From Cupriavidus pauculus (GTDB lineage: Bacteria > Pseudomonadota > Gammaproteobacteria > Burkholderiales > Burkholderiaceae): DNA of 64,000 nt. Below the pieces are notes generated by a model. That model did no database searches and was not told the origin of the DNA. It saw only the letters and a program-made list of their open reading frames with translations. The stretch covers positions 2,046,001-2,110,000 of the forward strand of contig NZ_CP033969.1 in assembly GCF_003854935.1 (NCBI RefSeq). Reading direction: 5' to 3'. The stretch's first letter is position 1. The number at the start of each line of letters is the position of its first letter. Position numbers and translations under genes: made by a program. Positions 1-64,000 of this stretch are shown here, piece after piece.

Positions 1-252
1 CACGTCCACGCCGTCCTTGAAGAACGCGCGTGCCACTTCCTTGAACGGCAGGAAGCCGTGGCGCTCTTCGCCGTAGTTGACAAAGCAGGCTTCCAGCGAC
101 GGCTCGATGCGGGTGATGACGCCCTTGTAGATGTTGCCCTTGCGCTGCTCGCGCCCGGCAGTTTCGATGTCGATGTCGATCAGTTTCTGACCATCGACGA
201 TCGCGACGCGCAACTCCTCCTGTTGCGTCGCGTTGAACAGCATGCGTTTCAT
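1..252 (-). CDS. rne: Ribonuclease E, N-terminal fragment (gene runs off the left edge)
   Basis: Reading leftwards from the ATG at 252-250, the protein opens [16 protein letters not shown] and continues through [20 protein letters not shown] and [17 protein letters not shown] to the window edge, 84 codons in all. This is the conserved start of the RNase E/G family and the entry into its S1 RNA-binding domain; the catalytic DNase I-like part lies outside the window. The enzyme is the membrane-associated endonuclease that scaffolds the degradosome and matures rRNA and tRNA. It is divergent from rluC, the classic proteobacterial arrangement. Identity is secure; RNase G starts similarly, but the rluC neighbour and long leader favour RNase E. 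Confidence 0.93.
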
Positions 253-1252
253 CGCAATACCTCACTCCAGTGTCACAGGCACGCTTCTGTCATGAATGGA
301 TCATGCCTGCGACGGTCCAGGGAGCACGCGAGGAAAGCTGAGCGAGGGCGGGAGAATTGCCGGAGTTGCCGGGCACGCCAGGGTGGCGCGCGCCGGCTGG
401 GCGCGGGTGAAAGGAGAGGCTGTCGGCGTCCCGGTCATCCGCGATGAAGGCTGCGGCGGGTCCGCTGCTGGGTGGGAGAGGGCAAATGGGCCTTGCTCCT
501 GGTGCAGCGATGTCTGGCGGATGCCGGCGGGTCCGGGGCGATGGCGGCACGTGGGCCGTGCCAGCGGCACGGCGGCGCTACCGATCGCAGCCGGAGCCGG
601 GATGGCCAGGACGCGTCAAAGAGCAAGTCATCCGGACGCAGCAGTTGCATGCCGTTGCCAAGCCGACCTGTCCGCGGGCGGGCGCGCCGCTGCTTCTTCG
701 CGTTCTGCGCTCGGGGCGCCTCGCGCCGGCTCGTCGAACAACGACGGGCGGCGACGGATCGCGGCCGATACTGCAGGTCGGTTGGCAGGGTGTCTCCTGC
801 CGGGCCGGCACCGGTTCCCGGTGCGGGCGGTCTTCTCTCACCGATGCGGATGCCTGTTGCGATGCCGGCATCCGCATTGAATTCTTTTCTACCTGAACAC
901 TCAGTTTCCACGTGTCGGCCGGCTGGTTGCCGAAGCCGCCTATGGGCGGCTTCCTGCGCGCCGGCGCGGCGCGTGCGTGCTGCTGTTTGCCACCATTTGC
1001 CCATCTGGCGCCTTGCGGGGTACGCAACAGGCGGGAGACAGGCCGGGCTGGCGGCAACCCGAAGTGTAAAATGCGGAATCTCGCGCGGGTACTGGTGGGA
1101 CTACCCAGAATAATTGCCGGGTGGCCCTGCATGTTCCGTTCCGGTCCGCCGCAATGGGCTGGCTTTCCAGGCCGGGTCCGCGCCAAACATCGCTTACACA
1201 GGTCGCACACTCCCGGTCCTTGGCCGGGAATGGCCGGGAAATTATATTGAAA
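253..1252. other. 1-kb non-coding interval between rne and rluC
   Basis: This 1000-base stretch separates the divergent rne and rluC starts. The open frames in it are GC-rich and show no family motif, usable start context or plausible composition, so I call none of them genes. It should contain the rne promoter and a long rne 5' untranslated leader; in other bacteria that leader is the target of RNase E autoregulation. A -10-like TAAAAT lies at 1067-1072 on the rluC strand, without a good -35. A tandem TGGCCGGGAA pair sits at 1221-1240, just before rluC. Confidence 0.6.
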
Positions 1253-2254
1253 ATGAATGAGTTACGCCATCAAATTGAAACGGAGCCGCGCTCCCGCGCG
1301 AATGGCCTCCAGGTGGCGTATGTCACGATCGACGAGAGTTCGGAAGGCCAGCGCATCGACAACTTCCTGCTCAAGGTGGCCAAGGGCGTGCCCAAGAGCC
1401 ACATCTACCGCGTGCTGCGTTCCGGCGAGGTGCGCGTCAACAAGGGCCGGATCGATGCAACTTACCGGCTGAAGCTGGGCGATGTCGTCCGGATTCCGCC
1501 GATGCGGGTGGCGGAAAAGGCAGATGGCGAGGCCGCCTACGTGCCGGCCGGCGAGTTTCCGGTGCTGTTCGAGGATACCCACGTGCTCGTCATCGACAAG
1601 CCGGCCGGCGTGGCTGTGCATGGCGGATCGGGCGTGGCCTTCGGGGTGATCGAGCAACTGCGGCGCGCCCGTCCGGACGCCAAGTTCCTGGAACTGGTGC
1701 ACCGGCTGGACCGCGAGACGTCGGGCATCCTGGTCCTGGCGAAGAAGCGCTCGGCGCTGGTCCACCTGCACGAGCAGATCCGCGGCAACGGCATGGACAA
1801 GCGCTACTTCGCCTGCGTGGCCGGCGAGTTTCCAAACGCGCGGCAGCACGTGAAGCTGCCGCTATATAAATACAACACGCCGGACGGCGAGCGCCGCGTG
1901 CGGGTGCAGGCCGACGGCCTGCCGTCGCATACGGTGTTCAACCGGGTCAAGGCGTTCGAGGAATTCACCCTGCTGGAGGCCGAACTGAAGACCGGCCGCA
2001 CGCACCAGATCCGCGTCCACCTGCAATCGACGGGCTTCCCGATCGTCGGCGACGACAAGTACGGCGACTTTGCGCTGAACAAGTCACTTTCGCGCAGCGG
2101 CGCGCGGCCGGGCATCAAGCGGATGTTCCTCCACGCGCACAAACTGACGTTCACGCATCCCCAGACCGGGGTGCCGGTGACGGTTTCCGCGCCGCTGCCG
2201 GGCGAATGTGTCGAATTTTTGCAACAATTGAGTCCGCTCGGGGCCGCTGGCTGA
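1253..2254 (+). CDS. rluC: Ribosomal large subunit pseudouridine synthase C
   Basis: The 333-residue protein is an RluA-family pseudouridine synthase. An N-terminal S4-like RNA-binding domain (about residues 30-95, with GQRIDNFLLK and SHIYRVLRSGEVRVNKGR) precedes the catalytic domain, where HRLDRETSGILVLAK carries the catalytic Asp. The C-terminal KTGRTHQIRVHL motif is also intact. RluC modifies 23S rRNA at positions 955, 2504 and 2580 in E. coli. The ATG at 1253 is chosen because the upstream in-frame extension from 1121 has non-family sequence. It heads a same-strand run with the HAD, Rieske and sppA genes and is divergent from rne. Confidence 0.93.
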   Translation: MNELRHQIETEPRSRANGLQVAYVTIDESSEGQRIDNFLLKVAKGVPKSHIYRVLRSGEVRVNKGRIDATYRLKLGDVVRIPPMRVAEKADGEAAYVPAGEFPVLFEDTHVLVIDKPAGVAVHGGSGVAFGVIEQLRRARPDAKFLELVHRLDRETSGILVLAKKRSALVHLHEQIRGNGMDKRYFACVAGEFPNARQHVKLPLYKYNTPDGERRVRVQADGLPSHTVFNRVKAFEEFTLLEAELKTGRTHQIRVHLQSTGFPIVGDDKYGDFALNKSLSRSGARPGIKRMFLHAHKLTFTHPQTGVPVTVSAPLPGECVEFLQQLSPLGAAG

Positions 2255-2315
2255 AAGCGGGCGCCACGCGCCGCCACTTCTCACTGAAACACTTCTGCAT
2301 CGACCAAGGACCGCA

Positions 2316-2975
2316 ATGGCCAGGCAGCGCTTCGACCTGATCGTCTTCGACTGGGATGGGACCCTGATGGATTCCACCCCGACGATCACCAAATGTATAC
2401 AGATGGCCAGCCGCGACCTCGGCTTGCCCGTGCCCGACGACAGCGCGGCCAGCCACGTGATCGGGCTGGGCCTGAAGGACGCGCTGTCGTATGCCGTGCC
2501 GACGCTCGATCCGGCCGACTACCCGCGCCTGGCCGAGCGCTACCGCTTTCACTTCCTGACCCGCGACGCCGAGCTGGTGCTGTTCCCGGGCGTGCGCGAG
2601 ATGCTGGAGGCGCTGCACGCCGAGCACTACTTTCTGGGCGTCGCCACCGGCAAGACCCGCGTGGGCCTGGAGCGGGCGTTGGCCAGCACCGGCCTTGGCA
2701 AGCTGTTCGATGCCACGCGCTGCGCCGACGAGACATTTTCGAAGCCCCACCCGGCCATGCTGCACGAACTGACGCGCGAACTGGGCCAGGACATCGACCG
2801 GACGCTGATGATCGGCGACACCACCCACGACCTGCAGATGGCGATCAACGCCGGCGCGCACGGGCTGGGCGTCTGCTACGGCGCCCATCCGGCCGAATCG
2901 CTGCGCGCGATGGCGCCGCTGCACTGCGCCACGTCGATCGACGACCTGCAGCAGTGGCTGCTGACGCATGCGTGA
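2316..2975 (+). CDS. HAD-IA family phosphatase (phosphoglycolate phosphatase-like)
   Basis: This 219-residue protein has haloacid dehalogenase motif I as FDWDGTLMDS near residue 11, with the nucleophile Asp and the acid/base Asp. Motif II is VATGKTR near residue 110, and the distal acidic motif is MIGDTTHDLQMA near residue 168. A helical cap lies between motifs I and II. The family hydrolyses small phosphomonoesters such as phosphoglycolate; the actual substrate cannot be read from sequence. Its stop overlaps the next start by 8 bases, so it is translationally coupled to the Rieske gene. In this order the gene is often annotated simply as a HAD hydrolase. Confidence 0.88.
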   Translation: MARQRFDLIVFDWDGTLMDSTPTITKCIQMASRDLGLPVPDDSAASHVIGLGLKDALSYAVPTLDPADYPRLAERYRFHFLTRDAELVLFPGVREMLEALHAEHYFLGVATGKTRVGLERALASTGLGKLFDATRCADETFSKPHPAMLHELTRELGQDIDRTLMIGDTTHDLQMAINAGAHGLGVCYGAHPAESLRAMAPLHCATSIDDLQQWLLTHA

Positions 2976-3372
2976 CGGCAGCCTGGCCCCGCGCCGGGTG
3001 TGCGCGGCGGACGAACTGGTCGATGGCGGCGCCGGCGTGCGGTTCACGGTCCGGGTGTCGGCCGGTGCGTCCGGCGCGCCGCCGCGCGAGATTGGCGCGT
3101 TCGTGATCCGCTACGACGGCGCCGTCCACGGCTACCTGAACCAGTGCGCCCATGTGCCCATGGAGCTGGACTGGCAGGAGGGCCAGTTTTTCGACAGTGC
3201 GGGCCTATACTTGATGTGTGCGACACATGGCGCAACCTATGCGCCGGACACCGGCCTCTGCGTGGGCGGCCCTTGCCGGGGCGCCGCGCTGGCCAAACTC
3301 CGCATCGAGGAACGTGACGGCGCTGTCTTCTGGCAGCCCGAAGCGCCATTTTTTGCGCCCGACGCCGGCTGA
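2968..3372 (+). CDS. Small Rieske-type [2Fe-2S] protein
   Basis: A 134-residue stand-alone Rieske domain. The first ligand box is CAHVP (C-x-H) near residue 57 and the second is CATHGATY (C-x2-H) near residue 83, with spacing normal for ferredoxin-type Rieske centres. There is no membrane anchor and no catalytic dioxygenase domain. It may act as a soluble electron carrier or redox sensor; its partner is unknown. The start overlaps the HAD gene and sppA follows after 39 bases, so the three genes are probably co-transcribed. Confidence 0.88.
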   Translation: MRDGSLAPRRVCAADELVDGGAGVRFTVRVSAGASGAPPREIGAFVIRYDGAVHGYLNQCAHVPMELDWQEGQFFDSAGLYLMCATHGATYAPDTGLCVGGPCRGAALAKLRIEERDGAVFWQPEAPFFAPDAG

Positions 3373-3411
3373 CCGGCGCCCGGGCCCCGTTTGACGCTTG
3401 AGTCCATCTGC

Positions 3412-4569
3412 ATGACAGAACAGCAAAAACCGCCATCGCCTTCCGATCAACCGGGCCAGCCCGACCGGGGCACCGAGCCGCCGCCGCGCAACGAGACGCT
3501 GGAGACCGCGCCGCGTGCCGACTATCCGCTGGAGGACGAGCTGAAGGCCGGCGACGACGCGGCCCAGCGCGAGGCCGACGAACGCCGCGCGCGCCTGGCT
3601 GGCAAGCCGGCCAAGCCGGTGGGCGGGGCGGCCGGCGGCTGGGAACGCGATGTGCTGGAAAAGGTGCTGCTGGCCAGCCTGCGCGAGCAGCGCGCGGCGC
3701 GGCGCTGGAAGATCTTCTTCCGGCTGGTGGGGCTGGGCATCCTGGCGCTGATCCTGTTCGCGGTCATCGACTTCAAGGGCGACGGCCTGACCAGCACCAG
3801 CGGCCGCCATACCGCCATGGTCACGCTGGAAGGTGAGATCGCCGCCGGCACGCCGGCCAGCGCGGAGTCGATCAACGCATCGCTGCAGGCGGCGTTCGGC
3901 GACACGTCGGCGGCCGGGGTGATCCTCAAGATCAACTCGCCGGGCGGCTCGCCGGTGCAGGCCGGCATCATCAACGACGAGATCCACCGGCTGCGCAAGA
4001 TCTATCCGGACAAGCCGTTCTACGTGGTGGTGGAGGAAATCTGCGCGTCGGGCGGCTATTACGTCGCGGCCGCGGCCGACAAGATCTATGTCGACAAGGC
4101 CAGTATCGTCGGCTCGATCGGCGTGCTGATGGACGGGTTTGGCTTCACGGGCCTGATGGACAAGATCGGCGTGCAGCGGCGGCTCTACACGTCGGGCGCC
4201 AACAAGGGGATGCTCGACCCGTTCTCGCCCGAGGTGCCGCGCCAGCGCGCGTTTGCCGAATCGATGCTCAAGCAGATCCACCAGCAGTTCATCGACGTGG
4301 TCAAGGAAGGCCGCGGTGACCGGCTCAAGAACGATCCGGAGCTGTTCTCGGGCCTGTTCTGGTCGGGCGAGCGTGCGGTGGAGCTGGGGCTGGCCGATGG
4401 CCTGGGCAGCGCCGACTATGTGGCGCGCGACGTGTTCAAGGCCGAGGACATCGTCGACTACACGGTCAAGGAAAACGTGGCCGAGCGCGTGGCCAAGCGG
4501 TTTGGCGCGGCGGTGGGATCGGCCGCGATGAAGGTCATGCTGAGCGTTGGCGCGCCGGTGGTGCGCTGA
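3412..4569 (+). CDS. sppA: Signal peptide peptidase SppA-type S49 serine peptidase
   Basis: The 385-residue protein has a long charged, Pro-rich N-terminus (about residues 1-90), one transmembrane helix (about 100-120, FFRLVGLGILALILFAVI) and an S49 peptidase domain. INSPGGSPVQAG is the family oxyanion region, ICASGGYYVAAAAD carries the nucleophilic Ser, and the Lys of TSGANKGML is the likely general base. Length matches the single-domain SppA of Gram-positives rather than the double-domain E. coli form. It should degrade residual signal peptides in the inner membrane. I use the ATG at 3412; an in-frame TTG seven codons earlier is less likely. It converges on the methyltransferase gene. Confidence 0.9.
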   Translation: MTEQQKPPSPSDQPGQPDRGTEPPPRNETLETAPRADYPLEDELKAGDDAAQREADERRARLAGKPAKPVGGAAGGWERDVLEKVLLASLREQRAARRWKIFFRLVGLGILALILFAVIDFKGDGLTSTSGRHTAMVTLEGEIAAGTPASAESINASLQAAFGDTSAAGVILKINSPGGSPVQAGIINDEIHRLRKIYPDKPFYVVVEEICASGGYYVAAAADKIYVDKASIVGSIGVLMDGFGFTGLMDKIGVQRRLYTSGANKGMLDPFSPEVPRQRAFAESMLKQIHQQFIDVVKEGRGDRLKNDPELFSGLFWSGERAVELGLADGLGSADYVARDVFKAEDIVDYTVKENVAERVAKRFGAAVGSAAMKVMLSVGAPVVR

Positions 4570-4616
4570 GCAGGCCAAGGCTGCCGGGCCGGTCCCGGCG
4601 GCCCAGGCTCTTACTC

Positions 4617-5348
4617 TTACTGGGCCAGCAGCGAGAAGATCGCCGGGCGCTTGTGCAGCGGCAGGCGGTCCGGCCGCCAGTCGGCGATGGGCAGCGTGAC
4701 GATGGCTTCGGTCGGCAGCGTCAGGTCCACGGCGATCGACAGCAGGGTCGTGCCGGCGCAATGCTGGCGCAGCGCGTCCAGCAAGGCGCCATTCCGGTAC
4801 GGCGTCTCGATCCACACCTGGGTTTGCTGCGCCTTGCGCGAACGCTGTTCCAGGTCGCGCAGCTTGCGGGCCCGTTCCTCGGCGTCCACCGGCAGGTAGC
4901 CGTTGAATGCAAAGCTCTGGCCGTTCAGGCCCGAACCCATCACCGCCAGCAGGATCGAACTGGGCCCGACCAGCGGCCGGACCGCGATGCCGCGCGCGTG
5001 GGCCAGCCGCACGAGGTCCGCGCCGGGGTCGGCCACGGCCGGTACGCCGGCCTCGGACAGCAGCCCGCCGTCGCGCCCGGCGGCGATGGGGTCCAGCAGC
5101 GCGCCCAGCGCGTCGGCCTTCGTATTGACGTTCAGCTCGCGGATCTCGATCTGCTGGATCGCATGGGCCAGCGGCGCCGTTTCGCCCAGTTTCTTCAGGA
5201 AGGCACGGGCGGTCTTGGCGTTCTCGGCGACGAGGTAGTCGAGCCGCGCGGCAATCTGCTGCACGCCGGCCGGAATCACGTCGCTCACCGGGTCGTGTTC
5301 GTCGCGCTTGCCGAGCGTGTTGGGAATCAGGAATAGCATGCCGGGCAT
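4617..5348 (-). CDS. RsmI-like SAM-dependent tetrapyrrole-methylase-fold methyltransferase
   Basis: This 243-residue protein belongs to the tetrapyrrole methylase fold. LLSEAGVPAVADPGADLVR and VRPLVGPSSILLAVMGSGLN match the signature blocks of RsmI, the 16S rRNA C1402 ribose methyltransferase. It is shorter than canonical RsmI (about 285), with an atypical N-terminus (MPGMLFLIPNTLG). It is therefore probably the second RsmI-like paralogue found in many beta-proteobacteria rather than RsmI itself. It lies two bases downstream of maf on the same strand, so the two are an operon. Substrate unknown. Confidence 0.82.
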   Translation of the reverse strand: MPGMLFLIPNTLGKRDEHDPVSDVIPAGVQQIAARLDYLVAENAKTARAFLKKLGETAPLAHAIQQIEIRELNVNTKADALGALLDPIAAGRDGGLLSEAGVPAVADPGADLVRLAHARGIAVRPLVGPSSILLAVMGSGLNGQSFAFNGYLPVDAEERARKLRDLEQRSRKAQQTQVWIETPYRNGALLDALRQHCAGTTLLSIAVDLTLPTEAIVTLPIADWRPDRLPLHKRPAIFSLLAQ

Positions 5349-5350
5349 GG

Positions 5351-5950
5351 TCAGGCTCCCAGGATCGGGTAGCCGGCCTGGCGCAGCATGGCGGTCAGCG
5401 CCACCAGCGGCAAGCCGATCAGCGCGGTCGGATCGTCCGATTCCACGCGCGCCAGCAGGGCGATGCCCAGGCCCTCGGCCTTGGCGCTGCCGGCGCAGTC
5501 GTACGGCGTCTCGATGCGCAGGTAGGCGTCGAGTTCGGCATCGGACAGGTTGCGGAACGTGACGCGCGTCTGCACGTCGGCAAGCTGGGCCACGCCGTTG
5601 CGGCTGTCGAGCAGGCACAGCGCCGAGTGGAATGTGACGGTGCGTCCACGCATGAGCTGGAGCTGGGCCAGCGCCTTCTCGTGGGTGCCGGGCTTGCCGA
5701 TCTGCAGGTCGTCGAGCGTGCAGACCTGGTCCGAGCCAATCACCAGCGCGCCCGGGTGGCGCTGGGCGATGGCTTCGGCCTTCAGGCGCGACAGCCGCAG
5801 CGCGGTGGCGTCGGGGCGTTCGCCGGGCAGCGGCGTTTCGTCGATGTCGGGCGTCGCCACCTCGAACGGCACCCGCAGGCGCGCCAGCAGGTCGCGGCGG
5901 TACGGGGAACTCGACCCGAGGATCAGGGCAGGGCGGGCATCGGAAGACAT
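5351..5950 (-). CDS. maf: Maf-family nucleotide pyrophosphatase (YceF subgroup)
   Basis: The 199-residue protein carries the Maf hallmarks: LGSSSPYRRDLLARL at the N-terminus, DIDETPL, IGSDQVC with the catalytic Asp, KPGTHEKA, and KAEGLGIALLARVESDDP near the end. The pattern fits the YceF subgroup, which hydrolyses m7GTP to the monophosphate as house-cleaning. The ATG at 5950 is chosen because the longer frame to 6049 adds non-family residues. It is divergent from the yceD promoter, and yceD is a common partner of yceF-type maf genes. Confidence 0.9.
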   Translation of the reverse strand: MSSDARPALILGSSSPYRRDLLARLRVPFEVATPDIDETPLPGERPDATALRLSRLKAEAIAQRHPGALVIGSDQVCTLDDLQIGKPGTHEKALAQLQLMRGRTVTFHSALCLLDSRNGVAQLADVQTRVTFRNLSDAELDAYLRIETPYDCAGSAKAEGLGIALLARVESDDPTALIGLPLVALTAMLRQAGYPILGA

Positions 5951-6027
5951 AGGAACAGGGTGGTCGCTAGGGCGGTGGCGAAAGATGGCCGGCATACGGG
6001 GCGCCAGCGGGCGCGGGTTCGTATACT

Positions 6028-6057
6028 TTGACCAATCCGGAAAAAACAACGTATAAT
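6028..6057 (+). promoter_or_regulatory. Sigma-70-type promoter for yceD-rpmF-fab operon
   Basis: TTGACC at 6028-6033 and TATAAT at 6052-6057 are separated by 18 bases. This is a near-consensus housekeeping promoter 70 bases upstream of the yceD start, in the divergent gap with maf. It likely drives yceD, rpmF and possibly the fatty-acid genes. Confidence 0.75.
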
Positions 6058-6127
6058 CGCGCGTTTAGCTGCACAGGCACATCGTTGCCGCTCATGTGTG
6101 GCAAACAAGGCATTTCTGCGATTCAGT

Positions 6128-6745
6128 ATGAGTCAGCCGACCCAGCCAGCGGCGTCCGCCGTGGCCTTCGACCTGCGTGAAACCGATCTCTTCGTCTTCT
6201 GCCGCAAAGGTGGCAGCGTGGCGGGAGAGGTGCCGGTGCGCGATTTGCCGCGCATCTTAGCCGAGACGGCTGCCGATGCGCCAGCGACCGCGCGGGACGA
6301 GGCATTTGCCTACACCCTCGCCGGGTTTGCGCGGGAGGAGGCGGCCGAGCCCGGCGCGCCGGCGTCGCAGCGGCTGTTCGTCGAGGTGACGGTCAACGGC
6401 CGTGTCTGGCTGGATTGCCAGCGATGCCTGGGCGTGTACGCCGAGCCGATCGCCACGAAGATGTGCTTCGAGGTGGTGGCCAGCGAGGCGGCCGCCGACG
6501 AGGCGCCGATGGACGACGACGAACTCGACGTGATCGTGGGGTCGAAGAAGTTCTCGGCGCTGGAACTGATAGAGGATGAAGTGCTGTTGGCGTTGCCGAC
6601 GGCACCCAAGCATGTGGTCTGCCCCACGGTACACGAGTCGCTCGTGACCGGGGCGGACGGCGAGGTGGAGCCCGAGGCTGCACCCGAGGAAGAAAAGCGG
6701 CCATCGCCCTTCGCGGCGCTGGCCGGCCTGAAGACCAGGCACTGA
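6128..6745 (+). CDS. yceD: YceD (DUF177) large-subunit rRNA accumulation protein
   Basis: A 205-residue acidic protein of the DUF177/YceD family. LDCQRCLGVY near residue 100 and CPTVH near residue 172 form the family's Cys pattern, likely a metal site, and DDELDVIVG is the conserved acidic block. In bacteria and plants the family is needed for 23S rRNA accumulation. It is nearly always followed by rpmF, as here, 122 bases downstream. The ATG at 6128 is used because MSQPTQPAAS begins the conserved protein; the upstream GTG/TTG-type extension is weak. Confidence 0.9.
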   Translation: MSQPTQPAASAVAFDLRETDLFVFCRKGGSVAGEVPVRDLPRILAETAADAPATARDEAFAYTLAGFAREEAAEPGAPASQRLFVEVTVNGRVWLDCQRCLGVYAEPIATKMCFEVVASEAAADEAPMDDDELDVIVGSKKFSALELIEDEVLLALPTAPKHVVCPTVHESLVTGADGEVEPEAAPEEEKRPSPFAALAGLKTRH

Positions 6746-6867
6746 CGCCGCGCGAGGCGCGGCCGGTGGCGGTCATCCAGGTAGCAGGTCAAGCATCCGG
6801 CCGGGCCCCGGCTACGCCTTGCGCAGGATGCGTGTGTTAATATCGCAAAATTCTCGAAGGAGTCATC

Positions 6868-7047
6868 ATGGCTGTTCAACAGAACAAGAAGTCGCCGTCC
6901 AAGCGCGGCATGCATCGTTCGCACGACCATCTGTCGGTCGCCCCCCTGGCCGTCGAGCCGACCACGGGCGAAACCCACCTGCGCCACCACGTGAGCCCGA
7001 ACGGCTACTACCGTGGTCGCAAGGTCATCAAGACCAAGAACGACTGA
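6868..7047 (+). CDS. rpmF: 50S ribosomal protein L32
   Basis: This 59-residue basic protein begins [20 protein letters not shown], the diagnostic start of bacterial L32, and ends [11 protein letters not shown] strong ribosome-binding site (GAAGGAG) lies 8 bases before the ATG. It lacks the C-terminal Cys pairs of the zinc form, so it is a zinc-free C-minus type. Its place between yceD and plsX is conserved. Confidence 0.97.
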
Positions 7048-7108
7048 CCAGGTCGTCTGGCGTGACCCTGTGTCTCGCTCGCGCACGTTGTCAGGTGTAA
7101 AACAGGAA

Positions 7109-7134
7109 AGCGGCAAGCTCGTTGCCGCTTTTTT
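7109..7134 (+). terminator. Intrinsic terminator or attenuator after rpmF
   Basis: AGCGGCAA pairs with TTGCCGCT across a 5-base loop and is followed by a run of T. It sits about 60 bases after rpmF and 105 bases before plsX, inside an otherwise same-strand block, so it could end the yceD-rpmF transcript or only attenuate readthrough into the lipid genes. Confidence 0.8.
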
Positions 7135-7239
7135 GTTGGGCGCTCGGCGCCCGCACGGCAGCGTATTCGCGCGTCCGGCTGGTTGCGTCCCCGCGAACCG
7201 AGGCGGCGGGTGCCGGCGCGCTTTCCGTATCAGGAAACA

Positions 7240-8319
7240 ATGACGATCAAGCTCGCTATCGACTGCATGGGCGGTGATCACGGAGTCTCCGTGACAGTGC
7301 CGGCGGCGATCAGTTTTCTTTCGCGTCACGACGACGCCGAGATGGTCCTCGTCGGCCTGCCCGACGCCATCGCCGCGCAGCTCAAGAAGCTGCACGCGAC
7401 CGATCATCCGCGCGTGACCGTGGTGGCCGCGACCGAGGTCATCACCATGGATGACCCGGTGGAAGTGGCGCTGCGCAAGAAGAAGGATTCTTCGATGCGC
7501 GTGGCCGTGACGCAGGTCAAGGAAGGCAAGGCCGGGGCCTGTATTTCCGCCGGCAACACGGGTGCGCTGATGGCGGTGTCGCGCTACGTGCTCAAGACGC
7601 TCGAAGGCATCGAGCGGCCGGCCATCGCCACCACGATTCCGAACGAGCAGGGCTGGGGCACCACGGTGCTGGACCTGGGCGCCAATGCCGACTGCGAGCC
7701 GGAACACCTGCTGCAGTTCGCGCGCATGGCCGAGGCCATGGTGGCCGTGGTGGACCACAAGGACCACCCGACGGTGGGCCTGCTCAACATCGGCGAGGAA
7801 GTGATCAAGGGCAACGAGGTGGTCAAGGCCGCCGGCGAGCTGCTGCGCGCTTCCGAGCTCAACTTCTACGGCAACGTGGAAGGCAACGACATCTTCAAGG
7901 GCACGACGGACATCGTCGTCTGCGACGGCTTTGTCGGCAACGTGGCGCTCAAGAGCACCGAGGGCCTGGCCAAGATGATCGGCAGCATGATCAAGGAAGA
8001 ATTCACGCGGTCGTGGTTCACCAAGCTGCTGGCGGCCGTGGCCATGCCGGTGCTGTCGCGCCTGGCGCGGCGGCTGGACCCGGCCCGCTACAACGGTGCC
8101 TCGCTGCTGGGCCTGCGCGGGCTGGTGATCAAGAGCCACGGATCCGCCGATGCCCATTCCTTTGAGTGGGCGATCAAACGCGGGTATGATGCGGCCAGAA
8201 ATGGCGTCATCGAACGCATTGCCAAGGCCTTCGCCAACAAGTCCGGTGCCGCTGGCGCCGCGACGGCGGGCCCGGAGACAGACACACCGGACCCTCATTC
8301 CGATACCCGTGCCGCCTGA
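7240..8319 (+). CDS. plsX: Phosphate acyltransferase PlsX
   Basis: The 359-residue enzyme makes acyl-phosphate from acyl-ACP, the first step of the PlsX/PlsY route to phosphatidic acid. The start [13 protein letters not shown], the [10 protein letters not shown] block near residue 100, and the [19 protein letters not shown] block near residue 220 are characteristic. It acts peripherally at the inner membrane. The ATG at 7240 has a GGAAAC ribosome-binding site; the in-frame extension from 7183 is not family-like. It heads the fatty-acid genes. Confidence 0.96.
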
Positions 8320-8406
8320 GGCCGCGCGCCCCCGGGCGGCTGGCCGGAGGGTTCGCCCGACGGCCTGGCCAGGGCGGACCGGCGAGCACCACGATCCGAC
8401 ACACTC

Positions 8407-9387
8407 ATGACCAAGTACGCAAAAATCATCGGCACGGGGAGCTACCTGCCCCCGCGGCGCGTCACGAATCACGACCTGGCCGCGCAGCTTGCCGAGAAGG
8501 GCATCGAGACCAGCGACGAGTGGATCGTCTCGCGCAGCGGCATTTCGGCGCGCCACTGGGCGGAACCCGACGTCACGGCCAGCGACCTCGCGGTCAAGGC
8601 CGCCGAGCAGGCGATTGCCGCCGCCGGGATCGAGCGGCAGGACATCGACCTGATCATCGTGGCCACGTCCACGCCCGATTTCGTGTTCCCGAGCACCGCC
8701 TGCCTGGTGCAGCAGAAGCTCGGCATCACGAACCACTGCGCAGCGTTCGACCTGCAGGCGGTGTGCTCGGGCTTCGTGTACGCGATGTCGACGGCCGACA
8801 AGTTCATCCGCAGCGGATCGCACAAGAACGTGCTGGTGATCGGCACCGAAGTGTTTTCCCGCATCCTCGACTTCAACGACCGCACCACCTGCGTGCTGTT
8901 CGGCGACGGCGCCGGCGCCGTGGTGCTGACGGCCTCGGACGAGCCGGGCATCCTGTCGTCGGCCATGCATGCCGATGGCAACCACGTGGATATCCTGTGC
9001 GTGCCGGGCAACGTGTCCGGCGGTGCCATCACCGGCAACGCCTTCCTGCACATGGACGGCCAGGCGGTGTTCAAGCTGGCCGTCACGGTGCTGGACAAGG
9101 TGGCCCGCGAGGCCATCGCCGCGGCCGAGATGCAGGCTGACCAGATCGACTGGCTGATTCCGCACCAGGCCAACATCCGCATCATGCAGGGTACGGCCAA
9201 GAAGCTGGGCCTGCCCGGCGAGCGCATGGTGGCGACGGTCCACGAGCATGGCAACACCTCGGCCGCGTCGATCCCGCTGGCGCTGGACGTGGCCGTGCGC
9301 GACGGCCGCATCCAGCCGGGCCAGACCGTGCTGATGGAAGGCGTGGGCGGCGGCTTCACCTGGGGCGCGGTGCTGCTGCGCATGTAA
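8407..9387 (+). CDS. fabH: 3-oxoacyl-ACP synthase III (KAS III)
   Basis: A 326-residue condensing enzyme that joins acetyl-CoA with malonyl-ACP to start fatty-acid synthesis. The catalytic Cys is in [12 protein letters not shown] (Cys120), the His in [11 protein letters not shown] and the Asn in [12 protein letters not shown]; the glycine-rich end [13 protein letters not shown] is intact. Length matches the family. It lies 87 bases after plsX and 72 bases before fabD. Confidence 0.97.
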
Positions 9388-9459
9388 TATGCGGCCGGTG
9401 CGCGCCGCCAGCCGGCGCCGCACCGCTCGACACGATGAATAGCTAGGACTGGATTGCCG

Positions 9460-10395
9460 ATGAAATTCGCATTCGTTTTCCCCGGACAGGGTTCGCAATC
9501 GGTTGGCATGCTCAACGCGTTCGCCGACCACCCGGTGGTGCGCGCCACGCTCGACGAAGCTTCGGCGGCGCTGGGCCAGGACATCGGCAAGCTGATTGCC
9601 GAAGGCCCGGCGGAAGAACTGAACCTGACGACCAACACCCAGCCCGTGATGCTGACCGCGGCCGTGGCCGTGTACCGCGCCTGGCTGGATGCCGGCGGTC
9701 CGGCGCCGGCGCTGGTGGCCGGCCACAGCCTCGGCGAGTATTCGGCCCTGGTGGCCGCGGGCGTGATCCCGTTTGCCGACGCGGTGCCGCTGGTGCGCTT
9801 CCGCGCCCAGGCCATGCAGGAAGCGGTGCCGGTGGGCGAGGGCGGCATGGCCGCGATCCTCGGCCTGTCCGACGATGATGTGCGCGCGGCCTGCGCCGAG
9901 GCGGCCGCGGCCGGTGTGGGCGTGGTGGAAGCCGTCAACTTCAATGCCCCGGCCCAGGTGGTAATCGCCGGCAACAAGGCCGCCGTGGAAAAGGCGTGCG
10001 AGATCGCCAAGGGCAAGGGCGCCAAGCGCGCGCTGCCGCTGCCGGTGTCGGCCCCGTTCCACTCGTCGCTGCTGAAGCCGGCATCGGACCGCCTGCGCGA
10101 GCGCATGGCCGGCCTGGCGTTCTCGGCGCCGTCGATCCCGCTGGTCAACAACGTCGACGTGGCCATCGTCAACGACCCGGACCAGATCAAGGACGCGCTG
10201 GTCCGCCAGGCCGCCGCGCCGGTGCGCTGGGTCGAGTGCGTGCAGAAGATGGCCGCCGAGGGCGTGACCCATGTCATCGAGTGCGGCCCGGGCAAGGTAC
10301 TGGCCGGCATGACCAAGCGCATCGACAGCAACCTGGTGGGTGGTGCAATCTTCGATCCGGCATCGCTGCAGGAAACGCTGGCGCTGCTGAAATAA
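9460..10395 (+). CDS. fabD: Malonyl-CoA:ACP transacylase
   Basis: A 311-residue protein that moves malonate from CoA to ACP. FVFPGQGSQSVGM is the oxyanion-hole start, the nucleophile Ser90 is in GHSLGEYSALVAAG, and the catalytic His is in PVSAPFHSSLL near residue 200. The end is near VIECGPGKVLAGMTKRI. The ATG at 9460 is preferred over an in-frame TTG two codons upstream. fabG follows after 20 bases, consistent with one transcript. Confidence 0.97.
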   Translation: MKFAFVFPGQGSQSVGMLNAFADHPVVRATLDEASAALGQDIGKLIAEGPAEELNLTTNTQPVMLTAAVAVYRAWLDAGGPAPALVAGHSLGEYSALVAAGVIPFADAVPLVRFRAQAMQEAVPVGEGGMAAILGLSDDDVRAACAEAAAAGVGVVEAVNFNAPAQVVIAGNKAAVEKACEIAKGKGAKRALPLPVSAPFHSSLLKPASDRLRERMAGLAFSAPSIPLVNNVDVAIVNDPDQIKDALVRQAAAPVRWVECVQKMAAEGVTHVIECGPGKVLAGMTKRIDSNLVGGAIFDPASLQETLALLK

Positions 10396-10415
10396 GACCA
10401 AGGAACGAACGCAAC

Positions 10416-11165
10416 ATGAGCAAGACGCTGGAAAATCAGGTCGCGCTGGTGACGGGCGCCTCGCGCGGCATCGGCCGGGCGATCGCGCTGGAACTGGCTC
10501 GCCAGGGTGCCATGGTGATCGGCACCGCCACGAGCGAGGCCGGCGCCGCGGGCATCGGCGAATACCTATCGGCCGAAGGGCTGAAAGGGCATGGCGTGGT
10601 GCTGAACGTGAACGACGCCGCGCGCTGCGACGCCGTGATCGACGAGATCGTGAAGACGCATGGCGGCCTGGCCGTGCTGGTGAACAACGCCGGCATCACG
10701 CAGGACCAACTGGCCATGCGCATGAAGGACGACGACTGGACGGCCGTGATCGACACGAACCTGACGGCCGTGTTCCGGCTGTCGCGCGCCGTGCTGCGCC
10801 CGATGATGAAGGCCCGCGGCGGGCGCATCATCAACATCACGTCGGTGGTGGGGTCGGTCGGCAATGCGGGCCAGATGAACTACTCGGCGGCCAAGGCCGG
10901 CGTGGAGGGCATGACGCGCGCGCTGGCGGCCGAGATCGGCAGCCGTAACGTGACCGTGAACTGCGTGGCGCCGGGCTTCATCGACACGGACATGACCAAG
11001 GTCCTGTCGGAAGAGCAGCAGGCCAGCCTGAAATCGCGCATTCCGCTGGGCCGCCTGGGCCAGCCCGAGGACATCGCCAACGCGGTGGCTTTCCTGGCTG
11101 GTCCGCAGGCCGCGTACATCACGGGCACCACGCTGCACGTGAATGGTGGCATGTACATGAACTGA
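10416..11165 (+). CDS. fabG: 3-oxoacyl-ACP reductase
   Basis: A 249-residue short-chain dehydrogenase for the NADPH-dependent reduction step of elongation. The cofactor loop is TGASRGIGRAIALELA near residue 15, NNAGIT is near residue 88, and the Ser-Tyr-Lys centre is in INITSVVGSVG and MNYSAAKAG. The C-terminal VAPGFIDTDMT and TTLHVNGGMYM blocks are typical of FabG. Confidence 0.97.
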   Translation: MSKTLENQVALVTGASRGIGRAIALELARQGAMVIGTATSEAGAAGIGEYLSAEGLKGHGVVLNVNDAARCDAVIDEIVKTHGGLAVLVNNAGITQDQLAMRMKDDDWTAVIDTNLTAVFRLSRAVLRPMMKARGGRIINITSVVGSVGNAGQMNYSAAKAGVEGMTRALAAEIGSRNVTVNCVAPGFIDTDMTKVLSEEQQASLKSRIPLGRLGQPEDIANAVAFLAGPQAAYITGTTLHVNGGMYMN

Positions 11166-11334
11166 GGATTCTGGCCGGCTTCGGTTTCGAGGGAGAAGCC
11201 GCAAGAAGCCGGTTGAAGTGGCTGTTTTTGAAACCAATCGGGCGCGATTCTTGCAAAGATTGGCAGGCGGATTTTTTGTGGTCCAAACCTGCTAAAATGC
11301 GCCCACTTTTTGTCGAACTTCCCTGGAGGGTTAC

Positions 11335-11574
11335 ATGGACAATATCGAACAACGCGTCAAGAAAATCGTGGCTGAACAGCTTGGCGTGGCCGAGGCAGAC
11401 ATCAAGAACGAATCGTCGTTCGTGAATGACCTCGGTGCGGACTCGCTGGACACGGTTGAACTCGTGATGGCGTTGGAAGATGAATTCGGCATGGAAATTC
11501 CGGATGAGGAAGCCGAGAAGATCACGACCGTGCAACAAGCCATCGACTACGCCACCGCGCACGTCAAGGCTTAA
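11335..11574 (+). CDS. acpP: Acyl carrier protein
   Basis: The 79-residue acidic protein has the phosphopantetheine site Ser37 in [15 protein letters not shown] strong ribosome-binding site (CTGGAGG) precedes the ATG, and a -10-like TAAAAT at 11293-11298 suggests its own promoter, as expected for a very abundant protein. The 170-base gap from fabG fits that. It is loaded by AcpS, encoded about 13 kb downstream. Confidence 0.98.
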
Positions 11575-11777
11575 GCCGTCGTCATCATATTCCGAGCCAC
11601 AGAAGGCGCATGGACGGGGCCGTCACGGTCCTGTCATGCCGTTTTCTGTGGCTTTCGTCTGTTCGAAGAAGCTGTATCGGAAAGGTATCTGGCCAACTGC
11701 CCTATGACATATGTCGGCAGCCCGCGCCGGGTCCTGAAGCATTCCGGTTCCACTTCACGCACTCGTAGGAAAGAATA

Positions 11778-13010
11778 GTGAGCCGTCGTCGCGTCGTCGT
11801 CACTGGGCTCGGCCTTGTGTCTCCGGTCGGAAACACGGTTGCCGAAGGCTGGGCCAATCTGGTTGCCGGCAAGTCCGGCATCGCCACCGTCACCAAATTC
11901 GATCACTCCGCCCTGGCAGTTCATTTTGCCGGCGAGGTGAAGGGCTTCAACGCCGAGGAATACATCCCGGCCAAGGAAGCCCGCAATATGGATACCTTCA
12001 TCCATTTCGGCATTGCGGCTGGTTCGCAGGCGCTGAAGGACAGCGGTCTGGAAGTGACCGACGCCAACGCCGACCGCGTGGGCGTGCTGGTGGGCTCGGG
12101 CATCGGCGGCCTGCCGATGATCGAGGACACGCAGATGACGCTGGCCAACCGCGGCCCGCGCCGGATCTCGCCGTTCTTCGTGCCGGGGTCGATCATCAAC
12201 ATGATCTCGGGCCACCTGTCGATCATCCACGGCCTGAAGGGTCCGAACCTGGCGGCCGTGACGGCCTGCACGACCGGCCTGCACAGCATCGGCCTGGCCG
12301 CCCGCCTGATCCAGGCCGGCGACGCCGACGTGATGCTGGCCGGCGGCGCCGAGTCGACGGTCTCGCCGCTGGGTATCGGCGGCTTTGCCGCGGCGCGCGC
12401 GCTGTCCACCCGCAACGAGGACCCGGCTACCGCGTCGCGTCCGTGGGACAAGGACCGCGACGGCTTCGTGCTGGGCGAGGGCGCCGGCGTGATGGTGCTG
12501 GAAGAGTACGAATCGGCCAAGGCCCGGGGCGCCCGGATCTACGCCGAGCTGGTCGGATTCGGCATGAGCGGCGACGCGTTCCACATGACCGCCCCCAATA
12601 CGGACGGCCCGCGCCGTTGCATGGTGGCGGCCCTGAAGGACGCCGGGGTGAATCCGGACGAGGTGAACTACCTGAACGCGCATGGCACGTCGACGCCGCT
12701 GGGCGACAAGAACGAGTCCGACGCGATCAAGCTGGCGCTGGGCGACGCCGCCTACAAGGTGGCCGTCAACTCGACCAAGTCGATGACCGGCCACCTGCTG
12801 GGTGGCGCGGGCGGCCTGGAATCGGTCTTCACGGTGCTGGCGCTGCACAACCAGGTGTCGCCGCCGACGATCAACATCTTCAACCAGGATCCCGAGTGCG
12901 ACCTGGACTACGTGGCCAACACCGCGCGTGACATGAAGATCGACGTGGCCGTGAAGAACAACTTCGGCTTCGGCGGTACCAACGGCACGCTCGTTTTCCG
13001 CCGTATCTGA
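11778..13010 (+). CDS. fabF: 3-oxoacyl-ACP synthase II (KAS II)
   Basis: A 410-residue elongation enzyme with a GTG start. The active-site Cys is in [14 protein letters not shown] near residue 163; the two His are in [11 protein letters not shown] and [27 protein letters not shown] closes the protein as in KAS II. The 203-base gap from acpP holds no gene. Confidence 0.97.
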
Positions 13011-13263
13011 ACGCGCGGCAGCCGTCGCGCGGGACCGGGCCCTTCGACCGGAGGGCCCCGGTCTCCATTCCGCATGTTCCCGGTTCGTTCCCTGCCGCGG
13101 TTGCACGCCGGTGCAACCGCGCAACCCGGCAAGTGAACCAATTTGCGTCTCCGCGGTCACAGAATGCGCTTTGCGACACCCAGCGGCGCCCCGATCGTAG
13201 GTAAAATACAACGCTTGTCGTGACGACGAAACCAAGAGATACACTGCAGCAGGTGAACCATTC

Positions 13264-13863
13264 GTGAGCGAACGCGAAGCCGATCAGCTTCTAGTTGAAC
13301 GCGTCCAGCAGGGCGACAAGAAGGCCTTTGAACTGCTGGTGGTCAAGTACCACCGGAAGATCATCCGCCTGATCTCGCGCCTTGTCCGGGACCCCGCAGA
13401 AGTGGAGGATGTGGCGCAGGATGCCTTTATCAAGGCCTACCGTGCCCTGCCCCAGTTCCGGGGGGAATCCGCCTTCTACACGTGGCTGTACCGGATCGCT
13501 GTCAACACCGCCAAGAACTACCTGGCGACCCAGGGGCGCCGTCCCGAAGCCTCCAGCGATATCGATGCCGAAGAGGCTGAAACTTTTGCGGACGGTGAGC
13601 AACTAAGGGATATCAATACGCCGGAGTCCATGCTGCACACGCGCCAGGTTGCCGATACGGTAAACCGCGCGATGGAAGCATTGCCCGAGGAATTACGTAC
13701 CGCCATCACGCTGCGCGAGATCGAAGGCCTCAGCTACGAGGAAATCGCGGAGGCGATGGGGTGTCCGATCGGCACGGTGCGCTCGCGGATTTTCCGGGCG
13801 CGCGAGGCGATTGCGGAAAAATTGCGGCCCCTGCTGGGAACGGCAGAGGGCAAGCGGTGGTAA
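13264..13863 (+). CDS. rpoE: ECF sigma factor RpoE (sigma-E / AlgU)
   Basis: A 199-residue sigma factor with a GTG start. Region 2 (about residues 20-90) includes VEDVAQDAFIKAYRALPQFRG and FYTWLYRIAVNTAKN. Region 4 (about 130-185) includes LREIEGLSYEEIAEAMGCPIGTV split across the helix-turn-helix. It controls envelope stress and is held by RseA downstream. A -10-like TAAAAT lies at 13202-13207; I could not assign an autoregulatory sigma-E promoter with confidence. Confidence 0.96.
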   Translation: MSEREADQLLVERVQQGDKKAFELLVVKYHRKIIRLISRLVRDPAEVEDVAQDAFIKAYRALPQFRGESAFYTWLYRIAVNTAKNYLATQGRRPEASSDIDAEEAETFADGEQLRDINTPESMLHTRQVADTVNRAMEALPEELRTAITLREIEGLSYEEIAEAMGCPIGTVRSRIFRAREAIAEKLRPLLGTAEGKRW

Positions 13864-13969
13864 GTAAGAATGTCGTGCAGCCAGCGTTGCAGCCTATTCC
13901 TGCATCGATAAACGACAAGCGGTAGTGACGGGATTTATCGGTGTTTCATGGAATTTCTTGGGGTTGGAA

Positions 13970-14626
13970 ATGGGTCAGGCTCATAAGCAGTCGGTTCATG
14001 TAATGGAAGCAGCGGAGCAGGTCTCCATCCTGATGGATGGTGAGCTGACGGCGCACGAAGTCGACGCGGCGCTCGATATCGCGAAAGACGATAGCGGGAT
14101 GGCCGACTGGTCGATGTATCAACTGATCGGTGACACGCTGCGCTCGGAAGAGCTGTCGCACGCGGGGTCCACCGGCGATTTTCTTTCCCGGTTTTCTGCC
14201 CGGCTCGAGGCCGAACCGCACGTGCTGGTGCCGGCGGTAGCCGCCGCGCGCCGCCACCGCCTGCTGGTGCGCCCGTCGTGGGTGCGCCGCGTGGTGCCCG
14301 GTACGGCAATCGCCGCCGCCGTGGCCGCGGTGAGCTGGGTGGTTGTGCCGCAGATGCGCGGCACGGGTGACGTGGGCGCGCCGGACGCCATCGTGGCGCG
14401 CGCCGACCAGCAGCCTGGCAGCGCGATGAAGGCCGGTGCGCCGGTCGCGGCCGCGCCGGGCGGCATCGTCACCGTCTCCGCCGACAGCGCGCAGATGATC
14501 CGCGATCCGCGGCTCGACGAATACCTGCGTGCGCACCGCACGTCGGTGGCGACCGACGCCTTTGTGCCGACCATGCGCACGGTGGCCAACGGTGCCAACT
14601 TCTCCCAGGATAATTCGCAGGAATAA
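13970..14626 (+). CDS. rseA: Anti-sigma-E factor RseA (MucA)
   Basis: A 218-residue single-pass protein. The N-terminal RseA domain (VSILMDGELTAHEVDAAL and WSMYQLIGDTLRSE, about residues 15-65) binds sigma-E in the cytoplasm. A transmembrane helix at about residues 108-130 is followed by a periplasmic tail that would be cut during stress. The ATG at 13970 has a weak ribosome-binding site; an in-frame GTG at 13925 is the alternative. The stop overlaps rseB by one base. Confidence 0.88.
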   Translation: MGQAHKQSVHVMEAAEQVSILMDGELTAHEVDAALDIAKDDSGMADWSMYQLIGDTLRSEELSHAGSTGDFLSRFSARLEAEPHVLVPAVAAARRHRLLVRPSWVRRVVPGTAIAAAVAAVSWVVVPQMRGTGDVGAPDAIVARADQQPGSAMKAGAPVAAAPGGIVTVSADSAQMIRDPRLDEYLRAHRTSVATDAFVPTMRTVANGANFSQDNSQE

Positions 14627-15714
14627 TGCCGGACATGCATAAAGGACGGTCGCCCGTAAATGTAGCGGGCGTACATGGAAGGAAGGGCCTGCGCAGGTCC
14701 TTTTTTCTGGCCTTGTGTCTGACTGCTGCCGCGGCCACCGCGCAGCCGTCGGACAGCACGCTGAACCGACGCGATGCCACCGCGTGGCTCAACAAGATCC
14801 ATCGCGCCGCCCAGCGCGAGAACTACGTCGGCACGCTGATCTACCAGCGCGGCAGCGTCATGCATGCCTCGCGTATCCAGCATTACAGCGACCTCGCGCA
14901 CAACGAGTACGAACGCCTGGAGACCCTGGACGGCAAGCCGCGCGAGGTGCTGCGCCAGAACGACGTCGTGCATAGCCTGATTCCCGAGGCGAAGCTCGTC
15001 GTGGTGGAGAAGCAGGAGGCGAAGGACCGCTTCCCGGCGCTGCTGGCCACGAACAAGAGCGACGTGCTCGATCTGTACGACATGCGCAAGCTGCCGGCGG
15101 AGCGCGTTGCCGGTGTCGAGTGCGAGGTATTCGCGCTGGAGCCGCATGATTCGGCCCGGTATGCCGTGCGCCTCTGGGCGGACCGCAACTCCGGCCTGCT
15201 GATGCGCGCCCAGACCATCGGCGAAGGCGGCAAGGTGCTGGAGCAGGTGGCGTTCTCGCAGGTCGACATCGGCGTGCCGTCGGACAAGCAACGCATCCTG
15301 AACGCCATCAAGGCTGCGGCGTCGTGGAACCACTACGAGGTCAGCTACCAGTCGGCCAATATCGCCGACGAGGGCTGGACCATCAACACCCCGATCAAGG
15401 GGTTCCAGAAGATTCGCGAAGTCCGCCGCCCGCTGGGCGAATTGCGGACCCCGCCGCAGGGCAGCAAGCCCGCCGGCGTGTTCGAGGTGCTGCAGGTGGT
15501 GTACAGCGATGGGCTGACCGGCCTGTCGGTGTTCATCGAGCCGGTCTCGGAACAACGTGCCCGCCGCGAAGGCGTGGCCTCGCTCGGGGCGACCCAGGTG
15601 GTGGTGCGACGGGTGTCCGACTACTGGATCACCGTGGTCGGTGAAGTGCCGGCCGCCACCGTCAAGCAGTTCGCAGCCGGCGTGGAGTACCGCCCGCCCA
15701 AGGCGTTACACTGA
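14626..15714 (+). CDS. rseB: Periplasmic sigma-E regulator RseB (MucB)
   Basis: A 362-residue exported protein with an N-terminal signal segment (RRSFFLALCLTAAAATAQ). The MucB/RseB N-domain (WLNKIHRAAQRENYVGTLIY) resembles lipoprotein-carrier folds that sense mislocalised lipoproteins and LPS. The C-domain (about 250-355) would bind RseA and shield it from DegS-type cleavage. The one-base overlap with rseA suggests coupled translation. Confidence 0.92.
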   Translation: MPDMHKGRSPVNVAGVHGRKGLRRSFFLALCLTAAAATAQPSDSTLNRRDATAWLNKIHRAAQRENYVGTLIYQRGSVMHASRIQHYSDLAHNEYERLETLDGKPREVLRQNDVVHSLIPEAKLVVVEKQEAKDRFPALLATNKSDVLDLYDMRKLPAERVAGVECEVFALEPHDSARYAVRLWADRNSGLLMRAQTIGEGGKVLEQVAFSQVDIGVPSDKQRILNAIKAAASWNHYEVSYQSANIADEGWTINTPIKGFQKIREVRRPLGELRTPPQGSKPAGVFEVLQVVYSDGLTGLSVFIEPVSEQRARREGVASLGATQVVVRRVSDYWITVVGEVPAATVKQFAAGVEYRPPKALH

Positions 15715-15844
15715 GCCAGTTCCTGGTGTGTCGGCGGGGCAGCGAATCCCGCGCCGCACCACCAGGCCGTGCGCTTCGCAGGCGCCCCCGGCCAAGCCTG
15801 CCGCGAAGCAACCGTTTCTCGCTGATTCTCCCGGGAGTTCGTCG

Positions 15845-17335
15845 ATGATTTCCAGATCCCCAGCCCTGGCGCGGGCCATGGTCATGGTGGCCATGCTTGT
15901 GCTTGGTCCGGCCGTATCCGAACTGGGCCACGCCCAGGCCGCGGCCTCGAATTACAACCTGCCCGATTTCACCGATCTGGTCGAAAAGGCGAGTCCCGCC
16001 GTGGTCAATATCCGCACCACGGAGCGCGTGCGCTCGCGCGGCAATTCTCCCGAGGACGACGAGATGGCGGAGTTCTTCCGCCGCTTCTTCGGCGTCCCGA
16101 TGCCCGGCACGCCCACGCCGCCGCGCCGCGGCCAGCCGCAGACGCCGCCCCAGGGCGAAGAGCAGAGCCGGGGCGTGGGGTCGGGGTTCATCATCAGCGC
16201 CGATGGCTACGTGATGACCAACGCCCACGTCGTGGCGGACGCCGAGACCATCTACGTCACGCTGCCCGACAAGCGCGAATTCAAGGCCAAGCTGATCGGT
16301 TCCGACAAGCGTACGGACGTGGCGCTGCTCAAGATCGAGGCGAGCAACCTGCCGCGCCTGGCGCTTGGCGATTCGGACAAGATCCGGCCGGGCGAGTGGG
16401 TGCTGGCCATCGGCTCGCCGTTCGGACTCGACAACAGCGTGACCGCCGGCATCGTGTCGGCCAAGGGCCGCGATACGGGCGACTACCTGCCGTTCATCCA
16501 GACCGACGTGGCCGTGAACCCCGGCAACTCGGGCGGGCCGCTGATCAACTTGCGCGGCGAGGTCATCGGGATCAACTCGCAGATCTACAGCCGCAGCGGT
16601 GGCTACATGGGCATTTCGTTCGCGATTCCGATCGACGAGGCGATGCGCGTGACCGAGCAGCTCAAGACGAGCGGCCGGGTGACGCGCGGCCGGATCGCCG
16701 TGGCGATCAGCGATGTGTCGAAGGAAGCCGCCGACTCGCTGGGCCTGGGCCGGGCGCGGGGCGCGCTGGTCGGCAGCGTCGAACCGGGCGGTCCGGCGGA
16801 AAAGGCTGGTATCGAGGCCGGCGACATCATCCTGAAGTTCAACGGCCGCGACATCGAGAAGGCGTCCGACCTGCCGCGCATGGTCGGCGATACCAAGCCG
16901 GGCACCCGCGTGCCGCTGCAGGTGTGGCGCAAGGGCCAGACGCGCGACGTGCAGATCACCGTGGCCGAGCTGGAGCCGGATGGCGCCAAGTCCGCCGCCC
17001 GCAAGGGGGATCGCCGTGGCAACAGCGGCGGCGAGGAGCAGCAGGCCGCCAAGCCGAACGCGCTGGGGCTGGTGGTCAGCGACATTGCCGAGACCAAGCT
17101 GCGCGAGCTGAAGATCAAGTCTGGCGTGGAGGTCGAGACGGCCGACGGCCCGGCGGCCCGCGCCGGCATCCGGCCCGGCGACGTGATCCTGCGCGTCGGC
17201 GACACCGATATCACGGGCGCGCGCCAGTTCAACGAGTTGGTCAAGGGGCTCGATCGCAACCGGATGGCCGCCGTGTTCGTGCGACGCGGCGACGCCACCC
17301 AGGTGCTGACGCTGCGTCCGAGCCAGAGCCGTTAA
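15845..17335 (+). CDS. mucD: DegP/MucD-type periplasmic serine protease
   Basis: A 496-residue HtrA protease. It has a signal peptide, then a trypsin-like domain with the triad His in MTNAHVVADA, Asp in KRTDVALLK and Ser in NPGNSGGPLINL, followed by two PDZ domains (about residues 285-385 and 410-490). The operon position after rseB matches mucD of the algU-mucABCD family. It degrades misfolded periplasmic proteins and is expected to be induced by sigma-E. The ATG at 15845 precedes a normal signal peptide; longer in-frame starts do not. Confidence 0.94.
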   Translation: MISRSPALARAMVMVAMLVLGPAVSELGHAQAAASNYNLPDFTDLVEKASPAVVNIRTTERVRSRGNSPEDDEMAEFFRRFFGVPMPGTPTPPRRGQPQTPPQGEEQSRGVGSGFIISADGYVMTNAHVVADAETIYVTLPDKREFKAKLIGSDKRTDVALLKIEASNLPRLALGDSDKIRPGEWVLAIGSPFGLDNSVTAGIVSAKGRDTGDYLPFIQTDVAVNPGNSGGPLINLRGEVIGINSQIYSRSGGYMGISFAIPIDEAMRVTEQLKTSGRVTRGRIAVAISDVSKEAADSLGLGRARGALVGSVEPGGPAEKAGIEAGDIILKFNGRDIEKASDLPRMVGDTKPGTRVPLQVWRKGQTRDVQITVAELEPDGAKSAARKGDRRGNSGGEEQQAAKPNALGLVVSDIAETKLRELKIKSGVEVETADGPAARAGIRPGDVILRVGDTDITGARQFNELVKGLDRNRMAAVFVRRGDATQVLTLRPSQSR

Positions 17336-17387
17336 GGCGCTGGGGCACGGAAATGGCCCGTTTCGGGCCGTTCGTCGGCCAGGAAAT

Positions 17388-17418
17388 CGCGCCGGAGGGC
17401 ATCTCCGGCGCGTTTTTT
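17388..17418 (+). terminator. Strong intrinsic terminator after mucD
   Basis: CGCGCCGGAG pairs perfectly with CTCCGGCGCG across a 5-base loop and is followed by six T. It closes the sigma-E operon 50 bases after mucD and isolates lepA. Confidence 0.92.
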
Positions 17419-17606
17419 CTTGGCGCGTGCGCGAGGCGCCATGCCGGACGGCGGCCGGCGCGCCACGCGCCACCCATTTCCCGCGACGGAAGTCCTTGAA
17501 ACTACTGTAAAATCGCGGATTGGCGCAAAATCCTGCGCCCCTCCTTTCTTGCCGCGCCCGCGCCATCTGACTTGCCGGGCCGCGCTGGCGCTTTCCAGAT
17601 CATTAG

Positions 17607-19400
17607 ATGGACCATATTCGTAATTTTTCGATCATTGCCCACATCGACCACGGTAAATCGACCCTGGCCGATCGGATCATTCAGCGCTGTGGCGGGCTGT
17701 CGGATCGGGAAATGGAAGCGCAGGTGCTCGACTCGATGGACATCGAGAAAGAGCGCGGCATCACGATCAAGGCCCAGACCGCCGCGTTGAGCTACAAGGC
17801 GCGCGACGGCCAGGTCTACAACCTCAACCTCATCGACACGCCGGGCCACGTCGACTTCAGCTATGAAGTCAGCCGCTCGCTGTCGGCGTGCGAAGGCGCG
17901 CTGCTGGTCGTCGATGCGTCGCAGGGCGTGGAAGCGCAGACCGTGGCCAACTGCTACACCGCCATCGAGCTGGGCGTGGAAGTGGTGCCGGTGCTGAACA
18001 AGATCGACCTGCCGCAGGCCGATCCGGACAACGCCAAGCAGGAAATCGAGGACGTCATCGGCATCGACGCGAGCGACGCCACGCCGTGCTCGGCCAAGAC
18101 CGGCCAGGGCGTGGAAGACGTGATCGAGGCGCTGATCGCCAAGGTGCCGCCGCCCAAGGGCAACGCGGACGCGCCGCTGCAGGCGCTGATCATCGACTCG
18201 TGGTTCGACAACTACGTCGGCGTGGTGATGCTGGTGCGCGTGGTCAACGGCACGCTGCGTCCCAAGGACAAGATCCTGCTGATGGCCACCGGGGCGCAGC
18301 ACCTGACCGAGCAAGTGGGCGTATTTTCGCCAAAATCGATCCAGCGCGACGCGCTGACGGCCGGGCAGGTGGGCTTCGTCATCGCCGGCATCAAGGAACT
18401 GAAGGCGGCCAAGGTCGGCGACACGATCACCACGATCCAGCGCCGCGCGGAAGCACCGCTGCCCGGCTTCAAGGAAGTCAAGCCGCAGGTGTTTGCCGGC
18501 CTGTATCCGGTGGAAGCCAACCAGTACGAAGCGCTCCGCGAATCGCTGGAAAAGCTGCGCCTGAACGACGCGTCGCTGCAGTTCGAGCCGGAAGTCTCGC
18601 AGGCGCTGGGCTTCGGCTTCCGCTGCGGCTTCCTGGGCCTGCTGCACATGGAAATCGTGCAGGAACGGCTGGAGCGCGAATTCGACATGGACCTGATCAC
18701 GACCGCGCCGACCGTGGTCTACCAGGTCCAGTTGCGCGACGGCACGATGGTGACGGTGGAAAACCCGGCCAAAATGCCCGATCCGAGCCGGATCGAGGCG
18801 ATTCTGGAACCGATCGTGACCGTCAACCTGTATATGCCGCAGGATTATGTCGGCTCGGTGATCACGCTGTGCACGCAGAAACGCGGCTCGCAGATCAACA
18901 TGAGCTACCACGGCAAGCAGGTGCAACTGACGTACGAAATTCCCATGGCGGAAATCGTCATGGATTTCTTCGACCGGCTGAAATCGGTGTCGCGCGGTTA
19001 TGCGTCGATGGATTACGAATTCAAGGAATATCGTCCGTCCGACGTGGTCAAGGTCGACATCCTGATCAACAGCGACAAGGTCGACGCGCTGTCCGTCATC
19101 GTGCACCGCTCGAACTCGCAATACCGCGGGCGCGAGGTGGCGGCCAAGATGCGGGAAATCATTCCGCGCCAGATGTACGACGTGGCCATCCAGGCCGCCA
19201 TCGGGTCGAACATCATCGCGCGCGAGAACGTCAAGGCGCTGCGCAAGAACGTGCTGGCCAAATGCTATGGCGGCGATATTTCGCGGAAAAAGAAACTGCT
19301 GGAAAAGCAGAAAGCCGGCAAGAAGCGGATGAAGCAGGTGGGCACGGTGGAAATCCCGCAGGAAGCCTTCCTGGCCATCCTGCAGGTGGACGACAAATAA
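17607..19400 (+). CDS. lepA: Elongation factor 4 (LepA)
   Basis: A 597-residue translational GTPase. G1 is [15 protein letters not shown]2 lies in [12 protein letters not shown]3 is DTPGHVDF and G4 is NKIDLPQAD. The LepA-specific C-terminus ([20 protein letters not shown]) is intact. It back-translocates or remodels stalled ribosomes. A TAAAAT -10-like element lies at 17508-17513. lepB follows after 63 bases, a very conserved pairing. Confidence 0.97.
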
Positions 19401-19463
19401 GCGTCGCCAACCGGCCGGAACCTCCGAGCGATACCAACAAAATAGACATCACTCCAAGCCGTC

Positions 19464-20363
19464 ATGAATTTTGCACTGATCCTTTTCGTGCTGGTCGTCA
19501 TTACGGGCATTGCCTGGGTTGCTGACAAGCTGGTCTTCGAACGCCAGCGCCGCAGCGTGACACAACTGGCGCTGGCCGAGTTCGACTCGCAGCGCCAGTA
19601 CATGCAGGCTGGGCAGGGCACCGCCGATCTGGATCGCTCGCGCGCCAGGCTGGCCGAGGAAAAAATGCGCCAGCCGTGGTGGCTGGAATATTCGGCGAGC
19701 TTCTTCCCGGTCATCCTGGCCGTATTCGTGCTGCGCTCGTTCGTGGTCGAGCCGTTCAAGATTCCTTCCGGGTCGATGATCCCGACGCTGCTGATCGGCG
19801 ATTTCATCCTGGTGAACAAGTATGAATACGGCATCCGGCTGCCGGTGGTGAACAAGAAGGTCGTCGATATCGGCGAGCCGCAGCGTGGCGACGTGATGGT
19901 GTTCCGTTACCCGAAGGACGAATCGCTCGACTACATCAAGCGCGTGATTGGCGTGCCGGGCGACGTGGTGCGCTACGAGAACAAGAAGCTGACGATCAAT
20001 GGCAAGCCGGCCGAATACAGCCAGTTGCCGGAATACCTGGACGAGGAACGGCTGGCCTACTCGAAGCATTTCACCGAAAAGCTGCCGGGCGGCCCCGAAC
20101 ATGGCATCCTGAACGACGCGGACCGGCCGGCATTCGTGGCGGGCGCCGATCCGGATTTTCCGTTCCGCGATAACTGCACTTACAATCAGCAGGGCCTGAC
20201 GTGCAAGGTGCCGGAAGGTCACTATTTCGTCATGGGAGATAACCGTGACAACAGCCTCGATTCCCGTTACTGGGGGTTCGTGCCGGACAAGAATATCGTC
20301 GGCAAGGCCTTCATGATCTGGATGAATCTGGGCAATTTCGGGCGCGTGGGGTCGTTCAAATAA
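19464..20363 (+). CDS. lepB: Signal peptidase I
   Basis: A 299-residue inner-membrane protease with two N-terminal transmembrane segments (about residues 1-22 and 75-95). The nucleophile Ser is in KIPSGSMIPTLLIGD and the general-base Lys in DYIKRVIGVPGD; the box MGDNRDNSLDSRYWG is present. It removes signal peptides of exported proteins, including several in this window. Position after lepA is conserved. Confidence 0.96.
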   Translation: MNFALILFVLVVITGIAWVADKLVFERQRRSVTQLALAEFDSQRQYMQAGQGTADLDRSRARLAEEKMRQPWWLEYSASFFPVILAVFVLRSFVVEPFKIPSGSMIPTLLIGDFILVNKYEYGIRLPVVNKKVVDIGEPQRGDVMVFRYPKDESLDYIKRVIGVPGDVVRYENKKLTINGKPAEYSQLPEYLDEERLAYSKHFTEKLPGGPEHGILNDADRPAFVAGADPDFPFRDNCTYNQQGLTCKVPEGHYFVMGDNRDNSLDSRYWGFVPDKNIVGKAFMIWMNLGNFGRVGSFK

Positions 20364-20414
20364 GCAGTTGGCGGCTCCAGGCGGCGCAAAACACTCACTA
20401 AAGAGGGCAGCGCG

Positions 20415-20807
20415 ATGGGTCAGCAGTTTGGGGTTAATCGGGGGAAAGTCCGTGCTTTGGTGATCGATAGATCACGTGGATTTTCGTTGGGGTCGATGCT
20501 GGTCGTCGTCATTCTGATTGCGGCGGTCGCATTGCCGGCACTGAAATCGTTACCCAGTGCCATGGAATATTTCTCGGTCAAGCGCGCGATCAATTACGCC
20601 CGTGACCGGGCCATGAACCGCAAGGACGTGGCCGCCAATTTCGACAGGCAGGCCCAGATCGACAACATCACCTCGATCCGGGGTGAGGATCTGGACGTGA
20701 ACGAGGACGAAACCGGCCGAATCCGGTCCATCGGCTTCGAATACCGGACCGAAGTGAAGGTCTACGGACCGTTGAGCTTTTTGATTACCTATTCGGGAAC
20801 GCAGTAA
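20415..20807 (+). CDS. DUF4845 membrane protein
   Basis: A 130-residue protein with a pilin-like N-terminus: a short basic segment, then [22 protein letters not shown] as one transmembrane helix at about residues 22-45, and a periplasmic-type domain. DUF4845 genes sit between lepB and rnc in many beta- and gamma-proteobacteria; their function is not established. The stop is four bases before rnc. Confidence 0.85.
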
Positions 20808-20811
20808 AGAC

Positions 20812-21582
20812 ATGACCCTCGACGCCTTGCAGCAACGTCTCGGCTACCGATTCAGCAAGCCCGAATTGCTGCAGCAGGCGCTCACGCATCGCAGTCATAA
20901 TGCGCAGCACAACGAACGGCTGGAATTCCTGGGCGATTCGGTGCTCAACTGCGCGGTGGCGGACATGCTCTACGGCATGTTCGGCAAGCTGGACGAGGGC
21001 GACCTGTCGCGCGTGCGCGCCAACCTGGTCAAGCAGCAGGCGCTGTACGAGATTGCGCAGATGCTGCAACTGTCCGACGCGCTGCGCCTGGGCGAGGGCG
21101 AACTGAAGAGCGGCGGTTTCCGCCGCCCCTCGATCCTTGCCGATGCGCTGGAGGCCATCGTCGGCGCGGTCTTTCTCGATAGCGGATTCGACGCCGCCCG
21201 GGCGCTGATCCGCAAGCTGTATATCCCCATTCTGGAGCAGGTCGATCCGCGCACGCTGGGCAAGGATGCCAAGACGCTGCTCCAGGAGTACCTGCAGGGC
21301 CACAAGATTGCCCTGCCGCAGTACAACGTCATAGCCACGCACGGCGCGGCGCACAGCCAGCAATTTGAAGTCGAGTGCATCGTGCCTAAACTGGAGGTGC
21401 GCGTGTTCGGCACCGGCGCGTCGCGCCGGGCGGCCGAGCAGGCGGCGGCCAAGCTGGCGCTGGACGAAGTCCAGAAGCTGGTGCCGCAGTTGCTCAAGCG
21501 CAGCCGTGCCGAACGCACGGGCAAGACGCGCAAGCAGCCGGTGCCGCCGGATCCCCAGTTGTCTCTCAGGTTGAAGGAATGA
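20812..21582 (+). CDS. rnc: Ribonuclease III
   Basis: A 256-residue double-strand RNA endonuclease. The catalytic signature is [12 protein letters not shown] near residue 38, the second acidic motif is [19 protein letters not shown] near residue 110, and a double-strand RNA binding domain lies at about 155-225. It has a slightly long basic tail. It processes rRNA precursors. The last four bases overlap era. Confidence 0.96.
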
Positions 21583-22517
21583 CCGATTCTCTCCCTCCGC
21601 AGCAGGATGCTGCGGACCCGTCCGGTGCCCCGGCTTTCCGCTGCGGCACCGTGGCCATCGTTGGCCGCCCCAATGTCGGCAAATCCACGCTGATGAACGC
21701 GCTGGTCGGCCAGAAGGTCAGCATCACGTCACGCAAGGCGCAGACCACGCGCCACCGCATCGTCGGGATCCAGACCACGGACGACGCCCAGTACGTGTTC
21801 GCGGACACGCCGGGCTTCCAGACGCGGCACGCCAGCGCGCTGAACCGGTCGCTGAACCGCGCCGTCACGTCGACGCTGTCTTCGGTGGATGTGGTGCTGT
21901 TCGTCGTGGAAGCCGGCTATTTCGGCCCCGATGACGAAAAGGTGCTGACGCTGCTGCCGAAGAACGTGCCCGTGCTGCTGGTCTGCAACAAGCTCGACCG
22001 CATCGGCGAAGGCCGCTATGAAGTGATGATGCCGTTCCTGGAGCAGATGGGGCAGCGCTTTCCGTTCACGGAAGTGGTGCCGATGTCGGCCAAGACACGC
22101 GACCACATCCAGCGGCTGCTGGCCATCATCCGCCCGTTCCTGCCCGAAGGCGAGCCGATGTACGACGTCGACGCCATGACGGACCGCAGCGAGCGCTTTC
22201 TGGCGTCGGAAATCATCCGCGAGAAGGTGTTCCGCTGGACCGGTGACGAACTGCCGTACACGAGCACCGTCGTCATCGACAAGTTCGAGACCGAAGGCCG
22301 GCTGCGTCGGGTGTTCGCCACGATCCTGGTCGAGCGCGACGCCCACAAGGCCATGATCATCGGCAACAAGGGCAGCAAGCTCAAGCAGATCTCCACCGAG
22401 GCGCGCCTGGACATGGAAAAGCTGTTCGACGGCAAGGTCTACCTGGAGATGTGGATCAAGGTCAAGAGCGGCTGGGCCGACAACGAAGCCGGACTGCGCG
22501 CCTACGGCTACGAGTGA
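21579..22517 (+). CDS. era: GTPase Era
   Basis: A 312-residue GTPase for 30S subunit assembly. G1 is [15 protein letters not shown]3 is DTPGFQ, G4 is NKLD, and the C-terminal KH domain contains [17 protein letters not shown]. The rnc-era-recO order with short overlaps is the standard proteobacterial operon. Confidence 0.97.
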
Positions 22518-22522
22518 GCAAG

Positions 22523-23407
22523 ATGCCCGACGTGCGCCGCGCCGCCGCGCCGCGTGCGCGCAGTGCCGATCCGATTGCCGAGGAAGCGGCCGAGGTGCTG
22601 GAGTCGGGCGGCATTCCCGCGCTGAACCCGGCCGTGGCCGCCGGCCGCGAGATGATGGACCGCGCCATGCGGATCGTGCCGGCGCGCTCCGAACTGCGCG
22701 TCAGCAACGAGGCCGGCTTTGTGCTGCATGCCTACCCGTACCGCGAAACGAGCCTGATCCTGGACGTGTTCACGCGCGACCACGGGCGCATGGCGATGGT
22801 CGCCAAAGGCGCCAAGCGCCCGCATTCGGCGCTGCGCCCGGTGCTCCAGCATTTCCACCCGATCGCGCTGTCCTGGACGGGGCGGGGCGAGGTCAAGACG
22901 CTGACCAAGGCCGAGTACGTCGGCGGCATGCTGCCGCTGGCCGGCGATGCGCTGCTCTCGGGCTTCTATCTCAACGAACTGCTATTGCGTTTCTGCCCGC
23001 GCGAAGACGCGCATCCGGCGTTGTTCAAGCACTACATGATCACGTTGACGCGGCTGGCGCATGGCGAATCGGCCAGCCTGGTGCTGCGCAGCTTCGAGCG
23101 GGTGCTGCTGCAGGAAACCGGCTTTGCGGTGGCGTTCGACCAGTGCACCAAGACCGGCGAGCGCGTGCAGGCGGGGCTGGACTACGTCTACCAGCCCGAG
23201 CGCGGCGTGCGGCGCGCGCAGGCGAGCGATCCGTCGAGCTGGCCGGTGGTATTGGGCCAGACGCTGCTGGACATGGCGCAGGACGACTACGGCCGCGCAC
23301 AAACGGTTACGCAAAGCCGCGCGCTGATGCGGTTCCTGCTGCATTATTATCTGCAGGGCGAGCCGCTGAAGACGCGCCAGATCCTGATCGACCTGCAGTA
23401 CCTTTGA
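22523..23407 (+). CDS. recO: DNA repair protein RecO
   Basis: A 294-residue RecO with the N-terminal OB fold beginning near [19 protein letters not shown] and a helical C-domain. It loads RecA on SSB-coated DNA in the RecFOR pathway. About 65 residues precede the OB fold, longer than in E. coli; this region is Ala/Arg-rich. A GTG at 22514 overlapping the era stop is an equally plausible start, and a start nearer ATGCGGATCGTG would give a canonical length. Confidence 0.9.
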
Positions 23408-23432
23408 TTTCCCTTATCCCGAGCAAGCCGGC

Positions 23433-24215
23433 ATGATTTTCCACGCGCATCCCGGGGTCATCGACCTCGGCATCAATATCGATCACGTTGCCACGCTGCG
23501 CAATGCGCGCGGCACGGTCTATCCCGATCCGATCCAGGCCGCGTTGCAGGCCGAGGAAGCCGGCGCGGACCTGATCACGCTGCACCTGCGCGAGGATCGC
23601 CGCCACATCCGCGACGCCGACGTGCGCGCGCTGCGGCCCCGGCTGGCCACGCGCATGAACCTGGAATGCGCGATCACCGCCGAGATGCTCGACATCGCCT
23701 GCGAGATCAAGCCGCAGGACGTTTGCCTGGTGCCTGAGAAGCGCGAGGAAGTGACCACCGAAGGCGGGCTCGACGTGGCCGGTCACTTCGAGCAGGTCAG
23801 CGCCGCGTGCCGCCAGCTGGCCGATGCCGGCATCCGCGTCTCGCTGTTCATCGACGCCGATGCCGACCAAATTGCCGCCGCGGCCGCCTGCAAGGCGCCC
23901 GTGATCGAGATCCATACCGGCGCCTACGCCGACGCCCACACGGCCGAGGCGCAGGAAGCCGAATTCCAGCGCGTGGCGCAGGGCGTCGCGGCGGGCCAGA
24001 AGCACGGGCTTGTCGTCAACGCCGGCCACGGCCTGCACTACACGAACGTGCAGCGCATTGCGGCGCTGCCCGGCATCCAGGAACTGAACATCGGCCACGC
24101 GGTGGTGGCCCACGCGGTCTTCGTCGGCTGGCAGAACGCCGTGCGCGAGATGAAGGCGATCATGGTCGCCGCCCGGCTGGGCACCCGCTATCCGGTGCCG
24201 GGGCAGGCCGCGTGA
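23433..24215 (+). CDS. pdxJ: Pyridoxine 5'-phosphate synthase
   Basis: A 260-residue TIM-barrel enzyme that condenses 3-amino-2-oxopropyl phosphate with deoxyxylulose phosphate. [17 protein letters not shown] near residue 10, HLREDRRHI near residue 50, and [11 protein letters not shown] near residue 193 are family signatures. The stop is inside the acpS start (GTGA overlap). Confidence 0.96.
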
Positions 24216-24640
24216 TCTACGGCGTCGGCACCGACATCATCCAGATCGACCGCGTCCAGGGCGTGATGGACCGCACGCGCGGCCGCTTTGCCGAAAAGGT
24301 GCTCGGCCCGCGTGAACTGAAGGTCTATCACGCGCGCAAGGCCCGCTCGGAAAAGCGCGGCCTGGCGTTCCTGGCCACGCGCTTCGCCGCCAAGGAGGCG
24401 TTCTCCAAGGCCATTGGCCTGGGCATGCGCTGGCCGATGACGTGGCGGGCCATGGAGTTGCTGAACCTGCCGTCGGGCGAGCCCACGCCGCAATGCACGG
24501 GCGAGCTGGCCGACTGGGTGAGGGAACGCGGCCTGACCATCCGGGTCAGTGTCAGCGATGAACATGACTACGCGGTCGCCTTCGCGATCGCCGAGCGGAC
24601 CGGCCAGCCCGGCCCGCTGCCTGAAACAGCCTCGAACTGA
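24212..24640 (+). CDS. acpS: Holo-ACP synthase
   Basis: A 142-residue phosphopantetheinyl transferase with a GTG start that overlaps the pdxJ stop. [12 protein letters not shown] carries the first Mg-binding Asp and [14 protein letters not shown] the Glu-Lys motif. It activates AcpP. pdxJ-acpS coupling is conserved. Confidence 0.95.
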
Positions 24641-24646
24641 ACGAAC

Positions 24647-25696
24647 ATGAACAAGAAATTGACCGGCAAGCACCCCGGCCCGGTGGTGCTCGACGTGGTA
24701 GGCAAGCAGCTCAACGCGGAAGATGAACGGCGCATCGCCCATCCGCTGACCGGCGGGGTGATCCTGTTCGCGCGCAACTTCGAATCGCGCGCCCAACTGG
24801 TGGCCCTGACCCGCGCGATCCGCAACGTCCGCGAAGACGTGCTGATCTGCATCGACCACGAAGGCGGCCGCGTGCAGCGCGCCAAAACCGACGGCTTCAC
24901 GCACCTGCCGGCCATGGCCAGGCTGGGCCAGCTCTGGGACCGCGACGTGCTGCTGGCCACCAAGGCGGCCATCGCCTGCGGCTACGTGCTGGCCGCCGAA
25001 CTGCGTGCCTGCGACATCGACCTGAGCTTCACGCCGGTGCTGGACCTGGATTTCGGGCGCAGCGGCGTGATTGGCGACCGGGCGTTCCATGCCGATCCGC
25101 GCGTGGTGACGATGCTGGCCAACCACCTGACGCACGGCCTGCTGCTGGCTGGCATGGCCAACTGCGGCAAGCACTTTCCGGGGCACGGCTACGTCGAGGC
25201 CGACTCGCACGTGGCGGTGCCGGTCGACGAGCGGACGCTCGACGAGATCCTGGCCCACGATGCCCGGCCGTACGACTGGATGGGCCAGGCGCTGGCATCG
25301 GTCATGCCGGCGCACGTGATCTACCCGAAGGTGGATCCGAACCCGGCCGGCTTCTCGCGGTTCTGGCTGCAGGACGTGCTGCGCACCCAGCTCGGCTTCG
25401 AGGGCGTGATCTTCAGCGACGACCTGAGCATGGAAGGCGCCAGCGTGGCCGGCAGCGTCACGCAGGGCGCCCGCGCCGCGCTGGATGCCGGCTGCGACAT
25501 GGTCCTGATCTGCAACAACCCGGACAAGGCCGACCAGTTGCTGACCGAACTGGAGGCGTCGATGACCAAGACGTCGCAGCGGCGCATCCGCAAGCTGTTC
25601 GGCCGCCGCAAGCCCCTGGACTGGAACAAGCTCGTGCAGGAAGGCGAGTACCGCGCGGCGCTGCGCTTGCTGAAGGACCTGGACCTGATCGCCTGA
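24647..25696 (+). CDS. nagZ: Beta-N-acetylhexosaminidase NagZ
   Basis: A 349-residue GH3 enzyme of peptidoglycan recycling. CIDHEGGRVQR near residue 67 and NCGKHFPGHGYVEADSH near residue 172, with the flexible catalytic loop, identify NagZ; the nucleophile Asp lies in FSDDLSMEGA near residue 260. It removes GlcNAc from anhydro-muropeptides in the cytoplasm. It ends the lepA-nagZ block. Confidence 0.95.
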   Translation: MNKKLTGKHPGPVVLDVVGKQLNAEDERRIAHPLTGGVILFARNFESRAQLVALTRAIRNVREDVLICIDHEGGRVQRAKTDGFTHLPAMARLGQLWDRDVLLATKAAIACGYVLAAELRACDIDLSFTPVLDLDFGRSGVIGDRAFHADPRVVTMLANHLTHGLLLAGMANCGKHFPGHGYVEADSHVAVPVDERTLDEILAHDARPYDWMGQALASVMPAHVIYPKVDPNPAGFSRFWLQDVLRTQLGFEGVIFSDDLSMEGASVAGSVTQGARAALDAGCDMVLICNNPDKADQLLTELEASMTKTSQRRIRKLFGRRKPLDWNKLVQEGEYRAALRLLKDLDLIA

Positions 25697-25742
25697 TCGC
25701 CTGACCAGCCGATCGGTTGGCGCCCCCGGGGCGCCGGAACGC

Positions 25743-25770
25743 AAAAAGGGCAGCCGAAGCTGCCCTTTTT
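25743..25770. terminator. Bidirectional intrinsic terminator between nagZ and efp
   Basis: AAAAAGGGCAGC pairs with GCTGCCCTTTTT around a CGAA tetraloop. Both strands give a hairpin followed by T, so it can end nagZ on the plus strand and efp on the minus strand. Confidence 0.93.
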
Positions 25771-25791
25771 CATCGCGTGGCGCCAGACTGC

Positions 25792-26352
25792 TTAGTTGGC
25801 GCGGCTGCGGTATTCGCCGGTACGCGTGTCGATTTCGATCTTGTCGCCGATGTTGCAGAACAGCGGCACTTGCAGTTCGAAGCCGGTGTTGATCTTGGCG
25901 CCCTTGAGCACCTTGCCCGACGACGTGTCGCCCTTGACGGCCGGTTCCGTGTAGATGATCTCGCGGACCAGCGTGGTCGGCATTTCCACCGAGATCGCCT
26001 TGTCGTTGTAGAACACCACTTCCACGGCCATGCCGTCTTCGAGGTAGTTCAGCGCGTCACCCATGCTGTCCTTCTCGACTTCGTACTGGTTGTATTCGGT
26101 GTCCATGAACACGTACATCGGGTCGGCGAAGTACGAGTAGGTGCATTCGCGGCGATCCAGCACCACCACTTCGAACTTGTCGTCGGCCTTGAAGACGGAC
26201 TCGCCCGGGGCATCCGTCAGCAGGTTCTTGTACTTCATCTTCACCACGGCGGCGTTGCGGCCCGACTTGTTGTATTCGGCCTTCTGCACCACCATCGGGT
26301 CGGAACCGATCATGAACACGTTGCCGACGCGGAGTTCCTGTGCGATTTTCAT
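25792..26352 (-). CDS. efp: Translation elongation factor P
   Basis: A 186-residue three-domain EF-P that rescues ribosomes stalled at polyproline. The tip loop reads NKSGRNAAV with Arg at position 32 in place of the Lys34 of E. coli; this is the form rhamnosylated by EarP. earP lies directly upstream on the same strand. Many proteins in this window are Pro-rich (TonB, UvrC N-terminus), so dependence on EF-P is likely. Confidence 0.97.
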
Positions 26353-26483
26353 CTGAACTGTCTTCCTGAAAAAAATGGTCCGGGGATCGATGGATGCCCC
26401 GGCAACCGGTATGGCGATGGCGCGCAGCCGGCAGCTTGTCTGGCCTGAAAACCTGGCCCGCCATTAGCTCTGAAATCAACCGG

Positions 26484-27635
26484 CTATTTTACCCGATTTT
26501 CACTGAAGTCCACGAGATTCGCCGCCAGGTCGCCCAAGTGCTGCAATTGCCGCTGCCAGCGCTCCACGCCGGCCGCCAGGGCCGGCAACTGCGCCTCGAA
26601 GCCGGGCCAGTCGGGGCGCGTGCCATACCCGTTCCATGCGTGCGAAAGCGCGGTGAGCGTCGCGGATGCCTCCGGCGCCACCCCGGCGCGGGCAAAGCGC
26701 GTCAGCCAGGCGTCGAGCTTGACGTGGTGCGCGTGGTCGTCCTGCGGGTAGATGTGCCAGACCATCGGCCGGCCGGCCCAGTGGGCGCGCACGCATGAGT
26801 CCTCGCCGCGCACGAAATTGACGTCGCAGGCCCAGAGCAGTTCGTCGTAATGCTCCTGCCGCACGAACGGGATGCCGTGGATGGTCAGGCTGCCGCGGTG
26901 GTGCGTGGTGCACGGCGTCAGCGGGGCGCCCAGCCATTCGGCCACCTGCGTGGCGGCCAGCCCCTGCGGGACGAAGCATTCGATCGGGGTCGGGCCGTCG
27001 CGCCATTGGTCCAGCAGCGCCGGCGCGGCCGGGTTGGCATAGGCGAAGAAGCTGATCTTGAGCGTGCCCGGCGTGGGCCGGACGCCCAGGCGGTGCCAGA
27101 GCGTGGCCTGCGCGGCCGGGCTGGTGCGGAACGCATCGCGCGACGCGCCGATCATCGATTCGCGCAGCAGGCCGCCCGTGCCACGCGCAAAGCCCGGGAA
27201 GAAGAAGTACTTGGTCAGCGGCAGCCGGGGGTGCGGCGACGCCATCGCATGGTGCTCGCTGACCCAGTCCTCGGCGCTCAGGTATTCCAGGTTGAGCCAG
27301 ACGGGTTTGCGCGGCGCGGCCGCCATGGCAGCCAGGAACGGCTCGGGCAGGTGGCACGCAAAGGCTTCGATCACGGCATCGTGCGGCGCGGGTGCCGCGA
27401 ACGGGGCGTCGGGCCGGGCGTCCCAGCGATGCACGTCGACGCCGGCCAGGCGCTGCTGCACGGCCGTTGGGTCGATCTCGGGCGCCAGCTTGGCGAAACT
27501 GCCAAGATCGTCGACCCAGAGCCGCACCGCGTGGCCGTGCTCCTGCGCCAGCTGGCGCGCGAGCCGCCAGCAGACGCCGATGTCGCCGAAGTTGTCGATG
27601 ACGGTGCAGAAGATGTCCCAGGAACGAATTGGCAT
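26484..27635 (-). CDS. earP: EF-P arginine 32 rhamnosyltransferase
   Basis: A 383-residue GT104 glycosyltransferase. TVIDNFGDIGVCWRLARQLA near residue 11 has the catalytic Asp pair, EAFACHLPE near residue 91 is conserved, and WLNLEYLSAEDWV near residue 113 is the family signature. It transfers rhamnose from dTDP-beta-L-rhamnose to EF-P Arg32. It is 131 bases upstream of efp and divergent from uvrC. Confidence 0.96.
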   Translation of the reverse strand: MPIRSWDIFCTVIDNFGDIGVCWRLARQLAQEHGHAVRLWVDDLGSFAKLAPEIDPTAVQQRLAGVDVHRWDARPDAPFAAPAPHDAVIEAFACHLPEPFLAAMAAAPRKPVWLNLEYLSAEDWVSEHHAMASPHPRLPLTKYFFFPGFARGTGGLLRESMIGASRDAFRTSPAAQATLWHRLGVRPTPGTLKISFFAYANPAAPALLDQWRDGPTPIECFVPQGLAATQVAEWLGAPLTPCTTHHRGSLTIHGIPFVRQEHYDELLWACDVNFVRGEDSCVRAHWAGRPMVWHIYPQDDHAHHVKLDAWLTRFARAGVAPEASATLTALSHAWNGYGTRPDWPGFEAQLPALAAGVERWQRQLQHLGDLAANLVDFSENRVK

Positions 27636-27768
27636 GGCGAAAATTGGCCTACGGCTCGGATGGCGGCCGCCCGCGCCAGAAAAGTCTCGCGGACGAATTG
27701 CTCTAAACTTGCGATTCTAGGCCAGCGCCCCGTGCCGGCGCACCGATATCCGTCCAATCGTCCCCCCG

Positions 27769-29889
27769 ATGCCCGAGCAGGAACCCGTCTCCCCCGTCGA
27801 TCCCGCGTTGCCCGCACCCGAAGCGCCGCCCGCGCCGGCCCCCGAGCCGCCGGACGTGCCCGACTTCGATCCGCGCCCGATCCTGGCCCGCATGCCGGGG
27901 CTGCCCGGCGTCTACCGCTATTTCGATGCCGACGGCAACGTGCTCTACGTGGGCAAGGCGCGGGACCTGAAGAAGCGGGTGTCGAGCTATTTCACCAAGA
28001 CGCAGCTGTCGCCGCGCATCGCGATGATGGTGGGCAAGATCGCGCGGATCGAGACCACGGTCGTACGGACCGAAGCCGAGGCCCTGCTGCTTGAGAACAA
28101 TCTGATCAAGGCGCTGGCGCCGCGCTACAACATCCTGTTCCGCGACGACAAGTCGTACCCGTTCCTGAAGCTGACCGGCCACAAGTTCCCGCGCATGGCC
28201 TACTACCGGGGTGCGACCGATCGCAAGCACCAGTATTTCGGCCCGTTTCCGAGCGCCCACGCGGTGCGCGAAAGCATGCAGATCCTGCAGAAGGTGTTCC
28301 AACTGCGGACCTGCGAGGACACCGTGTTCAACAACCGCACGCGGCCGTGCCTGCTGCATCAGATCCACCGCTGCACGGCGCCATGCGTGGACGCGATTTC
28401 GGCGGACGACTACGCGCGCGACGTCGGCAACGCCGCCCGCTTTTTGCAGGGACGCGAGACCGAGGTACTGGAAGGGCTGCAGCAGAAGATGGAAGCCCAC
28501 GCGGTGCAGTTACAGTTCGAGCAGGCGGCCGCCGTGCGCGACCAGATCTCGGCGCTGTCCACGGTGCTCAAGCGGCAGGCCGTGGAAGAAGTGGGCCAGG
28601 CGCGCGACATCGACGTGCTGGCCGTGGCGGTGCAGGGCGGCCGCGCGTGCGTGAACCTGGCGATGGTGCGCGGCGGCCGGCATCTGGGCGACAAGGCGTA
28701 CTTCCCGGCCCATGCCGACGAGACGGCGATGATCGTCGAGGAAAGCGACGATACGGCGGAGGCCGCCGCCGAGCCCGTGGTCGACGCCGCCGGGGAGCCG
28801 CTTGCCGGATCGATGGCCGAGCCGGCTGCGGATCCGGTTGCCAATCCTTCGTCCGACGCAGCCCTGGCCGAAACCGGCCCGCTGTCCGTCGACCGGATCG
28901 CCATGCGCGTGCTGTCGGCCTTCATGATCCAGCACTACCTGGACCAGGCGCCGCCGCCGATCATCGTCGTCAGCCACCTGCCCGCCGATGGCGCCGTGGT
29001 GGAGGCGCTGTCGATGCAGGCCGGCCGCAAGGTGTCGCTGGTGCGCCAGCCGCAGGGCCAGCGCCGCGTGTGGCTGGAAATGGCCACGCAGGGCGCCGGC
29101 CTGGCCCTGGCGCGGCGGTTGTCCGAGCAGGGCAGCCAGGAGGCGCGCACCCGCGCGCTGGCCGAGACCATCGGCCTGGACATGGAAGACCTGGCGATGC
29201 TGCGCGTCGAGTGCTTCGACATCAGCCATACGGCGGGCGAGGCGACCCAGGCGTCGTGCGTGGTGTTCCACCATCACGCGATGCAGAACAGCGAGTACCG
29301 CCGTTTCAATATCACCGACATCACGCCCGGCGACGACTACGCGGCCATGCGCCAGGTGCTGACGCGCCGCTACCAGAAGCTGGTGGAGCAGATCCAGGAG
29401 GACGGCGGCGACCCGAACGCCGAGGGCGCCGACGGCGTGCCGCGCATGCCGCGCGTGGTGCTGATCGACGGCGGCAAGGGGCAGGTGGAGGTGGCGCGGC
29501 AGGTGTTCGAGGAACTGGGGCTCGACATCGGCCTGCTGGTTGGCGTAGCCAAGGGCGAGGGCCGCAAGGTGGGCCTGGAGACGCTGATCTTTGCCGATGG
29601 CCGGCCGTCGCTGGAGCTGGGGCAGGGCAGCGCGGCGCTGATGCTGGTGGCGCAGATCCGCGACGAGGCGCACCGCTTTGCGATCACGGGCATGCGCGCC
29701 AAGCGGGCCAAGGCGCGCACGACGTCGCGGCTGGAGGAAATCGAGGGCGTGGGCGCGCGCCGCCGGCAGAAGCTGCTGACACGCTTTGGCGGCCTGCGCG
29801 GTGTGATGGCGGCGAGCATCGACGAACTGGCCAGCGTCGAGGGCATCTCGCGCACACTGGCCGAGGAAATCTACCGCCAGCTCCACTGA
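27769..29889 (+). CDS. uvrC: Excinuclease ABC subunit C
   Basis: A 706-residue nuclease of nucleotide excision repair. The GIY-YIG domain is near residues 40-120 ([17 protein letters not shown]), the UVR motif near 245-280, the RNase H-like domain at about 450-600 ([20 protein letters not shown]) and the helix-hairpin-helix pair at the end. An Ala/Glu/Pro-rich insert at about residues 324-370 and a Pro-rich N-terminal extension of about 35 residues make it longer than E. coli UvrC; both look like low-complexity linkers. Confidence 0.96.
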
Positions 29890-30034
29890 GACGGGCGGCG
29901 CTGGCGGCCGACCCGCCGCCGGACGCCTTCCCACCCGAAATCTTCGGCTTCAGGCCGAAATCGGCGACAATCGCGCAATCTGCCCAGGCAACCACAACGA
30001 AGACGCCGCCGTCCGGCGCAAGACCGCTCCGCCC

Positions 30035-30634
30035 ATGCCACTGAATATTCCCATCCTGCTGACCTGGCTTCGCGTGGCCATGATCCCGCTTGTCGTCGGG
30101 GTCTACTACCTGCCCGAGGCGTGGTTGCCGACGCATACCAAGAACGTCACCGCGGCGTCGTTCTTCATCATCGCCGCGGTGACGGACTGGCTCGATGGCT
30201 TTCTGGCGCGGCGCTGGAACCAGACCTCCGCCTTCGGCGCGTTCCTGGACCCGGTGGCCGACAAGCTCATGGTGACGGCCGCGCTGCTGTCGCTGCTGGC
30301 CCTGGGGCGCGTGGCGGACCTGATCGCGCTGGTCATCATCGGCCGGGAGATCACGATCTCGGCGCTGCGCGAATGGATGGCGCAGATCGGCGCGTCCCGG
30401 AGCGTGGCGGTCAACTTCCTGGGCAAGCTCAAGACCACGGTGCAGATGATCGCAATCCCGCTGCTGCTGTTCAACGATGCGCTGTTCGGGCTGGATGCGT
30501 CGGTGCTGGGCACCGTGATGATCTACGTGGCGGCCGTGCTCACGCTGTGGTCGATGTTCTATTACATGAAGCTCGCCTGGCCGCAGATCCGCGAACGCAG
30601 CGACGCGCTGAGCGGAGCCCGCACGCAAAAGTGA
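30035..30634 (+). CDS. pgsA: CDP-diacylglycerol-glycerol-3-phosphate phosphatidyltransferase
   Basis: A 199-residue integral membrane enzyme making phosphatidylglycerol phosphate. The CDP-alcohol phosphotransferase signature D-G-x2-A-R-x8-G-x3-D-x3-D is present from DGFLARRW to DPVADK near residues 53-75. Four to six hydrophobic segments flank it. uvrC-pgsA followed by tRNA genes is a conserved order in proteobacteria. Confidence 0.95.
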   Translation: MPLNIPILLTWLRVAMIPLVVGVYYLPEAWLPTHTKNVTAASFFIIAAVTDWLDGFLARRWNQTSAFGAFLDPVADKLMVTAALLSLLALGRVADLIALVIIGREITISALREWMAQIGASRSVAVNFLGKLKTTVQMIAIPLLLFNDALFGLDASVLGTVMIYVAAVLTLWSMFYYMKLAWPQIRERSDALSGARTQK

Positions 30635-30653
30635 AAATCGCTGCAAAAAGTTG

Positions 30654-30683
30654 TTGACGAGCCGGTTCGTCCTTTGCAATAAT
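30654..30683 (+). promoter_or_regulatory. Upstream promoter of the tRNA-Gly/Cys cluster
   Basis: TTGACG at 30654-30659 and AATAAT at 30678-30683 are 18 bases apart (CAATAA gives 17). It lies right after pgsA and points to the tRNA genes. Confidence 0.55.
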
Positions 30684-30775
30684 CTCGTTCTCGCTGCTGA
30701 CGACGCAATCGAAAGCAGCAAGATAAGCGGTACTTAGCGCGAATTGCCAGCACGAAGCTGCGTAGTTAAAAGAAG

Positions 30776-30804
30776 TTGCGCGATAGTCTGCTTTTCGGTA
30801 TGAT
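30776..30804 (+). promoter_or_regulatory. Proximal promoter of tRNA-Gly
   Basis: TTGCGC at 30776-30781 and TATGAT at 30799-30804 have a 17-base spacer. The GC-rich tract GGGCCCTGC that follows is the discriminator type seen at stringently controlled stable-RNA promoters. The first tRNA begins 11 bases after the -10. Confidence 0.65.
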
Positions 30805-30814
30805 GCAGGGCCCT

Positions 30815-30890
30815 GCGGGAGTAGCTCAGTTGGTAGAGCGCAACCTTGCCAAGGTTGAGGTCGCGAGTTCGAGACTCGTCTCCCGCTCCA
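30815..30890 (+). tRNA. tRNA-Gly (anticodon GCC), copy 1
   Basis: A 76-base cloverleaf with acceptor GCGGGAG paired to CTCCCGC, D-arm CTCAGTTGGTAGAG, anticodon loop TTGCCAA and T-loop GTTCGAG; CCA is encoded. Confidence 0.98.
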
Positions 30891-30973
30891 GGTTAATGGC
30901 ATCCGGTGACACGGCGATGTAGGTCGGGTCGGCGGATAGGCAGCGCAAGCTGCCGCAGCAGTAAAAGTTGTAC

Positions 30974-31049
30974 GCGGGAGTAGCTCAGTTGGTAGAGCGC
31001 AACCTTGCCAAGGTTGAGGTCGCGAGTTCGAGACTCGTCTCCCGCTCCA
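30974..31049 (+). tRNA. tRNA-Gly (anticodon GCC), copy 2
   Basis: Identical in sequence to the copy at 30815-30890, 83 bases downstream. CCA is encoded. The tandem pair likely raises dosage of the major Gly tRNA. Confidence 0.98.
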
Positions 31050-31054
31050 ATCCC

Positions 31055-31079
31055 AAAGGGAAGCGTCGCTTCCCTTTTT
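31055..31079 (+). terminator. Intrinsic terminator after the second tRNA-Gly
   Basis: AAAGGGAAGC pairs with GCTTCCCTTT across a GTC loop and runs into T. It ends the Gly tRNA transcript five bases after the CCA. Confidence 0.88.
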
Positions 31080-31182
31080 CATTAGCAGATTGGCAGGAAA
31101 ATCCGGATTGGATGCCTGCTGCGGTGTCGGCAACCCCGACGACGCATGCGGCGAATCCGGATACAATCCAGCATCGTCACCT

Positions 31183-31256
31183 GGCGGGGTGGCAGAGTGG
31201 TTATGCAGCGGCCTGCAAAGCCGTGTACGCCGGTTCGATTCCGACCTCCGCCTCCA
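31183..31256 (+). tRNA. tRNA-Cys (anticodon GCA)
   Basis: A 74-base cloverleaf with acceptor GGCGGGG, anticodon loop CTGCAAA and T-loop GTTCGAT; CCA is encoded. Because a terminator precedes it, it probably uses its own promoter; a TACAAT at 31162-31167 is a candidate -10. Confidence 0.97.
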
Positions 31257-31265
31257 GTTGCAAGC

Positions 31266-31296
31266 AAACGGCGCCCGATGGGCGCCGTTTTGTTTT
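31266..31296 (+). terminator. Intrinsic terminator after tRNA-Cys
   Basis: AAACGGCGCCC pairs with GGGCGCCGTTT across a 3-base loop and is followed by TGTTTT. Confidence 0.9.
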
Positions 31297-31648
31297 CCCG
31301 CACGCCGTTTCCTCTCGTCGTTCTACGAATTTGACGCCTGCTTTTCGGACTGTTCTCATCCGGGCCCGTGTGGGTCGCGTGTTACATTAACGCCATGCCG
31401 TACGCATCCGGGACGGCGCCTGGCGTGGCCATCGGCCACCTCGCGCAGTCGGATTCCGGTGCATTCCCTTGCCGTGGCGCATGACCGACCGTCGTGCGCC
31501 GATGGACTGCGGCGCCGCTTCCCGAATCACCCGAACCCACGCGCGACCTGCGCCTGCCAGGCCGTTGCCGGCCGCCGGCGGCGTGCAGCGCTGTGGAGCG
31601 ACGGTGATGCCATCGTTCACCCATTCGCCAGAAAGGAACCCCAGACGC
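31297..31648. other. Non-coding gap before the KefB-like gene
   Basis: About 350 bases between the tRNA-Cys terminator and the antiporter start. Frames here lack family content. It should hold the promoter of the antiporter gene; I see no confident -35/-10 pair. A GAAAGGAACC ribosome-binding site lies at its end. Confidence 0.5.
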
Positions 31649-32884
31649 ATGCAGCACGCCACCCCGCTCATCAGCACCATCGTCGGCGGCATTGTGCTGG
31701 CGTTCATCCTGGGAGCCATCGCCAACCGGTTTCGGCTGCCGCCGCTGATCGGCTACCTGTGCGCGGGCATCGCCGTGGGGCCGCATACGCCCGGCTATAC
31801 GGCCGACCAGACGCTGGCGCCGGAACTGGCCGAACTGGGGGTGATCCTGCTGATGTTCGGCGTGGGCTTGCATTTCTCGGTCAAGGACCTGATGGCCGTG
31901 AAGAAGATCGCCATTCCGGGCGCCATCGTCCAGATCGGCATCGCCACGGTGCTCGGCATGCTGGTGGCGTGGGGCTTCGACTGGCACTGGGGGCAGGGGC
32001 TGGTCTACGGCCTGGCCCTGTCGGTAGCCAGTACCGTGGTGCTGCTGCGCGCGCTGCAGGAACGCGACCTGCTGGAGTCGCCGCAGGGCCGCATCGCCGT
32101 GGGTTGGCTGATCGTGGAAGACCTGGCGATGGTGCTGACGCTCGTGCTGCTGCCGGCGATGGCCGGCCTGCTGGGCGGCGCCGACGGCCAGGGCGCATCG
32201 GCGCCGACCACCAGCGAGGTGCTGATCGAGATCGTCGCCACGCTGGGCAAGGTCGTGGCGTTCGTCGCCGTGATGATGGTGATCGGCCGGCGGTTCATCC
32301 CGTGGATGCTCGAACGCATCGTCTGGACCGGCAGCCGCGAGCTGTTCCGGCTGGGCGTGCTGGCCACGGCGCTGGGCGTGGCGTTTGGCGCGTATTCGCT
32401 GTTCGGGGTCTCGTTCGCGCTCGGTGCGTTCTTCGCGGGCATGGTGCTGGCGGAATCGGAATTCAGCCATCGCGCCGCCGAGGAATCGCTGCCGCTGCGC
32501 GACGCGTTCGCGGTGCTGTTCTTCGTCTCGGTCGGGATGCTGTTCGATCCGATGGTGCTGGTCAACGACCCGTGGGGCGTGCTGGCGACGCTGCTGATCA
32601 TCGTGGTCGGCAAATCGGTGGCGGCGCTCGGCATCGTCCGCATGTTCGGCCACAGCCCCCGCGTGGGACTGACGATTGCCGCGAGCCTGGCGCAGATCGG
32701 CGAGTTCTCGTTCATCCTGGCCAGCCTCGGCGTGTACCTGAACATCCTGCCCGAGCGCGGGCAGGCGCTGATCCTGGCCGGCGCGCTGCTGTCGATCCTG
32801 CTCAACCCCGTGCTGTTTCACCTGCTTGACCGCTACTGCGCGCGGCACGATGGCAAGGCGCAGCGCGACGCTCAGCCGGCCTGA
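31649..32884 (+). CDS. KefB/YbaL-type cation:proton antiporter, membrane domain only
   Basis: A 411-residue protein of the monovalent cation:proton antiporter 2 family, with about 12 hydrophobic segments. LPPLIGYLCAGIAVGPHTPG near residue 30, LSVASTVVLLRAL near residue 126 and ASLAQIGEFSFILA near residue 350 are family hallmarks. E. coli YbaL and KefB continue with a TrkA-N nucleotide-binding domain; here the protein stops soon after the last helix (RYCARHDGK), so the regulatory domain is missing. The start at 31649 has a good ribosome-binding site. Its end overlaps the convergent LysR gene by 13 bases. Confidence 0.88.
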   Translation: MQHATPLISTIVGGIVLAFILGAIANRFRLPPLIGYLCAGIAVGPHTPGYTADQTLAPELAELGVILLMFGVGLHFSVKDLMAVKKIAIPGAIVQIGIATVLGMLVAWGFDWHWGQGLVYGLALSVASTVVLLRALQERDLLESPQGRIAVGWLIVEDLAMVLTLVLLPAMAGLLGGADGQGASAPTTSEVLIEIVATLGKVVAFVAVMMVIGRRFIPWMLERIVWTGSRELFRLGVLATALGVAFGAYSLFGVSFALGAFFAGMVLAESEFSHRAAEESLPLRDAFAVLFFVSVGMLFDPMVLVNDPWGVLATLLIIVVGKSVAALGIVRMFGHSPRVGLTIAASLAQIGEFSFILASLGVYLNILPERGQALILAGALLSILLNPVLFHLLDRYCARHDGKAQRDAQPA

Positions 32885-33789
32885 ACCGGGGCGGCGCCGC
32901 GCAGGTATTCGGTGAATGCGAGCAGGCCCTGGGTGGGAAACTTGTCCTGATGGACGACGAGTTGCAGCGGGCGGATCACGCGCGGCAGGCCGGTGCGCAG
33001 CGCCACCAGCAGGCCCCGCTCGATCTCGTCGCGCACCACGTGTAGCGACAGGCAACTCACCCCGAAGCCGCTCATCACGGCGCGCTTGATCGCCTCGGCA
33101 TTGCCCAGCTCCAGCGCGAAGCGCAGGGCGCCGAGCGCCGGCACCAGCCGGGCCTCGATGATCTCGCGCGTGCCCGAACCCGGCTCCCGGACGATCCAGT
33201 CGGCATCGCGCAGCATGGTGTGCAGCGCGTCCGCCTGATCGGCCACGGCAGCCAGCGGATGGGACGGGCCGACGATGACCACCATCTCGTCGTCGCACCA
33301 GTGGACGCTTCGCAGGTCGCGCTCATGGCTGGTGCCCTCGATCAGCCCGATATCGACCTCGAATTTCATCAGGCTGTGCAGCACGTCCTGCGTATTGCCG
33401 ATGCGCAGGTCCAGCGTGCACGGGCCGCTCTGGGCGTTGCGGAAGCCCGCCAGCAGCGCCGGCAGGATGTAGCTGCCGATCGTATTGCTGGCCGCGATCC
33501 GCAGTTGCACGCCACCTTCCGACGCAAACCGCTCCAGTTCATGCGCCTGGTCCAGCAGCGACAGCGCGCGCGGGAAGAACTGGCGGCCGGCCTCGTTGAT
33601 GGCGAGGCGGCGGGCGACGCGGTCGAACAGGGCACCGTTCAGGGCACGTTCCAGTTCGGCCAGCGACGCGCTGACCGCGGACTGGGACATCGCCAGCGCT
33701 TCCGCGGCGGCCGTGGTGCTGCCGTGCTGGGCAACGGCGACGAATACCTGTAGCTGACGCAGGGTCAGGCGGAGCGGGCGTTGTTCCAT
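32872..33789 (-). CDS. LysR-family regulator (YeiE-like)
   Basis: A 305-residue regulator. The winged helix-turn-helix is at about residues 8-66 (LRQLQVFVAVAQHGSTTAAA, MSQSAVSASLAELER), and a periplasmic-binding-protein-like effector domain follows from residue 93. It is divergent from the YeiH-type transporter with a 103-base shared promoter region, the same arrangement as yeiE-yeiH in E. coli, so control of that gene is likely. YeiE-type proteins respond to sulfite in some enterics; the ligand here is not known. Confidence 0.88.
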   Translation of the reverse strand: MEQRPLRLTLRQLQVFVAVAQHGSTTAAAEALAMSQSAVSASLAELERALNGALFDRVARRLAINEAGRQFFPRALSLLDQAHELERFASEGGVQLRIAASNTIGSYILPALLAGFRNAQSGPCTLDLRIGNTQDVLHSLMKFEVDIGLIEGTSHERDLRSVHWCDDEMVVIVGPSHPLAAVADQADALHTMLRDADWIVREPGSGTREIIEARLVPALGALRFALELGNAEAIKRAVMSGFGVSCLSLHVVRDEIERGLLVALRTGLPRVIRPLQLVVHQDKFPTQGLLAFTEYLRGAAPVQAG

Positions 33790-33892
33790 GGGTCTATCGC
33801 TAAAACAGATAAGGCATAACGATATTACCCGTTTTACGGGTCATGTCCGGATGCGTACGCTGCAAGGCATCGAACAATAACGCTGTCCTGCC

Positions 33893-34984
33893 ATGTCCAC
33901 GGCTCCTGCCCCGCACTCGATTCCCGTCGTCATCGCCCCTTCCACGCTTGTGTTGTGGCGTAAGCGGCTCCTGACCCTGCTGCCCCTGGGCGCGATTGCC
34001 TGGCTGGCGCAGGCGCTGGCCGATCATCCGGCCATCTCGCAGTACGGCCTGTCGGCGCTGACGCTGGCGATGGGGGCGGGCATGGTTGCCGCCAACACGA
34101 TGCCCCGGCACTGGCTGACGCCGCTGGCGCCCGGCATGCAGGTGGCGCGCCATCATCTACTGCGGCTTGGCGTGGCGTTGTACGGGCTGCGCCTGACGTT
34201 CGGCGCGATTGCCGCGCTGGGCGTAGGGGGTGTCGTGGTGCCGCTGCTGATGCTGGTGGCCACGCTGCTGTTCGGCATGTGGGTCGGGTCGTCGTTCTTC
34301 GGCCTGAGCCGGCGCGAAGCGATCCTCGTCAGCGCGGGCAGCGCGGTGTGCGGCGCGGCGGCGGCCATCGCCGTGTCGTCGGTCGTGCGGACCGATGATC
34401 GCCAGACGGCCGTGGCGGTGGCGACGGTCGTGCTGTTCGGCACCGTCGGCATGCTGCTGTACCCGTGGATCTACGAACTGGCGACGCAGCACTGGCACCT
34501 GCAGATCAGCCAGCGCGCGTTCGGCATCTTCACCGGCGCCACGCTGCACGAGGTGGCCCAGGTCATCGCGTCCGGCAAGATGGTTGGCGATGGCGCGGCC
34601 GATGCCGCCGTGGTGGCCAAGATGGTGCGCGTGCTGGCGCTCGGGCCGCTGCTGCTGGTGATGGCGCTGTGGCCGCGCACGAGCTGGTCGCAAGAGTCGG
34701 GTGGCACGCGCAACCTCAAGGCGCTGCTGCGCTCGGTACCGTGGTTCGCGGTGGGCTTTGTCGCGGTGATGGCGCTCAATTCGGCGGCGCTGGTGCCGGG
34801 GAGCTGGAAGCCGACGCTGATCGCCTTCGACAACTGGCTGCTGGCCTGCGCGATGCTCGCCATCGGCCTGCACACCCGCATCGGCGACCTGCTGCGCGCC
34901 GGCCGCAAGCCGCTGGCGCTGGCCGGGCTGCTGTTCGTGTTCCTGATGGGAGTGGGGGCGGCGCTGTGCGCGGTGCTCGTCTGA
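33893..34984 (+). CDS. YeiH/UPF0324 family membrane protein (putative sulfate/sulfonate-type exporter)
   Basis: A 363-residue integral membrane protein with about 10 helices. LRLGVALYGLRLTF near residue 88, GSAVCGAAAAIAVSSVVR near residue 150 and FGIFTGATLHEVAQV near residue 205 are the conserved UPF0324 blocks. The family is annotated as putative sulfate exporters without firm biochemistry. The divergent LysR gene is the presumed regulator. Confidence 0.88.
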   Translation: MSTAPAPHSIPVVIAPSTLVLWRKRLLTLLPLGAIAWLAQALADHPAISQYGLSALTLAMGAGMVAANTMPRHWLTPLAPGMQVARHHLLRLGVALYGLRLTFGAIAALGVGGVVVPLLMLVATLLFGMWVGSSFFGLSRREAILVSAGSAVCGAAAAIAVSSVVRTDDRQTAVAVATVVLFGTVGMLLYPWIYELATQHWHLQISQRAFGIFTGATLHEVAQVIASGKMVGDGAADAAVVAKMVRVLALGPLLLVMALWPRTSWSQESGGTRNLKALLRSVPWFAVGFVAVMALNSAALVPGSWKPTLIAFDNWLLACAMLAIGLHTRIGDLLRAGRKPLALAGLLFVFLMGVGAALCAVLV

Positions 34985-35017
34985 CGCGTTGCCCGCGTTG
35001 TTGCTAGGGGAGAGCGT

Positions 35018-35104
35018 TGGTGCGGCCGACGGGACTCGAACCCGTAAGCCCGTAAGAGCGGCAGATTTTAAGTCTGCTGAGTCTACCAATTTCTCCACGG
35101 CCGC
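35018..35104 (-). tRNA. tRNA-Leu (anticodon TAA)
   Basis: An 87-base class II tRNA on the minus strand. Acceptor GCGGCCG pairs with CGGCCGC, the anticodon loop is CTTAAAA, and a long variable arm is present (CGCTCTTACGGGC). CCA is encoded. Confidence 0.97.
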
Positions 35105-35180
35105 ACGGCAAGCCCGGTATTGTGGTGGCTTAGGCGGCAGGAAGCAAGCCGGATACATCGCCCAGGGTATGTGATCCCGC

Positions 35181-35197
35181 TGTTACCGGCGGTAACA
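35181..35197. promoter_or_regulatory. Perfect palindrome upstream of the Tyr/Pro-rich protein
   Basis: TGTTACCGGCGGTAACA has 7-base arms around GGC. It lies 88 bases before the exported protein gene. A second, shorter inverted repeat, CTCGT-N6-ACGAG, is at 35234-35249. Both are operator-like, but the binding protein is unknown. Confidence 0.45.
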
Positions 35198-35284
35198 ATG
35201 TCGCGCCCTCCGTTTCACCTCGGAATTCATGACCTCGTACAATTACGAGTAACAGGAATCCTCCTAACTCAAAGAGGCACGATC

Positions 35285-35650
35285 ATGAAACGTTGGTTGT
35301 TCGCAGCATTCGGTGTGGCCGCCGCGCTGGCGTCTGGCGCCGCCATGGCGCGTGTGAACGTCGACGTGGCGATCGGTGTTCCGGGCGTCGTGGTGGGGGG
35401 GCCCGCCTACTATCCGCCGGCACCCGCTTACTACGCACCGCCCCCGCCGGTGGTCGTGGCGCCGGCCCCGGTCTACTACGGCCCGCCGCCGGTGGTGGTT
35501 CGCCCGGCTCCGGTCTATTACGGCGCGCCCCGCTACTACGGTGGTGGCCCCCGCTACTACTACGGTCCGGGCTGGCGCGGCCGCGGTGGCTACTACGGTC
35601 CTCCGGGACACGGTCATGGTTATGGCCACGGCCACGGTCATCGCCACTGA
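35285..35650 (+). CDS. Exported Tyr/Pro/Gly/His-rich protein
   Basis: A 121-residue protein with a clear signal peptide (about residues 1-22, ending GAAMA). The mature part is low complexity: repeated PAYYPPAP, PPPVVVAPAPVYYGP and RYYGGGPRYYYGPGW units and a final GHGHGYGHGHGHRH tail. The His/Gly tail could bind metal, which is inference only. The composition resembles small periplasmic or surface proteins with YY repeats that are common in Burkholderiaceae. An intrinsic terminator follows. Confidence 0.82.
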   Translation: MKRWLFAAFGVAAALASGAAMARVNVDVAIGVPGVVVGGPAYYPPAPAYYAPPPPVVVAPAPVYYGPPPVVVRPAPVYYGAPRYYGGGPRYYYGPGWRGRGGYYGPPGHGHGYGHGHGHRH

Positions 35651-35671
35651 GCCTGCTCTCGCAGATCATCG

Positions 35672-35697
35672 AAAAGCCCCGGCAACGGGGCTTTTTC
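35672..35697 (+). terminator. Intrinsic terminator after the Tyr/Pro-rich protein gene
   Basis: AAAAGCCCCG pairs with CGGGGCTTTT around a GCAA tetraloop and is followed by T. Confidence 0.92.
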
Positions 35698-35935
35698 TTT
35701 GGCAGGCGTTAGGGCAGTCGGGCGCCCATCTGACTCGCCGTGGGCAGCGTATGTGCGATTAGGTTCCCGCTTAGCACGGAGGCTCAAAGTTTTTGATGCG
35801 TCCGCTCAAGCCATCTGGATTTTCCCCTAGGGGTTTCCCCCTAAACTCCCTGATGTGACGTCGCTCCCACAGCCACCGCATGCAACGACGGCTGATGGCG
35901 CGGCGCCCGTCGTCCAATCGAACAAGGGGATTTTC

Positions 35936-36166
35936 ATGGCCATCCAACAACGTCTGGCAATTGCCGCCGCCATTGGCGCGCTTGCCGCACTCTCGACCTC
36001 CGCCTTTGCCGCGCCGGTCAAATATGACATCTACAGCGGCGGCCAGCGCGCCGTCGACAGCCGCGACGTCTACACGGACGGTGCCCGCGTCACCGGATCG
36101 CGCGACGTGTATTCGGATGGCGCGCGCGTGACCGACCGCCGCGACGCCTTCTCGGACGGCGCCTGA
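35936..36166 (+). CDS. Small exported protein with three short tandem repeats
   Basis: A 76-residue protein with a signal peptide (ALAALSTSAFA, cleaved near residue 26). The mature part consists of three degenerate 13-residue repeats: AVDSRDVYTDGA, RVTGSRDVYSDGA and RVTDRRDAFSDGA. I do not recognise the family. The ATG at 35936 has an AAGGGGA ribosome-binding site and begins the signal peptide; a longer in-frame start at 35855 does not make sense. Upstream is the palindrome CCCCTAGGGG (35824-35833). Confidence 0.75.
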   Translation: MAIQQRLAIAAAIGALAALSTSAFAAPVKYDIYSGGQRAVDSRDVYTDGARVTGSRDVYSDGARVTDRRDAFSDGA

Positions 36167-36196
36167 TCCCACGCGCGTCGCCGCCATCGGCATACC

Positions 36197-36220
36197 AAGG
36201 CCCGCGCGCATGCGGGCCTT
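36197..36220 (+). terminator. Possible terminator after the repeat protein
   Basis: AAGGCCCGC pairs perfectly with GCGGGCCTT across a 6-base loop. The tail is TTGTCGTT, poor in T, so termination efficiency is uncertain. Confidence 0.5.
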
Positions 36221-36348
36221 GTCGTTCGTGGCGCCGGTGCAGGCCGCGCCCTGAGCGTCAAGCCATCGCAAGGTGAAGCAGTTTCAACTCCGGCGGGCCG
36301 GCATCGGGCGATATACTGCAGCCTCAACCCTGAACGATGGAGAGAGGT

Positions 36349-36756
36349 ATGCAGCAAAAGACCGTACTGACGGCTGACGACGTGAAGAAGGTGCTGGTCG
36401 CCGCCGAGGCAGAGGCCAAGGCCAACAACTGGGCTGTCACGATTGTCGTCGTCGACGACGGTGGTCATCCGCTCGGCATGCTGCGCCTGGATGGCGTGGC
36501 CACGATCTCGGCCTATATCGCCACGGAGAAGGCGCGTACCGCGTCGCTGGGCCGCCGCGAGTCCAAGATCTACGAGGACATGATCAACAACGGCCGCTAC
36601 TCGTTCATGACGGCCCCGCTGCTGCAAGGCATGCTCGAAGGTGGCGTGCCCATCGTCGTGAACAACCAGGTGGTGGGTGCCGTGGGCGTTTCGGGCGTCA
36701 AGTCGACCGAAGACGCGCAGATTGCCCGCGCCGGTATCGCCGCCCTGGGTATCTGA
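36349..36756 (+). CDS. GlcG/HbpS-family (DUF336) protein, possible heme binder
   Basis: A 135-residue single-domain protein of the GlcG/HbpS fold. NWAVTIVVVDDGGHPLGMLRL near residue 25 and the closing VPIVVNNQVVGAVGVSGV block near residue 102 are diagnostic. The family includes the heme-binding HbpS of Streptomyces and GlcG; no signal peptide is present. The neighbouring hemP and tonB-exbBD genes make a heme or iron role plausible. The ATG at 36349 has a GAGAGAGG ribosome-binding site. Confidence 0.82.
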   Translation: MQQKTVLTADDVKKVLVAAEAEAKANNWAVTIVVVDDGGHPLGMLRLDGVATISAYIATEKARTASLGRRESKIYEDMINNGRYSFMTAPLLQGMLEGGVPIVVNNQVVGAVGVSGVKSTEDAQIARAGIAALGI

Positions 36757-36789
36757 TGACGCCGCGGCCCCGTGCCGCGAGCGGGCAGT

Positions 36790-36821
36790 AAAAAGCCCCG
36801 CAGGCGCAACGCCTGCGGGGC
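36790..36821 (-). terminator. Terminator-like hairpin, best read on the minus strand
   Basis: GCCCCGCAGGC pairs with GCCTGCGGGGC around GCAAC. On the minus strand it is followed by five T; on the plus strand the tail is GGTATAAAAA. It would end the leftward hemP transcript, and may partly stop the rightward HbpS-like transcript. Confidence 0.65.
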
Positions 36822-36851
36822 GGTATAAAAAGATGGCATGGCTGGCATCGG

Positions 36852-36889
36852 CCAGTCAGGCAAGGGGTCTGGAATGCTTGCCTGACTGG
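36852..36889. repeat. Long perfect inverted repeat between the HbpS-like gene and hemP
   Basis: Two 13-base arms, CCAGTCAGGCAAG and CTTGCCTGACTGG, are separated by 12 bases. No T-run follows on either strand. It lies in the 3' region shared by two convergent genes and could be an RNA stability hairpin or a protein site. Confidence 0.7.
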
Positions 36890-36983
36890 GGTATCCGATC
36901 GTCTGGCTACTGCCCAACACCCGTTGTCGACGGGTGGTCCCCACAAAAGTCTGTACAGGTCCGGCGCGTGGCCCGGACGGCGA

Positions 36984-37331
36984 TTACTTGGTCAGGATCA
37001 GCTTGCCGTAGCGCGTCACGCGCAGCGTGTAGACCTCGCCGTTATGCAGGATCGGCAGCGTCGTGGCGCCTTGCATGATGGCTTCCAGCGGCACGGCTTG
37101 CGGATCGACCGGATTGTTCGGCGTCTGGCGCATCAGCGCTTCCAGGCGCGCGGGCAGGGCGGCGACCGCCGACTTGACCGATTCCAGCGCCGACGACGCC
37201 GTGGACGATGCTGTCGGCATCGCGGCCGCCGACTCGCGGCGCGCCTGCGGGGCAACCTCCACGCGGCGCAGGGACAGGCGGCGGCGCGTGACTTCACGCG
37301 GTTGCGACATCGGCAGGCTCAGGGTGCTCAT
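36984..37331 (-). CDS. hemP: Hemin uptake protein HemP (HmuP)
   Basis: A 115-residue protein whose C-terminus, NGEVYTLRVTRYGKLILTK, is the HemP/HmuP domain. The first 70 residues are a low-complexity Arg/Ala/Ser extension not seen in the roughly 60-residue enteric HemP. HmuP-type proteins activate heme-receptor genes in rhizobia and Burkholderia. The ATG at 37331 has a GGAGAAG ribosome-binding site, and a Fur-like box lies 91 bases upstream. Confidence 0.88.
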   Translation of the reverse strand: MSTLSLPMSQPREVTRRRLSLRRVEVAPQARRESAAAMPTASSTASSALESVKSAVAALPARLEALMRQTPNNPVDPQAVPLEAIMQGATTLPILHNGEVYTLRVTRYGKLILTK

Positions 37332-37421
37332 GGTCTTCTCCGTTCGAAGTGTGCCGTCAGGACGGGACACGGGATAGCGGGTCGGGGTTCGCCGTGGCGA
37401 ACCAGCAGTGAAAGAATCTTA

Positions 37422-37440
37422 AATGAGAACCGTTATCATT
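37422..37440 (-). promoter_or_regulatory. Fur box upstream of hemP
   Basis: AATGAGAACCGTTATCATT matches the Fur consensus GATAATGATAATCATTATC in most positions and sits in the hemP promoter region. It predicts iron repression of hemP. Confidence 0.7.
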
Positions 37441-37524
37441 ACAAGCGACTTCGCGCGAAGTTACATCTGTGACGCGGCTGTGGCATGACGCGCGTGAATC
37501 GGACAACTGCGCTACCCGCGAATC

Positions 37525-37554
37525 CAACAAAAAAGGCACCCGAGGGTGCCTTTT
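37525..37554 (-). terminator. Intrinsic terminator after exbD
   Basis: On the minus strand AAAAGGCACCC pairs with GGGTGCCTTTT and is followed by further T. It ends the tonB-exbB-exbD transcript 20 bases after the exbD stop and separates it from hemP. The plus strand also has four T. Confidence 0.88.
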
Positions 37555-37575
37555 CCGATTGTGGAGCCTGCCAGC

Positions 37576-37989
<414 letters not shown>

Positions 37990-38021
37990 GATGCTTTCCT
38001 TTGGGCGCTACGAATCCGCGC

Positions 38022-38753
38022 TCAGTTCTTGACGGCCAGGCGCATCGACGCATCGTCGGTGGCGCGGGCCGCGGAGGTCGGACGCACGCGGGCGCCGGTG
38101 ACGAAGTAGGCGTGCAGGTCGTGCGCAAAGCGGTTCAGCTTGCTGATCACGCCCTTGTTGCCGCGGCTCAGGGCGTTGTAGCCCAGCACGGCGGGGATGG
38201 CGACGGCCAGGCCGAAGGCGGTCATGATCAGCGCCTCGCCCACCGGGCCGGCCACCTTGTCGATCGTCGGCACGCCCGAGGCGCCAATGCCGATCAGCGC
38301 GTGGTAGATGCCCCACACGGTGCCGAACAGGCCCACGAACGGCGCGGTGGAACCCACCGACGCCAGGATCGCCAGGCCCGACTGCATGCGCGCCACGGCC
38401 TCGTCGATCGAGCTCTTGAGCGAGCGGGTCAGCCAGTCAGAGATGTCCAGCGCGTCATGCAGCTGCGGCTGGCTGGCGCGGTGGTGCTGGGCGGCTTCCT
38501 TGCCGGTCACGGCCAGCGTGCGGAACGGGTTGGCTTCGCTGGCGCCCAGTGTGTCCAGCGCGTGATCGAAGTCGTCCGAGTGCCAGAAGCGCTTCTCGGC
38601 GCCGTGCGCCATCTTCTTGAGGCGGACCAGATCCCACGCCTTGGTGAGAATCACGATCCACGACAGCAGCGACATGATCAGCAGAATGATGGCGGTCGCG
38701 CGCATGACGAAATCGCCTTGCGACCAGAGGTGGGAGAGTCCGAGGTCCTGCAT
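38022..38753 (-). CDS. exbB: Biopolymer transport protein ExbB
   Basis: A 243-residue three-helix MotA/TolQ/ExbB-family protein. The helices are at about residues 15-37, 130-155 and 170-195, with LASVGSTAPFVGLFGTVWGI and GEALIMTAFGLAVAIPAVLGY as signatures. It forms the pentameric stator around ExbD. A 32-base gap separates it from exbD. Confidence 0.95.
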   Translation of the reverse strand: MQDLGLSHLWSQGDFVMRATAIILLIMSLLSWIVILTKAWDLVRLKKMAHGAEKRFWHSDDFDHALDTLGASEANPFRTLAVTGKEAAQHHRASQPQLHDALDISDWLTRSLKSSIDEAVARMQSGLAILASVGSTAPFVGLFGTVWGIYHALIGIGASGVPTIDKVAGPVGEALIMTAFGLAVAIPAVLGYNALSRGNKGVISKLNRFAHDLHAYFVTGARVRPTSAARATDDASMRLAVKN

Positions 38754-38803
38754 GGTGGTTCCTGAAAGGGTCAGTGTTTAGGGTATCGGAAAAATCCGGG
38801 GAA

Positions 38804-39460
38804 TCAGTTCAACTCGAATTTGATCGGCTGCTGCGCGGTGGCGGCCACGGCGCGGCCGTTCTCGACGTACGGCTTGCAGCGGATGGCCTTGGCGGCGGTC
38901 AGCGCGGCGTCGTCAAGGCGGTCCGAGCCGCTGGACTTCGACACGACGGCCTTGATGACCTGGCCCTTGTCGTCGAAATTCAGGCGGATGATCGCGGTGC
39001 CGGTCTCGCCCATGCGCTGCGACTGCCGGGGATAGACGGGCGCCGGCTGCGAGCAGGCCATCTCGCCGATGCCCACGGCGCGCGGTGCCGAGTTCATCGC
39101 CACGGGCGGCGGGGCGGGCGGTTCCGGAGCCGGCGGGGCAGGCGGTGCGGGCGGCGCCTCGATGGCCGTCGGGGTCGGCGGCAGCGTGGCCACCGGGGCC
39201 GGCGTGGGCTGCGGCTTCGGCGGCGTCGGGCGCGGCGTCACGACCTTGACCTGCTTGGGCGGCGTGGGCTGCGGCTTGGGTGGTTCCGGAGCAGGCGGCT
39301 CGGGCTTGGGCTGCTCCATGGGAATGATGCGGGCCATGATCTCGGGAGCGATGACGGCCTCTGTCAGCTTGCGGGCCAGCCCGCTCTGGATCAGGTACAG
39401 CAGTCCGGCATGGAACAGCAGGACGGCGATGGTGATCTTGAAAAATCGTTGATCGAACAT
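38804..39460 (-). CDS. tonB: TonB energy transducer
   Basis: A 218-residue TonB. An N-terminal membrane anchor (about residues 8-28), a Pro-rich spacer with Glu-Pro, Lys-Pro and Ala-Pro repeats (about 50-120), and a C-terminal domain (about 130-218) ending in AIRCKPYVENGRAVAATAQQ are present. It spans the periplasm to energise outer-membrane receptors. No clear ribosome-binding site is next to the ATG, so translation may be coupled to the 21-residue peptide just upstream. Confidence 0.94.
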   Translation of the reverse strand: MFDQRFFKITIAVLLFHAGLLYLIQSGLARKLTEAVIAPEIMARIIPMEQPKPEPPAPEPPKPQPTPPKQVKVVTPRPTPPKPQPTPAPVATLPPTPTAIEAPPAPPAPPAPEPPAPPPVAMNSAPRAVGIGEMACSQPAPVYPRQSQRMGETGTAIIRLNFDDKGQVIKAVVSKSSGSDRLDDAALTAAKAIRCKPYVENGRAVAATAQQPIKFELN

Positions 39461-39494
39461 GAGAGGAACAACAGGTGCTCGCCTTGCGGCGCAA

Positions 39495-39560
39495 TCACTT
39501 GCGGTAGAAGAGGATCAGCGAGATGCCACATCCGACCAGCAGGCTCAATAGCAATTCCAT
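39495..39560 (-). CDS. 21-residue membrane peptide at the head of the tonB operon
   Basis: The frame ATG-GAA-TTG... encodes 21 residues: Met-Glu, then about 16 residues of mainly Leu, Val, Ile, Gly and Cys with Ser (LLLSLLVGCGIS followed by LILF), then the basic end YRK. This is a textbook single transmembrane helix with a positive cytoplasmic tail. GGAG lies 10 bases before the ATG. It ends 34 bases before tonB and lies downstream of a Fur-like box. I do not recognise it; it may be a small subunit, a leader peptide that couples tonB translation, or chance. Confidence 0.5.
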   Translation of the reverse strand: MELLLSLLVGCGISLILFYRK

Positions 39561-39918
39561 GATGATAACGCTCCAGAGAAACACAGCCGTTGGGTAACCG
39601 GTTACAGGGGGAGCGCCACTCTTGGGCAGCGTATCAGCGCGATAGTATAAACGATAATGATTCTTATTTGTTGCACATTGTGCAATGCGTGACGGTATTC
39701 TGCGCCCGCTTCATTGCGCGTCGCGCAGCAATTCGGGGGCCGATGTCGGGCCCGCGCTACGTGTCCGATGCCGCGCCGCGGCGTGCCGCCGATGCCCCAC
39801 TTCCGGAAAACCGCGCTACGATTAACAGGAATCCCCAGTTAGCGGCAGACACGGCACAGGCCAGGCGCTTCCCCGCGGTCCGGACGCGCCCCATGGCCCT
39901 GTGCGAAGGGAACCAGCC
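39561..39918. other. Divergent control region between tonB operon and the AAA ATPase gene
   Basis: This 358-base gap has no supported gene apart from the adjacent small peptide. It contains a 12-base palindrome (GTAACCGGTTAC, 39594-39605), a Fur-like box (39653-39671) and a 15-base palindrome (TTGCACATTGTGCAA, 39671-39685). Locally lower GC at 39640-39690 marks the promoter area. Confidence 0.6.
39653..39671 (-). promoter_or_regulatory. Fur box upstream of the tonB operon
   Basis: GATAATGATTCTTATTTGT matches the Fur consensus strongly in its left half (GATAATGAT) and moderately in the right. It predicts iron repression of the tonB-exbB-exbD operon. Confidence 0.68.
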
Positions 39919-42234
39919 ATGGATTTCACCCGTTTTGCTGAAGACGACCGCACGATGGACGACCGCAGCACGCTGCTGCGTGCGTCGCCCGGGGCGGTGG
40001 GCACCTCGGCGCTCGACTGGATGTGCGCGCAGTTCGCGCTGCGCGTGGTGTGCGCGCTCGGGCCGCGCTTCAACCTGCGCAGCAACATCAACGATGTGCT
40101 CACCGTCAGCGCGCAGGAGATGGTGTGGCCGTACGGCGTGGTGCTGCGCGTGCAGCGCTTCCTGTCCGCACGGTGCGCCGACATGCCGGCGTGGAAGGGC
40201 GCGTCCCGCCTGTCGCCCGAGGATTTCCTGGAGCGCCACGGCCAATGGAACAGTGCCTTCGACGAAAGCGCGCTGTTTTACTACCTCGACGAGTACGTGA
40301 AGCACCACGCGAAGGACATGTTCGCGGTGTTCGCCGCGTCGTCGGCCGCCATCGCGGCGCGGCTCGATGGCGAGCGCGTGCTGCTGGTGCGCAACATCGA
40401 CATGCTGAGCCACGTGCTGAACCTGCCCGAGCACGAGCGCAAGCTGCTGCTCTATGCGGCGCTGGCCAAGTACAAGCGCGACCTGCGCGCGGTGATGGTC
40501 GACTGCAAGGTTGCGCACAGCCAGGAGGCGTTCCAGATCCTGTCCGGGCTGACCGGGGCATCGCCGGCCGACATTGCCGCGTCGCTGCGGCCAGGCTCGC
40601 GGCTGGAAACGCTGAACCTGATCGAGCAGCCGCTGCCCGAGAACAGCGTCACAGACCTGGGCGACCTGATGCGCCTGTCCGACCGCCTGCTGCACGTGCT
40701 GCTGGGCAACTACGCGAGCGAAGCCGAGATGATGGCCGTCTTCACCCGGCCGGCCGCGCCGCCCACGCTGGGCACCAGCGACTATCCCCATGTGGAAACC
40801 GACGCGCGCTACCTGACCGCGCTGCTTGGCAACGCCACGCGGCAGAACGCGTCGGGCGTGAACGTGCTGATCTACGGCCCGCCGGGCACCGGCAAGACCG
40901 AATTCGCGCGGCTGGTGGCGCGCGAGGCCGGCTGCGAGCTGTACGAGGTGGACTGCTTCGACCGCGATGGCAACAGCCTGTCCGGCAAGGACCGATACCG
41001 TTCGTTGCAGGTGTCGCAGGCATTCCTGCGTGGGCGTCCGCGCACGGCGCTGCTGTTCGACGAGGTGGAGGACGTCTTTCCGGGCAGCGCGCGCGAGCTG
41101 ATGAGCCTGTTCGGCCAGGAAGACACGCGCGCGTCGGTCAATGGCAAGGCGTGGGTCAACCAGACGCTGGAGCAGAACCCGGTGCCGGTGATCTGGATCT
41201 CGAACTCGATCCGGCAGATCGACCCGGCCTACCTGCGGCGCTTCCAGTTCCACCTGGAACTGAAGATCCCGCCGCCGCAGGTGCGCGAGAACATCATCCG
41301 CAAGCACCTTGGCAGCCTGGCGGTCAGCGATGCATTCATCGCCACGCTGGCGGCGCGCAAGACGCTGACGCCGGCGCAGGTCCAGTCGGCGGCGCGCTTT
41401 GTGGAACTGGCGCGGCCCGACGTCGACGAGCCCGTGGAGGCGCTGATCGTGCGCCAGCTGGAGCATGCCGACCGGGCGATGGGGCTGCGGCCCGAGGCCG
41501 AGGCGCGGCCGGTGGTCACGCGCTACCGGCTGGACAACCTGCACCTGGAGACGCGCTACGCGGTGGAAAAGATCGTGCAGGCGCTGGGCGCCCGGCAGCG
41601 CGGCACGCTGTGTTTCTACGGGCCGCCCGGCACGGGCAAGACGGCGCTGGCCGAGCATATCGCCGCCGCGCTGGACCTGCCGCTGATGATCCGCCGCGCG
41701 TCGGACCTGATGAGCAAGTACGTCGGCGAGACCGAGCAGCAGATTGCGACGATGTTCGCGCGCGCGGAGGAAGACGGCGCCGTGCTGCTGCTCGACGAGG
41801 CCGACAGCTTCATGCAGAGCCGCCAGCAGGCCGTGCGCAACTACGAGGTATCGGAAGTCAACGAGATGCTGCAGGGCATGGAGCGCTTCAACGGCATCTT
41901 CATCTGCACGACGAACCTGTTCGACCGGCTCGACGAAGCCGCACTACGTCGTTTTTCCTTCAAGATCCGCTTCCTGGCGCTCAAGCCGTCGCAGCGCGTG
42001 GCGATGTTTGTCGACGAGGCGCTCGGTGGCGACGCCGGGCGGATGACCGACGCGATCCGCCGCGACCTGGACGCCATGGACTGCCTCACGCCTGGCGATT
42101 TTGCGACAGTCAAGCGCCAGTCCGTCGTGCTGGGCGAGGCGCTGACGCCAGACGAATTCCTGGCTCAGCTCCGCCAGGAGCATGCGGTGAAGCCAGAGGT
42201 GCGGCAGCACCGCACGGTCGGCTTCACGCAGTAG
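39919..42234 (+). CDS. Double AAA+ ATPase of unknown function
   Basis: A 771-residue protein. About 300 residues of helical N-terminus carry no recognised motif. The first AAA module has Walker A GPPGTGKTEFARLVA near residue 320 and Walker B-like ALLFDEVEDVFPG. The second has GPPGTGKTALAEHIA near residue 568, AVLLLDEADSFMQSR and a typical sensor region IFICTTNLFDRLDEAALRRF. No protease, helicase or membrane domain is visible, so it is not FtsH, ClpB or Lon. It resembles Cdc48-like or spastin-like remodellers only in architecture. It stands alone, divergent from the tonB operon. Confidence 0.8.
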   Translation: MDFTRFAEDDRTMDDRSTLLRASPGAVGTSALDWMCAQFALRVVCALGPRFNLRSNINDVLTVSAQEMVWPYGVVLRVQRFLSARCADMPAWKGASRLSPEDFLERHGQWNSAFDESALFYYLDEYVKHHAKDMFAVFAASSAAIAARLDGERVLLVRNIDMLSHVLNLPEHERKLLLYAALAKYKRDLRAVMVDCKVAHSQEAFQILSGLTGASPADIAASLRPGSRLETLNLIEQPLPENSVTDLGDLMRLSDRLLHVLLGNYASEAEMMAVFTRPAAPPTLGTSDYPHVETDARYLTALLGNATRQNASGVNVLIYGPPGTGKTEFARLVAREAGCELYEVDCFDRDGNSLSGKDRYRSLQVSQAFLRGRPRTALLFDEVEDVFPGSARELMSLFGQEDTRASVNGKAWVNQTLEQNPVPVIWISNSIRQIDPAYLRRFQFHLELKIPPPQVRENIIRKHLGSLAVSDAFIATLAARKTLTPAQVQSAARFVELARPDVDEPVEALIVRQLEHADRAMGLRPEAEARPVVTRYRLDNLHLETRYAVEKIVQALGARQRGTLCFYGPPGTGKTALAEHIAAALDLPLMIRRASDLMSKYVGETEQQIATMFARAEEDGAVLLLDEADSFMQSRQQAVRNYEVSEVNEMLQGMERFNGIFICTTNLFDRLDEAALRRFSFKIRFLALKPSQRVAMFVDEALGGDAGRMTDAIRRDLDAMDCLTPGDFATVKRQSVVLGEALTPDEFLAQLRQEHAVKPEVRQHRTVGFTQ

Positions 42235-42269
42235 CCGTTTCCTTAGATTTGCGGGGGGGGTGACGCCGG

Positions 42270-43085
42270 TCAGGCGCCGATGGCTGGCGCCGGTTCGATC
42301 GCGACGGTTTCCGCGCGCGCATCCACCTGCAGCAGCGCGGCGGCCATGTCGTGCAGGTGCCGCGCGTCCTTGGTCGACAGATAGCGGATCTCGGGCGCCC
42401 CGTCGGGGCTGGCCGCCAGGCCGAACTCGTCGAGCTTGCGCGACAGCTGGCGGGCAATGGCCAGCCCGGTGTCGATCAGCGCCAGGCGGTCGCCGACCAT
42501 GTCGCGGATCGTCCCGGACAGAAACGGGTAGTGGGTGCAGCCCAGCACGAGCGTGTCGGCGCCCGCGTCGAGCATCGGTGTCAGGTAGGCGTCGAGCTTC
42601 TCGCGGATGGCCGGGCCCGAGACGTCGCCCTGTTCGATCAGCGCCACCAGGCCATGGCCGGCCGTGCAGAGGTAGCGGCTTTCGGGCGCCAGCGTGGCCA
42701 GCAGCCGGTTGAACTTGGCGCTCTTGAGCGTGTTGGCCGTGGCCAGGACGCCCACCACCTTGCTGCGGCTCGACGCCGCCGCCGGCTTGAGGCCCGGTTC
42801 CACGCCGATGATCGGCACCGGCAGCCGCTCGCGCAGCGTCTGCACCGCATGCATCGTGGCCGTGTTGCAGGCGATCACCAGCGCCTTGCAGCCCTGCGCC
42901 ACCAGCCATTCGCAGACCTGGAGCGTGCGGGCCTCGACAAACGCTTCGGGTTTGTCGCCGTACGGCGCGTAGCGGGAATCGGCCAGATAGACCAGCGGCT
43001 CGTGTGGCAGCATGGCGCGCACTTCGCGCAGCACGGACAGGCCGCCAAGGCCGGAGTCGAAGACGCCGATGGGGGAGGGATTCAC
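42270..43085 (-). CDS. murI: Glutamate racemase
   Basis: A 271-residue enzyme that makes D-Glu for peptidoglycan. The two catalytic Cys are in VIACNTATMHA and LVLGCTHYPFLSG, and the start PIGVFDSGLGGLSVL is the family signature. I use GTG at 43085; an in-frame TTG at 43100 is the alternative, and neither has a clear ribosome-binding site. It is downstream of fumarase on the same strand. Confidence 0.93.
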   Translation of the reverse strand: MNPSPIGVFDSGLGGLSVLREVRAMLPHEPLVYLADSRYAPYGDKPEAFVEARTLQVCEWLVAQGCKALVIACNTATMHAVQTLRERLPVPIIGVEPGLKPAAASSRSKVVGVLATANTLKSAKFNRLLATLAPESRYLCTAGHGLVALIEQGDVSGPAIREKLDAYLTPMLDAGADTLVLGCTHYPFLSGTIRDMVGDRLALIDTGLAIARQLSRKLDEFGLAASPDGAPEIRYLSTKDARHLHDMAAALLQVDARAETVAIEPAPAIGA

Positions 43086-43158
43086 AGGCAGGCGTGCCAA
43101 GAGGAAGGAAGCCCCTCCCGCCGGGCGGAAGGGGCCAGTACTGCAAACTACGTCAGGC

Positions 43159-44682
43159 TCAGGCGGCGGCGACCGGAATCTTGCCGATCTTGGCCTGCCA
43201 TTCCGCCGGGCCGGTTTTGTGGACCGAGGTACCCGAGCTGTCCACGGCCACCGTCACAGGCATGTCCTTGACGTCGAACTCGTAGATCGCTTCCATGCCC
43301 AGGTCTTCGAAGGCCAGCACCTTGGCGCCACGGATGGCCTTGGAGACCAGGTAGGCGGCGCCGCCCACGGCCATCAGGTAGGCCGACTTGTGCTTCTGGA
43401 TCGATTCGATCGCCACCGGGCCGCGCTCGGCCTTGCCGATCATCGCGATCAGGCCGGTCTGCGACAGCATGGTCTCGGTGAACTTGTCCATGCGGGTCGC
43501 CGTGGTGGGGCCGGCCGGGCCGACCACCTCGTCGCGCACCGGATCGACCGGGCCGACGTAGTAGATCACGCGGTTCGTGAAGTCGATCGGCAGCTGCTCG
43601 CCCTTGGCCAGCATGTCGGCGATGCGCTTGTGCGCGGCGTCGCGGCCGGTCAGCATCTTGCCGTTCAGCAGCAGCGTCTGGCCCGGCTTCCACGAAGCCA
43701 CTTCCTCGGGCGTCAGCGTGTTCAGGTCCACGCGCTTCGACGTCTCGGTGTTCGGCGCCCATTCCACCTTCGGCCAGGCGTTCAGATCCGGCGCTTCCAG
43801 CCTGGCCGGGCCGCTGCCGTCCAGCGTGAAGTGGACGTGGCGCGTGGCGGCGCAGTTCGGGATCATCGCCACGGGCTTGGACGCGGCGTGCGTCGGCGCG
43901 GCCATGATCTTGACGTCCAGCACGGTGGCCAGGCCGCCCAGGCCCTGGGCGCCGATGCCGAGCGCGTTGACCTTCTCGAACAGCTCGACGCGCATTTCCT
44001 CGATCCAGTCGCGCGGGCCGCGCGCGATGATGTCCTGGATGTCGATGTGTTCCATCAGCGATTCCTTGGCCATCACCATCGCCTTCTCGGCGGTGCCGCC
44101 AATGCCGATGCCGAGCATGCCCGGCGGGCACCAGCCAGCGCCCATCGTCGGCACGGTCTTGAGCACCCAGTCGACGATCGAGTCCGACGGGTTCAGCATC
44201 ACGAACTTCGACTTGTTCTCGGAGCCGCCGCCCTTGGCCGCCACCTGGATGTCCACGGTGTTGCCCGGCACCACCTCGTAGTGGATCACGGCCGGCGTGT
44301 TGTCCTTGGTGTTCTTGCGGGCGCCTTCGGGCGGGTTGACGATCGACGCGCGCAGCACGTTGTCCGGATGCGTGTAGCCGCGGCGCACGCCCTCGTTGAT
44401 CATGTCCGACAGGCCCATCGTGGCGCCGTCCCAGCGCACGTCCATGCCCACCTTGACGAAGATCGTGACGATGCCGGTGTCCTGGCACAGCGGGCGCTTG
44501 CCTTCGGCGCACATGCGGCTGTTCGTCAGGATCTGGGCAATCGCATCCTTGGCGGCCGGACTCTGCTCCAGCTCATAGGCACGGCCCAGGCTGGTGATGT
44601 AGTCCATCGGGTGGTAATAGCTGATGTACTGCAGCGAGTCGGCGACGCTCTGGATGAGGTCTTCTTGCTTGATGACTGTCAT
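43159..44682 (-). CDS. fumA: Class I (iron-sulfur) fumarate hydratase
   Basis: A 507-residue [4Fe-4S] fumarase interconverting fumarate and malate. The N-terminal alpha domain contains the likely cluster Cys residues in PLCQDTGI, IPNCAATRHVHF and GWCPPGMLGIGIGG; the beta domain is C-terminal (about 330-507) with VGPAGPTTATRMDKF. Class I enzymes are oxygen- and iron-sensitive, and the nearby Fur-controlled genes are notable but not evidence of co-regulation. The ATG at 44682 begins MTVIKQEDL. Confidence 0.94.
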   Translation of the reverse strand: MTVIKQEDLIQSVADSLQYISYYHPMDYITSLGRAYELEQSPAAKDAIAQILTNSRMCAEGKRPLCQDTGIVTIFVKVGMDVRWDGATMGLSDMINEGVRRGYTHPDNVLRASIVNPPEGARKNTKDNTPAVIHYEVVPGNTVDIQVAAKGGGSENKSKFVMLNPSDSIVDWVLKTVPTMGAGWCPPGMLGIGIGGTAEKAMVMAKESLMEHIDIQDIIARGPRDWIEEMRVELFEKVNALGIGAQGLGGLATVLDVKIMAAPTHAASKPVAMIPNCAATRHVHFTLDGSGPARLEAPDLNAWPKVEWAPNTETSKRVDLNTLTPEEVASWKPGQTLLLNGKMLTGRDAAHKRIADMLAKGEQLPIDFTNRVIYYVGPVDPVRDEVVGPAGPTTATRMDKFTETMLSQTGLIAMIGKAERGPVAIESIQKHKSAYLMAVGGAAYLVSKAIRGAKVLAFEDLGMEAIYEFDVKDMPVTVAVDSSGTSVHKTGPAEWQAKIGKIPVAAA

Positions 44683-44836
44683 TTTGTGGGGGAGGGCAGC
44701 GGTGAAACACAGCCCGGGATGATACACCGTGGCGGGGGCGGCCGTACGCGGTGCATACAGCCGTCGACAGCTTTGGTCGGGTATTCGGAAGGGGTGCCGG
44801 GTGTGGCGTGAGCATCACCCGGCGCAGGCGGCAAGG

Positions 44837-45400
44837 TCAGTGTGCCTGCTGCGTCGCACCATCGGTGCCGGGCGCGCCATGTCCGGGGGCCGGATGGGGA
44901 TGGGTCACCATCCGGTCCACCCAGGCCATGGCCAGCGCCGATGCCAGGAATGCCACGTGGATGATGACCTGCCACATGATCGTGTGCGAGCTGCGCTGCT
45001 CGGCGTCGATGAAGGTCTTGAGCAGGTGGATCGACGAGATGCCGATCAGCGCCATCGACAGCTTGACCTTGAGCACGCCGGCATTGACGTGGTCCAGCCA
45101 CTCGGGCTCGTCTGGGTGGTTGTCGATGCCCAGCCGCGAGACAAAGGTCTCGTAGCCGCCGACGATCACCATGATGAGCAGGTTCGAGATCATCACCACG
45201 TCGATCAGCCCCAGCACCACCAGCATGATCTTGGTCTCGTCGTAGGTGGTGACGTGCGACAGCAGGTGCCAGACCTCGACCAGGAAGTGGTAGACGTAGA
45301 CGCCCTGCGCGACGATCAGGCCGAGGTACAGCGGCAACTGCAGCCAGCGCGAGGCAAAGATGATGCGGGGGATCGGACGTAGCGGAGTGTATTGGGCCAT
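44837..45400 (-). CDS. YqhA/UPF0114 family membrane protein
   Basis: A 187-residue protein with three to four transmembrane helices (about residues 20-40, 62-84, 105-125, 140-162). [40 protein letters not shown] and [20 protein letters not shown] match UPF0114 (TIGR00645). Function unknown. The extra C-terminal His/Pro/Gly tail is species-specific. A 154-base gap separates it from fumarase. Confidence 0.88.
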
Positions 45401-45705
45401 GGGCGGTGCCAGAAACGGATGTAAATGTCGCCAGACAATTGAAACGGGGCTCGATTGTACCGTGCGTACGTTCAGGTATTTGCGTCCGCCGCATGTGGCT
45501 GTGCTAACTTAGTAGAGCCGACTGCACTTGTGCCCCCAGTCTCCCGCGCCCCCACCGAAGCCGTTGCATTGCAGCATGCGCGCCGTCGATACGCGGCCGT
45601 GACGCCGGACCCCCGGCTGCGCGGCCCCGTCCGACCGTCAGGTCCTCGTAAGGCGCCGGGCGTACCTTGCACGCAAAGCAGTCAAAGCCAAACAGGAGAC
45701 AACCC
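45401..45705. other. Divergent promoter region between the YqhA-like gene and acs
   Basis: A 305-base gap between divergent genes. No supported gene. It should hold both promoters; I see no confident hexamer pair. A CAGGAG ribosome-binding site precedes acs at its right end. Confidence 0.5.
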
Positions 45706-47688
<1,983 letters not shown>

Positions 47689-47796
47689 TCGCCATTTCAT
47701 GCCCGCTACCGGCTGGCGTGACCCCCGTTGTGCCCGCCCCGGCGCCCGCCGGCGCGGGCACAATGCATTGATCGACCCCCTCTGCCCCTGTCCCTG

Positions 47797-49848
47797 ATGC
47801 CAGACACCCAGTCGCGCTTCCGCCGCAGGCTGATGCTGTACTACGGCCTGTTCACGCTCGGCCTGTTCGGCTTCGTCGGCATGATGGGGCTGCTCGAACA
47901 TTCCAACGCCGACGCGCTGTGGCTTGGCTACGTCTTCCTGTTCGTCACGATCGCGATCTACGCCTGCATCGGGCTGATCTGCCGCACGTCGGACCTCAAC
48001 GAATACTACGTGGCCGGCCGCCGCGTGCCGGCCATGTTCAACGGCATGGCCATCGCGGCGGACTGGATGAGCGCGGCGTCGTTCATCGGCCTGGCCGGCA
48101 TCATCTTTGCCTCGGGCTACGAGGGGCTGGCCTACGTGATGGGATGGACCGGCGGCTACTGCCTGGTGGCCTTCCTGCTGGCGCCGTACCTGCGCAAGTA
48201 CGGCGGCTACACGATTCCAGATTTCCTGGCCGCCCGCTACGGCAACGGCAAGCCGGGCGGCAACCTGCCCGTGCGGGCCATCGCCGTGCTGGCCGCGTCG
48301 CTGTGTTCGTTCGTCTACCTGGTGGCGCAGATCCAGGGCGTGGGGCTGATCGTCACGCGCTTCATCGGCGTGGAGTTTGCGGTCGGCGTGTTCTTCGGGC
48401 TGGCCGGCATCCTGGTCTGCTCGTTCCTGGGCGGCATGCGCGCGGTCACGTGGACCCAGGTGGCGCAGTACATCATGCTGATCGTCGCCTTCCTGCTGGC
48501 GGTGTCGCTGATTGCCTGGAAGCATCATCAGCAGGTGGTGCCGCAGGTGGGTTATGGCGGCCTGCTGCAGCGGATCGACGCCGAGGAGAAGCGGCTGGAC
48601 CGCGACCCGGCCGAGCAGCAGGTGCGGGCGCTGTTCCGGCAGCAGGCCATCGACCTGCAGGACCGCATCGCGCGGCTGCCGGCGTCGTTCAACGAGGAAC
48701 GGCAGGTGCTGGATGCCCGGCTGATCGAACTGCGCGCCCGCAACGCGCCGCTGCGCGAGATTAAGGCCGTGGAGCGCGAGCGGCAGGCCTTTCCGGCGGA
48801 CGCCGCCGACGCGCTGCAGCAGTGGAGCCAGCAACGGGTCGAGGCCCTGGCGCGCAGCCAGCCGGCCACGCCGTCGACCGAACCGTACCCGGCCGCGTCC
48901 GAGCAGGAACGCAAGACCCGCCGGCTCAATTTCGTGCTGCTGGTGTTCTGCCTGATGGTCGGCACGGCGAGCCTGCCGCACATCCTGACGCGGCTGTACA
49001 CGACGCCGTCGGTCAAGGAGACCCGCAACTCGGTGGCGTGGGCCGTGTTCTGCATCGCGCTGCTCTACGTGTCGGCGCCCACGCTGGCGGCGCTGGTCAA
49101 GGTCGAGTTCTTCCAGCACCTGGTGGGCACGCCGTACGCGGAACTGCCGCAGTGGGTGGTGCAGTGGCGCAAGGTCGATCCGCCGGTGTTCGGCATCCGC
49201 GACGTCAACGGCGACGGCATCGTCCAGTGGGCCGAGATCCTGATCCAGCCCGACATGATCGTGCTCGCCGCGCCCGAGATTGCCGGGTTGCCGTACGTGA
49301 TATCGGGGCTGGTGGCCGCCGGCGCGCTGGCCGCCGCGCTGTCCACGGCGGACGGGCTGCTGCTGACGATTGCCAACGCGCTGTCGCACGACGTCTACTA
49401 CCACATGATCGACCGGCAGGCGTCGCACCAGCGGCGCGTGACGACGGCCAAGGTGGTGCTGCTGGGCGTGGCGCTGTTTGCGTCGTACGTCACGTCGCTG
49501 CGGCCGGGCAACATCCTGTTCCTGGTGGGCGCGGCGTTCTCGCTGGCCGCGTCCAGCTTCTTCCCGGTGCTGGTGCTGGCCATCTTCTGGCGCCGCACCA
49601 CGGCGGCGGGCGCCGTCGCGGGCATGGCAACAGGGCTGGCGGTGGCGGTCTATTACATCTTTGTTAACTACCCGTTCTTCACCCGCATGACCGGCATCTT
49701 CGGCGACCGATGGTTCGGCGTGGACCCGATTGCATCGGGCGCCTTCGGCGTGCCGGCCGGGTTTGCGGCGGCCATCCTGGTCAGCCTGGTCACGCCGCGC
49801 AACGCGCCGGTCATCGACCGGCTGGTCAACTACCTGCGCAAGGGGTAG
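47797..49848 (+). CDS. Sodium:solute symporter (VC_2705-type, acetate-like substrate)
   Basis: A 683-residue SSS-family transporter. DLNEYYVAGRRVPAMFNGMA near residue 67 and the WMSAASFIGLAGIIF helix are family signatures; about 12-13 helices follow. Between helices near residues 255 and 375 a long charged segment rich in Glu, Arg, Gln and Ala (KRLDRDPAEQQVRALFRQQ) looks like a coiled coil. At 469-480 the sequence DVNGDGIVQWAE is a full EF-hand loop. These inserts make it longer than ActP (about 550). Position after acs suggests acetate or a similar acid. Confidence 0.85.
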   Translation: MPDTQSRFRRRLMLYYGLFTLGLFGFVGMMGLLEHSNADALWLGYVFLFVTIAIYACIGLICRTSDLNEYYVAGRRVPAMFNGMAIAADWMSAASFIGLAGIIFASGYEGLAYVMGWTGGYCLVAFLLAPYLRKYGGYTIPDFLAARYGNGKPGGNLPVRAIAVLAASLCSFVYLVAQIQGVGLIVTRFIGVEFAVGVFFGLAGILVCSFLGGMRAVTWTQVAQYIMLIVAFLLAVSLIAWKHHQQVVPQVGYGGLLQRIDAEEKRLDRDPAEQQVRALFRQQAIDLQDRIARLPASFNEERQVLDARLIELRARNAPLREIKAVERERQAFPADAADALQQWSQQRVEALARSQPATPSTEPYPAASEQERKTRRLNFVLLVFCLMVGTASLPHILTRLYTTPSVKETRNSVAWAVFCIALLYVSAPTLAALVKVEFFQHLVGTPYAELPQWVVQWRKVDPPVFGIRDVNGDGIVQWAEILIQPDMIVLAAPEIAGLPYVISGLVAAGALAAALSTADGLLLTIANALSHDVYYHMIDRQASHQRRVTTAKVVLLGVALFASYVTSLRPGNILFLVGAAFSLAASSFFPVLVLAIFWRRTTAAGAVAGMATGLAVAVYYIFVNYPFFTRMTGIFGDRWFGVDPIASGAFGVPAGFAAAILVSLVTPRNAPVIDRLVNYLRKG

Positions 49849-49944
49849 GGCGCCGCGCGCATCCATACGGACGTTTGGCGCAGGTGACGGTTACGACTGG
49901 TTGCAATGAAGTGGCCGTTTCTCATTTGCACTGACGCGGCCATG

Positions 49945-49973
49945 AAAAAAGGCCGGTCATCGAGACCGGCCTT
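49945..49973 (-). terminator. Intrinsic terminator after the small lipoprotein gene
   Basis: On the minus strand AAGGCCGGT pairs with ACCGGCCTT and is followed by six T. It lies 18 bases beyond the lipoprotein stop. Confidence 0.9.
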
Positions 49974-49991
49974 GCACCCTTGCGACGGCAA

Positions 49992-50147
49992 TCAGCAGTT
50001 GCCCTTCTTCGCCTGTCCCGGCGGGCAGTAGTTGTTGCCCGGGCCGCCTTGCGGGCGGGCGCCCGGGCCGGGACCGTAGTCGGGATAGTAGGCGCAGCCG
50101 CCAAGCAGCGTGGCGCCGAGGGTGAGGATGGCAATCAGCGATTTCAT
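49992..50147 (-). CDS. Small lipoprotein (51 residues)
   Basis: The frame starting at 50147 encodes MKSLIAILTLGATLLGGCAY and a Gly/Pro-rich mature part ending NNYCPPGQAKKGNC. LLGGC is a canonical lipobox with the acylated Cys at residue 18. Two further Cys near the end may form a disulfide. Function unknown. It is 36 bases downstream of the DUF4382 gene on the same strand. Confidence 0.75.
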   Translation of the reverse strand: MKSLIAILTLGATLLGGCAYYPDYGPGPGARPQGGPGNNYCPPGQAKKGNC

Positions 50148-50183
50148 GGTGCGACAGGGGCCGCAGCCCCTTCTCCTGGTGGT

Positions 50184-51377
50184 TTAGAAGCCGAAATTGA
50201 CGCCGGTCTGGCTGCCGCCGAACACGTTCACGCTCGTGGTCTGCGTGGCGCCCGCCGCGCTGGTGGCCTGGACCGAGTACAGGCCGGCGGCCGAACCCAC
50301 CGCGCTCAGCGCGATCGGCAGCGTCGGGGTGTACGTGCCGACCAGCGGCGCCGCGGCCGGCAGCGCCAGCGAATAAGCGCCCGTGTCGAGGTTGGCGTTG
50401 GTCGAGGCGATCTCGTACGACACCGAGCTGATCGACTGCAGCGCCCGGACCGTCGCCTGCGCCGATGCCGTGGCCGTGCCCGACACCGTGTTGGTGGTCG
50501 ACGTCGGCAGCGTGATCGGCGCGGCGGCCGTCGACACCGTGGTGGTCGCGCTGGCCGTGACCGGCACGGCGCGGATGATACCGGTGGCGCGGCCGGTCGG
50601 CAGCCTGTTGTCGACCACGACGACGTCATAGGTGCCATTGGTGCTGGTCTGCACCAGCGGCGTCAGCACGAACTGCCCGTTGGCATCGGCCACCGTGCCG
50701 CGGATGATCTGGCCGTTCTGCTCGGCATAGACCGTCGCGCCGGCCTGGGCCGGGGGCACGTAGCCCGAGATCGTGCCGCTGACCGTCAGCGGCGTGGCCG
50801 TGATCACCGGCTTCAGGCCGTAGGTGCCATTGCCGCGCTGGACGATGGACTTGCAGGCGTTGAAGTCGAGGATCAGGTCGACCAGCGTGTTGGCCGGCAC
50901 CGTGAACGGCTGGATGATCTTGTACCCGCTTTGCGCGGCGCTCGGGGTATCGAGCGGCAGTTCGGTGGTGGTGCCGGACACCACCACCGAGTTCGCCAGC
51001 GTATTGCCCTGGTTGGCATTCAGCACGAGCCGCACCTGCTGGTACTGGCCGGCCGGCAGCGGGGCGCGGCCGATGTCGAACAGCACGCCGTTGGTCAGCG
51101 ACAGCAGGTCCACCTTCTGCGGCGACGGCAGCGTGATGTCGGTCCAGCCCGCATCGTTCTCCCCGGCCGTGCTGCTGGCGTTCACGCGCACCTTGTTGAC
51201 CGTGACATAGACGTGGTCGAAGCCGCAGGACGGCGCGTCCGTCATCGCCACATGCAGCGTGCCGCTGGCCGGCGCGGGGTCGCCACCGCCGTCTCCGCCG
51301 CCGCATGCAACAACCAGCAACGGCACCGGCAACGCGACGAATATTTTCCTCAGATTAAGTGCGGTTCTTGTTTTCAT
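50184..51377 (-). CDS. DUF4382 lipoprotein
   Basis: A 397-residue exported protein. The signal ends in VPLLVVACGGGDGGG, a lipobox with an acylated Cys near residue 25. The N-terminal DUF4382 domain (about residues 38-190; TLHVAMTDAPSCGFDHVYV and LPAGQYQQVRLVL) is followed by Thr/Ala/Val-rich repeats, probably beta-sandwich surface modules. Similar proteins are widespread in Burkholderiaceae; function unknown. A GAGAGAGAAGCC stretch precedes the ATG. Confidence 0.85.
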   Translation of the reverse strand: MKTRTALNLRKIFVALPVPLLVVACGGGDGGGDPAPASGTLHVAMTDAPSCGFDHVYVTVNKVRVNASSTAGENDAGWTDITLPSPQKVDLLSLTNGVLFDIGRAPLPAGQYQQVRLVLNANQGNTLANSVVVSGTTTELPLDTPSAAQSGYKIIQPFTVPANTLVDLILDFNACKSIVQRGNGTYGLKPVITATPLTVSGTISGYVPPAQAGATVYAEQNGQIIRGTVADANGQFVLTPLVQTSTNGTYDVVVVDNRLPTGRATGIIRAVPVTASATTTVSTAAAPITLPTSTTNTVSGTATASAQATVRALQSISSVSYEIASTNANLDTGAYSLALPAAAPLVGTYTPTLPIALSAVGSAAGLYSVQATSAAGATQTTSVNVFGGSQTGVNFGF

Positions 51378-51498
51378 GGCTTCTCTCTCCTTCGGGTGTG
51401 TGAGGCTGCCCGAAGGATAGGCCCGGCTGTTTCACTTCTCATCGGTGCCATTGCAACCATTAGTAACAGGAATGAAACAGAACTGCCGGGGTCAGGCT

Positions 51499-51654
51499 GT
51501 AGGTAGCGGAGTTGTTCAGTGCCAGCACCAGCGGCGCGCCCTGCGGCGACAGTTGCACGAACCGATGCTGCTGCGGGACGATCAGCCCCCATCCGCACAG
51601 CCCCCAGACGATCAGCGCGGCGGCGGCGCCGGCGGGATGCAGGGCCGTCCACGG
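51499..51654 (-). pseudogene. Remnant of an MFS transporter (one C-terminal helix pair)
   Basis: Fifty-two codons read PWTALHPAGAAAALIVWGLC, GWGLIVPQQHRFVQLSPQGA and PLVLALNNSATY, which matches the conserved tenth-to-eleventh helix region of AraJ/YdhP-type drug/sugar efflux permeases. The rest of the gene is absent: on one side the frame runs into the 81-bp repeat at 51656, on the other it loses similarity after 51499. There is no start and no full-length frame, so it is a decayed fragment. Confidence 0.6.
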
Positions 51655-51655
51655 C

Positions 51656-51736
51656 AAACTGTTGGCTTGCTTCTCTCCGGAAACGACAATGCCCGCTGGC
51701 GCGGGCATTGAATTCTGGCGGAGAGAGGGGGATTCG
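51656..51736. repeat. 81-bp direct repeat, left copy (duplicated 3' end of tRNA-Ser)
   Basis: It matches 51801-51881 in 80 of 81 positions. It contains a 10-bp-stem hairpin (51687-51710) and ends with 21 bases identical to the 3' end of tRNA-Ser (51716-51736). The left boundary abuts the MFS remnant. Confidence 0.92.
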
Positions 51737-51756
51737 CCTACACAAGCGCAGGCCGC

Positions 51757-51778
51757 GGATTCGCTTGCAAGCGAATCC
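51757..51778. repeat. 22-bp perfect palindrome between the two repeats
   Basis: GGATTCGCTTG is followed directly by its exact reverse complement. It lies between the two 81-bp copies. Part of the tRNA-like GGATTCG is reused in each arm. Confidence 0.85.
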
Positions 51779-51800
51779 CTTCGCATCCCCCCCGCAAGCC

Positions 51801-51881
51801 AAACTGTTGGCTTGCTTCTCTCCGGAAACGACAATGCCCGCGGGCGCGGGCATTGAATTCTGGCGGAGAGAGGGGGATTCG
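51801..51881. repeat. 81-bp direct repeat, right copy (overlaps functional tRNA-Ser)
   Basis: It differs from 51656-51736 by one base (G for T in the hairpin loop). Its last 21 bases are the 3' end of the intact tRNA-Ser, and the hairpin at 51832-51855 is the likely terminator of that tRNA. Confidence 0.92.
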
Positions 51882-51951
51882 AACCCCCGATAGGCTGTTA
51901 ACCTATACACGCTTTCCAGGCGTGCGACTTAAACCACTCATCCATCTCTCC
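51861..51951 (-). tRNA. tRNA-Ser (anticodon GGA)
   Basis: A 91-base class II tRNA on the minus strand with acceptor GGAGAGA, anticodon loop CTGGAAA, a long variable arm (TATAGGTTAACAGCCTAT) and CCA encoded. Its 3' end is duplicated 145 bases downstream. Confidence 0.97.
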
Positions 51952-52207
51952 GGGAAGTCCGCGATTATAGCAGAGCAGCGGCGCCTGTCCAGCGGGGGAT
52001 CTGCAGCACGGCGCTGCAGGCGCAACATGAGGTGCTGGGCTGGACGACGAGGCGCGGTGGTGCGCCGTCCGAGAGGGCGCTGAGCATTCCGTCCGTCACC
52101 GGGGGCTTGCGCCCGGACGCCTTCATCACTGTGGAGGCGCTGGAGGGGAAGCCTGGATCGCCGCGCATCGAAACCCATATTCCGACGTCGCATGCGCTGT
52201 TCGAGTG

Positions 52208-52972
52208 TTATTGACCTAAGTGTCGGCAGAGAATCCACATACTATCGGCAGTGCTATGCGAAGGATGGCTTAAACGGCACCAGCTTTCTCTAACTTCAGT
52301 GACAGTGGCCCGGTCCCCTTTCGTCAGGTATTTCTGTGTTTGCTTGCCGGACATGGGGTAGTGGAATAGAAAGCTCTTCCGTTTTAGCCTGGCGGGAATG
52401 TTGACTTTATGGATCATGAGAGGCGCAAAGGGGGAATCCAACGCGCGCAACACATCGTTTCGTGAAAGGTACGGAAATTTGTAGCGTCCTTCCCCAGGCT
52501 TGCTAATGTAGCTATACCCTGCACCGAACCAGTTCGAAGCCCGCTCATCGCGCAATAGCGCTGCGTCGGTCGGCTCGAAAACGTCCACAGAATAAAAATT
52601 GCCCGACGAATTCGGCTCCGCAAGGGAGCTTCTGACTTCGAGGGCATGAATGACAAATATTCGCTTGTGCGAGTCCACGGCCGCGACAAAAGCGTCGACG
52701 ATTCTCCCAGGACTACTGTCGTACATCATTCCCGAGCCTTGAGATTTCGTGAAAGCGTGCGCTCCGTGGGGCAAGTAGTACAAAGTGATCCGGCTCATTC
52801 CGTCCGACGAGTCAGGCTCTACAGGCTCTATAGCAAAGCAAACCGTCCCCCGATCGGTAATCAACGATCGAAAGGCCTGCGGGTGCGGAATGCTCTCGCA
52901 CTCCTTTGCCGAAGCGGCCCAACTGCCGCCAAACGCAAGCAAGAAGATCAGGCACGTCCAGAGTCTAGTCAT
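52208..52972 (-). CDS. Exported protein of unknown function with SH3-like C-terminus
   Basis: A 254-residue protein with a signal peptide (LWTCLIFLLAFGGSWAASA, cleaved near residue 22). The middle part is not recognised. The C-terminus, KYLTKGDRATVTEVRESWCR to MWILCRHL, has the spacing of a bacterial SH3b domain. The DNA is visibly lower in GC than its neighbours and the codons are less biased, which suggests recent acquisition. It is flanked by long gaps with no operon partner. Confidence 0.65.
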   Translation of the reverse strand: MTRLWTCLIFLLAFGGSWAASAKECESIPHPQAFRSLITDRGTVCFAIEPVEPDSSDGMSRITLYYLPHGAHAFTKSQGSGMMYDSSPGRIVDAFVAAVDSHKRIFVIHALEVRSSLAEPNSSGNFYSVDVFEPTDAALLRDERASNWFGAGYSYISKPGEGRYKFPYLSRNDVLRALDSPFAPLMIHKVNIPARLKRKSFLFHYPMSGKQTQKYLTKGDRATVTEVRESWCRLSHPSHSTADSMWILCRHLGQ

Positions 52973-53398
52973 CTATACATTTCGGGGAGAAGTGTGCTGT
53001 CTGGTCGATCGGCAAGGATCCAATTCGTCGGACGAGCCAGAAGTTGCGCGCCGGACGTTACGCCGTTTCTGAAGCGATGAGAACGCCGAATCATTGACGA
53101 AGCGACCTGCGTCAAATCTCCACTAGATTGCCAATGACACACACGGCTGGTTGATTCCAGCAGGCGGCGATCGGCGAAGGGGACGCGGCAGAACGGGGCA
53201 GCCTGCCGGCTCGAAGGACAAACAGAGGACAAAAAAATGCCCGCTGCGCGGGGTGCGAGCGGGCCGGGATAAATGTCATGGGGTCAATCATGACTGGGGT
53301 TGATTGTCTGCTAATGTATCTTCCCTGTCTTCCCTACGGTGGAGGGGCTTGGATGGTGCATGGCGACCCCTGATTGACCTGATCCCGGATTGGTCGCG
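52973..53398. other. Non-coding gap between two minus-strand genes
   Basis: This 426-base gap holds the promoter side of the SH3-like protein gene and the terminator of the coiled-coil gene. A GTCATG-N8-CATGAC inverted repeat lies at 53276-53295. I find no supported gene. Confidence 0.5.
53231..53264 (-). terminator. Intrinsic terminator after the coiled-coil gene
   Basis: On the minus strand GCCCGCT pairs with AGCGGGC across a 12-base loop and is followed by A and seven T. It is about 135 bases beyond the stop of the coiled-coil gene. Confidence 0.75.
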
Positions 53399-53920
53399 CT
53401 ACGGTGGGCGCTCACGTTCCCGCGCGTCGTGGTGTTCGGCGGCGTGGCGGGCTTCGGCGATGGCGGCGGCGGTGTTGCGGCCGGACTCGAAGGCGTCGAG
53501 CACTGCCGAGGTGGTTGCCGAGTTGAAGCTGGCGATGCCGATGACCGTGGCGCAGGCCGCCACCCAGATGTTCCATCGCAGCAGCCGCGACTCCTTGCGC
53601 ATCTCGCCCATTTCTTCTCGGATGCGGTCGACGTCCGCGCTGGTCTGTGCCTTGAAATCGTCCATCCGCTGGTTCAAGTCCCCCAGCCGCCGGTCGAACA
53701 TGACGCGGAAGCTCTCCAGCAGCGCCGCGTGTCGCTTGTCCATTTCCGCCAGCAGCCGTTCGTTGGACCTGACGTTTTCCTGGTGCCGTTCGTCGCTGCG
53801 GGCGAACAGGCGTTGCATCCGTTCGTCGAAGCGGTGCAGGTTGGCGTCGAATTCTCCCTGCGTCACGGCGGACCGGCGCAATCGTCTTGAACCTGACCGG
53901 GGGGATGGCTGTCTGCGCAT
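53399..53920 (-). CDS. Coiled-coil membrane protein
   Basis: A 173-residue protein. Residues about 20-110 are charged and heptad-like (FDERMQRLFARSDERHQENV, LGDLNQRMDDFKAQTSADV), then one transmembrane helix (WNIWVAACATVIGIASFN, about 117-135) and a short tail. The architecture resembles DUF1640/CCDC90-type proteins, but I do not assign a family. The true start may be the in-frame GTG about 18 codons in (VTQGEFDANL), since the first residues are an Arg/Ser-rich run. Confidence 0.6.
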   Translation of the reverse strand: MRRQPSPRSGSRRLRRSAVTQGEFDANLHRFDERMQRLFARSDERHQENVRSNERLLAEMDKRHAALLESFRVMFDRRLGDLNQRMDDFKAQTSADVDRIREEMGEMRKESRLLRWNIWVAACATVIGIASFNSATTSAVLDAFESGRNTAAAIAEARHAAEHHDARERERPP

Positions 53921-54074
53921 GGAGAGGCCTTCTGGATGAGCGATGGATGGCTTCCAGTGTCAGGGTGATTGGCGGGCAAGGCTATGAGACGGTTCGCAAA
54001 ATGCGGCGTCGAGGGCTACCATGCAAGGGCAACCCGTACCATCCACCCACCCCCAACTCACTACGGAGATCCGC

Positions 54075-54209
54075 ATGTCGAAGGAAAATGGAGGATTCAC
54101 GGCGTCCACGTTGATCGCGTTTGCCGTGGCAGGCATGGCGTTCACGGCGTCGCTGGTGCTGGCCTACTACGTCACGCATCCGGACAAGGTCCGGCAGATC
54201 GGCCAGTAG
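54075..54209 (+). CDS. Small single-pass membrane protein (44 residues)
   Basis: MSKENGGFTAS is followed by a hydrophobic stretch, TLIAFAVAGMAFTASLVLAY, and a basic tail HPDKVRQIGQ. A CGGAGATC ribosome-binding site lies 6 bases upstream. Codon use is normal for the genome. I do not recognise it. It converges on the diguanylate cyclase gene. Confidence 0.6.
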   Translation: MSKENGGFTASTLIAFAVAGMAFTASLVLAYYVTHPDKVRQIGQ

Positions 54210-54244
54210 CGGCGGGCGCCGGCGCGCCGGCCGTGGCCCGGGCC

Positions 54245-54979
54245 CTATGCCGACAAGGCGCGGGTTACGCGGTTGCGGCCGGTGCGCTTGGCTTCGTACA
54301 GCGCCTCGTCGGCGCGGCCGTAGGCGTGTTCGAACGTGCGGCCCTGGGCCGACCAGCTCACGCCAAAGCTCGCCGTCACCGAGCGGTTCACGGGCGGCGG
54401 GAAGCGGTAGTCCTCGATGGCTTGGCGCATGCGCTCGGCCAGGTCCATCGCCGCGTCGATCGAAAAGCCCGGCAGCAGCGCGGCAAACTCTTCCCCTCCC
54501 ACGCGGCCGATGGCCCCTTCGGCCTGGATCGTGTCCTTCAGGCAGGCCGTGACGCCGCAGATCACGGCGTCTCCGGCCGGATGGCCGAAATCGTCGTTGA
54601 GCCGCTTGAAATAGTCGATGTCCAGCACGATCAGCGCCAGGCTGCCGCGCGCCAGCGCCGCCGTGGCGCGGTCGATCACGGCGCCGCGGTTCAGCGCGCC
54701 GGTCAGCGTGTCGTGCGTGGCGCGGTACTCCAGTTCCTGGGCCAGTTCCTGCAGCCGGTGGTTCAGCCGGTTCATCTCCAGCTCTTCGCGGTCGCTGCGG
54801 CGGATCAGCCGGCGCGTCTCGCGCATGAGCCGCTCGTAGTAGCTGATCAGCTGGCCGAGCGTATGCCGATAGGCTTCCTCGCCCGCGTCGACGTCGCAGA
54901 ACACGGCCTTGGCATGCGCCAGGGCGCTGTTCTCGGAATCGAACAGGTCAGGCTCCGACATGGCTGCGGCGGGGGGCAT
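54245..54979 (-). CDS. siaD: SiaD-like diguanylate cyclase
   Basis: A 244-residue soluble cyclase. Residues about 25-85 form a helical/coiled-coil segment (YERLMRETRRLIRRSDREEL) that in P. aeruginosa SiaD contacts SiaC. The GGDEF domain follows; its active site reads GRVGGEEFAALL near residue 162, a catalytically competent GGEEF. No clear RxxD inhibitory site lies just before it. A TTG at 54997 that overlaps the siaC stop is another possible start. It is the last gene of the bcs-sia run and should supply c-di-GMP for cellulose synthesis. Confidence 0.85.
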   Translation of the reverse strand: MPPAAAMSEPDLFDSENSALAHAKAVFCDVDAGEEAYRHTLGQLISYYERLMRETRRLIRRSDREELEMNRLNHRLQELAQELEYRATHDTLTGALNRGAVIDRATAALARGSLALIVLDIDYFKRLNDDFGHPAGDAVICGVTACLKDTIQAEGAIGRVGGEEFAALLPGFSIDAAMDLAERMRQAIEDYRFPPPVNRSVTASFGVSWSAQGRTFEHAYGRADEALYEAKRTGRNRVTRALSA

Positions 54980-54993
54980 GTCGCGGGGTGCGT

Positions 54994-55383
54994 TCAACTG
55001 CTGGTCGTGACCTGGTCGATGAAGTCGATGGCGGGAAAGTCGTCGTGCAGTTCCTGGCCGAATTCCAGGATCGTGTCGTCGTCCTCGTCGTGGAACCAGT
55101 GCAGCGTCACGTGGTTGCCGCGTTCGGCCGCCTCGTTGAGCGCGTCGAACATGCTGAACAGCATCTTGGTGCTGGAGCTGTTGAAGTAGGTCAGTGCGAC
55201 GTTGACGGTGATGTCCATGTCGTCGCAGTCGGCCAGGTACGCGCGCAGGCGGGCCAGGGCCTCGCCGTAGAACACGGCGGCGTTCTCGGGGTAGGACTCG
55301 CCCTTGAGCGAGAGCGTGTGCCGCGCGAAATCGAAGCTCACTTCGGGCGAGCTTGGCGTGGCGGCGATGAACAGGTTTTCCAT
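54994..55383 (-). CDS. siaC: SiaC-like (DUF1987) phospho-switch protein
   Basis: A 129-residue DUF1987 protein. The start MENLFIAATPSSPEVSFDF, the LSLKGESYPENAAVFYG block near residue 25, and NVALTYFNSSSTKMLFSMFD near residue 61 are typical. In P. aeruginosa, SiaC binds SiaD when unphosphorylated and is phosphorylated on a Thr in the YxNTSS segment; here that position appears to be Ser69 in YFNSSSTK. It lies between siaB and siaD as in Pseudomonas. Confidence 0.88.
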   Translation of the reverse strand: MENLFIAATPSSPEVSFDFARHTLSLKGESYPENAAVFYGEALARLRAYLADCDDMDITVNVALTYFNSSSTKMLFSMFDALNEAAERGNHVTLHWFHDEDDDTILEFGQELHDDFPAIDFIDQVTTSS

Positions 55384-55408
55384 GGCGGTTCGGTGCGATC
55401 GGGCAGGG

Positions 55409-55981
55409 TCAGATGGTGGCGACGAGCTGGAACATCGTCGAGACCGGGTCCGTGTCGATCGGCTGAAAGTTGTACTCCAGGGGCGCGCTGGCATCGCGCG
55501 CCATCGTCAGGAAGCCAAGTCCGGCCCCCTTGCTGCCTTCCGGGGCGTCCGAGCGCAGCGTCTCCTTGTACGCGCGCTTGATCTCTTCCAGCGTCATCGT
55601 CCGCACCTTCTCCAGCGTGCCGCGCAGCTGTTCCACGCGGGCCGACGACACCGGGTTCGAGCACATCAGCCGGTAGTGCTCGTCCACCATGCTGATGCAG
55701 ACCGACCCGTGCCGCAGCTGGCCGTCGGGCTGCGACGGCGACGTGAGCGAGTCGGAGGAATAGTGCACGATGTTCTGCGCCATCTCCACGAACGACGAGA
55801 ACAGCTTGCGCCGCGTGGTGCCGTCCACGCCGCTGACGGTAAGCTGCAGCCGCACCGCATCGGACATGGCGGCGATGATGTTCTGCGAAAAATAGCCGAC
55901 GTAGTAGAAAATCACGTTGCGTTCCCGAGCCATTTCGAAGAACGGCTCATATTCCTTGTCAATCGATTGTGCGGCGGTCAT
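55409..55981 (-). CDS. siaB: SiaB-like (SiaB family) protein kinase
   Basis: A 190-residue protein of the SiaB family (DUF6272), which has a GHKL-related fold. VEMAQNIVHYSSDS near residue 68 corresponds to the N-box of histidine-kinase-like ATPases, and SKGAGLGFLTMARDA near residue 153 to the G-box. In Pseudomonas SiaB phosphorylates SiaC. The ATG at 55981 is used; no strong ribosome-binding site is visible. Confidence 0.84.
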   Translation of the reverse strand: MTAAQSIDKEYEPFFEMARERNVIFYYVGYFSQNIIAAMSDAVRLQLTVSGVDGTTRRKLFSSFVEMAQNIVHYSSDSLTSPSQPDGQLRHGSVCISMVDEHYRLMCSNPVSSARVEQLRGTLEKVRTMTLEEIKRAYKETLRSDAPEGSKGAGLGFLTMARDASAPLEYNFQPIDTDPVSTMFQLVATI

Positions 55982-56011
55982 GGTCAAGCGGATAGGTGTG
56001 CAATGGCAGGG

Positions 56012-57271
56012 TCATTGCGCACGGAAACAGAAGAAGGTCAGGTCGTCGCGGCGGCGCTGCGCGCCTTGCCAGGCGCGATGGGCCGCCAGTACCGCGTCGC
56101 CGATCTCGGCGGCCGAGCCGTCGCGCCGCGCGCAGATCGCCTCGCGCATGCGGCGCTTGCCGAACGCGATTTCCTTCGGCCCGCCGATCTGGTCGATCAG
56201 CCCGTCGGTGGTCACGAACACCAGCGTGCCGGGCTGCGTGGGCACCGTGGCGTTCTGCCACGTGTAGTCCATGCCGGTGTCGACGTAGCCCACGCCCATG
56301 CGTGCGCCGTTGACCATCGCGCCGTCGGCGTCGCCGGGCTGCAGCACGAACAGCGACGACTTGGCGCCCGCGAAGGTCAGCGCGCGCGTGGCGTTGTCGA
56401 ACCAGAAGAACGCGGCGTCAAGCCCGTCGTCGGACGCGGTGGCGCCGGGCAGCCGGCGCGCCTCCTGGTCGGCCTCGCGGTCGGTCTGGCCCAGCATCTG
56501 CTTGATGCCGCGGTTCACGGCCATCAGCAGCGCGCCGGCGTCGCGCGGGCCCTGCTGCTCCAGCGCCTGGGTCAGCAGCGACGATGCAATCAGCGTCATG
56601 AACGCGCCCGGCACGCCGTGGCCCGTGCAGTCGGCCAGCGCGGCGAACCAGCCGTCGGCGAACGCGGCAAAGTGGTAGAAGTCGCCGCCCACCACGTCGC
56701 GCGGCTCCCAGACCAGCGCGGCGTCGGGCAGCGTGGCGGCCAGCGTGTCGCGCGACGTGCGCAGCATCGCCCGCTGGATCGTGCTGGCGTAGTCGATGCT
56801 CTGCATGATCTGGCGGTTGCGCTCGGCCTGCATGTCGGCCACCACGCGCATCAGCTGCAGCCCCTGGCCCAGGCCGATGTACTGCCCGCCGCGCGCCACG
56901 ATGAAGCCGTCGGCCAGCGCCTTCTCGCCATATTCCACGGTCCGGAACGTCAGTGCGTCGATGCCCATCTCGGCGTCCACCACCAGCGGCTCCTTGTCCA
57001 TGAACGCGATGCAGCTCTTGCGGTTGTACAGCTCGCGGTGGTACGGCTTGCTCATCTGCGACAGGAAGATCGACCGGTTGATCAGGCCGATGGGCCGGCC
57101 CTGCTCGGTCACGGGCAGGCAGGCCAGGTCCCGGTGCAGCGCAAACACTTCCAGCACGTCCTGGTTGGTGTGGTCGGTCGTGACCGATGGCGTCGCCACG
57201 GCCAGATCCTCTGCGCAGGGCTGCCGGAACCGCGGACGGGCAGCGGGAGAATCCACCAGAATGCCGGACAT
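56012..57271 (-). CDS. siaA: SiaA-like PP2C phosphatase with CBS-like N-terminus
   Basis: A 419-residue protein. Residues about 20-145 resemble a CBS-type sensor domain (DVLEVFALHRDLACLPVTEQ, GRPIGLINRSIFL); the C-terminal 250 residues are a SpoIIE/PP2C phosphatase with metal-binding Asp in DVVGGDFYHF, DCTGHGVPGAFM, FVTTDGLIDQIGG and RRDDLTFF. Pseudomonas SiaA (about 660 residues) has a membrane sensor and HAMP domain instead; none is present here, so this protein is cytosolic. It should dephosphorylate SiaC and switch the cyclase on. Confidence 0.85.
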   Translation of the reverse strand: MSGILVDSPAARPRFRQPCAEDLAVATPSVTTDHTNQDVLEVFALHRDLACLPVTEQGRPIGLINRSIFLSQMSKPYHRELYNRKSCIAFMDKEPLVVDAEMGIDALTFRTVEYGEKALADGFIVARGGQYIGLGQGLQLMRVVADMQAERNRQIMQSIDYASTIQRAMLRTSRDTLAATLPDAALVWEPRDVVGGDFYHFAAFADGWFAALADCTGHGVPGAFMTLIASSLLTQALEQQGPRDAGALLMAVNRGIKQMLGQTDREADQEARRLPGATASDDGLDAAFFWFDNATRALTFAGAKSSLFVLQPGDADGAMVNGARMGVGYVDTGMDYTWQNATVPTQPGTLVFVTTDGLIDQIGGPKEIAFGKRRMREAICARRDGSAAEIGDAVLAAHRAWQGAQRRRDDLTFFCFRAQ

Positions 57272-57366
57272 GACGAAAGGAGCACGAATTGGAAAATGGC
57301 CCCGAGTCTAGGCTGTCTATATGTCGAATCCGTGACCAAAGTCCTTGTAAATCAAGGCTTAAGGCC

Positions 57367-57567
57367 CTACTCGCGTGGGGTGGCGGCATTAGGGTCGAGC
57401 CCCATCGCGCGGGCCAGCAGCGGCCAGCGCCGGGCCGCCTCGGCTGTTTCCACCTCGCCCTGCTGGTCGAAGTAGTGGCGGCCGTCAAAGCCGTCCACCT
57501 TCTGGCTCAGCGCGTCGATGTCGTTGTAGGCGATGGCCGCCTTGCGTGACGTGACCGGCTTGCTCAT
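57367..57567 (-). CDS. bcsR: BcsR-like cellulose biosynthesis protein
   Basis: A 66-residue protein matching BcsR (YhjR): YNDIDALSQKV near residue 14 and AARRWPLLARAMGLD near residue 44 correspond to the conserved NDI-AL and KRWPLLAEFA parts of the E. coli protein. In enterics BcsR partners BcsQ and regulates BcsE and the synthase. It sits 10 bases after bcsG rather than beside bcsQ. Confidence 0.75.
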   Translation of the reverse strand: MSKPVTSRKAAIAYNDIDALSQKVDGFDGRHYFDQQGEVETAEAARRWPLLARAMGLDPNAATPRE

Positions 57568-57577
57568 GGCCGGCCGC

Positions 57578-59134
57578 CTATTTCTGTTCGACCCACACGC
57601 CGTCGGGCGTATGGACCACGTAGCCGTCGGTGCGCTTCATCGTGATCGTCCCCTCGTTCTCGCCCACCATCTGCGTCTGCGGCAGGTCTTCGGCATAGTG
57701 CACCAGCGCCGGCGCGCCCTGGCGGAACGGGCTGTCGGCGATCAGGTTGAACACCAGCTGCGACAGGCCCAGGAAGCTCATCGGCGCGTCGATGACCACC
57801 GGCTGGGGCGCCTCGGCGGCGGGCAGGCCCACCAGCTTGACCCCCACCGGCACGTGGATGATGTTCGGCGTCGGAATCTCGCGCAGGCCCGAGATCTGGT
57901 TCTTGTCGCCACGCAGCGCCGCGCCGTGCTCGGGCACGAACACCACCACGGCCTTGCGGCCGGACTTGGCGATGGTGTCCACGATCCGGTCCACGTCGTC
58001 CAGCAGCGCCTTGAGCCGCAGCGGGTACGACTCCAGGCTCGTCAGCCGCTTGCCCGGCAGCCGGTTGCCGTCGTGCAGCGTCACCGTGTTGTAGTACAGC
58101 GCCACGGGCCGGGCGTCCTGCGCCAGCCGCTTGCGGTACCAGTTGTCGAACGTGGCGAAGTCGCCCAGCACCGGGGAATCGTCGAATGCGCGCATGGCCA
58201 CCGGCACGCCGTCGGTGGAAGCCGGCTGGATGCCGGGCACGCCGATTTCCTTGTCCACGAAGCCGCGGAAGTTGTCGAAGCGGCCGTCGTGGTTCATCAG
58301 CACCTGCGGCGTGAAGCCGGCCTGGGCCAGGTCCGCGAAGACGTGGCATTCGGCCGGCGCCGGGTCGTACAGGTTCTTGTGCGGCTCCTGCCCGCAGGCG
58401 CCGCGCAGCACGCGGATCGCGGCCGGGCCGCTGTAGCTGGCCGCCGAACTGAAGTTCTTGAACAGGTAGTCGAAGCGCGACAGCAGCGGGTGGTTCAGGC
58501 TCTTGGCGGCGTCCAGGTCGTCCCACGACAGCGAGCAGATGTGCAGGAAGATCACGTCGAACTGGGCGTCGGGGGTTGCCGTCAGCGGCGCCACGGTGGC
58601 ACTGCGCTGCGCCTCCTGCTGGCGGAACGCGGTCAGGATGGCGTCGTAGTTGCCGGTTGCGTTGATGTCGGCGCGCGGGCTGTCGGCGGCGCGCGCCACG
58701 GCCGTGGTCCGGCCCGGCAGCGCCACGCCCGGGCCGTACCAGAACGGCATCGCGATCAGCGCCACCAGCACGAACGTGGTGGTCCGCACCCAGCGGTTGA
58801 CCAGCAGGAACACCACCAGCACCAGCAGCACCGCCACCACGAGCTGGATCGACACCAGCCGCTGCAGCAGCTCCAGCAGGTAAGCCGGCGTGAACGCGCG
58901 GATGTTCGAGAACTGCGAGATCACGCGCTCGAACGGCGGCAGCGTCGATTCCCGCCAGGCCAGCGCCGCGCCCACGCCAATTGCCAGCACCTGCCGGATC
59001 ACCCGCAGCGGGCGCGACTCCATCGGCACCACCAGCAGCAGCGCGAACACCAGGTTCAGCAGCCAGATCGGCTTCATCTGCCCGGTGTGGAACAGGTAGA
59101 GCTTGGCCAGGAAATAGAGGTTCCAGAGTCCCAT
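57578..59134 (-). CDS. bcsG: BcsG, cellulose phosphoethanolamine transferase
   Basis: A 518-residue inner-membrane protein. About four to five N-terminal helices (residues 1-145) precede an alkaline-phosphatase-like periplasmic domain. DVIFLHICSLSWDDLD holds the metal-site Cys, SAASYSGPAAIRVLRGACGQ the nucleophilic Ser of the E. coli enzyme, and VFVPEHGAALRGDKN the metal-binding Glu-His. It should transfer phosphoethanolamine from PE to cellulose. It lies 21 bases after bcsA. Confidence 0.93.
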   Translation of the reverse strand: MGLWNLYFLAKLYLFHTGQMKPIWLLNLVFALLLVVPMESRPLRVIRQVLAIGVGAALAWRESTLPPFERVISQFSNIRAFTPAYLLELLQRLVSIQLVVAVLLVLVVFLLVNRWVRTTTFVLVALIAMPFWYGPGVALPGRTTAVARAADSPRADINATGNYDAILTAFRQQEAQRSATVAPLTATPDAQFDVIFLHICSLSWDDLDAAKSLNHPLLSRFDYLFKNFSSAASYSGPAAIRVLRGACGQEPHKNLYDPAPAECHVFADLAQAGFTPQVLMNHDGRFDNFRGFVDKEIGVPGIQPASTDGVPVAMRAFDDSPVLGDFATFDNWYRKRLAQDARPVALYYNTVTLHDGNRLPGKRLTSLESYPLRLKALLDDVDRIVDTIAKSGRKAVVVFVPEHGAALRGDKNQISGLREIPTPNIIHVPVGVKLVGLPAAEAPQPVVIDAPMSFLGLSQLVFNLIADSPFRQGAPALVHYAEDLPQTQMVGENEGTITMKRTDGYVVHTPDGVWVEQK

Positions 59135-59155
59135 GTCGTCTCGTCCGGCTGGCGG

Positions 59156-61741
59156 TCAGGGCGCGCGCGAGCGGCGCCGCGCGAGCACCACGTCCACCGC
59201 GTCCACCAGGGCGTCGTAGAGCCGCAGCAGCCCCTGGTAGCCCATCTCCATGACTTCCTTGAGGCTGCGCAGCGGCGCGTCCACGCGCTCGTCGTCGAGC
59301 CAGTCGATCCACGCGTCGGCGCGCCCGAACGTGCACTGGATCAACTGCGTCTCGCGTTCCATCGTCAGGTCTTCCATGCGCACCCCCAGGTGCCGGTTCA
59401 CGTTGCGCGTGACCACGGCCGGGAAGTGGTAGGTACGCGGCCCGCGCGACAGGCACACGCCCACCCGCGCGCCTTCCTGCAGCGGCACGTCGATGGGCAG
59501 CACCACGCCGAGCCCGCCCATCGAGTAGTTCTCGGTCTTGCAGGCCACCGTGCGGCCGTCCGGCAGCAGCAGCGTGGCCGGCACGCGCATCGGAATGCGG
59601 TGCGACACGCGCACCTGCCGCGCCTCGCGCGCCACGCCCACCGCCGCGCCCAGCATCATCAGGTTGAACAGCGCCCACGCCATGTTCATCAGCACGGTGG
59701 CCGGCTCCTCGGTGCCCCAGAACAGCAGCCGGGCAATGCCGGCCCCGAGCCCGATCACGTTCAGCCCCAGCAGCACCAGGTACGGCTTGGAGATGGTCCA
59801 GTCCAGGTAGTCCTCGGCAATCTGCCCGCCCTTGGCCGTCACGTTGAACTTGCCCGCGCGCGGGTTGATGAACGCCACCGTGGTCGGCAGCACGATGTAC
59901 CACGCCAGCACGGACTCGTAGACCTCGGCCCAGAACGAATGGCGGAACCGCCCCTGCAGCCGCGAGTTGGTGATGTTGGCGATCAGCAGGTACGGCACCA
60001 CGTACGCGGTAATCAGCAGCGCCGACGTGTTGATCACGTGCAGCCCGAAGTACAGGTACGCGATCGGCATCGTCAGGAAGATCAGCCGCGGGATGCCGTA
60101 GAAGAAATGCAGCATCGCGTTGCTGTAGCACAGCCGCTGGAAGAATTTGAGCCCCCGGCCCAGCATCGGGTTGTCCAGCCGGAAGATCTGCGCCATGCCG
60201 CGCGCCCAGCGGATGCGCTGGCCGATATGGCCAGACAGGCTCTCGGTGGCCAGCCCGGCCGCCTGCACCGTGCGCAGGTAGGCGCTGTTGTAGCCCCGGC
60301 GGTGCAGTTTCAGCGCGGTGTGGGCGTCCTCTGTGACGGTCTCCACGGCGATGCCGCCAATCTCCAGCAGCGGGCCGCGCTTGATTACCGCGCACGACCC
60401 GCAGAAGAACGTGGCGTTCCAGAAGTCGTTGCCGTCCTGGATCAGCCCGTAGAACAGGCTGCCCTCATTGGGCACGCGGCGGAACGTGTCGAAGTTGCGC
60501 TCGAACGGGTCGGGCGAGAAGAAGTGGTGCGGCGTCTGCACCAGCGCGCAGTCCGGATCGGCCAGGAACTCGCCCATCGTCATCTGCAGGAACGAGCGCG
60601 TGGGGATGTGGTCGCAGTCGAAGATGGCGATGAACTCGCCGTCGGTCTTGGGCAGCGCGGCGTTGATGTTGCCGGCCTTGGCGTGGCGGTTGTCGGTGCG
60701 GGTCAGGTAGCCCACGCCGGCGGACTCGGCAAACGCCTGGATGTGCGGCCGGCGGCCATCGTCCAGGATGTAGACGCGCAGCTTGTCGGCCGGCCAGTCC
60801 ATGCTGCGCGCGGCGAACACGGTGGGCTGGATCACGTTCAGCGACTCGTTGTACGTCGGGATGAAGACGTCGACGGTTGGCCAGCGCTCGGGGTCGGCCG
60901 GCAGCGGCTTGGGCCGCCGGTGCAGCGGCCACGCGGTCTGCAGGTAGCCCAGCGCCAGCACCAGCCACGTGTAGACCTCGGCCGCGTAGAGCACGTAGCC
61001 CACGGCCGCCTCGATGGCGCTGGCGAACTGCAGCGTCTGCGTTGACCGCCACCAGATGTAGCGGCCGGCCATCAGCGTCGAGATGGCGATCATCGTGATC
61101 GTCGCCAGCCGGCCCGGCACGCGGCGCACCACGCTCAGCACGATCCACACCACGGCGAACAGCAGCAACTGGCCCGCCAGCGGCAGCGGCGTGGTGCTGA
61201 CGGCCAGCGCGGCGATGGCGGCCAGCACCAGCGACACCGGCAGCACGAACGGAATGCGGCCCACGCGCGCGGACACGGCCTCGGTGACGTAGGCCACGCG
61301 GTTCCAGTCCGGCCGGGGCAGCCGTTGCAGGACCTTGTGGCGCAGCCGGGAAGACGCGTGCCAGACCGGCTCCAGCACGCGGTCGAGCCAGCGGCGCAGC
61401 CAGCGCTTGCGCGCGGGTTCCGCGCCGCCGCGCTGCTTGCGTGGGTCGGCGGCCAGCCGCACGCGCGGACGGGGCGGGCGGATGATCAGCCGCCACAGCC
61501 ATGCGGCCGGCGTCCGCCGCTTGCCCAGGCCCAGCCGTGCCACCGCACGGCGGTAGATCAGCGCGGCCCATTCGGCCGGGATGTCGGGCTTGCCGGGCCG
61601 GGGCGGGCGGAAGAACAGCCGCAGCAGCCAGTCCCACGCACGCGGCACGGCGCCGCCGCTGGCGCCCACGCCCAGCTCGCGCGCCACGCGGTCGCTGGCC
61701 CACGCCATCCACAGCCGCAGCCGTCCGGTGCCGTGGTTCAT
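59156..61741 (-). CDS. bcsA: Cellulose synthase catalytic subunit BcsA
   Basis: An 861-residue processive GT2 enzyme of the inner membrane. A basic N-terminal extension of about 150 residues precedes the transmembrane region; the glycosyltransferase core has DDG at 327-329, DCD at 375-377, TED at 470-472 and QRIRW near 508. Further helices follow, then a C-terminal PilZ domain with SHRIPMRVPATLL and ENYSMGGLGV for c-di-GMP. It polymerises UDP-glucose when c-di-GMP is bound. Its start overlaps the bcsQ stop (ATGA). No bcsB follows; bcsG does. Confidence 0.95.
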   Translation of the reverse strand: MNHGTGRLRLWMAWASDRVARELGVGASGGAVPRAWDWLLRLFFRPPRPGKPDIPAEWAALIYRRAVARLGLGKRRTPAAWLWRLIIRPPRPRVRLAADPRKQRGGAEPARKRWLRRWLDRVLEPVWHASSRLRHKVLQRLPRPDWNRVAYVTEAVSARVGRIPFVLPVSLVLAAIAALAVSTTPLPLAGQLLLFAVVWIVLSVVRRVPGRLATITMIAISTLMAGRYIWWRSTQTLQFASAIEAAVGYVLYAAEVYTWLVLALGYLQTAWPLHRRPKPLPADPERWPTVDVFIPTYNESLNVIQPTVFAARSMDWPADKLRVYILDDGRRPHIQAFAESAGVGYLTRTDNRHAKAGNINAALPKTDGEFIAIFDCDHIPTRSFLQMTMGEFLADPDCALVQTPHHFFSPDPFERNFDTFRRVPNEGSLFYGLIQDGNDFWNATFFCGSCAVIKRGPLLEIGGIAVETVTEDAHTALKLHRRGYNSAYLRTVQAAGLATESLSGHIGQRIRWARGMAQIFRLDNPMLGRGLKFFQRLCYSNAMLHFFYGIPRLIFLTMPIAYLYFGLHVINTSALLITAYVVPYLLIANITNSRLQGRFRHSFWAEVYESVLAWYIVLPTTVAFINPRAGKFNVTAKGGQIAEDYLDWTISKPYLVLLGLNVIGLGAGIARLLFWGTEEPATVLMNMAWALFNLMMLGAAVGVAREARQVRVSHRIPMRVPATLLLPDGRTVACKTENYSMGGLGVVLPIDVPLQEGARVGVCLSRGPRTYHFPAVVTRNVNRHLGVRMEDLTMERETQLIQCTFGRADAWIDWLDDERVDAPLRSLKEVMEMGYQGLLRLYDALVDAVDVVLARRRSRAP

Positions 61742-62514
61742 GGTGTGCCTCCGCCCTGGGCGCGCGTCTCGATCCATGCCGACAGCCACGACGCCAGCCC
61801 GTTCAGGTCGTGCGCGGCCTGCGAGTGCGGCGTGCTGCGGCTGAAGCACTCGCTGCGCGCCAGTGCCTCGGGCACGCTGCTGTCCTCGTGCACGTGATAC
61901 GGCAGCATGGCCGTCCCCAGCATCGCCTGGAGCATCGCCACGATGTCGACGTGCAGCGGCCGCGCCGGATGCAGCCGCGTGGCCACGTAGCGCACGGTCT
62001 TGCCGCGCGTGGCCAGATCGTCGGCCAGCCGCTTCAGCGTCAGGCACGTCTCGGGCTGCGCCGGCACCAGCACCAGCACCAGGTCGGCCGCGTCGATGGC
62101 CTGGCTGGCGTAACCGGACGGCCACGGCGCCGTGTCGATCAGCACCGCGCCGGTGGCCGGCAGGTCCACCTGGCCGATCCGCCGCGCCAGCCAGTTCGCC
62201 GGCAGCCGCTCGATGGCGCCCGATTCCGCGCTGTCACCCCATGGCACGAACAGTACGCCGTCGTCGCTGCGCAGGCCCGCGCCGGCCCAGGCCGTGGCCG
62301 AGCCATCGTGCAGCGACCCGCCCAGCCCGTCGGCCGGAATGTCGCGCAGGCCGAAGTGAAAGCCGAGCACGTTGCGCGGATCGCATTCCACGGCCAGCAC
62401 GTCGTGCTTGCGCCAGGCCAGCAGCGACGCCAGTTCGGCGGTCAGCGTGCTGCGGCCCGCGCCGCCCGTGGTCGATACCAGGGCGATGGTGGCGGCTGGC
62501 GTGCCCGTGCTCAT
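61738..62514 (-). CDS. bcsQ: BcsQ, ParA/MinD-like cellulose localisation ATPase
   Basis: A 258-residue protein of the SIMIBI class. The nucleotide loop is STTGGAGRSTLTAELASLLA near residue 14, lacking the deviant-Walker Lys (KGGxGKS-T) and having Arg at the usual Lys, so ATP hydrolysis may be weak, as suspected for BcsQ. VLIDTAPWPSGYASQAID near residue 123 is the Walker B region. In E. coli BcsQ helps place the synthase at the pole. Four-base overlaps join it to bcsF and bcsA. Confidence 0.88.
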   Translation of the reverse strand: MSTGTPAATIALVSTTGGAGRSTLTAELASLLAWRKHDVLAVECDPRNVLGFHFGLRDIPADGLGGSLHDGSATAWAGAGLRSDDGVLFVPWGDSAESGAIERLPANWLARRIGQVDLPATGAVLIDTAPWPSGYASQAIDAADLVLVLVPAQPETCLTLKRLADDLATRGKTVRYVATRLHPARPLHVDIVAMLQAMLGTAMLPYHVHEDSSVPEALARSECFSRSTPHSQAAHDLNGLASWLSAWIETRAQGGGTP

Positions 62515-62711
62515 CGCCGGCCCCCCGTGCCGCCCTGGCGCTTGCCGCGTATCACCAGCGCGTCAAGCTGCGGCGGCAGCCGCACGGCCCGGCGCGGGCG
62601 CGGCGCGCTCCAGCGCGGCAGCCAGCGCAGCAGGTCGAAGCGCCACGCCAGCCAGGCCAGCGGCGCGGCCAGGATCAGGCCCCAGATGAAATAGCCGAGA
62701 AAGATCGCCAT
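62511..62711 (-). CDS. bcsF: BcsF-like small membrane protein
   Basis: A 66-residue protein with one transmembrane helix (AIFLGYFIWGLILAAPLAWL) and a basic cytosolic tail. Length, topology and position beside bcsE match BcsF, which recruits BcsE to the synthase in E. coli. Sequence identity with the enteric protein is low, so the call rests on context. It starts two bases after the bcsE stop. Confidence 0.75.
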   Translation of the reverse strand: MAIFLGYFIWGLILAAPLAWLAWRFDLLRWLPRWSAPRPRRAVRLPPQLDALVIRGKRQGGTGGRR

Positions 62712-62713
62712 GG

Positions 62714-64000
62714 TCAGTCCTGACGTTTGAGGGGCACCGGATGCGGCGCCGGCAGGGTGCGCGGCGCGGCGCCGGGGCCGGGGCGGCGGGGCGGCACCAG
62801 CGGCAGCGACACGGCGGCCGGCTCGGGTTCGGGTTCGGATTCGGGCGCCACTTCAGGCATGGGCGGCATGGGCGGCAGGTCGGCGGCAGCGGCGTCGGCG
62901 GTGGCCGGAGAGGTTGGACCCGCCGGGTGCGCCGGCAGCCAGTTGCCGTAGTCGGGCGGCGGATACGCGGCGATCTCCGCTTCCAGCCGCGCCAGTTCGG
63001 CCGTGATCGATTCGTTGTCGCCGCTGCGCAGGTCGCCCTGGAACAGGTCGGCCATGGGCCGCTGGAACACGCGCTGGCAGACCGCATCCACGTCGTCCAG
63101 CCGGCAGGCGAAGAAGAACGCATAGAGGCTGTCGCTGCCGGCGGTGCACAGGTCCCCCGCGCGGCTCATGCGGCAGGCGCGCAGCGCGTCGACGTGGGCC
63201 ACCTCGGGCAGCAGCGGCAGTTGCAGCAGCACGTGCGGCAGGCGGATCATGCGGCTGCGCTCCACCGCGTCGCGCACCAGCGCCACGAACGTGGGCGCCG
63301 CCACGTAGCCGCTGGCCGTGGTGGTCAGCACCGCCGACAGCGCGTTGTGGTAGTCGGCCAGGATCGGCCGCGAGAACACCTGGCCCTGCAGCCCGTCGAT
63401 CATCGCCTGCATCCGCGCGAATGGCGTGCGCTGCGCGATCACGGCGTTGGCGCCCAGGTTCAGCATCAGCAGCTCATAGTGCTGGCGCATGGCCTCGCGG
63501 TCCTCGCGGATCACGATCTTCAGCGCGCGGCCCGCGCTGCGGCGCAGCCGGTGCACCTGCCCAGCCAGCATCTCCAGGTCGCGCGTGCCGGCGTAGTGCA
63601 GGATCACGGTGGCCGCCACCGCCTTGCTGGCCGTGGCCACGGCGGCCTCGTTGCTGTCCACCACGCGCCACGCTTCGGGGATGAAGCGCTCGCGCAGCAC
63701 CGCGTCGCGGCTGGCAATCACGCGCTGCTCGTCGGGCGCCAGCATGCCGGCCTGCTCGATCGTGTCGCTGTACGTGTCGGCCGCCACCATCAGCCGGTGC
63801 TCGCCCGGCGCAAAGCGCAGCCGCACGATCTCGCCGGCCACCACGGCCTGGTTGTCGCGCCAGAACGCCACCTCCCACGTGTACTGGCCCTGTTGCTGCG
63901 ATAGCTGCACGGCGCCCGCAAAGCGGCCGTGAAAGCCGTGCAGGTCCGGCCCCGGCTGGCCGTCGGCTGCCTCGGGCGGCGCCATCGCCAGCAGCAGCGC
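62714..64000 (-). CDS. bcsE: BcsE c-di-GMP-binding protein, C-terminal part (gene runs off the right edge)
   Basis: At least 429 residues are present; the start lies beyond the window. The region resembles the BcsE receiver-like and GGDEF-I-site-like (GIL) domains. RACRMSRAGDLCTAGSDSLY carries the RxGD-type c-di-GMP site (RAGD), followed by LYAFFFACRLDDVDAVCQRVF, and a Pro/Glu/Ala-rich tail (about the last 90 residues) ends the protein. BcsE binds c-di-GMP and boosts cellulose output through BcsF and BcsG. It is the first gene of the run within the window. Confidence 0.88.
   Translation of the reverse strand, partial: ALLLAMAPPEAADGQPGPDLHGFHGRFAGAVQLSQQQGQYTWEVAFWRDNQAVVAGEIVRLRFAPGEHRLMVAADTYSDTIEQAGMLAPDEQRVIASRDAVLRERFIPEAWRVVDSNEAAVATASKAVAATVILHYAGTRDLEMLAGQVHRLRRSAGRALKIVIREDREAMRQHYELLMLNLGANAVIAQRTPFARMQAMIDGLQGQVFSRPILADYHNALSAVLTTTASGYVAAPTFVALVRDAVERSRMIRLPHVLLQLPLLPEVAHVDALRACRMSRAGDLCTAGSDSLYAFFFACRLDDVDAVCQRVFQRPMADLFQGDLRSGDNESITAELARLEAEIAAYPPPDYGNWLPAHPAGPTSPATADAAAADLPPMPPMPEVAPESEPEPEPAAVSLPLVPPRRPGPGAAPRTLPAPHPVPLKRQD

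What the first reader, a model, noticed from the sequence alone, without database searches (positions are those of the whole stretch)
54245..57271. A complete Sia-type phospho-switch placed directly at the end of a cellulose operon
Four adjacent genes encode a PP2C phosphatase, a SiaB-like kinase, a DUF1987 protein (SiaC) and a GGDEF cyclase, in the same order as siaABCD of Pseudomonas. Here they follow bcsR-bcsG-bcsA-bcsQ-bcsF-bcsE on the same strand with only a 95-base gap between bcsR and siaA. In Pseudomonas the module stands apart from cellulose genes. A locus that carries the polymerase, its c-di-GMP receptors (PilZ of BcsA, RxGD of BcsE) and the regulated cyclase would form a local c-di-GMP circuit dedicated to cellulose. 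What is seen: gene content, order and motifs. What is inferred: the circuit.
Basis: partly seen in the sequence, partly recalled or inferred. Interest (0 to 1): 0.75.

Follow-up and report, generated by a model that had tools for sequence, protein, structure and literature searches.

The report
Phosphate-starvation c-di-GMP switch beside cellulose operon
Next to the genes that make bacterial cellulose sits a four-gene phosphorylation switch that should make the signal c-di-GMP; it belongs to a soluble variant of the known Sia switch and has what looks like its own phosphate-starvation promoter, so it may link lack of phosphate to the building of the biofilm matrix.

Summary
In detail: a complete siaABCD module (54245-57271, minus strand) lies 95 bases behind a cellulose operon, bcsB-Z-C-E-F-Q-A-G-R, whose first genes lie outside the window. 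The genus is Cupriavidus; there 17 of 25 sia modules end a cellulose operon, at two different junctions (14 BcsG-type, 3 of a diverged bcsQABZC type); none of 80 sia loci fetched outside the genus does. Two things change the interpretation. First, this is a second subfamily, not the Pseudomonas module: SiaA has no membrane segment and a CBS-like N-terminus, SiaC has Ser for Thr68, SiaD lacks the RxxD feedback site; these traits sort cleanly from the membrane type. Second, siaA has its own conserved promoter in the gap, matching a Pho box: a matrix built only from pstS promoters ranks it first in the 64-kb window, and 65 of 82 siaA genes of this subfamily pass a 99% null (45 of 82 the 99.9% null) against 0 of 23 others. 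Most likely PhoB switches the module on in phosphate starvation and it feeds c-di-GMP, without product feedback, to cellulose synthesis. Sequence shows the promoter and protein differences; regulation, ligand and cellulose output are inferred.

The parts
54245..54997 (-). siaD: diguanylate cyclase; stalk with SDR motif, GGEEF active site, no RxxD I-site (QAEG at that place). TTG start overlaps siaC stop by 4 nt; ATG at 54979 possible
54994..55383 (-). siaC: PF09345 phosphoprotein, 129 aa; predicted acceptor Ser69 (codon AGC at 55177-55179) in YFNSSST
55409..55987 (-). siaB: SiaB-family kinase (DUF6272), 192 aa; EMAQN and GAGLG motifs
56012..57271 (-). siaA: PP2C/SpoIIE phosphatase, 419 aa, CBS-like N-terminus (match below Pfam's cut-off), no membrane segment
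57305..57336 (-). predicted siaA promoter: Pho box GTCACGGATTCGACAT (57336-57321), 10 nt, -10 TAGACT (57310-57305)
57272..57366 (-). bcsR-siaA gap with hairpin-capable segment but no clear intrinsic terminator
57367..57567 (-). bcsR
   Evidence: PF10945
57578..59134 (-). bcsG (family of the cellulose phosphoethanolamine transferase; that function is recalled)
   Evidence: PF11658
59156..61699 (-). bcsA, cellulose synthase with PilZ c-di-GMP domain
61738..62514 (-). bcsQ
   Evidence: PF06564
62511..62711 (-). bcsF, by position and conservation (no Pfam match)
62714..64000 (-). bcsE, runs out of the window; RSGD present; followed upstream by bcsC, bcsZ, bcsB (L002 up to 19903)

Best explanation
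The four genes are a soluble, phosphate-controlled variant of the Sia switch, placed behind a cellulose operon. Proposed working: in phosphate starvation PhoB binds the Pho box at 57336-57321 and turns on siaABCD (site shown by sequence; binding inferred). SiaB phosphorylates SiaC at Ser69 and so holds it off SiaD; SiaA, gated by a cytosolic ligand of its CBS-like domain, removes the phosphate (inferred from homology with the solved Pseudomonas proteins). Free SiaC clamps the SDR-bearing stalk of SiaD and activates the GGEEF cyclase, which lacks the RxxD feedback site and so should not be curbed by its product (motifs shown; activity inferred). The c-di-GMP made beside the bcs genes acts on BcsA (PilZ) and BcsE and raises cellulose output (inferred; supported by two different sia-bcs junctions in the genus).
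For: Pho box: motif GTCAY-N6-GWCAY-N10-TANNNT, derived from siaA promoters, occurs before siaA in 24 of 25 genus genomes and before pstS in 30 of 30 genus loci read, the best-scoring 30 of 61 genomes with a PstS match. The exact pattern has 8 places in the own genome, 0 for the pattern read backwards: before pstS, ppx, a PhoX-family gene, a DeoR-family regulator and siaA, 289 nt before a phosphoesterase-family gene, before a periplasmic-binding-protein gene, and one with no gene called. A matrix from 27 distinct pstS sites alone scores the siaA site 27.5, next best in the 64-kb window 5.3. 65 of 82 siaA of this subfamily exceed the 99% null (45 of 82 the 99.9% null) against 0 of 23 others. PhoU, PhoB and PhoR follow pstS and three transporter genes. 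Subfamily: Ser acceptor 82 of 82 (plus the 2 other soluble ones), Thr in 21 of 21 membrane-type; RxxD 0 of 68 against 20 of 20; SDR stalk 68 of 68. bcs link.
Against: No expression, binding or enzyme data. bcsB has no Pho box, so the cellulose genes themselves are not predicted to be induced with sia. 8 of 25 genus modules and all 80 fetched outside loci are not beside bcs. Outside the family the box is weak: 9 of 21 order loci pass the 99% null but only 1 of 21 the 99.9% null. One genus genome (L051) has no box at the called start. BcsG implies that phosphate is spent on the polymer, odd under phosphate starvation. c-di-GMP diffuses; 26 GGDEF matches exist in the genome. In SiaD the SiaC contact Q86 is Glu.
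Confidence: 0.6

Rival explanations
1. One reading: siaABCD is co-transcribed with bcs as one operon and only serves to tune cellulose; the promoter in the gap is minor.
For: Same strand, 95-base gap, no consistent intrinsic terminator; two different bcs-sia junctions.
Against: A conserved Pho-box promoter motif sits in the gap in 14 of 14 loci of this type and before siaA in 10 of 11 genus modules of other contexts; in the 13 relatives the gap is 116-344 bases, larger than most other gaps within bcs, some of which are distorted by gene calling.
Confidence: 0.2
2. The module regulates something else (motility, another matrix polymer) and merely hitch-hikes beside bcs; the neighbourhood reflects joint transfer or a favourable insertion site.
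For: 8 of 25 genus modules lie elsewhere; 0 of 80 fetched outside loci and 0 of 62 named outside loci are beside bcs; c-di-GMP is diffusible.
Against: Two diverged bcs operon types were joined to sia at places with different flanks, hard to explain without a functional tie; but a single ancestral link with operon replacement is not excluded, because the two groups are sisters in the sia tree (support 93).
Confidence: 0.15
3. The direct-repeat site is bound by another OmpR/PhoB-type regulator, not PhoB.
For: Many regulators of this class bind 10-11-base direct repeats (recalled).
Against: The same architecture stands before pstS in 30 of 30 loci read and before ppx and a PhoX-family gene in the own genome.
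Confidence: 0.1

Closest known systems
SiaABCD of Pseudomonas aeruginosa (PMC7647112, PMC8457831, PMC12834913: passages read)
   Same: Four genes in the same order; PP2C phosphatase, SiaB-family kinase, DUF1987/SiaC, stalk-GGDEF cyclase; PP2C metal Asp residues and SDR stalk motif kept.
   Different: SiaA has no membrane/HAMP part and a CBS-like N-terminus; acceptor Ser for Thr68; SiaD without RxxD; Pho-box promoter; cellulose neighbourhood; all four below NCBIfam equivalog cut-offs.
Bcs system with BcsE, BcsF, BcsQ, BcsA, BcsG, BcsR (E. coli type II; PMC11470070 seen in search listing only)
   Same: The same named subunits, with PilZ in BcsA and RxGD in BcsE.
   Different: One array in the order B-Z-C-E-F-Q-A-G-R with a signalling module at its end, 13 genes in all.
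PAS-GGDEF gene inside Proteus/Enterobacter cellulose loci (PMC7112194, passages read)
   Same: A cyclase-type gene within a cellulose locus.
   Different: The passage names no phosphatase, kinase or SiaC.
Phosphate control of c-di-GMP through RapA in Pseudomonas fluorescens (PMC3032545, start of abstract seen in listing)
   Same: Low phosphate is wired to c-di-GMP.
   Different: There a phosphodiesterase lowers c-di-GMP; here a cyclase module would raise it.

Membership tests
SiaABCD as in P. aeruginosa | Four gene families in the order A-B-C-D | tested here: met
   all four in 25 of 25 genus genomes that have SiaC
SiaABCD as in P. aeruginosa | NCBIfam equivalog cut-offs for SiaA, SiaB, SiaC, SiaD | tested here: not met
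   180/700, 72/225, 86/150, 148/290 bits; the wider SiaB_fam_kinase model is met, 209/85
SiaABCD as in P. aeruginosa | Membrane-spanning SiaA with HAMP | tested here: not met
   419 aa, no HAMP match, best 19-residue hydropathy 1.32; 21 membrane-type relatives 2.39-3.14
SiaABCD as in P. aeruginosa | Thr68 phospho-acceptor in SiaC | tested here: not met
   Ser69 at the aligned place
SiaABCD as in P. aeruginosa | SiaC-binding stalk in SiaD (S82, D83) | tested here: met
   SDR kept; the partner Q86 is Glu here
SiaABCD as in P. aeruginosa | I-site (product inhibition) in SiaD | tested here: not met
SiaABCD as in P. aeruginosa | SiaB kinase / SiaA phosphatase act on SiaC | not testable with these tools
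   catalytic motifs kept; no assay
Pho regulon | Pho box like that of pstS before the -10 | tested here: met
Pho regulon | PhoB/PhoR in the genome | tested here: met
   (TIGR02154, TIGR02966)
Pho regulon | PhoB-dependent induction at low phosphate | not testable with these tools
   needs expression data
CBS-domain sensor | CBS domain in SiaA | tested here: inconclusive
   48 of 58 homologues at E<=0.001, 10 not, window protein below cut-off; no structure
E. coli-type (type II) Bcs | BcsE, BcsF, BcsG, BcsR, BcsQ with BcsA/B | tested here: met
   for A, B, C, Z, E, G, Q, R; BcsF by position only, no Pfam match

The most novel reading that the evidence does not exclude
Beside the membrane-anchored Sia switch there is a second class, common in Betaproteobacteria: a soluble CBS-gated Ser switch without product feedback. 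At least in Burkholderiaceae it belongs to the Pho regulon and turns phosphate starvation into c-di-GMP, and Cupriavidus has joined it to cellulose operons of two kinds to drive matrix production.
Probability: 0.5. Interest if true: 0.8.

Novelty: new variant of a known kind. Interest (0 to 1): 0.68.

Why it matters
It would give a direct genetic route from phosphate starvation to c-di-GMP and cellulose, with the promoter, the switch and the polymer machine within one locus. It also suggests that the Sia family has two classes that differ together in input, acceptor residue, feedback and transcription control, which makes clear tests possible: which residue is phosphorylated, product inhibition, phosphate response.

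Tried and rejected
A shared partner gene outside Cupriavidus was sought among the flanks of 57 + 62 loci (families in at least 8 loci, first 22 printed): mostly lineage-specific neighbours, and a GGDEF-EAL gene in 15 of 119 loci; none general. A sigma-70 scan and terminator scan of 53900-64000 found no promoter (0.8 expected) and 3 terminators (3.5 expected), none in the gap; the Pho-type promoter is outside that scan's consensus. The strict pattern TGTCAY-N6-TGTCAY gave one place, with no Pho gene recognised by eye in its 3-kb locus. A BcsB survey of 399 order genomes set against SiaC: 13 genomes outside the genus have both (some BcsB matches weak), 3 with both on one contig but 46 kb or more apart, 10 on different contigs, where adjacency cannot be fully excluded. 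Structure prediction was asked for twice and not available. Papers: no print source for a cellulose-linked, soluble or Pho-controlled Sia module was found (openly licensed PMC only; only part of the listed papers were opened). PMC6610081 (one passage read) names siaD among regulated pathways in P. aeruginosa; the passage does not show which regulator. PMC10413115 and PMC6978641 (passages read) gave nothing on the linkage. The first null for the promoter matrix could include true sites and was replaced. bcsR-siaA hairpins were searched with a rough script.
Full report
What is there. The four genes are confirmed by Pfam: SpoIIE phosphatase 56012-57271, DUF6272 55409-55987, SiaC 54994-55383, GGDEF 54245-54997, all minus strand, and the cellulose genes before them (BcsF has no match). 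Beyond the window the same strand continues with bcsC, bcsZ and bcsB, confirmed by Pfam, so the array reads bcsB-Z-C-E-F-Q-A-G-R-siaA-B-C-D. The own genome has one SiaC and 26 GGDEF matches.

Distribution in the genus. Of 61 genomes 25 have SiaC and 31 BcsG. Fourteen have both within one locus in the same order; 2 have both but apart; 9 have SiaC without BcsG; 15 have BcsG without SiaC. Of the 9, three carry sia directly behind a different, diverged operon bcsQ-A-B-Z-C (28-57% identity to the window's genes), so 17 of 25 sia modules end a cellulose operon (two of the loci are cut by contig ends within or near bcsA). All four sia genes are present in 25 of 25. Flanks of the contexts differ within the roughly 20 kb read. 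In a quick tree of the four joined proteins, with 28 of the 57 outside loci as outgroup, the three bcsQAB modules are one clade (100), the 14 BcsG-linked modules and the solo module of G053 are one clade (100, inner order partly open), and these two are sisters with support 93, with the other solo modules outside. One ancestral link with a change of operon, or two gains, both fit. G053 has the same bcs type (65-91% identity) without sia behind it and its sia elsewhere.

Name of the genus.

Outside the genus. SiaC occurs in 62 of 399 order genomes and BcsB in 50 of 399, and SiaC in 70 of 399 family genomes. Of the non-genus matches I fetched 80 loci (40 of 48 from the family search; 40 loci from 40 of the other 59 order genomes; five are shorter than 15 kb): none has bcs beside sia; the only bcs-like matches were weak ones in L102, L105 (ParA-like, 30%) and L136 (23% over a third). 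A scan of named genomes kept the best 80 of 380 loci: 18 belong to the genus (largely the same genomes as above), 12 of them beside bcs; 0 of the other 62 are, L212 having one weak match.

Two subfamilies. Of the 80 loci, 57 have a SiaA that matches the window's over more than 88% of its length and 23 match less. Of the 23, 21 have clear membrane segments (best hydropathy 2.39 or more), two (L116, L117) do not; the 82 full-length types (25 genus + 57) have at most 1.78. SiaC carries Ser at the place of Thr68 in 82 of 82 plus L116 and L117, and Thr in 21 of 21 membrane types. SiaD has RxxD in 0 of 68 of the full-length type (25 genus and 43 of the 57 with a siaD covering 75%; several of the rest lack a nearby siaD) and in 20 of 20 of the others that passed the same filter; SDR in the stalk is kept in 68 of 68. 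The CBS assignment rests on 48 of 58 homologues at E<=0.001, 10 without, and the window's own match below cut-off. Homology to the solved proteins 6k4e, 6kko, 6k4f and 7e6g was found by sequence. In P. aeruginosa T68 and its neighbours contact SiaD S82, D83 and Q86, and phosphorylation blocks binding (PMC8457831, passages; PMC7647112, passages); SiaA there is reported to sense membrane perturbation (PMC12834913, passages), which a soluble SiaA could not do in the same way.

Promoter. Aligned upstream regions of the 14 linked loci show a conserved block in the bcsR-siaA gap: GTCAC-N6-GACAT-N10-TAGACT. The generalised motif stands 63-67 bases (one 80) before siaA in 24 of 25 genus genomes, against 0.0 per 25 in 200 rounds of base shuffling. 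It has 8 places in the own genome, 0 for the pattern read backwards. Behind them: pstS (NF008171), Ppx (TIGR03706, in the pst-pho cluster), a PhoX-family protein (PF05787, E 1.9e-14; no NCBIfam match), a DeoR-family regulator, a periplasmic binding protein, siaA, a phosphoesterase-family protein (PF04185) that starts 289 nt after the site, and one place with no gene called. PhoU, PhoB and PhoR follow pstS and two permease and one ATPase gene. The motif is before pstS in 30 of 30 genus loci read. As an independent test, a matrix from pstS sites alone ranks the siaA site first in the window, 27.5 against 5.3 for the next. With a softened matrix and a null of 4000 random pieces, the 99% level is passed by 14 of 14, 3 of 3 and 7 of 8 genus modules, 32 of 36 family and 9 of 21 order loci of this subfamily, 30 of 62 named loci outside the genus, and 0 of 23 of the other type; the 99.9% level by 13, 3, 7, 21, 1, 17 and 0 (Fisher 1e-12 for 65 of 82 against 0 of 23, relatedness not corrected). 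So the box is well supported in the family and weak beyond it. bcsB has no such site. The comparison with E. coli's Pho box is recalled.

Terminator. Hairpins occur in the gap, in a few relatives with a short T run, but none is consistent over the 14 loci, so read-through from bcs is possible.

Verdict. What it is: a soluble, Ser-type Sia module with its own Pho-type promoter, attached in Cupriavidus to cellulose operons of two kinds. The mechanism given above is the best reading; regulation, ligand and output remain to be tested.

Noticed in passing
L003:1299-6144 (G000:C2, upstream of bcsB): YfiR and YfiN (DgcN) genes and a GAF-GGDEF-EAL gene lie a few kb upstream of bcsB on the same strand, with an aminotransferase-like gene on the other strand between; a second c-di-GMP system by the same cellulose locus.
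   Followed up: partly
siaD stalk, window about 54740-54800: In the 15 Cupriavidus sequences shown, the SiaD stalk has 7 extra residues (one heptad) compared with the 12 other sequences shown, between the SDR motif and the GGDEF domain.
   Followed up: no
L042:13388-14377: In one linked genome siaB and siaC are one open frame of 330 aa without a stop between: a natural kinase-substrate fusion or a sequencing error.
   Followed up: no
L073:12519-14291: In another Cupriavidus genome without sia, a PAS protein and a GGDEF/EAL-like frame follow bcsR, another c-di-GMP-type neighbour of bcs.
   Followed up: partly
57367-57420: The window's bcsR runs into the conserved gap element, so its gap (95) is shorter than in the 13 relatives (116-344); L043's largest value may come from gene calling.
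   Followed up: no
57578-59134: BcsG implies phosphoethanolamine on cellulose (function recalled), a phosphate cost that is odd if the cyclase is induced by phosphate starvation.
   Followed up: no
51445-51951: tRNA-Ser(gga) at 51861-51951 with repeated stretches beside it; possible integration site.
   Followed up: no
L039:10384-11936 (G047): bcsG of one linked genome is split over two frames, one part with a stop.
   Followed up: no
L220 and 14 other loci outside the genus: A GGDEF-EAL protein recurs near sia (median about 0.7 kb) in 15 of 119 loci examined.
   Followed up: no
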